A stretch of 42,157 nucleotides of DNA from contig JAFDGZ010000017.1 of the NCBI GenBank assembly GCA_019309045.1, positions 1 through 42,157 of the forward strand, given 5' to 3'. A model generated the notes under the pieces. That model was not told the DNA's origin. It ran no database searches and saw only the letters and a list, made by a program, of their open reading frames with translations. The stretch's first letter is position 1. Each line of letters starts with the position of its first letter. Source of the DNA: Deltaproteobacteria bacterium. Its GTDB lineage: Bacteria; Desulfobacterota; Syntrophobacteria; BM002. The position numbers were made by a program, and so were the translations under genes. Of this stretch, positions 1 to 42,157 are shown one piece after another.

Positions 1-2567
1 TTCAATGCCTCCAGGGGAGTCAACCGCTCCAGATCCAGACTCTGTAAACGCCGACGTAACTGTTGATCCCCCTGTTGGAAAAGATTGAGCTGCAGCCACT
101 GCTGCCTTTGTCCCCTGTATGAGCGCGCCAGTCTGGGAAGTCCATGTCCTTCCTCGCTGTCACGTTCCAAATGGAGCAGTATTTCTTTGGCCCTCAGGAC
201 AACCTCCTCGGGGAGGCCAGCCAGCCTCGCCACCTGGATGCCGTAGCTGCGATTGGCCCCACCATCGATCAACTTGCGCAGGAAAATCACCTGATCTCCC
301 CACTCTTTTACTGCAACCGTCATATTCCTCACTCTGGGCCTGGTGGCGGAAAGCTCGGTAAGCTCGTGGTAGTGGGTGGCAAAAAGGGTCTTGACGCCCA
401 CTCCCTGCCAGTCATGGAGAAATTCCGCCACGGCCCAGGCGATGCTGAGACCGTCGAAGGTACTGGTTCCTCTACCGATCTCATCAAGAATCACCAGACT
501 CCTTTCGCTGGCCTGGTGGAGAATATGGGCGGTTTCCTGCATTTCCACCATAAAGGTGCTGCGGCCCCGGGTCAGTTCATCGGAAGCCCCTACTCTGGTA
601 AAAATGCGGTCCACCACGCCGAGGTGGGCCGAACTGGCAGGCACAGGGCAGCCCATTTGAGCCATGAGGACAATGAGGGCCACCTGCCGCAAAATTGTTG
701 ATTTCCCCGCCATATTGGGCCCGGTGATAATAAGGACCTGGTGAGACTCGTGGTCCAGATGAATATCATTGGGCACAAACTCTCCCTTGGGCAAAGCCGC
801 CTCCACTGTCGGATGGCGGCCCTCCACAATACTGATCTCAACGCTGTCATCCACTATCGGCCGACAGTAGTTGTGGCGGTTAGCCACCTCTGCAAGCGCC
901 GCAAAAACATCCAGTTCGGCGATCACTGCCGCACTTTGCTGGATGCGCTCTCCCTGAGCAGCAACCCCTGCCCGCAACTCCCGGAATAGTTCCTCCTCCA
1001 GCCGTATTCTTCGTTCATCCGCACTGAGAACCTGGGTCTCATATTCCTTGAGCTCTTCAGTAACATACCTTTCCGCGTTGGCCAGGGTCTGCTTGCGAAT
1101 ATAATGTTCGGGAACCAGAGCAAGATTCGCCTTGGACACCTCCAGATAATAGCCAAAGACCCGATTGTAGCCGACTTTGAGAGAGTTGATGCCAGTCTTT
1201 TTCCTCTCCGCCGCTTCCATGCTGGCAATCCAGTTCTTTGCCTGGCGGCTCAATGTTGTCAGCTGATCCAGTTCGGGGTGATAGCCTGAGCGAAATATTC
1301 CCCCCTCGGTCAGAGTGAGCGGCGGGGCGTCTACCAGCGCCTGCTGCAACAGTTCTGCTACATCCTGGACCGGATCCAGCCTGTCAGCAAGTTCGCGGAT
1401 ACTGTCCTCTTGCAGATAGCCCAGCAGGTGTTTGACGCGGGGAAGCGTTTGCAGTGAACGTCGCAGTGCCCCAAGATCACGGGGAGTCGCTGTACCCATA
1501 GCTACCCGGCTGTAAAGCCGTTCGAGATCGTAGATCTGCTCCATTTCTCGCCGCAGTTGCGAGCGAACAGCCTCATGGAGACGAAAACAGGAAACCGCAC
1601 TCTGCCGTCTAGTGATCTTGACCGGCTCCAACAGGGGATAGCGGATCCACCGCCTGAGGAGCCTGCCGCCCATGGCAGTGACCGTGTCATCCAACAACCC
1701 TAATAGACTCCCTTGCCGGCCGTCGCCATACCAGGAACGGAGAAGTTCCAGATGTCGACTCGAAACTTCGTCGATAACCATGTAATCCTGGCGACGATAT
1801 GGCTGCAATCGCTTGATGTGGGCAGCCTGTTTCTTCTGAGTCCGCTGTACATAGCTCAATATTGCCCCTGCCGCCCTTATGGCATGCGGCCAATTTTCCA
1901 CTCCAAAGCCTTCCAGAGAATGCACCTGAAATTGTTCGATCAGAAGTTTTTTCCCCCGGCCCACATCAAAAGTCTCTGCCGGCAGGACTTTGACACTGCA
2001 TCGGCTGGCATCATCCAGCCACATCTCGCGCTCCACTTGAGAATCTGCGGCAAGGAGCAGTTCGCGCGGCTCTACTCTGCGCAGTTCGTCAATACATTTC
2101 TGCAACCCTGATATCTCAGTGAGGCGAAATTCAGCTGTGGACAGATCGAGGTATGCCAGGCCGCCAACTTCTCCCCCCCAGTACAGGGCAGCCAGGTAAT
2201 TGGCACATTTACCGTCAATATGGTCCATAGCAGTGCCAGGAGTAACAACTCGCACCACTTCCCGGCGAACCAGTCCTTTGGCCTGGCGGGGATCCCCGAT
2301 TTGATCACAGATGGCAACGGTATACCCCTTTTGCAGCAATTGAGAGATGTAGCCATCTGCAGCATGATGGGGCACGCCGCACATGGGGATGGGGTTTTTC
2401 GCCTGTTTGTCGCGGGAGGTCAGGGTGATTTCCAGCTCTCTAGCTGCCACCACCGCATCATCAAAGAACATCTCATAAAAATCTCCCATGCGATAAAAGA
2501 GGATTGCATCTTTGTGCTGCTCTTTTATCTCCAGGTACTGCTGCAGCATGGGAGTGATCTTACTCAT
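1..2567 (-). CDS. mutS: DNA mismatch repair protein MutS (3' end cut by window edge)
   Basis: MutS recognises base mismatches and small loops in DNA and, with ATP, recruits MutL to start repair. About 855 codons are visible. The N-terminal mismatch-binding domain contains the YRMGDFYEMF block that carries the Phe-x-Glu mismatch wedge. The core and clamp follow, then the ATPase with Walker A GPNMAGKST at about residues 616-624 and DEIGRGTST (Walker B and signature) at about 695. These positions nearly match those of E. coli MutS. The last visible residues, LTPLEAL, are the usual beginning of the MutS C-terminal tail, so only a few residues should be missing. The ATG at 2567 lies 30 bp after the lapB stop, so mutS is the last visible gene of the HIT-lapA-lapB operon. 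The gene looks intact; the truncation comes from the window, not from mutation. Confidence 0.97.
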   Translation of the reverse strand, partial: MSKITPMLQQYLEIKEQHKDAILFYRMGDFYEMFFDDAVVAARELEITLTSRDKQAKNPIPMCGVPHHAADGYISQLLQKGYTVAICDQIGDPRQAKGLVRREVVRVVTPGTAMDHIDGKCANYLAALYWGGEVGGLAYLDLSTAEFRLTEISGLQKCIDELRRVEPRELLLAADSQVEREMWLDDASRCSVKVLPAETFDVGRGKKLLIEQFQVHSLEGFGVENWPHAIRAAGAILSYVQRTQKKQAAHIKRLQPYRRQDYMVIDEVSSRHLELLRSWYGDGRQGSLLGLLDDTVTAMGGRLLRRWIRYPLLEPVKITRRQSAVSCFRLHEAVRSQLRREMEQIYDLERLYSRVAMGTATPRDLGALRRSLQTLPRVKHLLGYLQEDSIRELADRLDPVQDVAELLQQALVDAPPLTLTEGGIFRSGYHPELDQLTTLSRQAKNWIASMEAAERKKTGINSLKVGYNRVFGYYLEVSKANLALVPEHYIRKQTLANAERYVTEELKEYETQVLSADERRIRLEEELFRELRAGVAAQGERIQQSAAVIAELDVFAALAEVANRHNYCRPIVDDSVEISIVEGRHPTVEAALPKGEFVPNDIHLDHESHQVLIITGPNMAGKSTILRQVALIVLMAQMGCPVPASSAHLGVVDRIFTRVGASDELTRGRSTFMVEMQETAHILHQASERSLVILDEIGRGTSTFDGLSIAWAVAEFLHDWQGVGVKTLFATHYHELTELSATRPRVRNMTVAVKEWGDQVIFLRKLIDGGANRSYGIQVARLAGLPEEVVLRAKEILLHLERDSEEGHGLPRLARSYRGQRQQWLQLNLFQQGDQQLRRRLQSLDLERLTPLEAL

Positions 2568-2597
2568 TTGTTCACAGCCTCGGCCAACCTTCTCCTG

Positions 2598-3815
2598 TCA
2601 GGGCAAACTAACGCGGACGTGCCTGGGTTGGATAGTATCCCACCTCTGACACCCTGGGCACCTCCATAACACTCGCTCGGTCTCGTAGCCGCACTGCCGG
2701 CATCGATAAGGTCTGCCCTCCGGCTGCAGGTGCGCCAGCAGATCTTCATATTGCTCCACGGCTCCTTCAATGTCCCCCTCTGCCAGGAGAGCCCTTCCCA
2801 GGATCTTCCTGGCTTCGAACAACTCTGGTTCCAGCTGCAGGGCTCGTTTGAGGGTCTGCAACCCTTCTTCCTTGCGATCTCGCCTGAGGAAACACTTGGC
2901 CAGTGCAACCAGAGCTGCGGCATCTAGATTTTCAGCAGATACATCAGTGAGAAATTCGACTAACCGGGCTTCGCGTCCAGTTTCCTCTTCAGGTTCTTCC
3001 AGGGGTTCAAGTACCAGGTGCGCCCACTCAGGGCTGCTTCTGATTATCTTCCTCCATACCTGAAAGGCTTTCTTGGGCTTGTTTTTCAACCGGTAGAGTT
3101 CTCCCAGTTGCAAGCTGGCGTCCACACAGTGAGGATCCAGGGACAGCGCCTTCTTGAGATAGCTCTTAGCAGTTTCCAGGTCGCCCGCTTCCATTCTGGC
3201 CTTGGCTTGTTCTGTACGCAAATGTGCCAGGATATATTGCACCCTGTTGTTGTTCAGTTTGCCGATTTTTTTCTGGAGTTCGTATGCTCGCCCCCAATCA
3301 CCGGTTGCTTCCAGCAAAGCCTCCAGTTGCACATAGGCATCCAACCGATGGGAAGCCTGTCGAATCACCTCTTCAAAAGTTGCAATGGCGCGATCCAGCA
3401 AACCTCCCCTCTTGTAGTCCATGCCAAGGTCGAAGAGAGCTTGCAGCTTGGTCTCTGGATCAACGCTGGGACGCAGCAGAATGGATTGGCGAATGCGCAC
3501 CGCTTTATCGATCTCTCCTTTAGAACGAAAGAGATTGCCTAGGGCCACATAGGTTTCAATAGTCTCCGAATTCACCTGAACAGCCCGGGTAAAAGCCTCG
3601 ATTGCCTGATCAGTATCATTGGCTAGCAGATAGTTTATTCCCTGGAACAAAGCGCTGCTGCTGTCAGGAAGGTTCGCGGGGTGGTGGGACGTTTTCTGGC
3701 TTCTTCTGCGTCTGCCAACATAGTAGCCAAGAATCACGCCCAGCATGCAGGCGACGCCAATAAAGACATAAGTATGGAATCCCATGCCCCAAATATGCGG
3801 GATAAGCTCAGTCAT
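2598..3815 (-). CDS. lapB: LapB-type TPR protein with rubredoxin-like zinc domain
   Basis: LapB (YciM) is an inner-membrane-anchored adaptor that in E. coli controls LpxC turnover and lipopolysaccharide assembly. The 405-residue product starts with one membrane anchor (about residues 13-33, ending GYYVGRRRR). A long series of tetratricopeptide repeats follows (about 50-350). It ends in a CxxC...CxxC metal site, CRQCGY about 15 residues before CPGCQRW, which is the rubredoxin-type C-terminal domain typical of LapB. This anchor, TPR and rubredoxin order is diagnostic. The start overlaps the end of lapA by 8 bp, which suggests translational coupling. The first ATG has no strong ribosome site, and the Met at codon 11 is an alternative. 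The neighbourhood lapA-lapB is conserved in proteobacteria; a following mutS is less usual. Confidence 0.93.
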   Translation of the reverse strand: MTELIPHIWGMGFHTYVFIGVACMLGVILGYYVGRRRRSQKTSHHPANLPDSSSALFQGINYLLANDTDQAIEAFTRAVQVNSETIETYVALGNLFRSKGEIDKAVRIRQSILLRPSVDPETKLQALFDLGMDYKRGGLLDRAIATFEEVIRQASHRLDAYVQLEALLEATGDWGRAYELQKKIGKLNNNRVQYILAHLRTEQAKARMEAGDLETAKSYLKKALSLDPHCVDASLQLGELYRLKNKPKKAFQVWRKIIRSSPEWAHLVLEPLEEPEEETGREARLVEFLTDVSAENLDAAALVALAKCFLRRDRKEEGLQTLKRALQLEPELFEARKILGRALLAEGDIEGAVEQYEDLLAHLQPEGRPYRCRQCGYETERVLWRCPGCQRWDTIQPRHVRVSLP

Positions 3816-4221
3816 CCATCACATCGGTCTTGGTGGGATCAGCACCTTCGTCCTTTTTTTCTGAGGTGGCAGCAACCTCTCTGGCGGGACTGGAAGTAAT
3901 CACCTCTTCCTGGGTGATGGGCAGATTCCGCAGGGATTGCAGCTCCTCTTGCAACCTGTTGTTCTGCTGCCTCAGGGATCGCAGGTTGCTTCGTAAACGC
4001 AGATTGCCGAAACCGCAGTAAAACGCAGTTGTAACTACTCCAATGAACAGAGACAAAAGAATGAGGGCATAGAGAGGAATCGGTACGGAGCGAAACTGTA
4101 ATGGCCCAAAAATGACCAGCTCGAGGGTGATTTTGTGGAGAAGCGCCTCACGGTTCTGGAAAAAGAACAACACCAGAAACAGCGTCAATATGCCCCAAAC
4201 CGCAACTTTAAGTGCTTTCAT
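3808..4221 (-). CDS. lapA: LapA family inner-membrane protein (DUF1049)
   Basis: This small membrane protein acts with LapB in lipopolysaccharide assembly. It has two hydrophobic segments, at about residues 6-22 and 50-70. The first is followed by the family hallmark FFFQNREALLHKITLELVIF, in which the FxxQN motif lies at the membrane exit. A basic, Gln/Leu-rich stretch at about 75-105 looks like a cytoplasmic coiled coil, and the C-terminal 30 residues are low in complexity. The ATG at 4221 is chosen because AGGAGAG lies 5 nt upstream. A longer frame reaches 4239 but would sit deeper in the HIT gene. The chosen start still overlaps the HIT stop by 14 bp, and the 3' end overlaps lapB by 8 bp, so the three genes are tightly coupled. 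Confidence 0.88.
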   Translation of the reverse strand: MKALKVAVWGILTLFLVLFFFQNREALLHKITLELVIFGPLQFRSVPIPLYALILLSLFIGVVTTAFYCGFGNLRLRSNLRSLRQQNNRLQEELQSLRNLPITQEEVITSSPAREVAATSEKKDEGADPTKTDVMDD

Positions 4222-4708
4222 CCATTCTCTCCTTTGCAAAGTAGGGAAGGAGCCTCCTGTACGTCTGTTGAAGATGTTCCGGAATCACCCGTACATCTGC
4301 AAAGACCGTCATGAAATTAGTATCCCCGTTCCATCTGGGGACAATGTGAAAGTGCACGTGCGCTTCTACGCCAGCACCAGCCACTGTGCCCAGGTTGAGT
4401 CCAACGTTGAAGCCGTCGGGCGCCATACATCCCTGCAGTGCCTCCACAGAGCGCTGTACTGTCCTTATCAAGTCCAGCAACTCTTCGTCTGCCAAGCCGT
4501 CCAGACCGGAGACGTGCTTCCAGGGCGCCACCAAAAGATGGCCATTGCTGTATGGATACCGGTTCATCATAACTACTATGCGCTCGCCGCGATAGAGTAT
4601 CAGTCGCTCTTCGTCAGACTCACCATTACCCTCTGGGCAAAAAATACAACCCTTCGGCCGGTTGCCGAGAATGTATTCCATTCTCCAAGGAGCCCACAGA
4701 TTCTTCAT
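4208..4708 (-). CDS. HIT family nucleotide hydrolase/phosphorylase
   Basis: This histidine-triad protein belongs to the branch resembling Ap4A phosphorylase and Fhit, which cleaves dinucleoside polyphosphates or nucleotidyl conjugates. The catalytic triad is visible as HVHFHIVPRW near residue 118, preceded by the GFNVGLNLG...AGAGVEAH loop. The N-terminal MKNLWAPWRMEYI and the CIFC pair at about residues 21-24 are standard for the roughly 160-residue bacterial members of this branch, and the length (166) fits. It is the first gene of the lapA-lapB-mutS operon and is preceded by a plausible promoter. The exact substrate cannot be read from the sequence. Confidence 0.92.
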   Translation of the reverse strand: MKNLWAPWRMEYILGNRPKGCIFCPEGNGESDEERLILYRGERIVVMMNRYPYSNGHLLVAPWKHVSGLDGLADEELLDLIRTVQRSVEALQGCMAPDGFNVGLNLGTVAGAGVEAHVHFHIVPRWNGDTNFMTVFADVRVIPEHLQQTYRRLLPYFAKERMDEST

Positions 4709-4790
4709 ACAACCACCTGCTCACAACTGCCTATTTGCGCTTTCCGAGCACAAGTAAACGCTTCTCCGTATCAAAATGCAAGTTTTTGCG

Positions 4791-4818
4791 AGTATACCAA
4801 CATTTGTCAAAAAAACAA
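4791..4818 (-). promoter_or_regulatory. Putative sigma-70 promoter of HIT-lapA-lapB-mutS
   Basis: On the minus strand TTGTTT (4818-4813) and TATACT (4796-4791) are separated by 16 bp, about 80 bp before the HIT start codon. The -10 box matches consensus at five of six positions and the -35 is weaker. A TTGACA nearby is too close to TATACT to be its partner. The 144 bp between UPF0280 and the HIT gene hold nothing else obvious. Confidence 0.5.
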
Positions 4819-4852
4819 GTGGTTTCCCCGGCAGAAGGGTCACTCCTTACCT

Positions 4853-5587
4853 CTACCTCGGCAGATCCACCAGTTCGATATCCCCCCACGCTCCCAACCT
4901 ATCCTTGATCACAACCACGGCACCCCTCACTCCCTCTATTCTTTGGGCCAGCTCGAGCGCCCTCTTGATATCAGCCCTGTTATGCACCTCGTTGCAGATC
5001 CTGGTGGCTGCAGCATCGGCCACAGCAGTGGATGCAGCCACCACAGTAACTGCATCGGCCCGACCGAAGCTCAGAGAGTGTCCCACCGTAGCGGAAGAAG
5101 TACATATTCCCAGGGGAGTCTGTTCAGGCCTAATCCAGACTGCCACTTTGCCGCTCAAAGGGGAGTCGCCAGCGAAAATACCAAACTGCATGGGCATATT
5201 CACCTTAACGAAGCAATCTCCACCATTTTCCACCACCACTTCACTGCTGGTCTCGAGCAGTTCCTTTCCCACCCGCTCGGCTATAGCTCCCGCCACTGCA
5301 GCCATTGGACCAGTGCCGCAAAGCCGGCCTGCCTGAGTCATTTCTCTAACCACCGCGGGCGCCAGCGGATCTACCGGCAACGGTGTCAGGGAGTGGAGAA
5401 ATTCAGGATGGTCAGCCACATAATTCTCCAACGGCCCCCGGATGCGGTATACTGCTTCTACTGCCTGTTGCTGCAGATCGCTGTCAGCCAGAATAAAGAG
5501 ATCTGTCTCCTTAACCCTGACCTCGAAGGCAAGCAACCTGTCGCAGCGAAGGAAGCTGCGATACTCTCTCTCTCGGTATTCCCTCAT
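4853..5587 (-). CDS. UPF0280 family protein (ApbE-like fold)
   Basis: The product matches the UPF0280 family of uncharacterised proteins, distantly related to FAD:protein FMN transferase ApbE. Visible landmarks are the opening YREREYRSFL, the block VKETDLFILAD, the glycine-rich AGRLCGTGPMAAVAGAIAE and the stretch EVVVENGGDCFVK. The conserved TSSATVGHSLSFGRADAVTVVA follows, and it ends in a DRLGAWGDIELV segment. The start at 5587 is chosen because family members begin close to the YRER motif and AGGA lies 7 nt upstream. The frame stays open to an ATG at 5659, which has a poorly spaced ribosome site. It follows the dnaE-like gene closely and is probably co-transcribed. No substrate or cofactor can be deduced. 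Confidence 0.85.
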   Translation of the reverse strand: MREYREREYRSFLRCDRLLAFEVRVKETDLFILADSDLQQQAVEAVYRIRGPLENYVADHPEFLHSLTPLPVDPLAPAVVREMTQAGRLCGTGPMAAVAGAIAERVGKELLETSSEVVVENGGDCFVKVNMPMQFGIFAGDSPLSGKVAVWIRPEQTPLGICTSSATVGHSLSFGRADAVTVVAASTAVADAAATRICNEVHNRADIKRALELAQRIEGVRGAVVVIKDRLGAWGDIELVDLPR

Positions 5588-5686
5588 GTTCGCATCCTGA
5601 AGGACTCTGACAACAACAGTGAGCCCTCGGCCTCTCACCCCTGGCTCGCCAGTGATCATGCTCCCATATGTCGATGCAAGGCCACC

Positions 5687-8600
5687 CTAGTTGCCGTACT
5701 GAATCCGCCAGCACTTGCCCCCGAATTCTGCTGTCAGTCTCTCCTGCAGCGTTCTGCTCGGCTGTACAGAGAAACTGTCAGGCAGGCGCATGACAACCTC
5801 AGTATGGCTGCTGAGGTGAAAATGAAAAAACAGTGGACACTTTCCTTTATACCGGGCAAGAAGCTTTTTCAAGCTGGCCATGTGTTGCTGCGAAACACTT
5901 CCTGCCTCAAAATGGAGATGCACAGCTTCGACAAGTTCCCAGGAGCCTTGCTCCAGGGGCAATATTCTGTCTGCCAGCAGGCGAACCTTGCCTTGTTCAT
6001 CGGCCACCCTGCCGATTGCCAGCACGAGTTCACCTTTTTCCAGCTCGACGCCATCTGCCACCTCAGTGTCGGCAAAAATAAATAGTTCCAGAGAATCCCT
6101 GAAATCTGCCACCCTGACCCTGACGAGAGGTTCGTCCCGCCGACTGGTTTCCCTTGTTATTCGACCGATGATTCCTGCAACCCGGGCCCGAGCGCCAGCA
6201 GCCATCTCAGAAACAGCTGCAATTCCCCCGGGCGCAATCTCTGCAAGAAGCTGCTGGTGCGCAGTCAAGGGGTTGTGACTGAGGTAGACTCCCAGCGCCT
6301 CCTTCTCGAAAGTAAGCACTGTTGGCGTATCCCACTCCTGCAGACTTTCTCCACCTGTCTCACCAGCTGCTGAGAATTCACTCTGCTGGAACAGGGCCAT
6401 CTGTCCCTGACGAATCTGCCGCAATGTTGTCTGCAAGAGTTGCAGCAGATGTCTGCGGCTGCAGGAAAAGCAGTCCAGCGCCCCAGACTTTATCAATGTT
6501 TCAAGGGCCTTGCGGCCCAACCGCTCCTGACCGACCCTGGCACAGAGATCCGCCAGGGAACTGAAAGGGCCTCTTTCTTGCCGCTCAGCAACAATTGCCG
6601 TTGCTGTCTTGATGCTCACATGACGAATTCCAGCAAGGCCAAACAAGATCCCCTGTTCAGTGGGGCTGAATTCGATAAGACTGAGGTTGATATCTGGCGG
6701 CAGAATTCTGTGGCCTTCGTGCAGGCATGCCTCGAGCCGCTCCAGCAACATCTCTGGCTGTGCCAGGTAGCTGTTGAGGAACGCTGCCACATAAGGTATC
6801 GGCAATCGACACTTGACAGCGGAGCACTGCAACACTGCCAGCGCCCGACACACTGTGTCGCTCTTTCTCTGCAGTCCAGCTGCCGCCCTCTGGCAGCTGA
6901 CCCAGAGTTTCTCCCCCGCCGTGCCCTTGTTATTGGCCACAGCTTCCAGAAATTCTATTCTCAGATCATCGGTAGTCTCAGATGTTTCGCGTTGCAGGCG
7001 ACGGCAAAAAAGCTCTGCTTTGGCCAACTGCCAACCAGTATGTCTCACCACCGCCTCCAGCAAATCTTCATCAAAAATCAAAGAAAGCTGATTTTTCTCA
7101 GCGCCTCGTTGGCCGCCTCTAGCCAACAGTTCGGCAGGCCCCCCTCCAGTATGCTGCCAGGCACCTTCTCCGGCGGTACTGCGCAGGGCCGCTCTCCTGC
7201 GCACGAGGGCAAGGGTGTAAAGCAGTTCATCGCAAGACTTCGGCTGCACAATGCGGAGTAGATCTCTTGCCGCTGGAGTGTCTACATAGGGGAGGCCCAC
7301 TGTCTCAGCCCGGCAAAGCACGGCAAAGCTCTTGGCATCGCGCCAAAGGGTATCAGTGCCACCAGGGTCAACCACATCTACCTCTGGACCGTACTGACAG
7401 GTTTTCTGAATGACCGTCAAGTATCTCTTCCCTACCAGGTCCAGTTTGATCAGTCCGAGTCGCTTCAATGCCCTGGCGTCATACTGGCTCACCCACTCCC
7501 GCCTCGGTCCCCTGTAAAGGGGGACCATCTTGTCGATTTCAGTGGGGGCAATCACGATTCCTGTGGCATGGGTGCTCACCCGCCGCGGCAAACCTTCAAA
7601 GGCTGCAGCATAGGCAAGCAGTTTATCCATCTTGCTGCTGGTGTTGGCGCCCTCCAGTGCAAGTCCTGCAATTGTTCTCTGGTGGCGGCCACCAGCCTGC
7701 ACACTGGCTGCCGCCTCTCCAGCCTTTTCCACCACGCCAGGCTCCAATTGGAGAGCCTTGCCAACATCCCTGATGGCTGTACGCTTCTGCATGGTGTCCA
7801 CAGATACTATATGAGCAAGCCGGGCTGAACCGTAAATCTGACAAAGGAGGCCGTAGACCTCCTGGCGTGCTTCCATGGGCAGTCCCATGTCCACCTCGGG
7901 AATCTCACTGAGCAGTTCATTCAGAAAAGTCTCGAAGTAGAGGCCGTGAGGAACAGGATCGACCGAACTGATGCCAAGCGCGTAGGCCAGCAGACTGCTG
8001 GCAGCTCTGCCTCCTGCCAGTCCGAGCGGAATGCGGGCAGCCTTTGCTGCATCTACCAGATCGGCAATAATTAGGAAGAAGTCACTCAGTCCTGCTCGCG
8101 CCACTGCTCCGAGTTCATGGCTGAGCCGTTGTCGGTACTCATTCCGTTGTTGCCATTCGGCCAACCGATCATCGAGGCCTTGCCGGGCTCTCTCCGCCAG
8201 CAGAGCTGCGGCATCACTCTCTTGCTCCTCTGGCAACCTTGGCGGCTTGATTTTGCCAAGATTTAGATCCAGGTTGCAACGCTCCGCCACTTTTACTGTG
8301 TTGGCAATGGCTTCAGGTAGATGAGAGAACTCGGCCTTCATCTCCTGTGGTGACAAAAAGGAGTGATCTTTTGCCACCTGCGTCAACCGCAGGGGAACTC
8401 CTTTTCTTATGGCTGTGAGCATCCTCAGTAATTCTCCCTCGCTGGCACTCAGCGTGTGACAATTGGCAGAGGCCACTATGGGCAGCTCCAGACTCCTTGC
8501 CAGGGAGTACAACCGCTCATTCAGGTGCCGCTTCTCCGTGGAGCGCCCAGGTTGCAGCTCTATATAAAAATTGTCTCTACCAAACACTTCCAGATACTCG

Positions 8601-9085
8601 ACCGCAACCTTTCTTGCCCGGGCAGAATCTCCTGCGCAGAGCATTGCAGGAATCTGGCCCCTGCCACAACCGCTGAGGAGAATGAGTCCCTGGTGGTGTT
8701 CCAGGAGATGGCTGCGAGCAATTTTTGCCTGCAAAGTCCAGCCCCGCTCCTGGGCAAGTGTTACCAGCTGGAGAAGATTGCCATAACCGCGCTGATTTTT
8801 CACCAGCAGGACAATATGGGAGTCTCCCGGGGTCTCATTTGCCTCAGGACCTTGCAGATCACCGTCCACTACCGTCAGTTCGCAGCCGAGGATGGGCTTG
8901 ATACCATGGCTGAAGGCCAGTTCGTAAAACTCAATGCCCGCCAACATATTGCCATGGTCAGTTAGAGCTAGAGCTGGCAAGCGATAGGCCTGGGCCTGTT
9001 TCAGCAGCTGGGACAACCGGATGGTACTTCTGAGCAGACTGTAGCTGGAATGGACATGCAAATGGACAAAATCAACGCGCCGCAT
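5687..9085 (-). CDS. Divergent DnaE-like protein, probably polymerase-inactive
   Basis: This 1132-residue protein is collinear with the bacterial replicative polymerase DnaE (about 1160 aa). It has an N-terminal PHP domain (HLHVHSSYSLL at 8-18, LTDHGNM at 41-47), a polymerase region, helix-hairpin-helix segments, an OB-fold around residues 970-1050 and a DnaE1-like C-terminal tail. The polymerase motifs are damaged. The PDxDxDF catalytic motif reads PEVDMGLP (396-403), keeping D399 but replacing the second metal-binding Asp with G401. The GRGSxAGSLVAYAL motif reads GGRAASSLLAYAL. The RPGP fingers loop and the NKSHAxxY motif are not recognisable. The third Asp (LDLVG, D549) and THATGIVIAP survive. 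Because the frame is full length with domain order kept, a retained non-catalytic role is likelier than recent decay. Another dnaE must replicate the chromosome. GGAG lies 7 nt before the ATG. Confidence 0.8.
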   Translation of the reverse strand: MRRVDFVHLHVHSSYSLLRSTIRLSQLLKQAQAYRLPALALTDHGNMLAGIEFYELAFSHGIKPILGCELTVVDGDLQGPEANETPGDSHIVLLVKNQRGYGNLLQLVTLAQERGWTLQAKIARSHLLEHHQGLILLSGCGRGQIPAMLCAGDSARARKVAVEYLEVFGRDNFYIELQPGRSTEKRHLNERLYSLARSLELPIVASANCHTLSASEGELLRMLTAIRKGVPLRLTQVAKDHSFLSPQEMKAEFSHLPEAIANTVKVAERCNLDLNLGKIKPPRLPEEQESDAAALLAERARQGLDDRLAEWQQRNEYRQRLSHELGAVARAGLSDFFLIIADLVDAAKAARIPLGLAGGRAASSLLAYALGISSVDPVPHGLYFETFLNELLSEIPEVDMGLPMEARQEVYGLLCQIYGSARLAHIVSVDTMQKRTAIRDVGKALQLEPGVVEKAGEAAASVQAGGRHQRTIAGLALEGANTSSKMDKLLAYAAAFEGLPRRVSTHATGIVIAPTEIDKMVPLYRGPRREWVSQYDARALKRLGLIKLDLVGKRYLTVIQKTCQYGPEVDVVDPGGTDTLWRDAKSFAVLCRAETVGLPYVDTPAARDLLRIVQPKSCDELLYTLALVRRRAALRSTAGEGAWQHTGGGPAELLARGGQRGAEKNQLSLIFDEDLLEAVVRHTGWQLAKAELFCRRLQRETSETTDDLRIEFLEAVANNKGTAGEKLWVSCQRAAAGLQRKSDTVCRALAVLQCSAVKCRLPIPYVAAFLNSYLAQPEMLLERLEACLHEGHRILPPDINLSLIEFSPTEQGILFGLAGIRHVSIKTATAIVAERQERGPFSSLADLCARVGQERLGRKALETLIKSGALDCFSCSRRHLLQLLQTTLRQIRQGQMALFQQSEFSAAGETGGESLQEWDTPTVLTFEKEALGVYLSHNPLTAHQQLLAEIAPGGIAAVSEMAAGARARVAGIIGRITRETSRRDEPLVRVRVADFRDSLELFIFADTEVADGVELEKGELVLAIGRVADEQGKVRLLADRILPLEQGSWELVEAVHLHFEAGSVSQQHMASLKKLLARYKGKCPLFFHFHLSSHTEVVMRLPDSFSVQPSRTLQERLTAEFGGKCWRIQYGN

Positions 9086-9318
9086 GGACTGTCTCCGCTG
9101 TCGCCATCAGAGTGCGTTGTGGCTGTCCATGACTCCCCGTAGCGATTCGAGAGGACAAGGAAAAATCATTGTGAAAACTTGACATCAGGAAAGCGTGAGG
9201 GGAAGAATGCGGAATGCCTTGAACCAGAAAATTAGCTGTCTTGGGCAGAATGAAAGCCCCGCAGTAGTTTGACCAGCCAGCCACACGGTATCACAGTCCA
9301 GAGGCGGTCAGGCACTGC

Positions 9319-10878
9319 TCACTCCCATTCGATGGTGCTCGGTGGTTTGGAGCTGATATCATAGACAACTCGATTTACCCCCTGCACCTCATTGATGATG
9401 CGGTTGGAGATTCGCCCCAGCACCTCATAAGGAACCTTGGCCCAGTCCGCAGTCATGGCATCAACACTCTCCACCACCCGGACACCAATCACCTGGTCAT
9501 ATGTCCGCTCGTCACCCATGACGCCCACTGTCCTGATTGGCAAGAGCACAGCAAATGCTTGCCAGACCTGATCATAGAGGCCGCTGGCCTCCATTTCCTC
9601 CAGCACCACTCCGTCGGCCTCACGGAGGATTGCCAGACGCTCCGGGGTCACCTCGCCGAGAATCCTGATTGCCAGCCCTGGTCCGGGAAAGGGGTGGCGT
9701 TTTATGAGCTTTTCCGGCAAACCCAGTTCGGCACCCACCCGGCGCACCTCATCTTTGAAAAGCTCCCGCAGTGGTTCTATGAGCTTGAGCTTCATAACTT
9801 CCGGCAGGCCGCCCACATTGTGGTGTGTTTTTATGGTGGCTGACGGTCCTTTGAAAGAAACGCTTTCGATAACATCTGGATAGAGCGTGCCCTGGGCAAG
9901 AAATTCGGCCCCGGGAATCTTTCTTGCTTCCGCCTCGAAGATGTCGATGAAAAGGTTGCCAATAATTTTTCGCTTCTGTTCCGGCTCGACAACGCCAGCC
10001 AGTTTCTCGAGAAACTCTGAGGAGGCATCCACGTAATCAAGATTTATGTCGAAAGTATGCCGGAAAATCTCCTGCACCTCTTCTGCTTCGCCGCGGCGAA
10101 GCAGGCCATTGTTTACAAAAATACAGGTGGACTGACGGCCCACAGCCTTGTGCAGCAGCACGGCAACCACCGAACTGTCCACTCCACCGCTGAGAGCACA
10201 GACAACCTTTTTAGAGCCTATGGTCTGCCGCAGCTGTTCCACAGTTGTAGCCACAAAGGATTTCATGGTCCAGGTAGGTTCACATCGGCATATCCCGAAA
10301 AGGAAGTTTTTCAGTAACTCAGTGCCCCGTCTAGTGTGGACCACTTCCGGGTGAAATTGCACCCCATACAACTGCTTCTGGATATGGCGCATGGCTGCTA
10401 CTGGCGAGTTGGCACTGTGAGCAATTCTCTTGAAGTCCGGCGGCATTTTTCTGATTTTGTCGCCGTGGCTCATCCAGACCTGTTCCCCGGGTTGAGCCAT
10501 GTCTTTGGCAAAACCCTTGAAAAGATCTGCAAAAGAATCGATCTGCAAAAAGGCCTTGCCGTATTCTCTTTTGGGAGCACGCTCCACCTCGCCCCCCAGA
10601 AGATGCGTCATGAGCTGCATACCATAACAGATACCCAACACCGGGATGCCAAGAGCAAATATTTCCTTCGAGCAGAGCGGTGCCTCGGGCTCAGCAACGC
10701 TTGCTGGTCCGCCAGAAAGAATGATCCCCTTGGGGGCATACTCTCTGATGTCTGCCAACTCCATATGACAGGGGTGGATCTCACAATAAACCTGACACTC
10801 CCGCACCCTTCTGGCAATGAGCTGGGTTGTCTGGGAGCCAAAGTCCAGAATCAATATTTTCTCGTCGTCTCTGCCCAT
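9319..10878 (-). CDS. guaA: GMP synthase (glutamine-hydrolysing)
   Basis: GuaA converts XMP, ATP and glutamine to GMP, the last step of guanine nucleotide synthesis. The 519-residue product has the class I glutamine amidotransferase domain, with catalytic Cys84 in [10 protein letters not shown] and the partner motif QFHPEVVHT. The ATP pyrophosphatase domain with PP-loop [12 protein letters not shown] follows, then the GMP synthetase C-terminal dimerisation domain ending in [10 protein letters not shown], the standard terminus. The ATG directly abuts the guaB TAA with no spacer, so it probably relies on ribosomes finishing guaB; AGGTGG lies inside the guaB end. The length is normal and the motifs are intact. 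Confidence 0.98.
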
Positions 10879-12405
<1,527 letters not shown>

Positions 12406-12489
12406 TCATAGATACCAGGAATGAAGTGAAGTCTCAAGGGCCAGTCCGAGAAACAGCAGTCACAGAATGATGTTGCCGAAGTTTCAGAT

Positions 12490-13461
12490 TCACTCCGGAT
12501 GCTGGCACCCCTTTTGCGGGCGGCACTCAGAGAATTTTTCCAGGAGATGCAACAACAACCCTTCGAGCAAGCCGGCGTCGCTAACAGTAATTTGTGAAAC
12601 CTGAGCAATATCCATCAACTCGAGTGTAACGAGCACGCCGGCCAGGATGATGTCTTCTCGACCTCGCTCCAGCCCCGGGATGTCGCGGCGCTGACGCAGC
12701 GGTGTCTCAGCCAATAAATCGGCCATTTGCTCGAGCCAACTCTTTTGAAGGCTCAGACCATTGATGCGGTCTGCATCATAGCGCTGCAAGCCACAGCGCA
12801 TGCTCGCCAGGGTAGTCACCGTACCGGCAGTCCCTACCCAGTGGGCACCCTTGATGTCCTCGGGCAGGGAAACATCGGCAAGGACGCTGCGCACATACTT
12901 CCGCAGAGATCGGCAAGCACCGGCGCCAGGAGGATCGTCTTGCTGAAGAAACCTCTCTGTCAGGTGGACCACTCCCAGGGGCAGGCTGATGCTGTTGACC
13001 AGGGGTGCCTGCTGCTGTCGCTGCCAGACAACCTCGGTACTGCCCCCGCCAATGTCGAACACAGCAATGCTGCCTTTGCTGGCATCAATTACTGAGGTCA
13101 CCCCTAACAGGGAAAGGCGTGCTTCCTCAGCCCCGCTGAGAATCGTCACTTCGAGACCAGTCTGTTCCTCAACAGCTTTTACAAATAGAGGGCCGTTGTG
13201 GGCCTCTCTTACCACGGCTGTGGCACCAGCCAGACAGTGCTTCGCCCCCTCTTCTCTCATGAAGGTTGCGTACTGTCGCAACGCCTCGATACTGCGGTGA
13301 ATTGCCTCGGGCTGCAGCCTTTTCCCGGGGAGGAAATGTTCCCCAAGCCGAGTGATGCGTCTTTCCAGCCGTACGGCTCGAACTCTGCCGCCGCGGGTCT
13401 TTTCAGCAATGAGCAGCCGCAGGGTGTTGGAGCCAATGTCTATGGAGGCAAACCTCTGCAT
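12490..13461 (-). CDS. Ppx/GppA family phosphatase
   Basis: This is a member of the exopolyphosphatase / guanosine pentaphosphate phosphohydrolase family of the actin-like ATPase superfamily. The phosphate-1 loop reads ASIDIGSNTLRLLIAE at the N-terminus and the second phosphate loop reads VFDIGGGSTEVV. A GTAGTVTTLASM adenosine-type motif follows. At 323 residues it is the short form, with the two ASKHA domains and no C-terminal HD-like extension, so it could act on polyphosphate or on pppGpp. It ends 132 bp before guaB and on the same strand, a possible functional link between (p)ppGpp and GTP synthesis, but co-transcription is uncertain. There is no close Shine-Dalgarno; GGGAG lies well upstream of the ATG. 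Confidence 0.9.
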   Translation of the reverse strand: MQRFASIDIGSNTLRLLIAEKTRGGRVRAVRLERRITRLGEHFLPGKRLQPEAIHRSIEALRQYATFMREEGAKHCLAGATAVVREAHNGPLFVKAVEEQTGLEVTILSGAEEARLSLLGVTSVIDASKGSIAVFDIGGGSTEVVWQRQQQAPLVNSISLPLGVVHLTERFLQQDDPPGAGACRSLRKYVRSVLADVSLPEDIKGAHWVGTAGTVTTLASMRCGLQRYDADRINGLSLQKSWLEQMADLLAETPLRQRRDIPGLERGREDIILAGVLVTLELMDIAQVSQITVSDAGLLEGLLLHLLEKFSECRPQKGCQHPE

Positions 13462-13489
13462 TCAGTCAGCGCAATCTCCCTTGCCCGGC

Positions 13490-13505
13490 TTGAAATTAAT
13501 TTCAA
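13490..13505. promoter_or_regulatory. Perfect 16-bp palindrome upstream of ppx/gppA
   Basis: The sequence TTGAAATTAATTTCAA is a perfect dyad about 28 bp before the ppx/gppA start codon. It overlaps a possible -10 box (TATTGA, with TTGAAA 17 bp further upstream on the minus strand). The position suits a repressor operator, but the element is AT-rich and could be chance. No second copy was noticed in the window. Confidence 0.35.
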
Positions 13506-13636
13506 TAACAGAACTGCTTTACTATTTCAAGGTGGGCGGTTATCAGTTGATGGTTGGTGCTGGAAAAGGGACTGGAAGACGAAACAGGACCAAATTCTTT
13601 ATGAAGACTTGAAAGGCGAAACCCGCAACTCGTAAG

Positions 13637-13666
13637 AAAAAGGGGTCCCCGAGAAGGGACCCCTTT
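13637..13666 (-). terminator. Rho-independent terminator of the fadL-like gene
   Basis: In minus-strand RNA a perfect 11-bp stem (AAAGGGGTCCC in plus-strand terms, 13639-13649, with its complement 13656-13666) encloses a 6-nt loop. If the three outer A-U pairs are counted as tail, a run of five U follows. It lies 20 bp beyond the fadL-like stop codon, separating that gene from ppx/gppA. Confidence 0.9.
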
Positions 13667-13686
13667 GCTCACTTTATTAGCTGTGT

Positions 13687-15009
13687 TTAGAAGCGATAGG
13701 TAATATTGAGGGCAAAGATGTGGGCGTCCACATCCTTGAATTTGCCCTCCAGCGGAGGCGGTGCGAATGGCCCCAGTATGGGCTCGAGTTGCTCGCTCAG
13801 GTATTCTCCGGCGGTTTTGCCGAGCTTGCGATTCTCATCGTCCAGGTAGTTGTAGGCAAAATCCAGATCGATCTTTTTATAGTGGCCGCTGAAGCCCACG
13901 GTATAGATCCACCTGTCACCAGAAGGAATGCGCGGGCTGAGTGCTTTATCAGGGATCGGGCTCTCGTCATAGATGAGCCCGGCTCGAACATCGAAGTACT
14001 CGTTCACCCTGTACTGCGTCCCGAAACGGTACGCCCAGGCATCATGATAGTTTTCCGTTACCTGCAGACTGGTCTTGCCGCCAATCAGGTCGTCAAAATC
14101 CGCTGAAAGATCACTGAAAGAGGACCAGTTTGTCCAGTGGGTGTCGAATTCAAGAGTCAGGGGGCCCCATGACCAGGCAAGTCCGAGATAGCCGATGGCA
14201 GGTGTCTTGAAGGAAGTTCTCAGGTTAGTATTGAAAAATACTCCCGGGACCTGCGGGCTGAACTTGAGATCCCCGTCGGAGATGGTGTGATTCACCTGGC
14301 TTCGATAAGAAGCCCCAAACTTGAAATTGTACGGGAGCTCAACCAGCAGACCCACGTTCCAGCCGCCGCCCCAGTCGTCGCCTTTGAACTTGGTATCCAG
14401 CTCAGTAACCTCTCCTGTCACAGGATTAAAATTTGCGAACTGCTTGCTCTTCAATTCGAATTCAAAGTACTGCAGCACGGCGCCGAAGCCAACGCTGACC
14501 CGATCCCACGGTTTGAAAGCGATCACCGGATTGATGGAAGCCGTCTTCAGTTCAGAATCCGTGCCTCCAGGGATGAAGCGGCCCGGCCAGCTTTTTGGCC
14601 ACTCGGTGCGCAAGCCCCAGTTGGCGAACACTCCCAGTCCGAAACTGAGGCGGTCATTGTACTGCTGGGTAAAGTAGGCATTGGGAACGAAAAAGGTGTG
14701 GTTTCTCAGATTGGTTTTGTCACCGGAGGAGGTACCATAAAAAACTGGATCATCGGTGCTGCTTTCAAATTTGGCATCCGGGCTTATGGCGCTCATTCCC
14801 AGAGATACCTGGCTCCCACTGAGCTGGGTGATGCCCGCAGGGTTGAAGTACACAGCTGTAGGGTCGTCGGCCTGGGCAACAAAGGCGCCGCCCATGCCAA
14901 GGGCCTTGGCCCCCTGCTCATTGATGGCAAAGCCGTTTGCGAAAGCGAGGGTTGGACAGACAATCATAATCAAGATCCCCAGCACGCCTGCAATCCATTT
15001 TCCTCTCAT
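13687..15009 (-). CDS. FadL/OmpP1/TodX family outer-membrane transport protein
   Basis: FadL-family barrels import hydrophobic substrates such as long-chain fatty acids or aromatic hydrocarbons across the outer membrane. The 440-residue product has a signal peptide ending near Ala24 (CPTLAFA). The mature protein starts NGFAINEQGAKALGMGGAFVAQADD...YFNPAGI, the family signature, in which the N-terminal hatch contains the NPA motif. Alternating beta-strand segments and a C-terminal aromatic (TYRF) fit a 14-stranded barrel. It has its own promoter and terminator, so it is probably monocistronic. The adjacent cluster of two phenylacetate-CoA ligases suggests aromatic acids or fatty acids as cargo, but that is inference from position only. 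Confidence 0.93.
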   Translation of the reverse strand: MRGKWIAGVLGILIMIVCPTLAFANGFAINEQGAKALGMGGAFVAQADDPTAVYFNPAGITQLSGSQVSLGMSAISPDAKFESSTDDPVFYGTSSGDKTNLRNHTFFVPNAYFTQQYNDRLSFGLGVFANWGLRTEWPKSWPGRFIPGGTDSELKTASINPVIAFKPWDRVSVGFGAVLQYFEFELKSKQFANFNPVTGEVTELDTKFKGDDWGGGWNVGLLVELPYNFKFGASYRSQVNHTISDGDLKFSPQVPGVFFNTNLRTSFKTPAIGYLGLAWSWGPLTLEFDTHWTNWSSFSDLSADFDDLIGGKTSLQVTENYHDAWAYRFGTQYRVNEYFDVRAGLIYDESPIPDKALSPRIPSGDRWIYTVGFSGHYKKIDLDFAYNYLDDENRKLGKTAGEYLSEQLEPILGPFAPPPLEGKFKDVDAHIFALNITYRF

Positions 15010-15249
15010 GTGCTTTCTCCTTTCTCCCCAGGGTTCAACAAGTTAATTTGCAAGTTTTATTGCAAAAAACGAACCATAGCCAGAATATTCCGGGACGTCT
15101 GCCGCTGATGCACGACTTTGGGGTTCGGAGGATGTGGCTCTGCACTACCCTCATGACTGCTACCTGAATAGAGCGTCTTGCTAAATAAAAAACCGTAAAG
15201 GGACAGTGTTGGAACAATGACACGGTAAGGCAGGTTTCAATCGCTTTTT

Positions 15250-15278
15250 CGCATACCAGATAGTTCCAGGAATGTCAA
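15250..15278 (-). promoter_or_regulatory. Putative sigma-70 promoter of the fadL-like gene
   Basis: TTGACA (15278-15273) and TATGCG (15255-15250) are separated by 17 bp on the minus strand. Transcription from here would give a 5' leader of about 230 nt. I see no riboswitch or convincing small gene in the leader. The rest of the 403-bp gap (15010-15412) holds nothing recognisable, and no terminator was found behind the ligase gene ending at 15413. Confidence 0.6.
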
Positions 15279-15412
15279 GGAGATTACTAATGAAAATAAC
15301 AGGGTAAAATGGTTTACAGTAGACAAATTATCTCATCTTTTCTTGATTATTTTCAGCCAATCGTAATATACCTGCTCTATGATCCCCGAAATTATTTCCA
15401 CAAATTGAATGT

Positions 15413-16714
15413 CTAGCCATTGGTCCGCTGGTCTACGATCCGACCCAGATGCTCTCGACAGGCTGCCATGCTCATTGATTCCACCAGGCGGACCCGGGCA
15501 GGTATTCCCAGCCTCTGTTCCAGCTCCTGCCGCATACGGTGCACCAGCTGCTCCAGAACCTTTATCTCATCAGAAAAATTGTCCTCATCCACCTCAATCC
15601 AGATCTCCAGCAGATCGAGCTCTTCCTGGCGCCGGACGAATCCCACATATGATGTCTTTTTCCCCTGGACCAGCTGCGAAATAATGCCTTCAATCAGACG
15701 TGGATGGATCTTTACTCCCCGAATGACCAGCTGGCTGTCAGTACGGCCGCGGCCCTGCCGCAATCTGGCAAATACCCTGCCGCAGTTGCAGCTCTCCATT
15801 GTTATGCTGCCCCTGTCTCCAGTGCGAAAACGAACAAGGGGATATGCCTGGGCTGTAAGGGTTGTCAGCACTACTTCGCCGTTTTGTTCGGCTGGTAAGA
15901 CGGCGCCGCTTTCTGGATCGATTATCTCCACAACGAAGTGGTCTTCGTTGATGTGCAAGCCGTCGTGTTCATTGCACTCATAGGCGATGCCAGGACCTGG
16001 AACCTCGCTGAGACCATAAGCTGTGTGAATATTGATGTGCAGTGAGTCTGCCAGGAAGGTCCGGGTCTTCTGGCTGAGCGTTTCTCCGAGAAGAACTGCC
16101 CGTTTGAGAGACAGGGCATTCGGATTGATGCCCATGCGGGTCATTTCTCGAATAATTTGCCTCAAATAAGAAGGAGTGGAGACAAGCACCGAGGTCTTAT
16201 AGTCGTTCATGACCATAATCTGTTTGGGTATCTCCATTACGGTCATAGGTATCACAGAGGCTTGCATGGCCTCGGCCCCATCTTTGAATTCTCTGGCCCA
16301 ATCTGCCAGACCAGGATCAAAACAGATCTGGATTATATCTTCAGGGCCCACCCCTGCTCCGCAGAGACAACGGGCCACAAGTTCCTTCCAAACTTTGAGG
16401 TCTTTCCTGGTATAGCCACTCACTGTTGGCCGCACATCCGTGCCGGTGGTGCTGTGTATCCGCACTATATCCCGCAACGGTACTGCAAAGAGCCCGTAAG
16501 GATAGTTCATACTGAGATCGTCCCGGCTGGTAAGGGGAAGGCGGCTCAGATCTTCCAGGCTGCGGAAGTGCGAAGGTTCAACTCCCACCTGCTCGAAGCG
16601 ATTATGATAGAAAGGAACGTTTCTGTATGCCCTGTTCAGCGTTGCCTGCAGTCGTTCCAGTTGCAGTTGCACCAGATCTTCTCTGGGCTGGCATTCCATT
16701 TGTTTATTCCACAT
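15413..16714 (-). CDS. Phenylacetate-CoA ligase family protein, divergent copy
   Basis: PaaK-type enzymes activate aryl acids such as phenylacetate to their CoA thioesters with ATP. The product aligns throughout with the second copy at 22204-23505: it shares the LVQLQLERLQATLNRAYRNVPFY start, the AYGLSE motif, HINEDHF and RQGRGRTDSQLVIRGVKI. The nucleotide loop, SSGTTGKPT in the other copy, here reads TTGTDVRPT, so the conserved Gly-Lys is gone. It may therefore be weak, altered in substrate or inactive. The ATG at 16714 is chosen; the frame stays open to a TTG inside livF. It overlaps the livF stop by no more than a few codons and is the last gene of the liv cluster. The length of about 433 residues is normal. 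Confidence 0.88.
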   Translation of the reverse strand: MWNKQMECQPREDLVQLQLERLQATLNRAYRNVPFYHNRFEQVGVEPSHFRSLEDLSRLPLTSRDDLSMNYPYGLFAVPLRDIVRIHSTTGTDVRPTVSGYTRKDLKVWKELVARCLCGAGVGPEDIIQICFDPGLADWAREFKDGAEAMQASVIPMTVMEIPKQIMVMNDYKTSVLVSTPSYLRQIIREMTRMGINPNALSLKRAVLLGETLSQKTRTFLADSLHINIHTAYGLSEVPGPGIAYECNEHDGLHINEDHFVVEIIDPESGAVLPAEQNGEVVLTTLTAQAYPLVRFRTGDRGSITMESCNCGRVFARLRQGRGRTDSQLVIRGVKIHPRLIEGIISQLVQGKKTSYVGFVRRQEELDLLEIWIEVDEDNFSDEIKVLEQLVHRMRQELEQRLGIPARVRLVESMSMAACREHLGRIVDQRTNG

Positions 16715-16724
16715 AGGCACCTTG

Positions 16725-17465
16725 TCACCTTCCTTCTGCAAACTCCCTGTAGTCTTTGCCCAGGTAGGCCCTCTTCACCTCACTGTCCTCCAACAGTTCC
16801 GAACCGGTTCCTTCCAGAATCACCCTTCCTGTCTCCAGGACATAACCCCGATCTGCAATATTCAAGGCGGCCCGGGCATTCTGTTCCACAATCAGGATGG
16901 TGATTCCCTCATCACGCAAGCGCACGATCGTTCGCAGTATCTCTGCAGTCACCAGGGGGGCCAGTCCCATAGATGGCTCATCCAACAGAAGCATTTTAGG
17001 CCGGGCCATGAGCGCTCTGCTGATGGCAAGCATCTGTTGCTCTCCCCCAGAAAGGGTGCCCGAGACCTGATCTCTTCTCTCGGCAAGAGTGGGGAACAGA
17101 GTGAACACCATATCCAGATCCTCAAAGATCCTCGCTTTGTCTCGCTTCTTGAAGCGCACATAGGCGCCAAGCTCCAGGTTTTCCAGCACAGTCAAAGGAT
17201 GGAAGATAAGTCTGCCCTCCGGCACCTGGCTTATGCCCAGCCGCACCACACTCTCAGGGGAGCGATTGTTGAGGCGAATCCCTTCGAAGAAGATATCCCC
17301 ATGAGTCGGCGTGAGAATGCCAGAAATACTGTTCAGTATGGTACTCTTGCCAGCACCGTTGGCTCCAATGAGCGCCACGATCTCACCCGGCCTGACAGAA
17401 AGAGAAATATTGTCCAGAGCCCTAATGCGGCCGTAGAAGGTCTGCAGATTTCGAATCCTAAGCAA
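16725..17465 (-). CDS. livF: Branched-chain/aromatic amino-acid ABC transporter ATPase LivF
   Basis: This is the second ATP-binding subunit of a LIV-type ABC importer. It has Walker A GANGAGKST, the signature LSGGEQQMLAISRALM and Walker B LLLDEPSMGLAP, and it keeps the typical N-terminus LRIRNLQTFYGRIRALDNISL. The start is read as TTG at 17465 because GAGGAG lies 4 nt upstream and this matches the family N-terminus; the codon overlaps the end of livG. A TTG at 17492 would add nine residues. The length is about 246 residues, as usual. It works with LivG, LivH, LivM and the lipoprotein LivK encoded upstream. Confidence 0.95.
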   Translation of the reverse strand: MLRIRNLQTFYGRIRALDNISLSVRPGEIVALIGANGAGKSTILNSISGILTPTHGDIFFEGIRLNNRSPESVVRLGISQVPEGRLIFHPLTVLENLELGAYVRFKKRDKARIFEDLDMVFTLFPTLAERRDQVSGTLSGGEQQMLAISRALMARPKMLLLDEPSMGLAPLVTAEILRTIVRLRDEGITILIVEQNARAALNIADRGYVLETGRVILEGTGSELLEDSEVKRAYLGKDYREFAEGR

Positions 17466-18246
17466 CTGGCTCCTCTCCAAGATATGCGGCAATTACCTCA
17501 GGGTGCTGTTGGATTTCACGGGGACTTCCCTCGGCCAGCTTGCGGCCATAGTCCATTACCATTATCTCGTCACAGATATCCATGGTGAGGCTCATATCAT
17601 GCTCCACCAGCAAAATGGTAATTCCCCTCTGGCGTATACGCAGCAGCAGGCGGCCAAGGTCTGCAGTTTCGGCCGCATTCAAACCGGAGGCTGGTTCATC
17701 CAGCAGCAGAAGTTTGGGACCAACTGCCAGGGCCCTGGCAATCTCCAGCTTGCGCTGCAGACCAAAGGGTAAAGAGCCACTGGCCAGGTCTGCTTTTTCT
17801 GCCAGTTTGATGAACTCGAGGATCTCCAGAGCCTGCTGGCGAATATGCTTCTCTTCCCGGCGTGCGCTCGGCAGTCGGAAGGCAGCTCCAAGAAATCCCA
17901 CCCTCGTTCGAGGGTGAAGCCCCACCATGACGTTTTCGAGCACACTCATGTGTTCAAACAACTCAACATTCTGAAACGTCCGCGCAATGCCGTATTCGGC
18001 GACTTTGTAGGGTGCCAGTCCTTCGAGACTTCTGCCACAGAAGTAGACCTTGCCCTTGTCCGCGGGATAGACTCCGGTGAACAGGTTGAATAGAGTGGTC
18101 TTGCCAGCGCCGTTCGGACCTATAACCCCTTTTATCTGCCCACTATAGACAGAAAAAGTGACATCGTACACCGCCTGTACACCGCCGAATGACTTGCACA
18201 ACTGTTCTGTCTGCAGCAGCACCTGTTCCTGGTGTTCTCGTTCCAT
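17458..18246 (-). CDS. livG: Branched-chain/aromatic amino-acid ABC transporter ATPase LivG
   Basis: This is the first ATP-binding subunit of the LIV-type importer. It has Walker A GPNGAGKTT, the signature LPFGLQRKLEIARALA, Walker B LLLDEPASGLN and the LivG-type ILLVEHDMSLTMDICDEIMVMDYG block. The ATG at 18246 is chosen because the LivG domain starts about 10 residues later (LLQTEQLCKSFGGVQAV). GAGGAG lies 12 nt upstream, rather far. The longer frame, open to 18321, would run into livM and has no family support. The start overlaps the livM end by about 16 bp. Confidence 0.95.
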   Translation of the reverse strand: MEREHQEQVLLQTEQLCKSFGGVQAVYDVTFSVYSGQIKGVIGPNGAGKTTLFNLFTGVYPADKGKVYFCGRSLEGLAPYKVAEYGIARTFQNVELFEHMSVLENVMVGLHPRTRVGFLGAAFRLPSARREEKHIRQQALEILEFIKLAEKADLASGSLPFGLQRKLEIARALAVGPKLLLLDEPASGLNAAETADLGRLLLRIRQRGITILLVEHDMSLTMDICDEIMVMDYGRKLAEGSPREIQQHPEVIAAYLGEEPVA

Positions 18247-18262
18247 GGCGCCAATCCCCTCC

Positions 18263-19252
18263 TCAACCGTCAGAGCGGCCCGCCGTTGCCGCGCTCTGCT
18301 GCAGGCGGCGTCTACCAACAAGATCTAGCACTCCCCTGGTGAGCCCCTGGGGCATGAAAATCATCACCACCATGAGGATAGTACCGAAGATGATAATGTC
18401 GTAGTCGTGAAATACCGCCAGCACCTCGGGCAGCACTGTCAGGGTGGCCGCCCCCAGGATGGCGCCCCAGATGCTGGCCATACCGCCAATTACCACCATA
18501 GTGACCAGCTTGATGGAGAACATGAAATCGAAGGAGCTCGGGCTTATAAAGGTAACAAAATGGGCATAGAGGCTGCCTGCCACTGAAGCGTACACAGCGC
18601 TCAATACGAACACCCAGATCTTCAACTGTGCCGTTGCCACCCCGGAGGCCGCAGCTGCGGTCTCACTATCATGAATTGCGCGCAAAGCCCTTCCCACCCG
18701 GGAGTCCACTATATTGAGACTGAGGCTGATGGCACCGAGCACCACTGCCCACACCAGGTAGTAGTAGGACCAGGGGTCGTCGAGTACCAAGCCTCCCAAC
18801 CGCAGGGAGGGTATACCTACCAGACCTGAAGGGCCGCCAGTGAGCCAGGTGAACTCTTTGAAGCAAATGTGGACGATGATGCCGAAGCCTAGAGTGGCCA
18901 TGGCCAGGTAATAACCAGTAAGCTTTAGTGTGGGGATACCCACGAGCAGGGCCACCGTGACTGTCACTGCCACCGCAGCCAGCATGGCCAGCCACGGAGA
19001 CACCTGATAGGTGGCGGAAAGAATCCCAGAAGTATAGGCCCCGAGGCCGAAAAAAGCGGCGTGCCCCAGGCTGATCTGGCCAGCGTATCCCATTAATAGA
19101 TTCAGGCCAACCGCCAGCAAGGTATGAATGCCAATAAAGATGAGCACATTTAGATAATAGCGGCCTGGCAGCAGCAATGGCACTGCCGCCAGCACAACCC
19201 CGCATATGCTCACCTGCAGCCACCTGTGCTTTGCGATAATTTCCAGCCACAC
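18263..19252 (-). CDS. livM: LIV-type ABC transporter permease LivM
   Basis: This is an inner-membrane permease of the LIV family with about eight to ten hydrophobic segments over 329 residues. The hallmarks are GLNLLMGYAGQISLGHAAFFGLGAY near residue 60, YYLAMATLGFG near 130 and the cytoplasmic EAA-like loop VGRALRAIHDSETAAAASG near 215. The start is a GTG at 19252 without a strong ribosome-binding site, 43 bp after livH. The C-terminal tail is basic. The Liv operon order K-H-M-G-F is standard. Confidence 0.95.
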   Translation of the reverse strand: MWLEIIAKHRWLQVSICGVVLAAVPLLLPGRYYLNVLIFIGIHTLLAVGLNLLMGYAGQISLGHAAFFGLGAYTSGILSATYQVSPWLAMLAAVAVTVTVALLVGIPTLKLTGYYLAMATLGFGIIVHICFKEFTWLTGGPSGLVGIPSLRLGGLVLDDPWSYYYLVWAVVLGAISLSLNIVDSRVGRALRAIHDSETAAAASGVATAQLKIWVFVLSAVYASVAGSLYAHFVTFISPSSFDFMFSIKLVTMVVIGGMASIWGAILGAATLTVLPEVLAVFHDYDIIIFGTILMVVMIFMPQGLTRGVLDLVGRRRLQQSAATAGRSDG

Positions 19253-19295
19253 AACAGAGACAATGTTATTGAGGCGATTGCCTAATCGCTCGATT

Positions 19296-20180
19296 TTACA
19301 CCCTACCTGTCTCGCCTTGGCCGAGCAAACCGCTCGGTCGGATGAACAGCATGATCAGCAGGATAGCAAAGGCAATGGCGTCCTTGAATCCGGAGCTGAT
19401 GAGGCCGGCGCCCATGGCTTCCAGTATACCGAGAAGAAAACCTCCTGCAATGGATCCAGGACTGCTGCCAAGACCTCCCAGAACTGCTGCACAAAAGCCC
19501 TTGAGTCCGAGCATAGTACCCATGTCGTAGCCACACATGGTGATGGGCGCAATGACGATGCCGCCGGCCGCGCCCATGGCAGCACTCAGGCCAAAAGAGA
19601 GCAGCACCATGCGGTTTACCCCAATTCCTACCAGACAGGCACCCCTTTTGCTGAAAGAGCAGGCCCTCATAGCCTTGCCCGTGATGGTCTTTTTGTAAAA
19701 AAACTGCAAGGCAACCATTACCAGCACTGTTATGCCAAGTACCCAGAGGCTCTGAGGCGTCAGTGCGGCACCGGCGATCCTGATGGGCCTTTCACCTGTA
19801 AACGGCTGCAGCCCTAAAGAATCCTTGCCCCAGAGCATCATGGCCACGCCCCTCAGGAAAATAGAAGCGCCTACCGTAATAATTATGAGGCTGATGGCAC
19901 TGGCAGACTTCACTGGTCTGATGGCCAGCCGCTCCAGCACCATACCCACCAGTGTCACCACTGACACTGCCAGAATAAAACACAGCCACACAGGCAAGCC
20001 GTTGACTCCACTGAGGGTGATCATCACCATGGCCCCCAACATGACAAATTCGCCCTGGGCGAAATTTATCACCTCGGTGGCATTGTAGATGACGGTAAAA
20101 CCGAGAGCAATCACGGCGTAAATAGCGCCGTTGGTGATGCCCGAGATGAAATATTGCAGGATTTGGCTGCCGAGATCCAT
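19296..20180 (-). CDS. livH: LIV-type ABC transporter permease LivH
   Basis: This permease partner of LivM has 294 residues and eight or so membrane segments. The diagnostic N-terminus is QYFISGITNGAIYAVIALGFTVIYNATEVINFAQGEFVMLGA, and the EAA-like loop is KAMRACSFSKRGACLVGIGVNRM. That loop usually contains an AxxxN/D-AxxLmGI pattern; here the Lys-Arg-Gly-Ala insert is slightly unusual. The start codon is ATG, with GAGGAG about 12 nt upstream. It lies 80 bp after livK. Confidence 0.95.
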   Translation of the reverse strand: MDLGSQILQYFISGITNGAIYAVIALGFTVIYNATEVINFAQGEFVMLGAMVMITLSGVNGLPVWLCFILAVSVVTLVGMVLERLAIRPVKSASAISLIIITVGASIFLRGVAMMLWGKDSLGLQPFTGERPIRIAGAALTPQSLWVLGITVLVMVALQFFYKKTITGKAMRACSFSKRGACLVGIGVNRMVLLSFGLSAAMGAAGGIVIAPITMCGYDMGTMLGLKGFCAAVLGGLGSSPGSIAGGFLLGILEAMGAGLISSGFKDAIAFAILLIMLFIRPSGLLGQGETGRV

Positions 20181-20260
20181 TGCTGAGGTTCACTCCTCTG
20201 CTAGAATAGATTTGAGCGGCTGCTGAGAGCCGCTCTTCTCACTTGCCTGCAGAAATGCCC

Positions 20261-21430
20261 TTATTTAATAATCTGCCAATTACCCTGGACAATTTTTACC
20301 ATGACAAAGGCTTCATCCTTGTTCAAGCCGTTGTGATCCTTGGGAGAAAAGCGGAAGATCCCACTGATTCCGACATAATCTGTGATTTTTTCGATTTCAT
20401 CACGCAACCGGGCCCTGTCAGCGCCTGACACTTTCAAGGCCTGTGCCAGTATCTGCAGGCCGTCCCAGGCGTAGCCGCCAAAGCCCGAGACAGCACTATT
20501 ATATTTCGCTTCATATTCAGAGATATACTGGAGCAGCACCGCTTTCTGAGGATCATTGTCAGGAAGACTTCCAGCCACCAGAATTTTGCCGGTGGGCAGG
20601 ATAATTCCCTCGGAAGCCTTGCCCGCAAGTTCTATAAACTTCTTCGAGGCCACACCATGGCTCTGGTAGAGTGGAATGTCCATGCCAAGTTGCTTCATAT
20701 TTTTGGCCACTACTGCGGGACCTGGATTCGTTCCCCAACAAATAATGGCCTCTGGCTTGAGCCCGCGGATCTTGGTCAACTGCGGCGTCATGTCAGTATC
20801 TTTCGGTCCAAACCTTTCGTCAGCCACGATCTGGTAGCCGTAATCGGCGGCCTGCTGGAGCAATTGTTGTCTGCCGCTGTCACCGAAGGCGTTGCTGACA
20901 GTAAGAATGGCGATTTTCTTGGCGCCCTGCCCCTTGAGATAGTCGTAGATCTTGGACACTGCCATCACATCGGTCTGCGGCGTCTTGAAAACCCACTTTT
21001 TTACCGGCGTAGTAATTTTCACAGAAGCAGCGCAGGAAATGAGAGGCACCTGAGCCTTCTCGACAATCGGCACCACTGCCAGGGTCGTGCCGCTGCGCGA
21101 AGGTCCCACAATGGCAAGCACCTTATCTTTTTCTATCAGCTTGTTGGCGTTGAGCACTGCCTTTGTTGCATCACCCTCAGTGTCGTAAATGATCACCTCT
21201 AACGGATGACCATTGATGCCCCCGGCAGCGTTTATCTTTTCGGCCAGCAGCAGCATAGAATTGCGCTCCGGTTCCCCCAGAAAGGATGCAGGTCCTGTAA
21301 TGGCAAAAATTCCACCAATCCTGTACGGAGCCTTGGCCTCCTTTTTTTTGGCACAGCCGGTTGGCAGCAGGAGCAGTGCCGCCAAAATACTCAACCATAT
21401 CTTCCAAACTCTCAATCGCCCTAACTTCAT
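20261..21430 (-). CDS. livK: LIV-type ABC transporter substrate-binding lipoprotein
   Basis: This periplasmic binding protein (type I, Leu/Ile/Val family) captures the amino or aryl acid for LivHMGF. The lipobox LPTGC puts the lipidated cysteine at residue 26 after a short signal peptide, so it is a membrane-anchored lipoprotein. Family motifs are RIGGIFAITGPASFLGEPERN, AINAAGGINGHPLEVIIYDTEGD and AIVGPSRSGTTLAV. The ATG at 21430 follows GGGAGGGGGTT, a strong ribosome site; the frame is open to 21490 but that extension lacks support. The ligand cannot be assigned; flanking PaaK homologues hint at aromatic substrates. Nothing recognisable lies in the 186 bp before it. Confidence 0.93.
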   Translation of the reverse strand: MKLGRLRVWKIWLSILAALLLLPTGCAKKKEAKAPYRIGGIFAITGPASFLGEPERNSMLLLAEKINAAGGINGHPLEVIIYDTEGDATKAVLNANKLIEKDKVLAIVGPSRSGTTLAVVPIVEKAQVPLISCAASVKITTPVKKWVFKTPQTDVMAVSKIYDYLKGQGAKKIAILTVSNAFGDSGRQQLLQQAADYGYQIVADERFGPKDTDMTPQLTKIRGLKPEAIICWGTNPGPAVVAKNMKQLGMDIPLYQSHGVASKKFIELAGKASEGIILPTGKILVAGSLPDNDPQKAVLLQYISEYEAKYNSAVSGFGGYAWDGLQILAQALKVSGADRARLRDEIEKITDYVGISGIFRFSPKDHNGLNKDEAFVMVKIVQGNWQIIK

Positions 21431-21616
21431 AACCCCCTCCCTTTCTTTTCCAGCAAATCCATCTCTCTTCTTCTCCTGGGCACCCCTCATTTACTGCAAG
21501 TTCTCTGTAGACGGCACGGCAGAAAGACTCCCCATCCTTTACCCTCTGGCGGCACTTTTCCTTTGCTGCCCGCCGTCTTCCCTTCCTTGCGTCCCCGAGG
21601 AAAACCTGCCGGCGCC

Positions 21617-22048
21617 TTACATGCTGTACAGTTTCTTGCCTTCTATGACCGTAACTCCGTTTCGCCTGAGGACATCCACTGCCGCGTCTATGTCATCGAA
21701 ACGGAAAATGAGCACTGCATTCTGGCCGCTTTGCTGGACAAAGGCGTACATGTATTCCACATTGATGTGGGCCTCGAACAGTATCTGCAAGATCTTGTTG
21801 AGTCCACCAGGTTTGTCTTCGACCTCCACAGCCACCACTTCGGTTCTGCCGACTGTGAAGCCATGCTCCTTGAGTATCTCTTTTGCCTTCTCGTGATCGT
21901 TGACAATGAGCCTGAGAATGCCAAAGTCGGAAGTATCAGCCAGTGAAAGGGCGCGGATATTTATATTGCCCTGTCCAAGGATGCGGGTTACTTCGGCAAG
22001 CCTCCCTGCTTTGTTCTCGAGGAATATCGAAATTTGTTCAACTCTCAT
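21617..22048 (-). CDS. Double ACT-domain protein
   Basis: This 143-residue protein consists of two consecutive ACT domains, small modules that bind amino acids. The first starts [38 protein letters not shown], and the second starts [33 protein letters not shown]. No catalytic domain is attached, so it is probably a free sensor. Such proteins commonly sit between phenylacetate-CoA ligase and liv genes in Desulfobacterota and other anaerobes, which points to regulation or allosteric control by an amino acid. A strong AAAGGAGGAG site lies just before the ATG. Confidence 0.93.
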
Positions 22049-22203
22049 AATCTCCTCCTTTGTCCTGGTGCTGGCAAACCAGTTGTCTATGCAGCTAGCC
22101 CTAGAGCCTGGTTGGAAGTCGTCCTGGCCAGCTTTTTCAGGCAGGCGACTGTATTGTCAACACCCACGGGACGCTACAGGCTGACTACCGGGATTGAACA
22201 CTT

Positions 22204-23505
22204 TCAAATCTGGCGCTTGTCAATGACCCGTACAGCCTTACCCTCACTCCGCTGGATGGTCTTGGGCTCCACCAGTTTTACTCTGGCAGACACTCCCAAC
22301 ATCTCTTTGATATTCTTCTCAAGACCGCGCTCCATGTTCTGCAGGTTTTTGATTTCGTCAGAAAATATTTTCTCGTTCACTTCCACCATGACTGTAAGAT
22401 TGTCCATGCTCCCCTCACGATCCACTACCAGTTGGTAGTGCGGCTCGATGCCTTCGGTTTCCATAATGATGCTTTCGATCTGGGAGGGAAACACATTGAC
22501 GCCCCGAATGATCAACATGTCATCGCTGCGGCCCTGCACTCTACCCATACGGACCATGGTGCGGCCGCAGCGGCATGGCTCAGGATACAACACACTGATG
22601 TCCCTGGTTCGATAACGGATGACCGGAAACGCTTCTTTGGTGATGGTAGTGAAAACCAGTTCGCCTACAGTCCCATACGGCAGTACTTCTTCTGTGTCCG
22701 GATCGATGATCTCCGGGATAAAATGGTCCTCAAAAATGTGCAAACCACTCTGTGCCTCGATACATTCCACTGAGACTCCAGGGCCAATAATCTCACTGAG
22801 TCCATAGATGTCTACTGCTTTCAAATTGAGCTTGCGCTCTATTTCCTGGCGCATGGTCTCGGACCAGGGTTCAGCTCCGAAAATTCCCGCCTTGAACTTG
22901 AGCTGTCGAAAATCGATCCCCATCTCTTCTGCCACCTCGGCAATGTAGAGGGCATAGGAAGGCGTGCAGGTGAGTATGGTAGGACCGAAATCCTTCATGA
23001 TCATTACCTGGCGTTTGGTATTGCCACCGGAGATAGGAATGACCGAGGCCCCGAGCTTCTCTGCGCCGTAGTGAAAGCCCAATCCTCCAGTAAAGAGTCC
23101 ATAGCCATAAGCATTGTGAATGATATCCCCCTTGGTGGCGCCTCCTGCCATGAGAGTCCGGGCCATGAGCTCGGACCAGGTTTGCACATCCCTGGCAGTG
23201 TAGCCCACCACCGTTGGCTTGCCAGTGGTGCCAGAAGAGGCGTGAATCCGCACCACATTGTCCATGGGCACCGAGAACATGCCAAAAGGATAATTCTGCC
23301 GCAGATCCTCTTTGTAGGTGAAGGGAAGCTTGCCAAGATCCTCCAGAGACTGGATATGCTCCGGCTTGACCCCGGCTTCGTCAAATCGCTTGCGGTAAAA
23401 CGGCACGGTGTTGTAGACTCTCGAGACCGTGTTCTGCAGCCTCCGCAGCTGGATGGCTTCCAGCGCCTCCCTCGGCATTGTTTCGTACTCTTCGTTGTAG
23501 ATCAT
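22204..23505 (-). CDS. Phenylacetate-CoA ligase (canonical copy)
   Basis: This enzyme activates phenylacetate or a related aryl acid to the CoA ester using ATP. The 433-residue product has the full PaaK set: the N-terminal [25 protein letters not shown], the nucleotide loop [51 protein letters not shown] and the C-terminal [20 protein letters not shown]. The Gly-Lys of the loop is intact, in contrast to the copy at 15413. A GAGGAGGAGGG ribosome site lies just before the ATG. It is the first gene of the ligase-ACT-livKHMGF-ligase series. In anaerobes this activity pairs with arylpyruvate:ferredoxin oxidoreductase, either degrading or rebuilding aromatic amino acids; that partner is not in the window. 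Confidence 0.93.
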
Positions 23506-23665
23506 AGGCCCTCCTCCTCGTGCAAATTAATAAGCCTGTCAGACAGACAGCGCAATGGGGCTGAGCAGCTTGCAGAAAGCCGCCCGCCATGGCTGCCGCC
23601 TTGCACACCCATGTTTTCTATAGTCACACTCATATGGCCTGATTTGTCGAAAACTGGCATCTCTA

Positions 23666-24127
23666 TCACCGCCACTGCTTCTGTCCCTTCCCAGGATGTC
23701 GCCAGAATTCATTCGCCCACAGAGGATCGTAGATGCGCCTAACTCCATGCACAACAACCATGGGGGCATATTCCTCCTCGGAGGCTTCGTGATACAACCT
23801 GTCCACTGTCATAAGGGTGCCGAGCAAGAAGCCGTGCTTCTCGAATGCCTGCCTGCTGTAAGCCGAGCAGGTAGGATAGCTGGGGCAGCGATTGCCATCT
23901 ACTGGTGATATAACCTTTTGAAAGAATCTGACCAGGGAGGAAAAGAACTTGGCAGGCAGGGACCATGCTGGCCGCATCTGCTGCCCGCTTCTACTGTGAA
24001 CAACTTCACTTTGTTGGCTCCACGGCCCTCTCATAGTGTCAGCCGTGGCCACATCAGTTGCTGCCTGAATCGAGAGGACAGCCAAAACCAAGATCAGCAT
24101 CAGCCACAACCGTCCCGGAGCTGTCAT
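23666..24127 (-). CDS. yidD: YidD-type membrane protein insertion factor with N-terminal signal-like segment
   Basis: YidD is a small protein that helps YidC insert inner-membrane proteins. The family core is at about residues 55-130: LVRFFQKVISPVDGNRCPSYPTCSAYSRQAFEKHG, with the conserved cysteines and the PTCSxYS motif, then a GVRRIYDPLW tail. YidD usually has 70-90 residues and starts at its own amphipathic helix. This product has about 153 and begins with a hydrophobic stretch (LWLMLILVLAVLSIQAATDVATA) resembling a signal peptide or anchor, plus a linker. The ATG at 24127 has an ideal AAGGAGG site 6 nt upstream. It follows the TPR/membrane gene by 11 bp. Confidence 0.88.
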   Translation of the reverse strand: MTAPGRLWLMLILVLAVLSIQAATDVATADTMRGPWSQQSEVVHSRSGQQMRPAWSLPAKFFSSLVRFFQKVISPVDGNRCPSYPTCSAYSRQAFEKHGFLLGTLMTVDRLYHEASEEEYAPMVVVHGVRRIYDPLWANEFWRHPGKGQKQWR

Positions 24128-24138
24128 TGTCAGCCTCC

Positions 24139-25122
24139 TTAAAATGAATAACTGAAAGCCACCAGCCACGACTCACCGCCCCTGATCTGGAGACCCAGGC
24201 GTTCGAAGGGCACCAGCCTCTGACGGATTCGCAGTTGCTGACGATCATTGAACTTGTGGGCCACGTTCACCGCACTGAAGATGTTGCCCGCGTAGAAGGC
24301 CAGGGTAACCAGGCCCAGACCGATTCCCAGTTCCTGATGGCCCTGCCTGAAGGCTTCCCAGGTAGCCAGGCCAAAGCCGCCTGTATAAAGAAAGGCCAGC
24401 AGGCCGTCTTTGGGTCGCTCACAGTACAGGTGGCCTGAACCCGGGACAAGAGCGGCCATAATGCCGGCGCCAGTGGGACTCTTTCGCTTCATCTGCGAAG
24501 CTTCGTGCAAGACTTTTTGTAGACTTTGCCCTCTGTCAAACAGTGGACTGCGGCTGCCTATTTCGGCCAGAGCCCTCTGCGCCTCTGGCCAGCGACTTTC
24601 CCTGGCATAGGTAAGCGCTGTCAGATACCAGGCTTCTGAAGAAATCTCCTCGTCCGTGCTGGAGTCAATGACCATGTGCAGTTCCTGCCTGGCCGCCTCG
24701 CCTTGCTGCAGTTCCATGAAACATCGGGCTTTGAGGAAATACCCCTGCCAGCGCAATGGCTGCTCACCATAAGCAAGCAGGAACTGTTCCACTGCTGTCA
24801 GGGCCTGCTGCCATTTTCCCCCGCCATAATAGCATTCAGCTATGCGCAAAGAAGCATGGGGTGCCCGGGGATGCTGGGGTGCAAGAAAAAGAAAACGCTG
24901 GTATTCGCTGATGGCTCGGTAGTATTCCTCTTTAGAAAAAAGGTGGTCGGCAAATTGCAGAATCTTATCAGCTGCAAGATTTGTCCTCCCTTGCGAAGAA
25001 GCTGCCCACGACGGGGAAACCCAAAGGGAAACAAGAAGGCAGCTGATCAGCATTGTCGCCAGCAGTGGGCTGCTCGACCGTCTCAAACCACCGTCTTCAG
25101 GGAACGCAGCAAGCAACAGCAT
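24139..25122 (-). CDS. TPR-repeat protein with C-terminal small membrane domain, paired with yidD
   Basis: The product is a secreted or membrane protein of about 327 residues. A signal-like segment (LLATMLISCLLVSLWVSPSWA) leads. Tetratricopeptide-type repeats follow at about residues 50-200 (FSKEEYYRAISEYQRFLFLAP, ASLRIAECYYGGGKWQQAL). The C-terminal part, ALVPGSGHLYCERPKDGLLAFLYTGGFGLATWEAF, resembles the PGxGxxY motif of small TM2/DUF5683-type membrane proteins, with two hydrophobic helices. Its function is unknown; tight pairing with yidD suggests membrane protein biogenesis. The start at 25122 is chosen for GAGGG 5 nt upstream. The ATG at 25218 cannot be right because it lies inside the attenuator terminator; 25152 is possible. 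Confidence 0.78.
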   Translation of the reverse strand: MLLLAAFPEDGGLRRSSSPLLATMLISCLLVSLWVSPSWAASSQGRTNLAADKILQFADHLFSKEEYYRAISEYQRFLFLAPQHPRAPHASLRIAECYYGGGKWQQALTAVEQFLLAYGEQPLRWQGYFLKARCFMELQQGEAARQELHMVIDSSTDEEISSEAWYLTALTYARESRWPEAQRALAEIGSRSPLFDRGQSLQKVLHEASQMKRKSPTGAGIMAALVPGSGHLYCERPKDGLLAFLYTGGFGLATWEAFRQGHQELGIGLGLVTLAFYAGNIFSAVNVAHKFNDRQQLRIRQRLVPFERLGLQIRGGESWLVAFSYSF

Positions 25123-25207
25123 CTTTTCCCTCACCGCCATCCTCGGTTTCATCTGCTGCCTGTGAACGAAAAAACCGCAGATTCTGGCGAACCCACGGCC
25201 TGCAAAC

Positions 25208-25246
25208 AAAAAAGCCATGAGCCCGTTGTCGTCCGCCCATGGCCTT
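25208..25246 (-). terminator. Attenuator terminator hairpin (arms 3 and 4)
   Basis: In minus-strand RNA AAGGCCATGGGC (25246-25235) pairs with GCTCATGGCUUU (25222-25211) as a 12-bp stem with two G-U wobbles. The loop is 12 nt and a U tract follows (TTT, G, TTT, 25210-25204). The wobbles become A-C mismatches in plus-strand RNA, so the structure is minus-strand specific. It precedes the TPR-yidD genes. Confidence 0.85.
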
Positions 25247-25316
25247 CGATGTCCGTTTTCCTGCTACCGGCCTCCTCTTACAACCAGCGGGCGGACTTCT
25301 AAAAAAAGAAGCCGCC
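25211..25316 (-). promoter_or_regulatory. Phenylalanine-type transcription attenuator (alternative RNA structures)
   Basis: Four segments of minus-strand RNA can pair alternatively. Segment 1, GGCGGCTTC (25316-25308), covers the last Gly-Gly-Phe codons of the leader ORF and pairs with segment 2, GAAGTCCGCC (from 25299), with one bulged base and an 8-nt loop. Segment 2 can instead pair through GTCCGCCC (25296-25289) with segment 3, GGGCGGAC (25238-25231), 8 bp perfect. Segment 3 overlaps the left arm of the terminator by four bases (25238-25235), so 2:3 and the terminator exclude each other. A ribosome stalled at the terminal Phe codons would mask segment 1, free 2 to hold 3 and allow read-through. 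This is the E. coli pheL/pheM logic. The sequence elements are seen; the function is inferred. Confidence 0.8.
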
Positions 25317-25358
25317 AAAAAGGAAGTGAATGCGGAAACCGACGAAACTCTCTCGCAT
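25299..25358 (-). CDS. Phe-rich leader peptide (19 aa)
   Basis: This tiny ORF encodes MRESFVGFRIHFLFGGFFF, with seven phenylalanines in 19 residues and three in a row before the TAG stop. An ideal GGAGG lies 5 nt before the ATG. Both TTC and TTT codons are used, so the run is not simple T-slippage. The composition resembles the pheA and pheST leader peptides of enterobacteria, in which charged tRNA-Phe supply sets ribosome position. It lies about 20 nt after the expected transcription start and ends where the first hairpin begins. It is probably a control element with no function as a protein. Confidence 0.82.
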   Translation of the reverse strand: MRESFVGFRIHFLFGGFFF

Positions 25359-25386
25359 GGCATCCTCCCGCTCTTGTTGCCTAGGC

Positions 25387-25415
25387 AGGGTATAAGAGAT
25401 CAATCTCCTTGTCAA
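25387..25415 (-). promoter_or_regulatory. Sigma-70 promoter of the Phe attenuator leader
   Basis: TTGACA (25415-25410) and TACCCT (25392-25387) are 17 bp apart on the minus strand; TATACC (25394-25389) is an overlapping alternative -10 with a 15-bp spacer. Transcription would begin near 25380, about 20 nt before the leader ORF. The rest of the gap to the stop of the upstream TPR gene (25416-25533) shows nothing else. Confidence 0.65.
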
Positions 25416-25533
25416 GTTCATTTTCGCTGGGTTTCCACGCCTGAACGTCTCTTGCCTGGAGACGACTACAGCAGGAAAAGCGCCCTTCAACTCCACTTTC
25501 CAGAACCAGGCAACAGGGCTTGCCACAGGTCCG

Positions 25534-26250
25534 CTACCCTTTTTCAGGCGAAATTCCCTCGAGCCGCCACTGCTCCAGTTTGGTCTTCAGTACGGGACTC
25601 AGGGATGACCCCGGATTCTCATTGAGATAGGTTTCGTAGTACCCCATTGCCTTGTTGCGGTTTCCCATGGCCTCATACACTCTGCCGAGACAAAGCTCGG
25701 CATCGGTCTGGTAGGCTGGTTTTCCTTCCTGGAGCAACCTCTGGTAGACAGCCAGGGCCTCGGACCACTCCTCCATGGCCTCGTAGGTCGCCCCCAGGCT
25801 TGCCAGGACGTTTTCGTAAAGCGGATCCTGGCGAGCAATTTTCTGCAGGGCATCCTTATAGGCTGCCACAGCCTTGGCAAAGTCGCCTTTCTGATAGTAG
25901 GCATTGCCCAGATCCACCGTGGCTGTGAGGGCAACGCCTGTTGAGCCAAAATTTTTCACTGTCTCTTCCAGCTTGGCAATGGCTCTGTCTATGTCTCCTT
26001 TGCCTCCATTCGCCTGGCGGGCGTTCTGCAAGTAGGCCACGGCTTGGGTGTAGACCTCCCTTGCTCTGGCTTCTCGCTGATTGCGGTAGTAAAGAAAACC
26101 CGAGACCACCAGAAAGATTATGAGAACTCCTGCTGCCAGCTTGATGGCGCTCTGTTTGTTCGCCACACACCAGTTAATGATTTTCTGGCCGAAGCTGATG
26201 AATTCGTCCGGTTTCTTGAGATCTTTCTTCTTTATTTTTTTTCTCGCCAA
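25534..26250 (-). CDS. YfgM-like membrane-anchored TPR protein
   Basis: This protein of about 238 residues has a highly basic N-terminus (ARKKIKKKDLKKPDE), a single membrane anchor (about residues 38-57, AIKLAAGVLIIFLVVSGFLYY) and three to four tetratricopeptide repeats in the outer part (GNAYYQKGDFAKAVAAYKDAL, LGATYEAMEEWSEALAVYQRLL, LGRVYEAMGNRNKAMGYYETYL). The layout matches YfgM, an ancillary SecYEG translocon subunit, and similar TPR_21-type proteins; the orthology is not certain. The start is a TTG at 26250 with AGGAG 6 nt upstream; another TTG at 26274 is possible. Next to yidD and another TPR membrane protein it suggests a membrane protein biogenesis neighbourhood, but it has its own promoter. 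Confidence 0.8.
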   Translation of the reverse strand: MARKKIKKKDLKKPDEFISFGQKIINWCVANKQSAIKLAAGVLIIFLVVSGFLYYRNQREARAREVYTQAVAYLQNARQANGGKGDIDRAIAKLEETVKNFGSTGVALTATVDLGNAYYQKGDFAKAVAAYKDALQKIARQDPLYENVLASLGATYEAMEEWSEALAVYQRLLQEGKPAYQTDAELCLGRVYEAMGNRNKAMGYYETYLNENPGSSLSPVLKTKLEQWRLEGISPEKG

Positions 26251-26340
26251 TACTTTCTCCTGGTGCAACGCCAAGCCCTGCGGTACGGGCTATCCTTTTA
26301 TTTTCCCAAGAGTTATGGGACCCTCACCTATGGCTCTGGC

Positions 26341-26369
26341 TAATTAGCAGGAATGCCTTCTACTGTCAA
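26341..26369 (-). promoter_or_regulatory. Putative sigma-70 promoter of the YfgM-like gene
   Basis: TTGACA (26369-26364) and TAATTA (26346-26341) are 17 bp apart on the minus strand, about 90 bp before the chosen TTG start codon. No terminator was seen between the DUF3786 stop and this promoter. Confidence 0.6.
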
Positions 26370-26398
26370 GCCAACCGCAAACTGTTGCAGACCGCAGG

Positions 26399-27109
26399 TC
26401 AACCCTGGCGCAGCAACATGCTCCCTACCACATTCACCAGGGCCCAAATAACATCCAGAGGCAGATGATGCTCCACTGAACTGTCGAAGGTCACTACCAG
26501 CCGCGCCGAGAACTCTTCATCCGCGGTCCAGAGAATGTAACCCAGGGGAATCCTCGGCAGAGGCCACAGTCTGAAAGAAACATCGCCAAAATCCATGCTG
26601 CTGCCGCCCAGTCTCCGCCCTGCCCGCAAGAATGCCTCGGCGTTAGAGCCGAATTTTTGCAGCAATGGTTCCGTGAACAAGACGTGCGGGCCGCGAAAGA
26701 AAAACGAGCCGCCCCGAATCTCGCTTGCTGTCACCAGTCGACCGGAAAGGGGCGCCGGCCGGGCGCGAAGGAGATAAGTAAGTAACACGAGATATAATTG
26801 AAAAGTAGGCTCATGCAGGGTTGAGCAAGACCATTCAATGTAACGCCGTTCCGGGTAAACTGCACAACTCTGATGCAGAAAGGGAACCACATAACAGCGC
26901 AAACTATCCTGGTAGCGCACCAGAGCCCTCTGACAGACATCCTGCACCTCGAGCTGACAGAGCTCCTCCCAGAGTTTACTATCGATATCTTTGGGATCCT
27001 CGTAAATGCCTCGGGGCTTTTCAGTTACATTCGTTGGCGTCATGTGGCCGCTCGCCTGTTGTGTCCCCAGAATCGTGTCATTCCGCCTGTGGATGGCGTC
27101 TGGCGGCAA
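26399..27109 (-). CDS. DUF3786 domain protein
   Basis: The C-terminal half carries the DUF3786 pattern: GGSSMDFGDVSFRLWPLPRIPLGYILW, then ADEEFSARLVVTFDSSVEHHLPLDVIWAL. The N-terminal half contains several Cys residues and the IDSKLWEEL start region. The role of the family is unknown; it occurs mostly in anaerobes. The start is uncertain: the frame opens with a TTG at 27109 that has an AGGAAGGG site and lies 22 bp after the DUF2007 gene, whereas the first ATG is at 27043 with a weak site. It is the last gene of the minus-strand set beginning with the EFR1 region. Confidence 0.8.
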   Translation of the reverse strand: MPPDAIHRRNDTILGTQQASGHMTPTNVTEKPRGIYEDPKDIDSKLWEELCQLEVQDVCQRALVRYQDSLRCYVVPFLHQSCAVYPERRYIEWSCSTLHEPTFQLYLVLLTYLLRARPAPLSGRLVTASEIRGGSFFFRGPHVLFTEPLLQKFGSNAEAFLRAGRRLGGSSMDFGDVSFRLWPLPRIPLGYILWTADEEFSARLVVTFDSSVEHHLPLDVIWALVNVVGSMLLRQG

Positions 27110-27131
27110 ACCCTTCCTCTCGGGGACTTTT

Positions 27132-27407
27132 TCAGCTGTTTTCTGGAGGAGACTCTTCCTCTGTGCTTTCGAGTACCTTCCTGATCAGGGCGCGGGCCGC
27201 CTCTTCTGTCTCCTCGGGAACCAGCAAGGCCCCCCAGCCCATCTGCGGTACGAAAAGGCCGTCGTAGGCAGTTTCTTCGAATTTGCGCAGCAGCACAGGG
27301 ATGCCGTCTTGCTGCAGAGCCTGACAGAGGAGATCTGCCTCGAAACGATTCTCCACCGTGTGGACTCTCACCAGGCGGTCCCGCTCATTACTTCCAAAAG
27401 CAACCAT
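27132..27407 (-). CDS. DUF2007-type putative signal-transducing protein
   Basis: This small soluble protein of about 91 residues follows the DUF2007 pattern: VRVHTVENRFEADLLCQALQQDGIPVLLRKFEETAYDGLFVPQMGWGALLVPEETEEAARALI. This is the typical arrangement of an inhibitor-like alpha/beta module that tracks 'amino acid, nucleotide or protein' partners which are not defined. The ATG at 27407 follows AAGGG by about 5 nt and begins right after the neighbouring gene; the frame stays open to 27515, but that would overlap the preceding stop region. The final residues are acidic. No partner is known. Confidence 0.8.
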   Translation of the reverse strand: MVAFGSNERDRLVRVHTVENRFEADLLCQALQQDGIPVLLRKFEETAYDGLFVPQMGWGALLVPEETEEAARALIRKVLESTEEESPPENS

Positions 27408-27441
27408 GTCAACCCTTCTTTTCTCGAGCAATACGGCATGT

Positions 27442-28137
27442 CTAGCGAAAACGCTCTTCCCTCCAGGGATCAGCAGATGAGCTGTATCCAGCCCGCTCCC
27501 AGTAGCCTGGTTCATCCTGCCGGCTGAACTTTATGCCCTCGAGCCACTTGGCACTCTTGTAAAAGTAAAGGTCAGGCACCAGCGCCCGCACCGGCGCCCC
27601 GTGTGCCCTGGACAGTTTCCGCCGAAAGTAACTGTGGGCCACCATCACCTGCGGCTTGCGGGCCTCTTCCAGGGAGATGTTGCTGCTATAGCCTGCCGCT
27701 GCTTCGAAAATTACGTAGCGAGCCTCGTCCTTGACCCCCACCACCTCCATGATAGTGCGCAACAGCACCCCAGTCCACTCTGAATCAAGGAGACTCCAAC
27801 CCGTCACACAGTGGACGTCACAGGTGACATGTGCCTGTTCTAATTTCATAAGATCTTCGAAAGAGAAAGTGCAGGGATTGTGGACTTCTCCGTGAAGGCG
27901 CATTTTCCAGTCCTTTTCTGTGGCCCGCCCTGCCTGCCCCCCCATATCGATGAGCCTTTTCACCGCCTGCTGATTGGGAGGCAGGCGGGGTCTGCCGTCT
28001 GGACGCAGCTCAGCTGCCAGGGCACTATTCTCAACATTGCTCAACCTGACATAGAACCCGGGCAGGCCGATGCTGACCAGGGCGCCACCAGTTGTTGCCA
28101 GAAATGTACGTCTCGTTATTAACCTTTTTCTATTCAT
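27442..28137 (-). CDS. Tat-exported molybdopterin-dependent oxidoreductase (MsrP/sulfite oxidase fold)
   Basis: The product belongs to the sulfite-oxidase-type molybdopterin family that includes MsrP (YedY), the periplasmic methionine sulfoxide reductase. It starts with a twin-arginine signal, TRRTFLATTGG, followed by a hydrophobic stretch. The likely molybdenum ligand Cys lies in TCDVHCVTGWSLLDSEWTGV near residue 110. The conserved HGAPVRALVPDLYFYKSAKWLEGI and the terminal GYWERAGYSSSADPWREERF complete the fold. At 231 residues it is shorter than E. coli MsrP (about 330). No MsrQ-type haem membrane partner lies next to it, so the electron donor is unknown. GGAGG lies about 11 nt before the ATG. 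Confidence 0.9.
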   Translation of the reverse strand: MNRKRLITRRTFLATTGGALVSIGLPGFYVRLSNVENSALAAELRPDGRPRLPPNQQAVKRLIDMGGQAGRATEKDWKMRLHGEVHNPCTFSFEDLMKLEQAHVTCDVHCVTGWSLLDSEWTGVLLRTIMEVVGVKDEARYVIFEAAAGYSSNISLEEARKPQVMVAHSYFRRKLSRAHGAPVRALVPDLYFYKSAKWLEGIKFSRQDEPGYWERAGYSSSADPWREERFR

Positions 28138-28218
28138 TCAAAGAAGTCCCTCCAGCGACCAAATTGACCGCTCTGGCCCTGGCGGGAAGATACATACATT
28201 GCTGGAAGGATAATGCCT

Positions 28219-29016
28219 TCAAATATCCCCGCCATATTCGCCAAAAAGCTCAACCGCCTGCCTAACCACACGCGGATCGTCGTAATCCATGAAGGTGCCG
28301 CTCCAGGCCTTCGGCGCGTACAGGCAGAGCCAGGCAATGGAGCGTCCAGGTATGGCAGGATGCTCCAGCTTTCCTTGCTCTTTGAGACTCTGATAATAAG
28401 ACACCTGCTCCGCTGGCATGGCTGCAGATCCCTTGCTGCGAATAAGCGCCTGCATGTCCGTGTCTACCACACCCGGCCGCACGGCGATACTGGTGATCCC
28501 AGGCTCCTCCACTGCCAGCACCCTGGTTAGCTGGTTGAGGCCTGCTTTGGCAGCGCAATAGGCACTGGCAGCCTGAATGGCTGTCACCGCCGCGCCGCTG
28601 CTCACATTAATAATCCGGCCCTGCTGCCGCCGCAGCTCTGGTATGGCAGCCCTGCTCAGATAAAAGGGGGCCAGCAGATTGACTTCAATATTGTATCGCC
28701 AGGATGTTGCTTCAGCAGAGGCAGCAAATGCCAGCGGCTCCACCACGGCAGCATTGTTTACCAGGGCGTCGATTCTGCAAAAATGATGCAAAGTAAGTTC
28801 AACGGCCTGCAAGCAGTTCTCCACCACGGCCACATCTGCTGCAAATGGCAGCGGCCGTCCTCCCAGCCGCTCGACCTCCCTGGCAACATGGTGGAGCTGC
28901 TCTGCAGATCTGGCTATCAGGGTCATGGCTGCGCCCACTTTGGCCAGCCAGCGCGCCACCCACGCCCCCACACCTCGCGATGCTCCAGTTATAATGACAA
29001 CAGAGTTTTCAGCCAT
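28219..29016 (-). CDS. Short-chain dehydrogenase/reductase
   Basis: This is an NAD(P)-dependent oxidoreductase of the classical SDR family, 265 residues. The cofactor loop is TGASRGVG at about residues 10-17, the structural motif NNAAV is near 86, and the catalytic Ser (VSSGAAV) and Tyr-x-x-x-Lys (YCAAK) are in place. The substrate cannot be determined; no dedicated pathway neighbours are visible. GAGGGA lies directly before the ATG and AGG a little further upstream. The C-terminus (GTFMDYDDPRVV) is of an ordinary SDR type. Confidence 0.93.
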   Translation of the reverse strand: MAENSVVIITGASRGVGAWVARWLAKVGAAMTLIARSAEQLHHVAREVERLGGRPLPFAADVAVVENCLQAVELTLHHFCRIDALVNNAAVVEPLAFAASAEATSWRYNIEVNLLAPFYLSRAAIPELRRQQGRIINVSSGAAVTAIQAASAYCAAKAGLNQLTRVLAVEEPGITSIAVRPGVVDTDMQALIRSKGSAAMPAEQVSYYQSLKEQGKLEHPAIPGRSIAWLCLYAPKAWSGTFMDYDDPRVVRQAVELFGEYGGDI

Positions 29017-29065
29017 TCCCTCACCTGCCAGCGAAAATGATCTCCGGCCAATATCTTATCCGCAA

Positions 29066-29917
29066 TCAGACAAAAATCTCTGTCTGGGGTTGTTCCTTGA
29101 AAAAGGCTTCCCTCTCCCTTATTCGCTGCCAGAGCTCGCTGAGATCGGCCTTTATCGCTCCTTCAGGGCAAACTCTCATACAACTGAAACAATAGAGGCA
29201 GCCTTCCTTGAACACCGGGTACGGCGCCAGAGTCACAGCCTTGGTGGGGCAGACTTCTGCGCAGATTTGGCACTGGGTGCATATCTCCTCGTCGAGTTCT
29301 CGAGCCGGCATGTACGCCTTGGCAGCTTGCAGGCTAACTTTTTCCATTTCAGTGTGAACTTCTTTGCTCTGGTATGCCAGCCGGGCCAGCTCCATCTCTT
29401 TTCTCTCAGCAGCCTGGATTTTGCGGCAGACCTCATCGACGAGTTGTTCAATCATTCTGTCATCTTCCGAGTTCGGGTGGCCCTCCCCTAGAGGATCTTT
29501 CAGTTGCCACATGAGAGAATGAACAGCCAGAACCTTGGCAGCAGCAACAATCTTGAACCCTTTCCTGGAAAGCTCCCTTGCCATCTCGTAGAGGGCAATG
29601 CCGCTGGTGGCACCACCCCAGGTGATAAAGGGCACTGCATATGATACAGCAACACTGGGCAAGCTCGAAATGAACTCCATAACAGGCGGCGCTGCATGCG
29701 ACACATATACGGGAGAGCCCACAATCAGACAACAGTCATTTGCCCGCAGCTGTATCTGCCTGGAAATGGTCAGGCAGAGGTCCCTGTCTCTTGCCAGATC
29801 ATACAGGAACGGCTGCAACCCTATTGCAGCAAAACGTTTCTCCATTACTTCCGCCACATGGCGGGTGGAGCCGGCAGCCGAAAAGTAGATTATGTATACC
29901 TCTGTGCTATCTGACAT
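29066..29917 (-). CDS. EFR1-type protein: flavodoxin-like domain fused to two [4Fe-4S] clusters
   Basis: EFR1 family proteins combine an FMN-binding flavodoxin-like domain with a C-terminal ferredoxin and are thought to shuttle electrons in anaerobes. The N-terminus VYIIYFSAAGSTRHVAEVM is the FMN phosphate loop. Near the C-terminus are two cluster motifs, CTQCQICAEVCP and CLYCFSCMRVCP, each CxxCxxCxxxCP. The middle has a GSPVYVSHAAPPVMEF loop of the flavodoxin fold. The start at 29917 is chosen because the flavodoxin domain begins there; a TTG at 29983 lies in frame but lacks support. It follows the truncated kinase-like gene closely. The physiological partner is unknown. Confidence 0.9.
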   Translation of the reverse strand: MSDSTEVYIIYFSAAGSTRHVAEVMEKRFAAIGLQPFLYDLARDRDLCLTISRQIQLRANDCCLIVGSPVYVSHAAPPVMEFISSLPSVAVSYAVPFITWGGATSGIALYEMARELSRKGFKIVAAAKVLAVHSLMWQLKDPLGEGHPNSEDDRMIEQLVDEVCRKIQAAERKEMELARLAYQSKEVHTEMEKVSLQAAKAYMPARELDEEICTQCQICAEVCPTKAVTLAPYPVFKEGCLYCFSCMRVCPEGAIKADLSELWQRIREREAFFKEQPQTEIFV

Positions 29918-29936
29918 AATTAGTCCGCAACACTCT

Positions 29937-30320
29937 TTATGCAAATTGCGGCTGGCCTTCTTTTCGCTGCCGCTTGATGGCAAAACGAAAGTGCACCCCT
30001 TTCACTAGCCGATTGCTGGCGGCTAATCTGAAGGCTGAGCCAGCGAGTCCATAATAAACTACGTTGCTCCTCTTCACTCGCTCAAGAAGAGCGGTCTGAA
30101 TGTAGACAGGATACTTTTTGTTGCCATGGGTGGTTTTCTCGAAAATGGTTGGGGCCTGTTGCAGAGACCTGATTGGTTTCGTTTCAGAGATATGAAACAT
30201 GCACGATGTGTCTCTGAGGATCTCTCTGCTCAGGCAGCCGCAGTTCAGACAGCGAGCCACCTTTCCGGCAATCTGGCTGTCATGGCTGAAACATCTTGCG
30301 GAAATGGTAATAATCGCCAT
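29937..30320 (-). pseudogene. Truncated cytidylate kinase-like family gene
   Basis: The first 100 residues resemble the cytidylate-kinase-like family: MAIITIS start, IAGKVARCLNCGCLSREIL, ETKPIRSLQQAPTIFEK, KYPVYIQTALLERVKRSNVVYYGLAG. Full members have about 190-220 residues. Here the frame stops at 127 after a tail (FAIKRQRKEGQPQFA) that no longer fits, and the nucleotide-binding loop, normally S.G.YS.G, reads SARCFSHDSQ without glycines. Loss of both the loop and the distal domain makes it likely non-functional. It lies directly before the EFR1 gene. It could alternatively be a short diverged paralogue. Family recognition is from memory. Confidence 0.65.
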
Positions 30321-30412
30321 ACCGCCCTGGCCGTCAAATTTATCGAAGCTGCCAGGTTGTGCTATATATCATAACCCAAGACTCTGGAGAATCGAAACAA
30401 GTGCTGCAGCCT

Positions 30413-30435
30413 CGTTTCACCTCGGTTGTGAAACG
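30413..30435. repeat. Inverted repeat CGTTTCAC / GTGAAACG
   Basis: A perfect 8-bp inverted repeat with a 7-nt spacer lies in the divergent gap between the kinase-like remnant (minus) and the beta-helix gene (plus). It has no U tract, so it is more likely an operator or a chance dyad than a terminator. Apart from this and the promoter at 30484, the 393-bp gap (30321-30713) shows nothing recognisable. Confidence 0.35.
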
Positions 30436-30483
30436 ATCTTCTCAGATAGCATTCAACCTAGGGTCTTGTTTCAAGACAACTAC

Positions 30484-30513
30484 TTGACATGCAAGCATTC
30501 TTCGGTCTAGATT
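30484..30513 (+). promoter_or_regulatory. Putative sigma-70 promoter of the beta-helix gene
   Basis: TTGACA (30484-30489) and TAGATT (30508-30513) are 18 bp apart on the plus strand, about 200 bp before the chosen start codon. No coding frame or structure was recognised in the leader. Confidence 0.5.
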
Positions 30514-30713
30514 GCAGTTGCCTTACGAAAAAGATGTCTGCAAGAAGCCACAGACCACACGACACCATGTAATGCACGAGGCCTACCTGTTCATGACCTT
30601 GATGCTTCCTGAATCTTGCCACGGCTTTGCTGCCATGGCAGGTGTGGATATCACTCCTAATCTCACAACGTACACTCTTGCAAGCCCCCAGCATTACAGG
30701 AAGGAGGGACAAT

Positions 30714-32150
30714 ATGTCTTCGGAAATCACGAGGTGGAATCTGGCACGAATGCTGATAAAAGGCTTTCTTCTTGTGGTAATTGCCCTGATTATCTTCTGC
30801 AACCTTGATGGACGGTTGTATGCAGCGACTGTTGTTGTCCCTGGAGACTACGCTACCATTCAGAAGGCAGTGAACGTAGTGGAGAGTGATGCGGATCCGG
30901 GAGTAGTGATTATCAACAGCAACGGTACCTTTGATGAAAGCGTCTACATAACAGAGAGCGTTACCATCATGGCCGGGAACGGCTTTACCCCCACCATAGA
31001 AAAGACCACTGGTGCTCTCCCTCCAATAAGAATTTATGCGAACCGGAATTCTGACACAACGATCACTTTAGAGGGGTTGAACATCAATGCTTATGGAGGT
31101 TCTGGACCTCCTGACTCAGACGTAAGTGAAGATGTAATAATAGCAAATGATTCCAGCAGCAACACTCTCGATGTATCATTGAATAAACTGAGAATAACTG
31201 GAGACCAGATTCAAAGCGCCGTGTCAATCGCCAGCGCCGTTATGGCAGGTAATATAACACTGACCATTTCGGATAGCTTTATCCAGGTAATCGGTAAGCC
31301 AGCTGGAAGTCCAGTATGTCTTCGCCTTGATCCGGATGATTACGATTTGAATGTCATACTCGAAAACAATACCTTTCGCTTTGCAGTTGCTGGCGGGGTC
31401 AGTATAGAATCGGGAAAAGACGGCAGAACAGTATCTGTCACTGCAGACTCCAATATATTTGAAGGCTTTATAGTTGATACCACAGATCCTTTCAAAGCTG
31501 TCAATATTTCTGGATCAGGAACTACAGGAAGCGAGTCTTCTGCGACCACCACAACGCTGAAAAATAATTTTTTCATATCTGCCTCTACAGCTGTATCTGT
31601 ACTTGGCTCCAAGACTCATACTCATTCACTCTATTTATACAATAACACCATATTTTCATGCAGATCCCATGGAATATATTTGAGCGCCTCTGACACTTCA
31701 GTCATAAATGCAACAATAATCAATAACATTGTTGCGGGAACATATCAGGCAGTTTGCGGCAGCGGCTACGGCATCACCCTGTACCAGGGTTCAAGCGCCA
31801 CGGTAAATCTCGACAACGACTATAATTTGCTGTTTGACAATGTGGCCGGCGATTATTCCGGTGTTACTGCCGGTGGGCATTCCTTGCATGCCGATCCTGG
31901 ATTTGCCAATGCTGACTCCCTCAATCTGCGATTGCGGCCGAGCTCTGCGGCAATTGATGCGGGCATTTGTGGCAAATGGATTAGTATACCTCCTTCGTTG
32001 TACTTCTACTCCAGAATTGCACCCCTGGATGATTTCGAAGGCGATCCCAGACCGGCTGGCTTCGCTTTGCTAGGCTGTGACATTGGCGCGGACGAATTCA
32101 ATCCTGGGCGGGCGGCGATTCCTGCCGTTAATTTTCTGTTGTCCGATTAG
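30714..32150 (+). CDS. Secreted right-handed beta-helix protein (choice-of-anchor Q type)
   Basis: This is an exported protein of about 478 residues. A signal peptide with the hydrophobic core GFLLVVIALIIFCNL ends near Ala38 (RLYAA). The mature chain opens VVVPGDYATIQKAVN, typical of pectate-lyase-like parallel beta-helices, and continues in Asn/Ser/Thr-rich strands such as NNTIF and INNIVAG. The C-terminus, AIDAG...DFEGDPRP...GCDIGADEF, is the signature of the choice-of-anchor Q domain. Substrate and enzymatic activity, if any, are unknown. The ATG at 30714 has an AAGGAGG site 6 nt upstream. Its base composition is visibly richer in A and T than the neighbours, which hints at transfer. It is one of only three plus-strand genes. 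Confidence 0.88.
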   Translation: MSSEITRWNLARMLIKGFLLVVIALIIFCNLDGRLYAATVVVPGDYATIQKAVNVVESDADPGVVIINSNGTFDESVYITESVTIMAGNGFTPTIEKTTGALPPIRIYANRNSDTTITLEGLNINAYGGSGPPDSDVSEDVIIANDSSSNTLDVSLNKLRITGDQIQSAVSIASAVMAGNITLTISDSFIQVIGKPAGSPVCLRLDPDDYDLNVILENNTFRFAVAGGVSIESGKDGRTVSVTADSNIFEGFIVDTTDPFKAVNISGSGTTGSESSATTTTLKNNFFISASTAVSVLGSKTHTHSLYLYNNTIFSCRSHGIYLSASDTSVINATIINNIVAGTYQAVCGSGYGITLYQGSSATVNLDNDYNLLFDNVAGDYSGVTAGGHSLHADPGFANADSLNLRLRPSSAAIDAGICGKWISIPPSLYFYSRIAPLDDFEGDPRPAGFALLGCDIGADEFNPGRAAIPAVNFLLSD

Positions 32151-32203
32151 GGTGCTTGCTATATTCCTGGACCTGGCCCACCGGGTCCGCTGGCGTGAAC
32201 TGA

Positions 32204-33053
32204 ATGAGCCAAAACGATCTTACCAGCAGGCTGGCTCGTAGTGGCGCGGAAGCCATCTACCAGGCCTTCCACTATTACCACAGCACATTCAGGGCCATTA
32301 CGGCGCAGGCCAAAGTTCGCTTCGATGAGCGTGACTGGCTCGGACTGCGAGCTGATGCTGCCAAGAGGCTCGAACTCTATCCGGCGGCCGTAAGCAGCAT
32401 CGAGAGCAGCATCAGAAAACTATTTGGCCTGCGCTTCCAGGATACAGGTCTATGGATTGCCGCCAAAGCTGTATATGCGCATCTGGTCCGCTCCATGGAT
32501 GCCTGGGAACTTGCCGAAACTTTTTTCAACTCTGTCAGCCGGCGTCTGCTCGGTACGGTTGGTGTTAATCAGCAGGTGGAGTTTGTGGACACCTGTTCTC
32601 GGACAGCATCATATCAGATTGGACACCTGCCTTATCACACCTATAAAAATTTTCCCTCAATCACTAGTCTAGTCACCGCTATACTCACAGACTATCAATT
32701 TGGAACAGCCTATGAAGATTTGCACAGGGATTGCCGCCTGGCCAGTGCAAAGATAGAAGCATATCTGAAGGCAACTGCTGCTGCTTCCATTGACCGTGTT
32801 GAGATGATCCCCTCAAGTTTTTTTCGAGTTCCCTGAAGAATTTCAGTATTTCCTGGGTCTGCAGGGATATTTGCGCCAGGTCTTCCTGGAGCATCACTCG
32901 GACCTCTTTCAGGTCCGTTTCTGGCAGCAAGTCCAGGAAAAATTGGCCGTACATGGAATACTCTGCATTCTTCCGTACGATCAGAGCAAACGCCTCAGAC
33001 AGACAGAACCCGCTGGGGACCGATGCAGCTGGTGCCCCCCACCTGGGCCGTAG
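32204..33053 (+). pseudogene. aceK: Isocitrate dehydrogenase kinase/phosphatase, internally deleted and frameshifted
   Basis: AceK phosphorylates and dephosphorylates isocitrate dehydrogenase to divert carbon into the glyoxylate shunt. Here only the ends remain. Residues 1-207 match the N-terminal regulatory domain (RSGAEAIYQAFHYYHSTFR, RFDERDWLGLRADA, AETFFNSVSRRLLGTVGV) up to SSFFR, where the frame stops (TGA 32834-32836). In the next frame FFEFPEEFQYFLGL...HHSDLFQVRFWQQVQEK matches the AceK C-terminus (VFPEEF, HADLF in E. coli) and runs to 33053. Relative to E. coli, roughly 310 residues are missing, including the ATP-binding and catalytic kinase region. The join lies in a run of seven T. 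It converges on intact aceA. Confidence 0.85.
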
Positions 33054-33139
33054 AGCCAGCCCTTTGCCATTGGAGACCCTGCTGCGGTGGAGTTCAAGAC
33101 ATGGGGCCAGCGGGCTGAAGTTCTGCCGGCCGTTTGTGC

Positions 33140-34423
33140 CTATGTCTCGAACTGCTCCTCCTCGGTTGAACCTTCCAGCGCCCCAGTGGAACCCTCTCCC
33201 CGAGCAATAACCTTTTGAATCTCATCATAGTAGCCTGCGCCAACAAACCCCTGATGCTTCACTGCACTGTAGCCCCAGTCCCTTGCCATCTGGAACTCAT
33301 GTTCCTGCAGACGAGAGTAGGCTGCCATGCCCTCGGTCCTGTACCCATGGGCAAGTTCGAACATGGAAGCATTCAGCGTATGAAATCCTGCGAGAGTAAC
33401 AAACTGAAACCTGTAGCCCATACCGCCGAGTTCTTCCTGGAACCGACGGATAGTTGCATCATCCAGGTGGCGCTTCCAGTTGAAAGAGGGAGAGCAGTTG
33501 TAAGCCATTAATTTACCAGGAAATTTTTCCTGGATAGCCTGAGCAAATTCTCTGGCCTCACCCAGGTCTGGCGTTGAAGTTTCACACCAGATTATATCAG
33601 CAAAGGGAGCATAGTTCAGAGAACGGCTGATCGCCAGCTCGAGCCCTCCCCTGACCTCGAAGTAGCCCTCGAGTGTCCTTTTGCCGGTCAAGAATGGCTG
33701 GTCCAGGGGATCGATATCGCTGCGAAGCAGATTGGCGCCATTGGCATCAGTTCTCGCAATCAGCAAGGTGGGCACTCCCAGTACGTCAGCAGCAAGTCGA
33801 GCCGCCACGAACTTCCGCAGAAACTCCGATGCCGGCGCCAGCACCTTGCCTCCCATGTGGCCACATTTTTTCAGAGATGAGATCTGATCCTCGAAGTGAA
33901 CAGCTGCTGCGCCGGCCTCGATCATTGCCTTGGTCAACTCGTAAGTATTGAGCGGCCCCCCGAAACCGGCTTCTCCGTCGGCCACAATGGGGGCGAACCA
34001 GTAGATATCTCCCAGCTGCAGAGTATGTTGAATCTGATCGGCACGCAGCAGAGCATTGTTTATCCTGCGGACCAGGGCCGGACCACTGTCAGCTGGATAC
34101 AGGCTCTGGTCAGGATAGGTCTGTCCTGCCCTGTTGGCATCTGCTGCAACCTGCCAGCCGCTGGCATAAATTGCTTGCAGTCCGGCAAGCACCTGTTCCA
34201 CCGCCTGATTGCCGGTGAGAGCCCCAAGGGCTGGCACGTATGGCTGCGTGTGCAGCAACTGCCACAGCCTGTCGGCGCCCATCTGCGCCAGGGTGTAGTC
34301 AAGTCGAATGGAGCCCCGCAATTTCAATACCTCTTCGGCGGTGTAAGGTCGCTCCACTCCCTGCCATCGTGCCTCACTGCTCCATGCCTTCTCTAGGGCG
34401 GCAGCCTCCTTTTCCCTTCGCAT
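33140..34423 (-). CDS. aceA: Isocitrate lyase
   Basis: AceA splits isocitrate into glyoxylate and succinate, the first step of the glyoxylate shunt. The signature KKCGHMGGK is at residues 185-193 with catalytic Cys187, the metal-binding region is [10 protein letters not shown], and [17 protein letters not shown] and [11 protein letters not shown] follow. The length from the chosen start is 427 residues, like E. coli (434). The ATG at 34423 is taken because AGGAGGAGG lies just upstream; the open frame continues to 34525 but that segment is not family sequence. It follows aceB with a 123-bp gap and is probably co-transcribed. Confidence 0.97.
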
Positions 34424-34546
34424 CACACCTCCTCCTGCGCCTGAATTTGCTCGCCCTGTCTCAGCAGACGGCTCGAGACCGTCAAGGCCGTACTGGAGCA
34501 AATCCTCGCAGCACAACTCAGTCATCAGCTCAATAATCCCGAGAAC

Positions 34547-36154
34547 CTAGTCCAGGTAATCATAGGCGGTCAGTGTCAACCATTCGTGCAGGTCCGGCTC
34601 GGTAATCAACCTGTCGAAGAGTTCACTGGCCAGGTCGAATTTACCTGAAGAAAACCGCTCTGAGCCGATCATCTCCCTGATCTTTGCTAATTCTTCGGGC
34701 ACCAGCTGCCGGTAAAGATCATTGGTGACCTCCCTGCCATCAGTAAGCACACCGGTTGGGTGGTGTATCCACTGCCAGACCTGCGTTCTGCTGATTTCTG
34801 CAGTGGCTGCATCCTCCATCAAGTTATAGATGGGAACGCAACCGATTCCTCGAAGCCAGGCCTCCAGATATTGCAGACCCACGTTTATGTTGTGCCGGAT
34901 GCCGTTTTCCGTAATTGCACCTTCCGGAACAGTGAGCAGATCTTCGGCCGTAATATGCACATCGTGCCGCTTCCTGTGAATCTGGTTCGGCTCCGGCATA
35001 ATTTTGTCGAAAGTCTTCTTGGCTATCTGCACAAGACCTGGGTGAGCCACCCAGGTGCCATCGTGGCCATCGCCAGCTTCCCTTTCCTTGTCTTCGAGAA
35101 CCTTGGCCAGGGCAGCCTCGTTAGCTGCCTGATCGCCTTTCACCGGAATCTGCGCCATCATACCGCCCATGGCGTGCGCTCCTCTTTTGTGGCAGGTCTG
35201 AATCAGCAGTAGAGAAGCAGAGTGCAGAAAATGGCTGGCCATGGTAACCAGACTTCTATCTGGCATGACAAAGTCAGGGTATTTACGGAATCTCTTGATA
35301 AAGCTGAAGATATAGTCCCAGCGGCCGAGATTGAGGCCTGCAGAGTGGTCGCGCATCTCGAAGAGAATTTCTTCCATTTCGAAGGCAGCCAAAATGGTCT
35401 CCAGCAGGACAGTAGCCCGGATGGTGCCCCGAGGAATTCCCAGTTCGTCCTGGGCCAGACAGAAGACGTCGTTCCAGAGCCTGGATTCCAGGTGATTTTC
35501 CAGTTTGGCAATATAGAAATACGGGCCAGTACCATTGTCTATCTGCCTCCTGGCATTGTGAAAGAAGAACAGACCAAAGTCGAAAAGTGACCCGGAAACA
35601 GGACGGCCATTTACAAGGACATGCTTCTCTGGGAGGTGCCAACCTCGCGGCCGCACCAGCAAAGTCGCCGTCTCCTCATTGAGCCTGTATTCCTTCTTGG
35701 GAGAAGAGAAGCTGATAGTGCCGGCTACTGCATCACGCAAATTGACCTGCCCCTGAACCATATTGTACCAGGTGGGCGAGTTGGCATCTTCAAAGTCTGC
35801 CATAAATACACTGGCCCCCGAGTTCAGGGCGTTGATAATCATTTTGCGCTCAGCCGGCCCGGTTATCTCCACCCGCCGGTCCTGTAAATCGTCCGGAATG
35901 GGAGCTACCTGCCAGTTCCCCTCTTTTATCTCCCTGGTATGCTCAAGAAAATCTGGCATGCTGCCCGCATCGAGTTCAGCCTGTCTTTCTTCTCTTTCTT
36001 GCAGGAGCTCCAGCCGGCGATCATCGAATTCACGATGAAGCCTGGCTACAAAGGCCAGGGCCTCTGGAGTCAAGATTTCGGCAAATTCAGGGGTGACCTG
36101 TCCAAGAATTTCCACTCCATCAGAGCCTTTACCATGTATCGCTGTATCTGCCAT
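34547..36154 (-). CDS. aceB: Malate synthase A
   Basis: AceB condenses glyoxylate with acetyl-CoA to malate and completes the shunt begun by AceA. The 535-residue product has the malate synthase A signature [15 protein letters not shown], the catalytic [18 protein letters not shown] block, [13 protein letters not shown] and DGTWVAHPG, and ends in a LTAYDYLD tail. The length is standard for the A isoform. AGGAG lies 9 nt before the ATG, and a promoter sits about 110 bp upstream. The order aceB then aceA matches the proteobacterial operon; aceK is on the opposite strand and broken. Confidence 0.97.
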
Positions 36155-36267
36155 GATTGTAAATCTCCTTTGTCGGCAACATTATTTCCCACTGCCGACC
36201 GATGCATATTTCTACAAGATTTCATCTAGAGCTATTCGATAGTTCAAAAAATCTACCTAATCACTAT

Positions 36268-36295
36268 AATTTAAAAAGCATCCAATATTTGTCAA
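36268..36295 (-). promoter_or_regulatory. Putative sigma-70 promoter of aceBA
   Basis: TTGACA (36295-36290) and TAAATT (36273-36268) are 16 bp apart on the minus strand in an AT-rich stretch. The rest of the 320-bp gap (36155-36474) shows an imperfect inverted repeat near 36363 and 36440 (AGCAACT / AGTTGCT) but no gene and no clear terminator for the PilZ gene. Confidence 0.6.
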
Positions 36296-36474
36296 TACGA
36301 AAAACCATTATAATGCGATCTTGTGTTTGAGCAGGCCTTGAGAAAATACAACCCTATCCCGGCAGCAACTCGCTGGCCGCAGGGCTCCAGTTATTATTGA
36401 AATGTTGTCTAGAATTCCGGTTAATACTCCCGCCTCGAGGTAGTTGCTGGCTGCGGTAGTCTGCAAATTCATCA

Positions 36475-36846
36475 TTACCACATGTTTGACTTGAACTCCC
36501 GGAGTTCATTGATAAATTCAACAGCGATACTCTTTCTAGCACTGTCAACTCTCTTGACAATAGCAGATCCATGCAACTCCACAGGAGCATCCTTTCCAGT
36601 AAAGTCTGGAGGCAAGAGAAAAGTAAGCTGCGTAAACTCCTCGACCTTGAAAGACGGCCAGCTGTTGGTCCTGATGCAGGCTCCGCTTTGACTCAAATTC
36701 AAAGTATTGCCTTCGAGCCACACATCTACCGCAGTACCGGGAATTCTTTTGCGGAGCTTCACCTGAAAATTTTTCCACAGTCTCTTGTGCCTGCGCTGGG
36801 TGCAAATCCTCATTATTATGTCATCTATGCTTGTGTATCGCTCCAT
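36475..36846 (-). CDS. PilZ-like domain protein
   Basis: This is a 123-residue soluble protein. After QRRHKRLWKNFQVKLRKRIPG a PilZ-like beta-barrel pattern follows: TLNLSQSGACIRTN, a hydrophobic LTFLLPPDF strand and IVKRVDSARKSIAVEFI. PilZ domains bind cyclic di-GMP through RxxxR and (D/N)xSxxG motifs. The second appears as NLSQSG and the first as RRHKR, so binding is plausible. The ATG at 36846 has AGAGG 5 nt upstream. It is transcribed away from the AraC-type gene with a 161-bp shared upstream region. Its target is unknown. Confidence 0.75.
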   Translation of the reverse strand: MERYTSIDDIIMRICTQRRHKRLWKNFQVKLRKRIPGTAVDVWLEGNTLNLSQSGACIRTNSWPSFKVEEFTQLTFLLPPDFTGKDAPVELHGSAIVKRVDSARKSIAVEFINELREFKSNMW

Positions 36847-36921
36847 GCTGACCTCTCCAGTGGTTTTATGGAGAACTTAAGGCATAGAATAATCAAAGGC
36901 TTGACTATAAGCGGCATTTTT

Positions 36922-36950
36922 TTGACTTATCGCGCCAAACTTGTTAGATA
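36922..36950 (+). promoter_or_regulatory. Putative sigma-70 promoter of the AraC-type gene
   Basis: TTGACT (36922-36927) and TAGATA (36945-36950) are 17 bp apart on the plus strand, about 57 bp before the ATG at 37008. Confidence 0.55.
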
Positions 36951-37007
36951 GAAGAAACTCACCAGGATATTTCTCGAGCCCACTGCATAGCCGAGGAGAG
37001 TTCAACC

Positions 37008-38033
37008 ATGATCTGCGCAACAAATAGGGCCAGTTTATTGCTTGTACTGTGGAATATCCTGGAATCTTATGGCGTTGATGCAGACAGGCTGTTCAGCAAG
37101 GCAGGTCTGAACCCTGAAGTAATGAAGCACCCAGCAGGGAGATATAGAATACAGGAGATAGATAATCTATGGCGCCAGGCTGTGGAGATCATCGATGATC
37201 CATGTTTCGGTCTCAAGGCCGCCGAGTTGTGGCATCCTTCCAATTTTGGAGCCCTGGGCTACGCCATGCTGGCAAGCCACACTTTACGAACCTCTTTGGA
37301 GAGGATGGATCGATATTATCGTTTTCTTTCGGATAAACCGTTTATGAAGCTGGACGACACTGAAGAAGGGTTGAGGTTCACCCTGGTATCGGACCGTAGA
37401 AATGGTGACATTCCTGAACGAAGCGATGCTGCCCTGGCCGTTACTCTGAGCGTCTGCCGAGTGAACTACCTGGAAGACCTGACACCGGTGTCCGTGACCC
37501 TGAGACATTCCAGGCCTGCCTGTTCCGCAAAGTTCTTTGAGTACTTCCGCTGTCCAGTACTATTTGGAGCTCCCGCTTACAGCCTGAGATTCTCCACAGA
37601 AGTGGTTGATAAGATTCTGCCCGGCTCTAACCCTCAACTTGCCGAGCTGCATGATCAGGTAATGATCCAGTATCTCGCCCAACTTGATCAGGACCGCATT
37701 GCTGAAAAGGTCAAAGCGGTTATCATCGATCAGCTTCCTTCAGGCAGGGTTACAGACGAAACCGTATCACAGGCGCTGTACATGAGTTCCCGCAAGCTTC
37801 AACGCCAACTGCAAAGTGCGGGCACGACCTTCAATACTCTTTTGAACGAGATGCGCCAGGAGTTGGCGCAAAAGTACTTGAGTGAACAGAATACCAGTAT
37901 AACCGATATTGCCTTCTTGCTGGGTTTTTCAGAATCCAGCGCCTTTTCAAGGGCATTCAGGCGTTGGCTGGGAGTTACCCCCAGTGAATTCCGGCGGTCC
38001 ACCAGGATTGTCAACCCGCAGGGGCAGGTTTGA
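37008..38033 (+). CDS. AraC-family transcriptional regulator
   Basis: The product is a 341-residue regulator of the OruR/ArgR-like AraC branch. The N-terminal ligand-binding domain (about 15-200) has the typical PFGLKAAELWHPSNFGALGYAMLASHTL region. The C-terminal part (about 235-330) contains two helix-turn-helix motifs, VSQALYMSSRKLQRQLQSAG and ITDIAFLLGFSESSAFSRAFRRWLGVTPSEFR, the AraC signature. The ligand is unknown. It is transcribed towards a small secreted protein gene; the aceBA operon starts 854 bp away on the other strand, so control of that operon is possible but speculative. Its stop codon lies in the loop of a perfect hairpin. Confidence 0.93.
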   Translation: MICATNRASLLLVLWNILESYGVDADRLFSKAGLNPEVMKHPAGRYRIQEIDNLWRQAVEIIDDPCFGLKAAELWHPSNFGALGYAMLASHTLRTSLERMDRYYRFLSDKPFMKLDDTEEGLRFTLVSDRRNGDIPERSDAALAVTLSVCRVNYLEDLTPVSVTLRHSRPACSAKFFEYFRCPVLFGAPAYSLRFSTEVVDKILPGSNPQLAELHDQVMIQYLAQLDQDRIAEKVKAVIIDQLPSGRVTDETVSQALYMSSRKLQRQLQSAGTTFNTLLNEMRQELAQKYLSEQNTSITDIAFLLGFSESSAFSRAFRRWLGVTPSEFRRSTRIVNPQGQV

Positions 38034-38045
38034 ATCCTGCCCCTG
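38019..38045. repeat. Perfect hairpin with T-arm-like sequence overlapping the araC-type stop
   Basis: CAGGGGCAGG (38019-38028) pairs perfectly with CCTGCCCCTG (38036-38045) around a 7-nt loop TTTGAAT that contains the TGA stop. The centre GCAGGTTTGAATCCTGC looks like a tRNA T-arm (consensus loop TTCRANY). No U tract follows on either strand, so a terminator is not well supported, though it could act as one between the two convergent genes. A full tRNA cannot be folded upstream. Confidence 0.5.
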
Positions 38046-38141
38046 TAATTGCGGTGTGACAGATTTCCTGAACATTCTTGCTCTGGTTCGGCCTCAAATC
38101 CACAGCCCTCATCGCCAACTTCACCCCATCTCCAAGAAACG

Positions 38142-38564
38142 CTAGGGCCGCTTCTTCTGCAGGGTGAACTGGTAACTGCCGCCGCACTGGTACCAGCCGT
38201 CGGACCAGCCCCAGACGCCGCGCCCGCTGCCGCTGTTCTCATCAGTAAATTTAATGTCCACCAGATCGCTGACATAACCGCCCCGAGACCGATATGTTGC
38301 CTGCACGTGCACTTCTCCTGGTGTTTGCGGGTTGAGCACACCTGTGTAGGGCCGCTGCACCACGTTTTCCATAATAATGATCTCATTGCCCTTCTGGGTG
38401 ATGGTCAAGCGATACTCGCCAACCTCTGCCTTGCCGAGTTCTTTGCAGTGGGAAATGGATTCGGTGACATGACCTATCCAGGTGCCGCTGTAGTCCTGGG
38501 CGTAAAGAACTGAGCTAACCAGAAGCAGCAGACCGGCGAGCAGCAACGATTTCAATAACTTCAT
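38142..38564 (-). CDS. Small secreted protein of unknown function
   Basis: This is a 140-residue product. The N-terminus MKLLKSLLLAGLLLLVSSVLYAQ is a clear signal peptide. The mature part is rich in beta-prone residues and aromatics: DYSGTWIGHVTES, QKGNEIIIMENVV, GVWGWSDGWYQCGGSYQFTL. Two cysteines are seen, near HCKEL and QCGG, and may form a disulfide. The GTWxGxV start resembles lipocalin-like or DUF-type beta-barrels, but no family is assigned. GGAGG lies 8 nt before the ATG at 38564. It follows the CstA-type gene by about 20 bp and is probably co-transcribed. Confidence 0.75.
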   Translation of the reverse strand: MKLLKSLLLAGLLLLVSSVLYAQDYSGTWIGHVTESISHCKELGKAEVGEYRLTITQKGNEIIIMENVVQRPYTGVLNPQTPGEVHVQATYRSRGGYVSDLVDIKFTDENSGSGRGVWGWSDGWYQCGGSYQFTLQKKRP

Positions 38565-38585
38565 AACAATTTCCTCCTGCGTCAC

Positions 38586-40013
38586 TTACAGTCCCTCTTG
38601 CGCGCCAGCGTCTGCCGCCCTGACCCGGCTGCTGTACCAGAAAAACGATACCACCGCCAACACCCCGGCGCCAATGCCCATGCTGGTGGCCAGAGGCAAA
38701 GGCAGGTTGAAGCCAATCCTGGAGTTGGCAATGAAGCTGATCACCACCACCGTCATGAAAATGGCCGACACAGTGGCCACCCAGTGAAATTTCTTCCTGC
38801 TCAGCAGATAGGCAGCAGCCGTCCAGAGCACCACGGTCGCCAGGGTCTGATTGGCCCAGCCGAAGTAGCGCCAGATGAGACCAAAGTCGGAAAGCGAGAT
38901 CAGGAAACCGATGACAAATAAGGGAACCGCAATGATCAAACGCTTCAAACTCTGCTTCTGGGAAACTTTGAAAACGTCGGCGATGATCAGACGGGCACTC
39001 CGGAAAGCCGTATCACCAGAGGTAATCGGCAGTACCACCACCCCGAAGATGGCCAGCAGACCTCCAAAGTGCCCCAGCAAGGTGGTGGAGACCTGGTTGA
39101 CCACCAGCCCGGGGCCCCCTTTGCCAAGCACCTCATTGAGCATTTCCGGGGTGCGGAAAAACGACATGGCCAGAGTGGCCCAGATCAGGGCAATGACACC
39201 TTCCGCTATCATGGAACCGTAAAACACGTTGCGCCCGTACTTTTCGTTTGGCAGGCAGCGGGCCATCATGGGCGATTGGGTGGCATGAAAGCCGCTGACA
39301 GCACCGCAGGCAATGGTTATGAACATCAGAGGCCACAGAGGCAGATTCTGCGGGTTGATATTTGTTAAAGTTCTCTGGGGATAGAAACCATAGCCCTTGA
39401 CAATCAACATGACGATCAAACCCACAGCCATGAAGATGAGCACCGCACCGAACACAGGATAGATGCGACCAATAATCTTATCTATGGGCAAGATGGTAGC
39501 AACAAAATAATAGGCAATGATGACGGCAATCCAGATGGCCTTGTCAATGTCAGTCAGACTGCCCAGCAGAGCCGCTGGACCCAGAAAAAAGACCACTCCC
39601 ACCAGAATGAGCAGCACCACTGAAAAGCCCCGCATAAACTGCTTGATGCCATTGCCCAGATTGTAGCCCACCACATCGGGAATACTCTCCCCGTTGTGGC
39701 GCACAGACAGCATGCCGGAGAAGTAATCGTGGACGGCTCCGCCAAAAATACAGCCAAAAACAATCCAGATCAAAGCCGAGGGCCCGTAAAGTGCCCCCAG
39801 AATAGGCCCATAGATAGGTCCCAGGCCGGCAATGTTGAGCAGCTGGATCAGAAATATTTTCCAGGGCGGCAGCATCATGTAGTCCACCCCGTCTGCCATG
39901 ATCTCGGCAGGGGTCTGGCGAGATGCATCCGCACCAAACATGCGGTCAATAATGCTGCCGTATATGAAAAAACCAAGGATCAATGCACCTACACTGGCAA
40001 AAAATAAAAGCAT
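38586..40013 (-). CDS. CstA-type carbon starvation transporter
   Basis: This is a multi-pass inner-membrane protein of about 475 residues from the CstA/BtsT family, which transports pyruvate or peptides. Family motifs are QLLNIAGLGPIYGPILGALYGPSALIWIVFGCIFGGAVHDYFSGMLSVRHNGESIPDVVG near the N-terminus and FHATQSPMMARCLPNEKYGR near residue 240. Some 14 hydrophobic segments are visible. It is shorter than E. coli CstA (701 aa) and belongs to the short form without the C-terminal extension. The ATG at 40013 is chosen because GGGAGG lies 5 nt upstream; an in-frame TTG at 40031 adds six residues. Substrate unknown. The 253 bp before it show nothing recognisable. Confidence 0.9.
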   Translation of the reverse strand: MLLFFASVGALILGFFIYGSIIDRMFGADASRQTPAEIMADGVDYMMLPPWKIFLIQLLNIAGLGPIYGPILGALYGPSALIWIVFGCIFGGAVHDYFSGMLSVRHNGESIPDVVGYNLGNGIKQFMRGFSVVLLILVGVVFFLGPAALLGSLTDIDKAIWIAVIIAYYFVATILPIDKIIGRIYPVFGAVLIFMAVGLIVMLIVKGYGFYPQRTLTNINPQNLPLWPLMFITIACGAVSGFHATQSPMMARCLPNEKYGRNVFYGSMIAEGVIALIWATLAMSFFRTPEMLNEVLGKGGPGLVVNQVSTTLLGHFGGLLAIFGVVVLPITSGDTAFRSARLIIADVFKVSQKQSLKRLIIAVPLFVIGFLISLSDFGLIWRYFGWANQTLATVVLWTAAAYLLSRKKFHWVATVSAIFMTVVVISFIANSRIGFNLPLPLATSMGIGAGVLAVVSFFWYSSRVRAADAGAQEGL

Positions 40014-40266
40014 CCAGACCTCCCTCTTCAACCTCAGCTGGCAGACATCAAGCCCCTCTCATCACTCCTTTTCTTACTTTGGCAGAATCACCTCTGCCCC
40101 TGGCATCCTGGCTTTGGAATTCAGAGAAACGATGCTCTCATGAAACTGAAATTGGACTCCTCATCGTGTTCCTCAGCAGAATGGTCTTGAAGCCGGTACC
40201 ATCCCGCCCCGCCTCCGTTTTCCTGAGCTTGGGGGCCATATTAGATGCCCCTGCCAGATATCTTTG

Positions 40267-40572
40267 TCAAAGCGTGTCCCCTGAGGGCTCGGCCACTTTT
40301 CCGCTTTGATTGCTGTCCGTCACCTGTTGCTCAGAGGTCTCGGGTTCATTCGGGCTTTTCTTGTCTTCGCTGCTCTTCTTTGCCTCGCCTGCCTTCCTCA
40401 AGATCACGAACTCGCCCTGGGATCCGGTAAACAACCCCTTCTCCGGCCCCTCCTCCCGGTGGTTGCGAGACTGGTAAGGCTCAACCCCGGCACAGCCTGC
40501 CATGACAACTGCAAGCAGCAGCAGGACTGCCAGCCAGCAAACTTTGCGGCCATATCCTTTACATATACGCAT
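40267..40572 (-). CDS. Small lipoprotein of unknown function
   Basis: This 101-residue product has a signal peptide and a lipobox (VVMAGCAG), which puts the lipidated Cys near residue 27. After it the sequence is hydrophilic and low-complexity: EGPEKGLFTGSQGEFVIL is the only ordered-looking part, followed by a Lys/Glu/Ser-rich tail. No family is assigned. The ATG overlaps the porin stop as TGATG, indicating translational coupling, so it probably functions with the porin in the outer membrane. A weak AGGG lies upstream. Confidence 0.75.
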   Translation of the reverse strand: MRICKGYGRKVCWLAVLLLLAVVMAGCAGVEPYQSRNHREEGPEKGLFTGSQGEFVILRKAGEAKKSSEDKKSPNEPETSEQQVTDSNQSGKVAEPSGDTL

Positions 40573-41894
40573 CAGAACTTGACCCTTGCCCCGATGGTGC
40601 CCACTTTCATACTCTGGACACTGGGGGCGGCATCTCGCGAAAGCGAGTACAGCCGGTACTGCAGGAAAACCTCGGTACCGTAGTTCTCAAATTGCTGCAC
40701 CACTGCTCCGCCGATGGAATAGCCGTCATCCCTGCCAGTAGGCAGATTCACCGAACGGGTGTAGTCGAGACCAAAAGCGGTCTGACCTACGGGAAAAAAC
40801 TGCGTCAGCCAGCCGCCCTTGACGTAAAAGTTCGAGGCATCACCCTGGTGGTCCCGCCCCCGCTGACCAGCAGACAGGGTCAGGTTCAGCCCGCTGGCCT
40901 CGTGCAGAACTGAAAACGAACCGTCCACAATGAGGTCGGTGTTGCTCTTGTTGGGATCGGATATTGCTGCCGCAGCCACCGCTTTGAAGCCCAGGGCCTG
41001 ACCTCCCCACCACAGCGAAGCATCCCAGCGCTGGTTGCTGACCAGCCCTCCCTGCAGATGGAAACCCCACAAAGTGGGCGTGTCATAACGCACCCGGTTC
41101 TGACGGCTCAGCCCGTCCAGATCCTTGAACGCATCGGAAACCGAAATGCTGGTCAACTTATCCCCACGGTTTTGCCGAAACAACATGCCCCCGGCAATGT
41201 CGGCAATGCCAGCGTATTGAACCACGTCGGTTCTGGACAGATCTAGCTCAGCTGCGTTGTTGGAGGCCGTATCGCCCCTGCCAAAGTAAAGCTTGCCGAA
41301 ACGTTTGCTGGCCAGGGAAAGATCCGCCCAGCGCACATTGAAAAAATCACCGGAATTTTCACTGTTCTGACTGACCTCGCCCGATTCATTGGAGTTCATT
41401 GCCATCTCCAACCGTGAACCGAGCAACAAGTCGTCGCTAGCCTTTGCCGTGCCTACAAAACGCACCCGCGTGTTGCTGGAGTCATTGTCCACGAAATAAC
41501 CCGTGGTGTTCTTGCCGTCATCGATCACATTCACCGCCCGGTTGATCTGACCGGAGATGGCAAGCTTCACCCGCGCCTGGCCTGAGGTGACCGCCCTGTC
41601 CACAGGCTGGACCGCTACCACCGCATGCCTGGCCGCTACAGCCGCTTGCTCCGCAGCGGACTTGGCCTCAGAAGCCTGGTCTTGCGCCTCGGCGGCTGTT
41701 TGCTTCAACTGGTCCAATTGCTGCTGCAGCGATTCCAACTGCTTCTGCTGTTCCCTGATCAGACGTTCCAGTCTTTCAATCGTCTTGGAGTCTACGGTTG
41801 CCTCCCCAGCTGCAACCATACCCACAAAAGATCCCTGAACTCCAAGCATTAGCCCGACAAAAATAATAGCGAATGCTTTCAGTTTTTTCGCCAC
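40572..41894 (-). CDS. Outer-membrane porin with N-terminal coiled coil
   Basis: This 440-residue trimeric-porin-like protein diffuses small molecules through the outer membrane. A signal peptide ends near residue 29 (MVAAG). A coiled coil of about 60 residues follows (IERLERLIREQQKQLESLQ, then AEAQDQASEAKSAAEQAA), which may hold the trimer to peptidoglycan or in the periplasm. The barrel begins with AISGQINRAVNVIDDGKNTTGYFVDNDSSNTRVRF, contains FGKLYFGRGDTASNN, the usual porin landmark, and ends in Phe (GARVKF). The start is GTG at 41894 with an AAGGAGG site 5 nt upstream. Cargo unknown. Confidence 0.9.
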   Translation of the reverse strand: MAKKLKAFAIIFVGLMLGVQGSFVGMVAAGEATVDSKTIERLERLIREQQKQLESLQQQLDQLKQTAAEAQDQASEAKSAAEQAAVAARHAVVAVQPVDRAVTSGQARVKLAISGQINRAVNVIDDGKNTTGYFVDNDSSNTRVRFVGTAKASDDLLLGSRLEMAMNSNESGEVSQNSENSGDFFNVRWADLSLASKRFGKLYFGRGDTASNNAAELDLSRTDVVQYAGIADIAGGMLFRQNRGDKLTSISVSDAFKDLDGLSRQNRVRYDTPTLWGFHLQGGLVSNQRWDASLWWGGQALGFKAVAAAAISDPNKSNTDLIVDGSFSVLHEASGLNLTLSAGQRGRDHQGDASNFYVKGGWLTQFFPVGQTAFGLDYTRSVNLPTGRDDGYSIGGAVVQQFENYGTEVFLQYRLYSLSRDAAPSVQSMKVGTIGARVKF

Positions 41895-42092
41895 CTGAAC
41901 CTCCTTTCTCCCTCCTGCTCAGGTTTCTCACCTCGATGAAGTTGTTACAGTCAGTTCTTCTCCCTCCTCAGGCGGATCCATGACATTTCATGGCAGAACT
42001 TTTCATGGCGAAAACACGAAAACTGATGGAATCGTAAAAACCTCTGGCTAAATTATGGTCTTAAAATTATTGATAAAAATGACATTTTTTCC

Positions 42093-42120
42093 TTGACACT
42101 CCTTCTGGCTCTGCTATGAT
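42093..42120 (+). promoter_or_regulatory. Strong sigma-70 promoter reading out of the right edge
   Basis: TTGACA (42093-42098) and TATGAT (42115-42120) are 16 bp apart on the plus strand. A CCAGGAG ribosome-site-like sequence is the last thing in the window (42151-42157), so a gene probably starts just beyond it. The porin lies on the opposite strand, so the 263-bp gap (41895-42157) is a divergent promoter region; it also holds an inverted repeat CATGA-AATG-TCATG in minus orientation at 41979-41992. Confidence 0.65.
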
Positions 42121-42157
42121 AACTGCTTGATATTTTGGAACTTACTCTCTCCAGGAG

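Follow-up and report, generated by a model that had tools for sequence, protein, structure and literature searches.

The closest described systems are the enteric Phe leaders of pheA and pheST. Like the element reported here, they combine a Phe-rich peptide, mutually exclusive 1:2, 2:3 and 3:4 helices and an intrinsic terminator, and charging of tRNA-Phe is sensed. In attenuators of the leader-peptide kind in general, antitermination requires that the 2:3 helix form before the 3:4 helix. The Trp, Leu, His and Thr leader families of Rfam share this mechanism and differ from our element in regulatory codons and target (PMC3766115). In 2013, Phe attenuators were not represented in Rfam, and such motifs were thought possibly to have arisen in gamma-proteobacteria (PMC3766115).

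We analyzed a 42,157-nucleotide stretch of contig JAFDGZ010000017.1 (the window), for which the original prediction proposed a Phe leader-peptide transcription attenuator. Anatomy, conservation and covariation agree with that proposal, and the element is shared by sulfate-reducing and syntrophic relatives. Unlike the pheA and pheST leaders, the window element precedes paaK-ACT-liv genes, here with a TPR gene and yidD in front, and it has no Rfam match. Rfam searches gave no covariance match above the gathering threshold in the window, and no relevant family was found in the relatives at the gathering and E-value thresholds. We consider the element very probably a Phe leader-peptide attenuator with paaK-ACT-liv as its target.

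Anatomy of the leader

The attenuator region covers 25415-25208 on the minus strand and holds, in order, TTGACA, a weak -10 box, GGAGG, the Phe ORF and three helices. As shown in Table 1, the promoter, the GGAGG site, the 19-residue ORF with seven Phe and the 1:2, 2:3 and 3:4 helices of the original prediction were all located. The TTGACA box is present as claimed, at 25415-25410, one base away from the start first given for it. The -35/-10 spacer in the window is 15 bp.

The duplex energy of the 1:2 hairpin is -14.9 kcal/mol. The antiterminator pairs 25296-25289 with 25238-25231 over a core of 8 bp and can be extended to 14 bp by CUGGUU/GGCC pairing when segment 1 is hidden. The terminator arms pair 25246-25235 with 25224-25213, followed by the T tract (25213-25208). 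As predicted, GGGC at 25238-25235 is common to antiterminator and terminator. The terminator hairpin is 12-13 bp long in the window, lies upstream of the first structural gene and is conserved in relatives. The mechanical ATG of the TPR gene at 25218 falls inside this terminator and is unlikely to be the start. Neither the window promoter nor the terminator appears in the generic promoter/terminator scan listing; the terminator is missing because its loop exceeds the limit of the scan.

A second terminator-like hairpin with a T tract, also conserved, lies at 25172..25201 on the minus strand, so that a tandem terminator stands directly after the attenuator. In the window's family we also considered a pseudoknot CCAGAGG/CCUCUGG with GCCGGCUU/AAGCCGGU. 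It was dropped: the second pairing falls within the long covarying 1:2 hairpin (helix 1) and CUGGUU pairs within the extended antiterminator, so the extra fold is unneeded.

Table 1. Positions of the leader elements and of the genes behind them in the window.
Feature	Position	Strand	Basis or remark
-35 box TTGACA	25410..25415	-	sequence; family consensus TTGACAA, kept in relatives
-10 box TATACC, weak in window	25389..25394	-	sequence; close relatives have TATAAT
Shine-Dalgarno GGAGG	25364..25368	-	sequence
Leader peptide ORF MRESFVGFRIHFLFGGFFF followed by stop, 7 Phe in 19 codons	25299..25358	-	coding tests
Segment 1, 5' arm of 1:2 protector hairpin, overlapping GGFF codons	25307..25316	-	folding and covariation
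Segment 2, 3' arm of 1:2 hairpin	25290..25300	-	folding and covariation
GTCCGCCC, within/at segment 2, doubles as antiterminator 5' arm	25289..25296	-	folding and covariation
Segment 3 GGGCGGAC, antiterminator 3' arm, overlaps terminator 5' arm at GGGC	25231..25238	-	folding, segment-swap test
3:4 intrinsic terminator AAGGCCATGGGC / GGGCTCATGGCTT and T tract	25208..25246	-	folding, covariation
TPR protein gene	24139..25151	-	start near 25151 likelier
yidD	23666..24169	-	PF01809 and TIGR00278
paaK1, phenylacetate-CoA ligase, probable main target	22204..23505	-	TIGR02155 just above cut-off; leader directly before its orthologues
ACT-domain-like small protein	21617..22048	-	adjoins paaK1 in 80/80 named loci
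livK-livH-livM-livG-livF, branched-chain-type amino-acid ABC transporter	16725..21490	-	
paaK2, second PaaK-like ligase, end of gene cluster	15413..16741	-	TIGR02155, below cut-off

Coding, folding and covariation

Among the 76 short ORFs of the window that are preceded by a Shine-Dalgarno site, the leader has 37% Phe and the next most Phe-rich ORF 12.5%. In 55 leaders from relatives, Phe codons number 357 of 1468 (24%), compared with 214 expected from dinucleotide shuffles and with 176 and 146 in the two alternative frames; the in-frame TTY:TTR ratio is 357:24. Since the leader ORF was picked as the most Phe/Tyr-rich one preceded by a Shine-Dalgarno site, these counts are biased upward, though hardly to the degree seen. 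The leader peptides diverge between families and retain Phe and the Shine-Dalgarno site. One leader (genome G002, L004/L120) is without a normal ATG and stop for the peptide. In the window leader the stop codon has shifted and yet still lies inside the 1:2 loop.

The fold of the leader is lower in energy than that of shuffled sequences (z = -2.1; 3 of 200 shuffles as low). In competitive folding, RNA from the ORF through segment 3 folds as the 1:2 hairpin. RNA starting where a ribosome stalled at the GGFFF codons would leave it, and so freed from segment 1, folds as 2:3. When segment 4 is present, the thermodynamic minimum is always 3:4; thus antitermination depends on 2:3 forming first. The pairings therefore compete, as had been supposed.

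For the antiterminator, segments were swapped between sequences; the 2:3 helix was outside the structure used for alignment. Within a sequence 8.6 of 9 positions are paired, compared with 8.03 between sequences, and 0 of 20000 permutations were as good. Exchanges are CG or TA at position 4, GC, AT or TA at position 5, and TA or CG at position 2. The 1:2 and 3:4 helices together are 86.4% paired, with a covariation of 0.370 compared with 0.189 for shuffled and 0.057-0.142 for slid controls; here the alignment was fitted to that structure. Relatedness partly remains in the controls of both tests. All three mutually exclusive helices covary, and the relatives thus hold both the Phe codons and the complementary stem changes by which the proposal could be judged. 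Every sequence-testable defining feature of a leader-peptide attenuator is present at this locus, and the regulation itself is predicted.

These data also bear on the alternative that the element is a metabolite-binding riboswitch or another structured RNA, with the Phe-rich ORF an accident of U-rich loops. GCCGGUA and CUGGUUG are highly conserved within the window's family, and Rfam holds no family for the element, both of which would suit such an RNA. Against it, Phe codons exceed the shuffles and the other frames and TTY far outnumbers TTR, the peptides diverge between families while Phe and the Shine-Dalgarno site stay, and the conserved CUGGUU is accounted for by the extended antiterminator. 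Leaders of the same style for Tyr, Trp and Leu also stand before matching genes (see below). We regard a riboswitch as extremely unlikely.

Spread among relatives and the genes behind the leader

Ten further genomes of the window's family have an orthologue of the TPR gene, and in six of the ten it carries the same leader. These six leaders carry the promoter TTGACAA/TATAAT and the second terminator-like hairpin. In the other four (L006, L007, L008, L011) the part of the leader from promoter to antiterminator is deleted or replaced and one or both terminator hairpins remain before the TPR gene; in L006 and L007 this part is deleted and the terminators are kept. Such losses, together with the weak -10 box of the window, would be expected if the switch were decayed or stranded and functionless in the window's genome. 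In the window, nevertheless, every pairing is kept, as are the Phe codons and the genes downstream, and the moved stop codon is still within the 1:2 loop. The original prediction had offered stranding by rearrangement as one reading. It finds no support because the order paaK-ACT-livKHMGF-paaK2 is still intact behind the leader, and we judge a dead switch highly improbable.

With a first covariance model, based on seven leaders, the element was detected in many further families of the phylum. A second model (R2), based on 26 sequences, was run against the genome of the window itself, 395 phylum genomes and 80 named paaK loci. It matched 124 of the 395 genomes with E at most 0.01, unvetted weak matches included. 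Many weak matches below about 45 bits resemble other attenuators or plain terminators and were left out of the element counts. The 80 named loci are from Thermodesulfobacteriota, including Desulfacinum, Desulforhabdus and Desulfoferrobacter. The element was matched at 43 of them, in all 43 upstream of paaK and on the paaK strand; three of these matches (L117, L119, L122) are remnants of partly deleted leaders. One extra weak minus-strand match sits in a paaK locus that already carries a leader. Cultured hosts of the element are Desulfacinum infernum, which belongs to the class Syntrophobacteria, D. hydrothermale, Desulforhabdus and Desulfoferrobacter. The TPR protein, used as a direct query against the named genomes, found nothing. 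A simple count of Phe ORFs in the 420 nt before paaK misses the window's family because the TPR gene intervenes there.

In most relatives the leader stands directly before paaK1-ACT-livKHMGF(-paaK2), and TPR and yidD are absent. Only the window's family and one near family (L124, L125) have a TPR gene, with or without a recognisable yidD, separating leader and paaK. Among named loci with enough flank, and with kinship ignored, the leader accompanies 37 of the 45 paaK loci that are linked to liv, compared with 3 of 27 paaK-ACT loci without liv. Some leader loci have no liv near paaK (L118, L133, L169). In other families similar Phe leaders stand before DAHP synthase, so that the same regulatory amino acid goes with phenylacetate-CoA ligase here and with DAHP synthase elsewhere. 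Upstream of an aroF Phe leader, L046:1103-1225 and L050:1133-1225 gave weak model matches with a terminator-like hairpin only and no regulatory ORF.

Since the leader elsewhere directly precedes paaK-ACT-liv or DAHP synthase, the regulated function of the operon is most likely Phe supply, with TPR and yidD as mere neighbours. The alternative, that Phe governs envelope functions through TPR and yidD while paaK and liv have promoters of their own, draws on TPR being the first gene after the leader in the window's family and on the TPR-YidD arrangement of the nearby family. It is very unlikely: elsewhere the leader directly precedes paaK with TPR and yidD absent, TPR homologues of other families (L012-L016) have no recognisable leader, and the presence of the leader tracks liv linkage. 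Of the three readings first offered, the one that the gene order in relatives supports is read-through into the genes for the aryl-acid ligase and the liv transporter. Control of membrane biogenesis as the main role is unsupported because the occurrence of the leader goes with paaK rather than with TPR/yidD, and stranding fell away as described above.

Sister leaders and metabolic direction

The window's genome also carries a Tyr leader, MIYHSGQIPTRGYYCYYYARETSVH, before livKHMGF-paaK3-iorA-iorB (L105, G000:C3:28000-46000; leader at G000:C3:44425-44584, minus strand), and the identities of IorA and IorB in this operon were confirmed. Twelve genomes, from three families, have a Tyr-rich leader before the same liv-paaK3 genes, and these leaders contain 61 Tyr among 284 residues. 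In 11 of the 12, iorAB follows liv-paaK3; in L234 it lies some kilobases further on. Thus transporter, arylacetate-CoA ligase and arylpyruvate oxidoreductase are all in the Tyr-leader operon, in the window's genome and in related ones. The Phe-leader paaK1 operon is without iorAB. Five iorAB loci without liv (L235, L237, L239, L242, L243) gave no covariance-model match. The IorA model matched in 60 of the 60 nearest genomes, in 51 above the cut-off.

We propose the following mechanism. When Phe is plentiful, the ribosome would pass the Phe codons, with segment 2 either held in the 1:2 hairpin or covered by the ribosome. The 3:4 helix would then form and RNA polymerase would stop at the T tract. 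When charged tRNA-Phe is scarce, the ribosome would stall at the Phe codons over segment 1 and 2:3 would form first, with read-through of TPR and yidD into paaK1-ACT-livKHMGF-paaK2. Liv would take up either an aryl acid or an aromatic amino acid. PaaK, a ligase of the AMP-forming type, would make arylacetyl-CoA. The oxidoreductase encoded by iorAB of the sister Tyr operon would carboxylate arylacetyl-CoA to arylpyruvate, which would be transaminated to the amino acid.

The same attenuator could serve an operon that imports Phe or Phe peptides through Liv, with PaaK and ACT in a different role, for example the activation of aryl acids for other purposes. In its favour, amino acids are the cargo of Liv-type transporters, and the leader tracks the liv genes (37/45 compared with 3/27). 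On the other side, paaK adjoins the leader in most families, three leader loci (L118, L133, L169) have no liv near paaK, and liv and paaK are coupled to iorAB in the Tyr operon. We hold Phe import to be possible and rather unlikely.

A catabolic role is often assigned to PaaK and Ior. Production of PaaK, Liv and Ior under a shortage of Phe or Tyr would argue for synthesis, and the paaK1 operon probably serves Phe supply. We therefore lean, with reservation, towards an anabolic aryl-acid role for the operon. Shikimate-pathway genes are also present in the window's genome, which would make the aryl-acid route an additional one. On a wider scale, and with a similar degree of reserve, we favour the view that a Phe/Tyr regulon of attenuated aryl-acid assimilation operons (Liv, PaaK, IorAB) operates in Syntrophobacteria and related Thermodesulfobacteriota. 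Through these operons, arylacetates from the environment would be reductively carboxylated to yield Phe and Tyr, and paaK, ior and liv would be biosynthetic there, though they are usually annotated as catabolic.

There are precedents for such a direction. An aryl-acid route to aromatic amino acids via indolepyruvate oxidoreductase has been reported for Methanococcus maripaludis (as cited in PMC4162585), and formation of Phe from phenylacetate for rumen microbes (as cited in PMC7356843). The logic proposed here, by which aryl acid and Ior give an aromatic amino acid as a second pathway, is that of the M. maripaludis route as PMC4162585 cites it. The differences are that the host there is an archaeon, and that the route proposed here would run in bacteria, with a ligase of the PaaK type, a Liv transporter and control by a leader peptide. 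In another system, iorAB with an ADP-forming acyl-CoA synthetase was read as aromatic amino-acid fermentation (PMC5817080). It also pairs iorAB with an acyl-CoA enzyme, but here the partner is a PaaK-type ligase and the operon is under an amino-acid attenuator, and this speaks for the reverse direction. The literature searched contains no report of a Phe attenuator, an aryl-acid route or such a regulon in these bacteria; most subscription journals lie outside it, for example the 2010 attenuation survey by Lopatovskaya and co-workers (cited in PMC4833913), which might mention some leaders.

The switch is classical, and its wiring is informative: attenuation by charged tRNA-Phe or tRNA-Tyr would show that the operons are wanted when the amino acid is short. 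A recurrent annotation puzzle, in which paaK, ior and liv clusters of sulfate reducers and syntrophs are read as aromatic degradation or branched-chain amino-acid uptake, would thereby become a testable claim of biosynthesis.

Further leaders were found in the window's genome. A Trp leader, MSELSKEIVAYFNWRWWWCTKGGVYPPPGP, stands before a trpE-led trp operon (L084/L108, G000:C27:19869-20028, minus strand), and a Leu-rich leader, MQQLRQRAELLSAELLLLSSLLGLCGPPIALRVR, before a 2-isopropylmalate synthase-like gene, leuA (L083, G000:C30:32517-32681, plus strand). Versions for Phe, Tyr, Trp and Leu occur in this single genome, and leader-peptide attenuation is extended to Thermodesulfobacteriota, with an RNA family that is absent from Rfam. 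A YYYFFF leader precedes a shikimate kinase-like gene (L082/L106, G000:C37:13391-13521, plus strand), behind which are a DHQ synthase II-like gene and an aroA-like gene. In another genome (L109, G074:C23), a YYFGWFYY leader stands before an archaeal-type ADH synthase-like gene and an apparently full shikimate operon.
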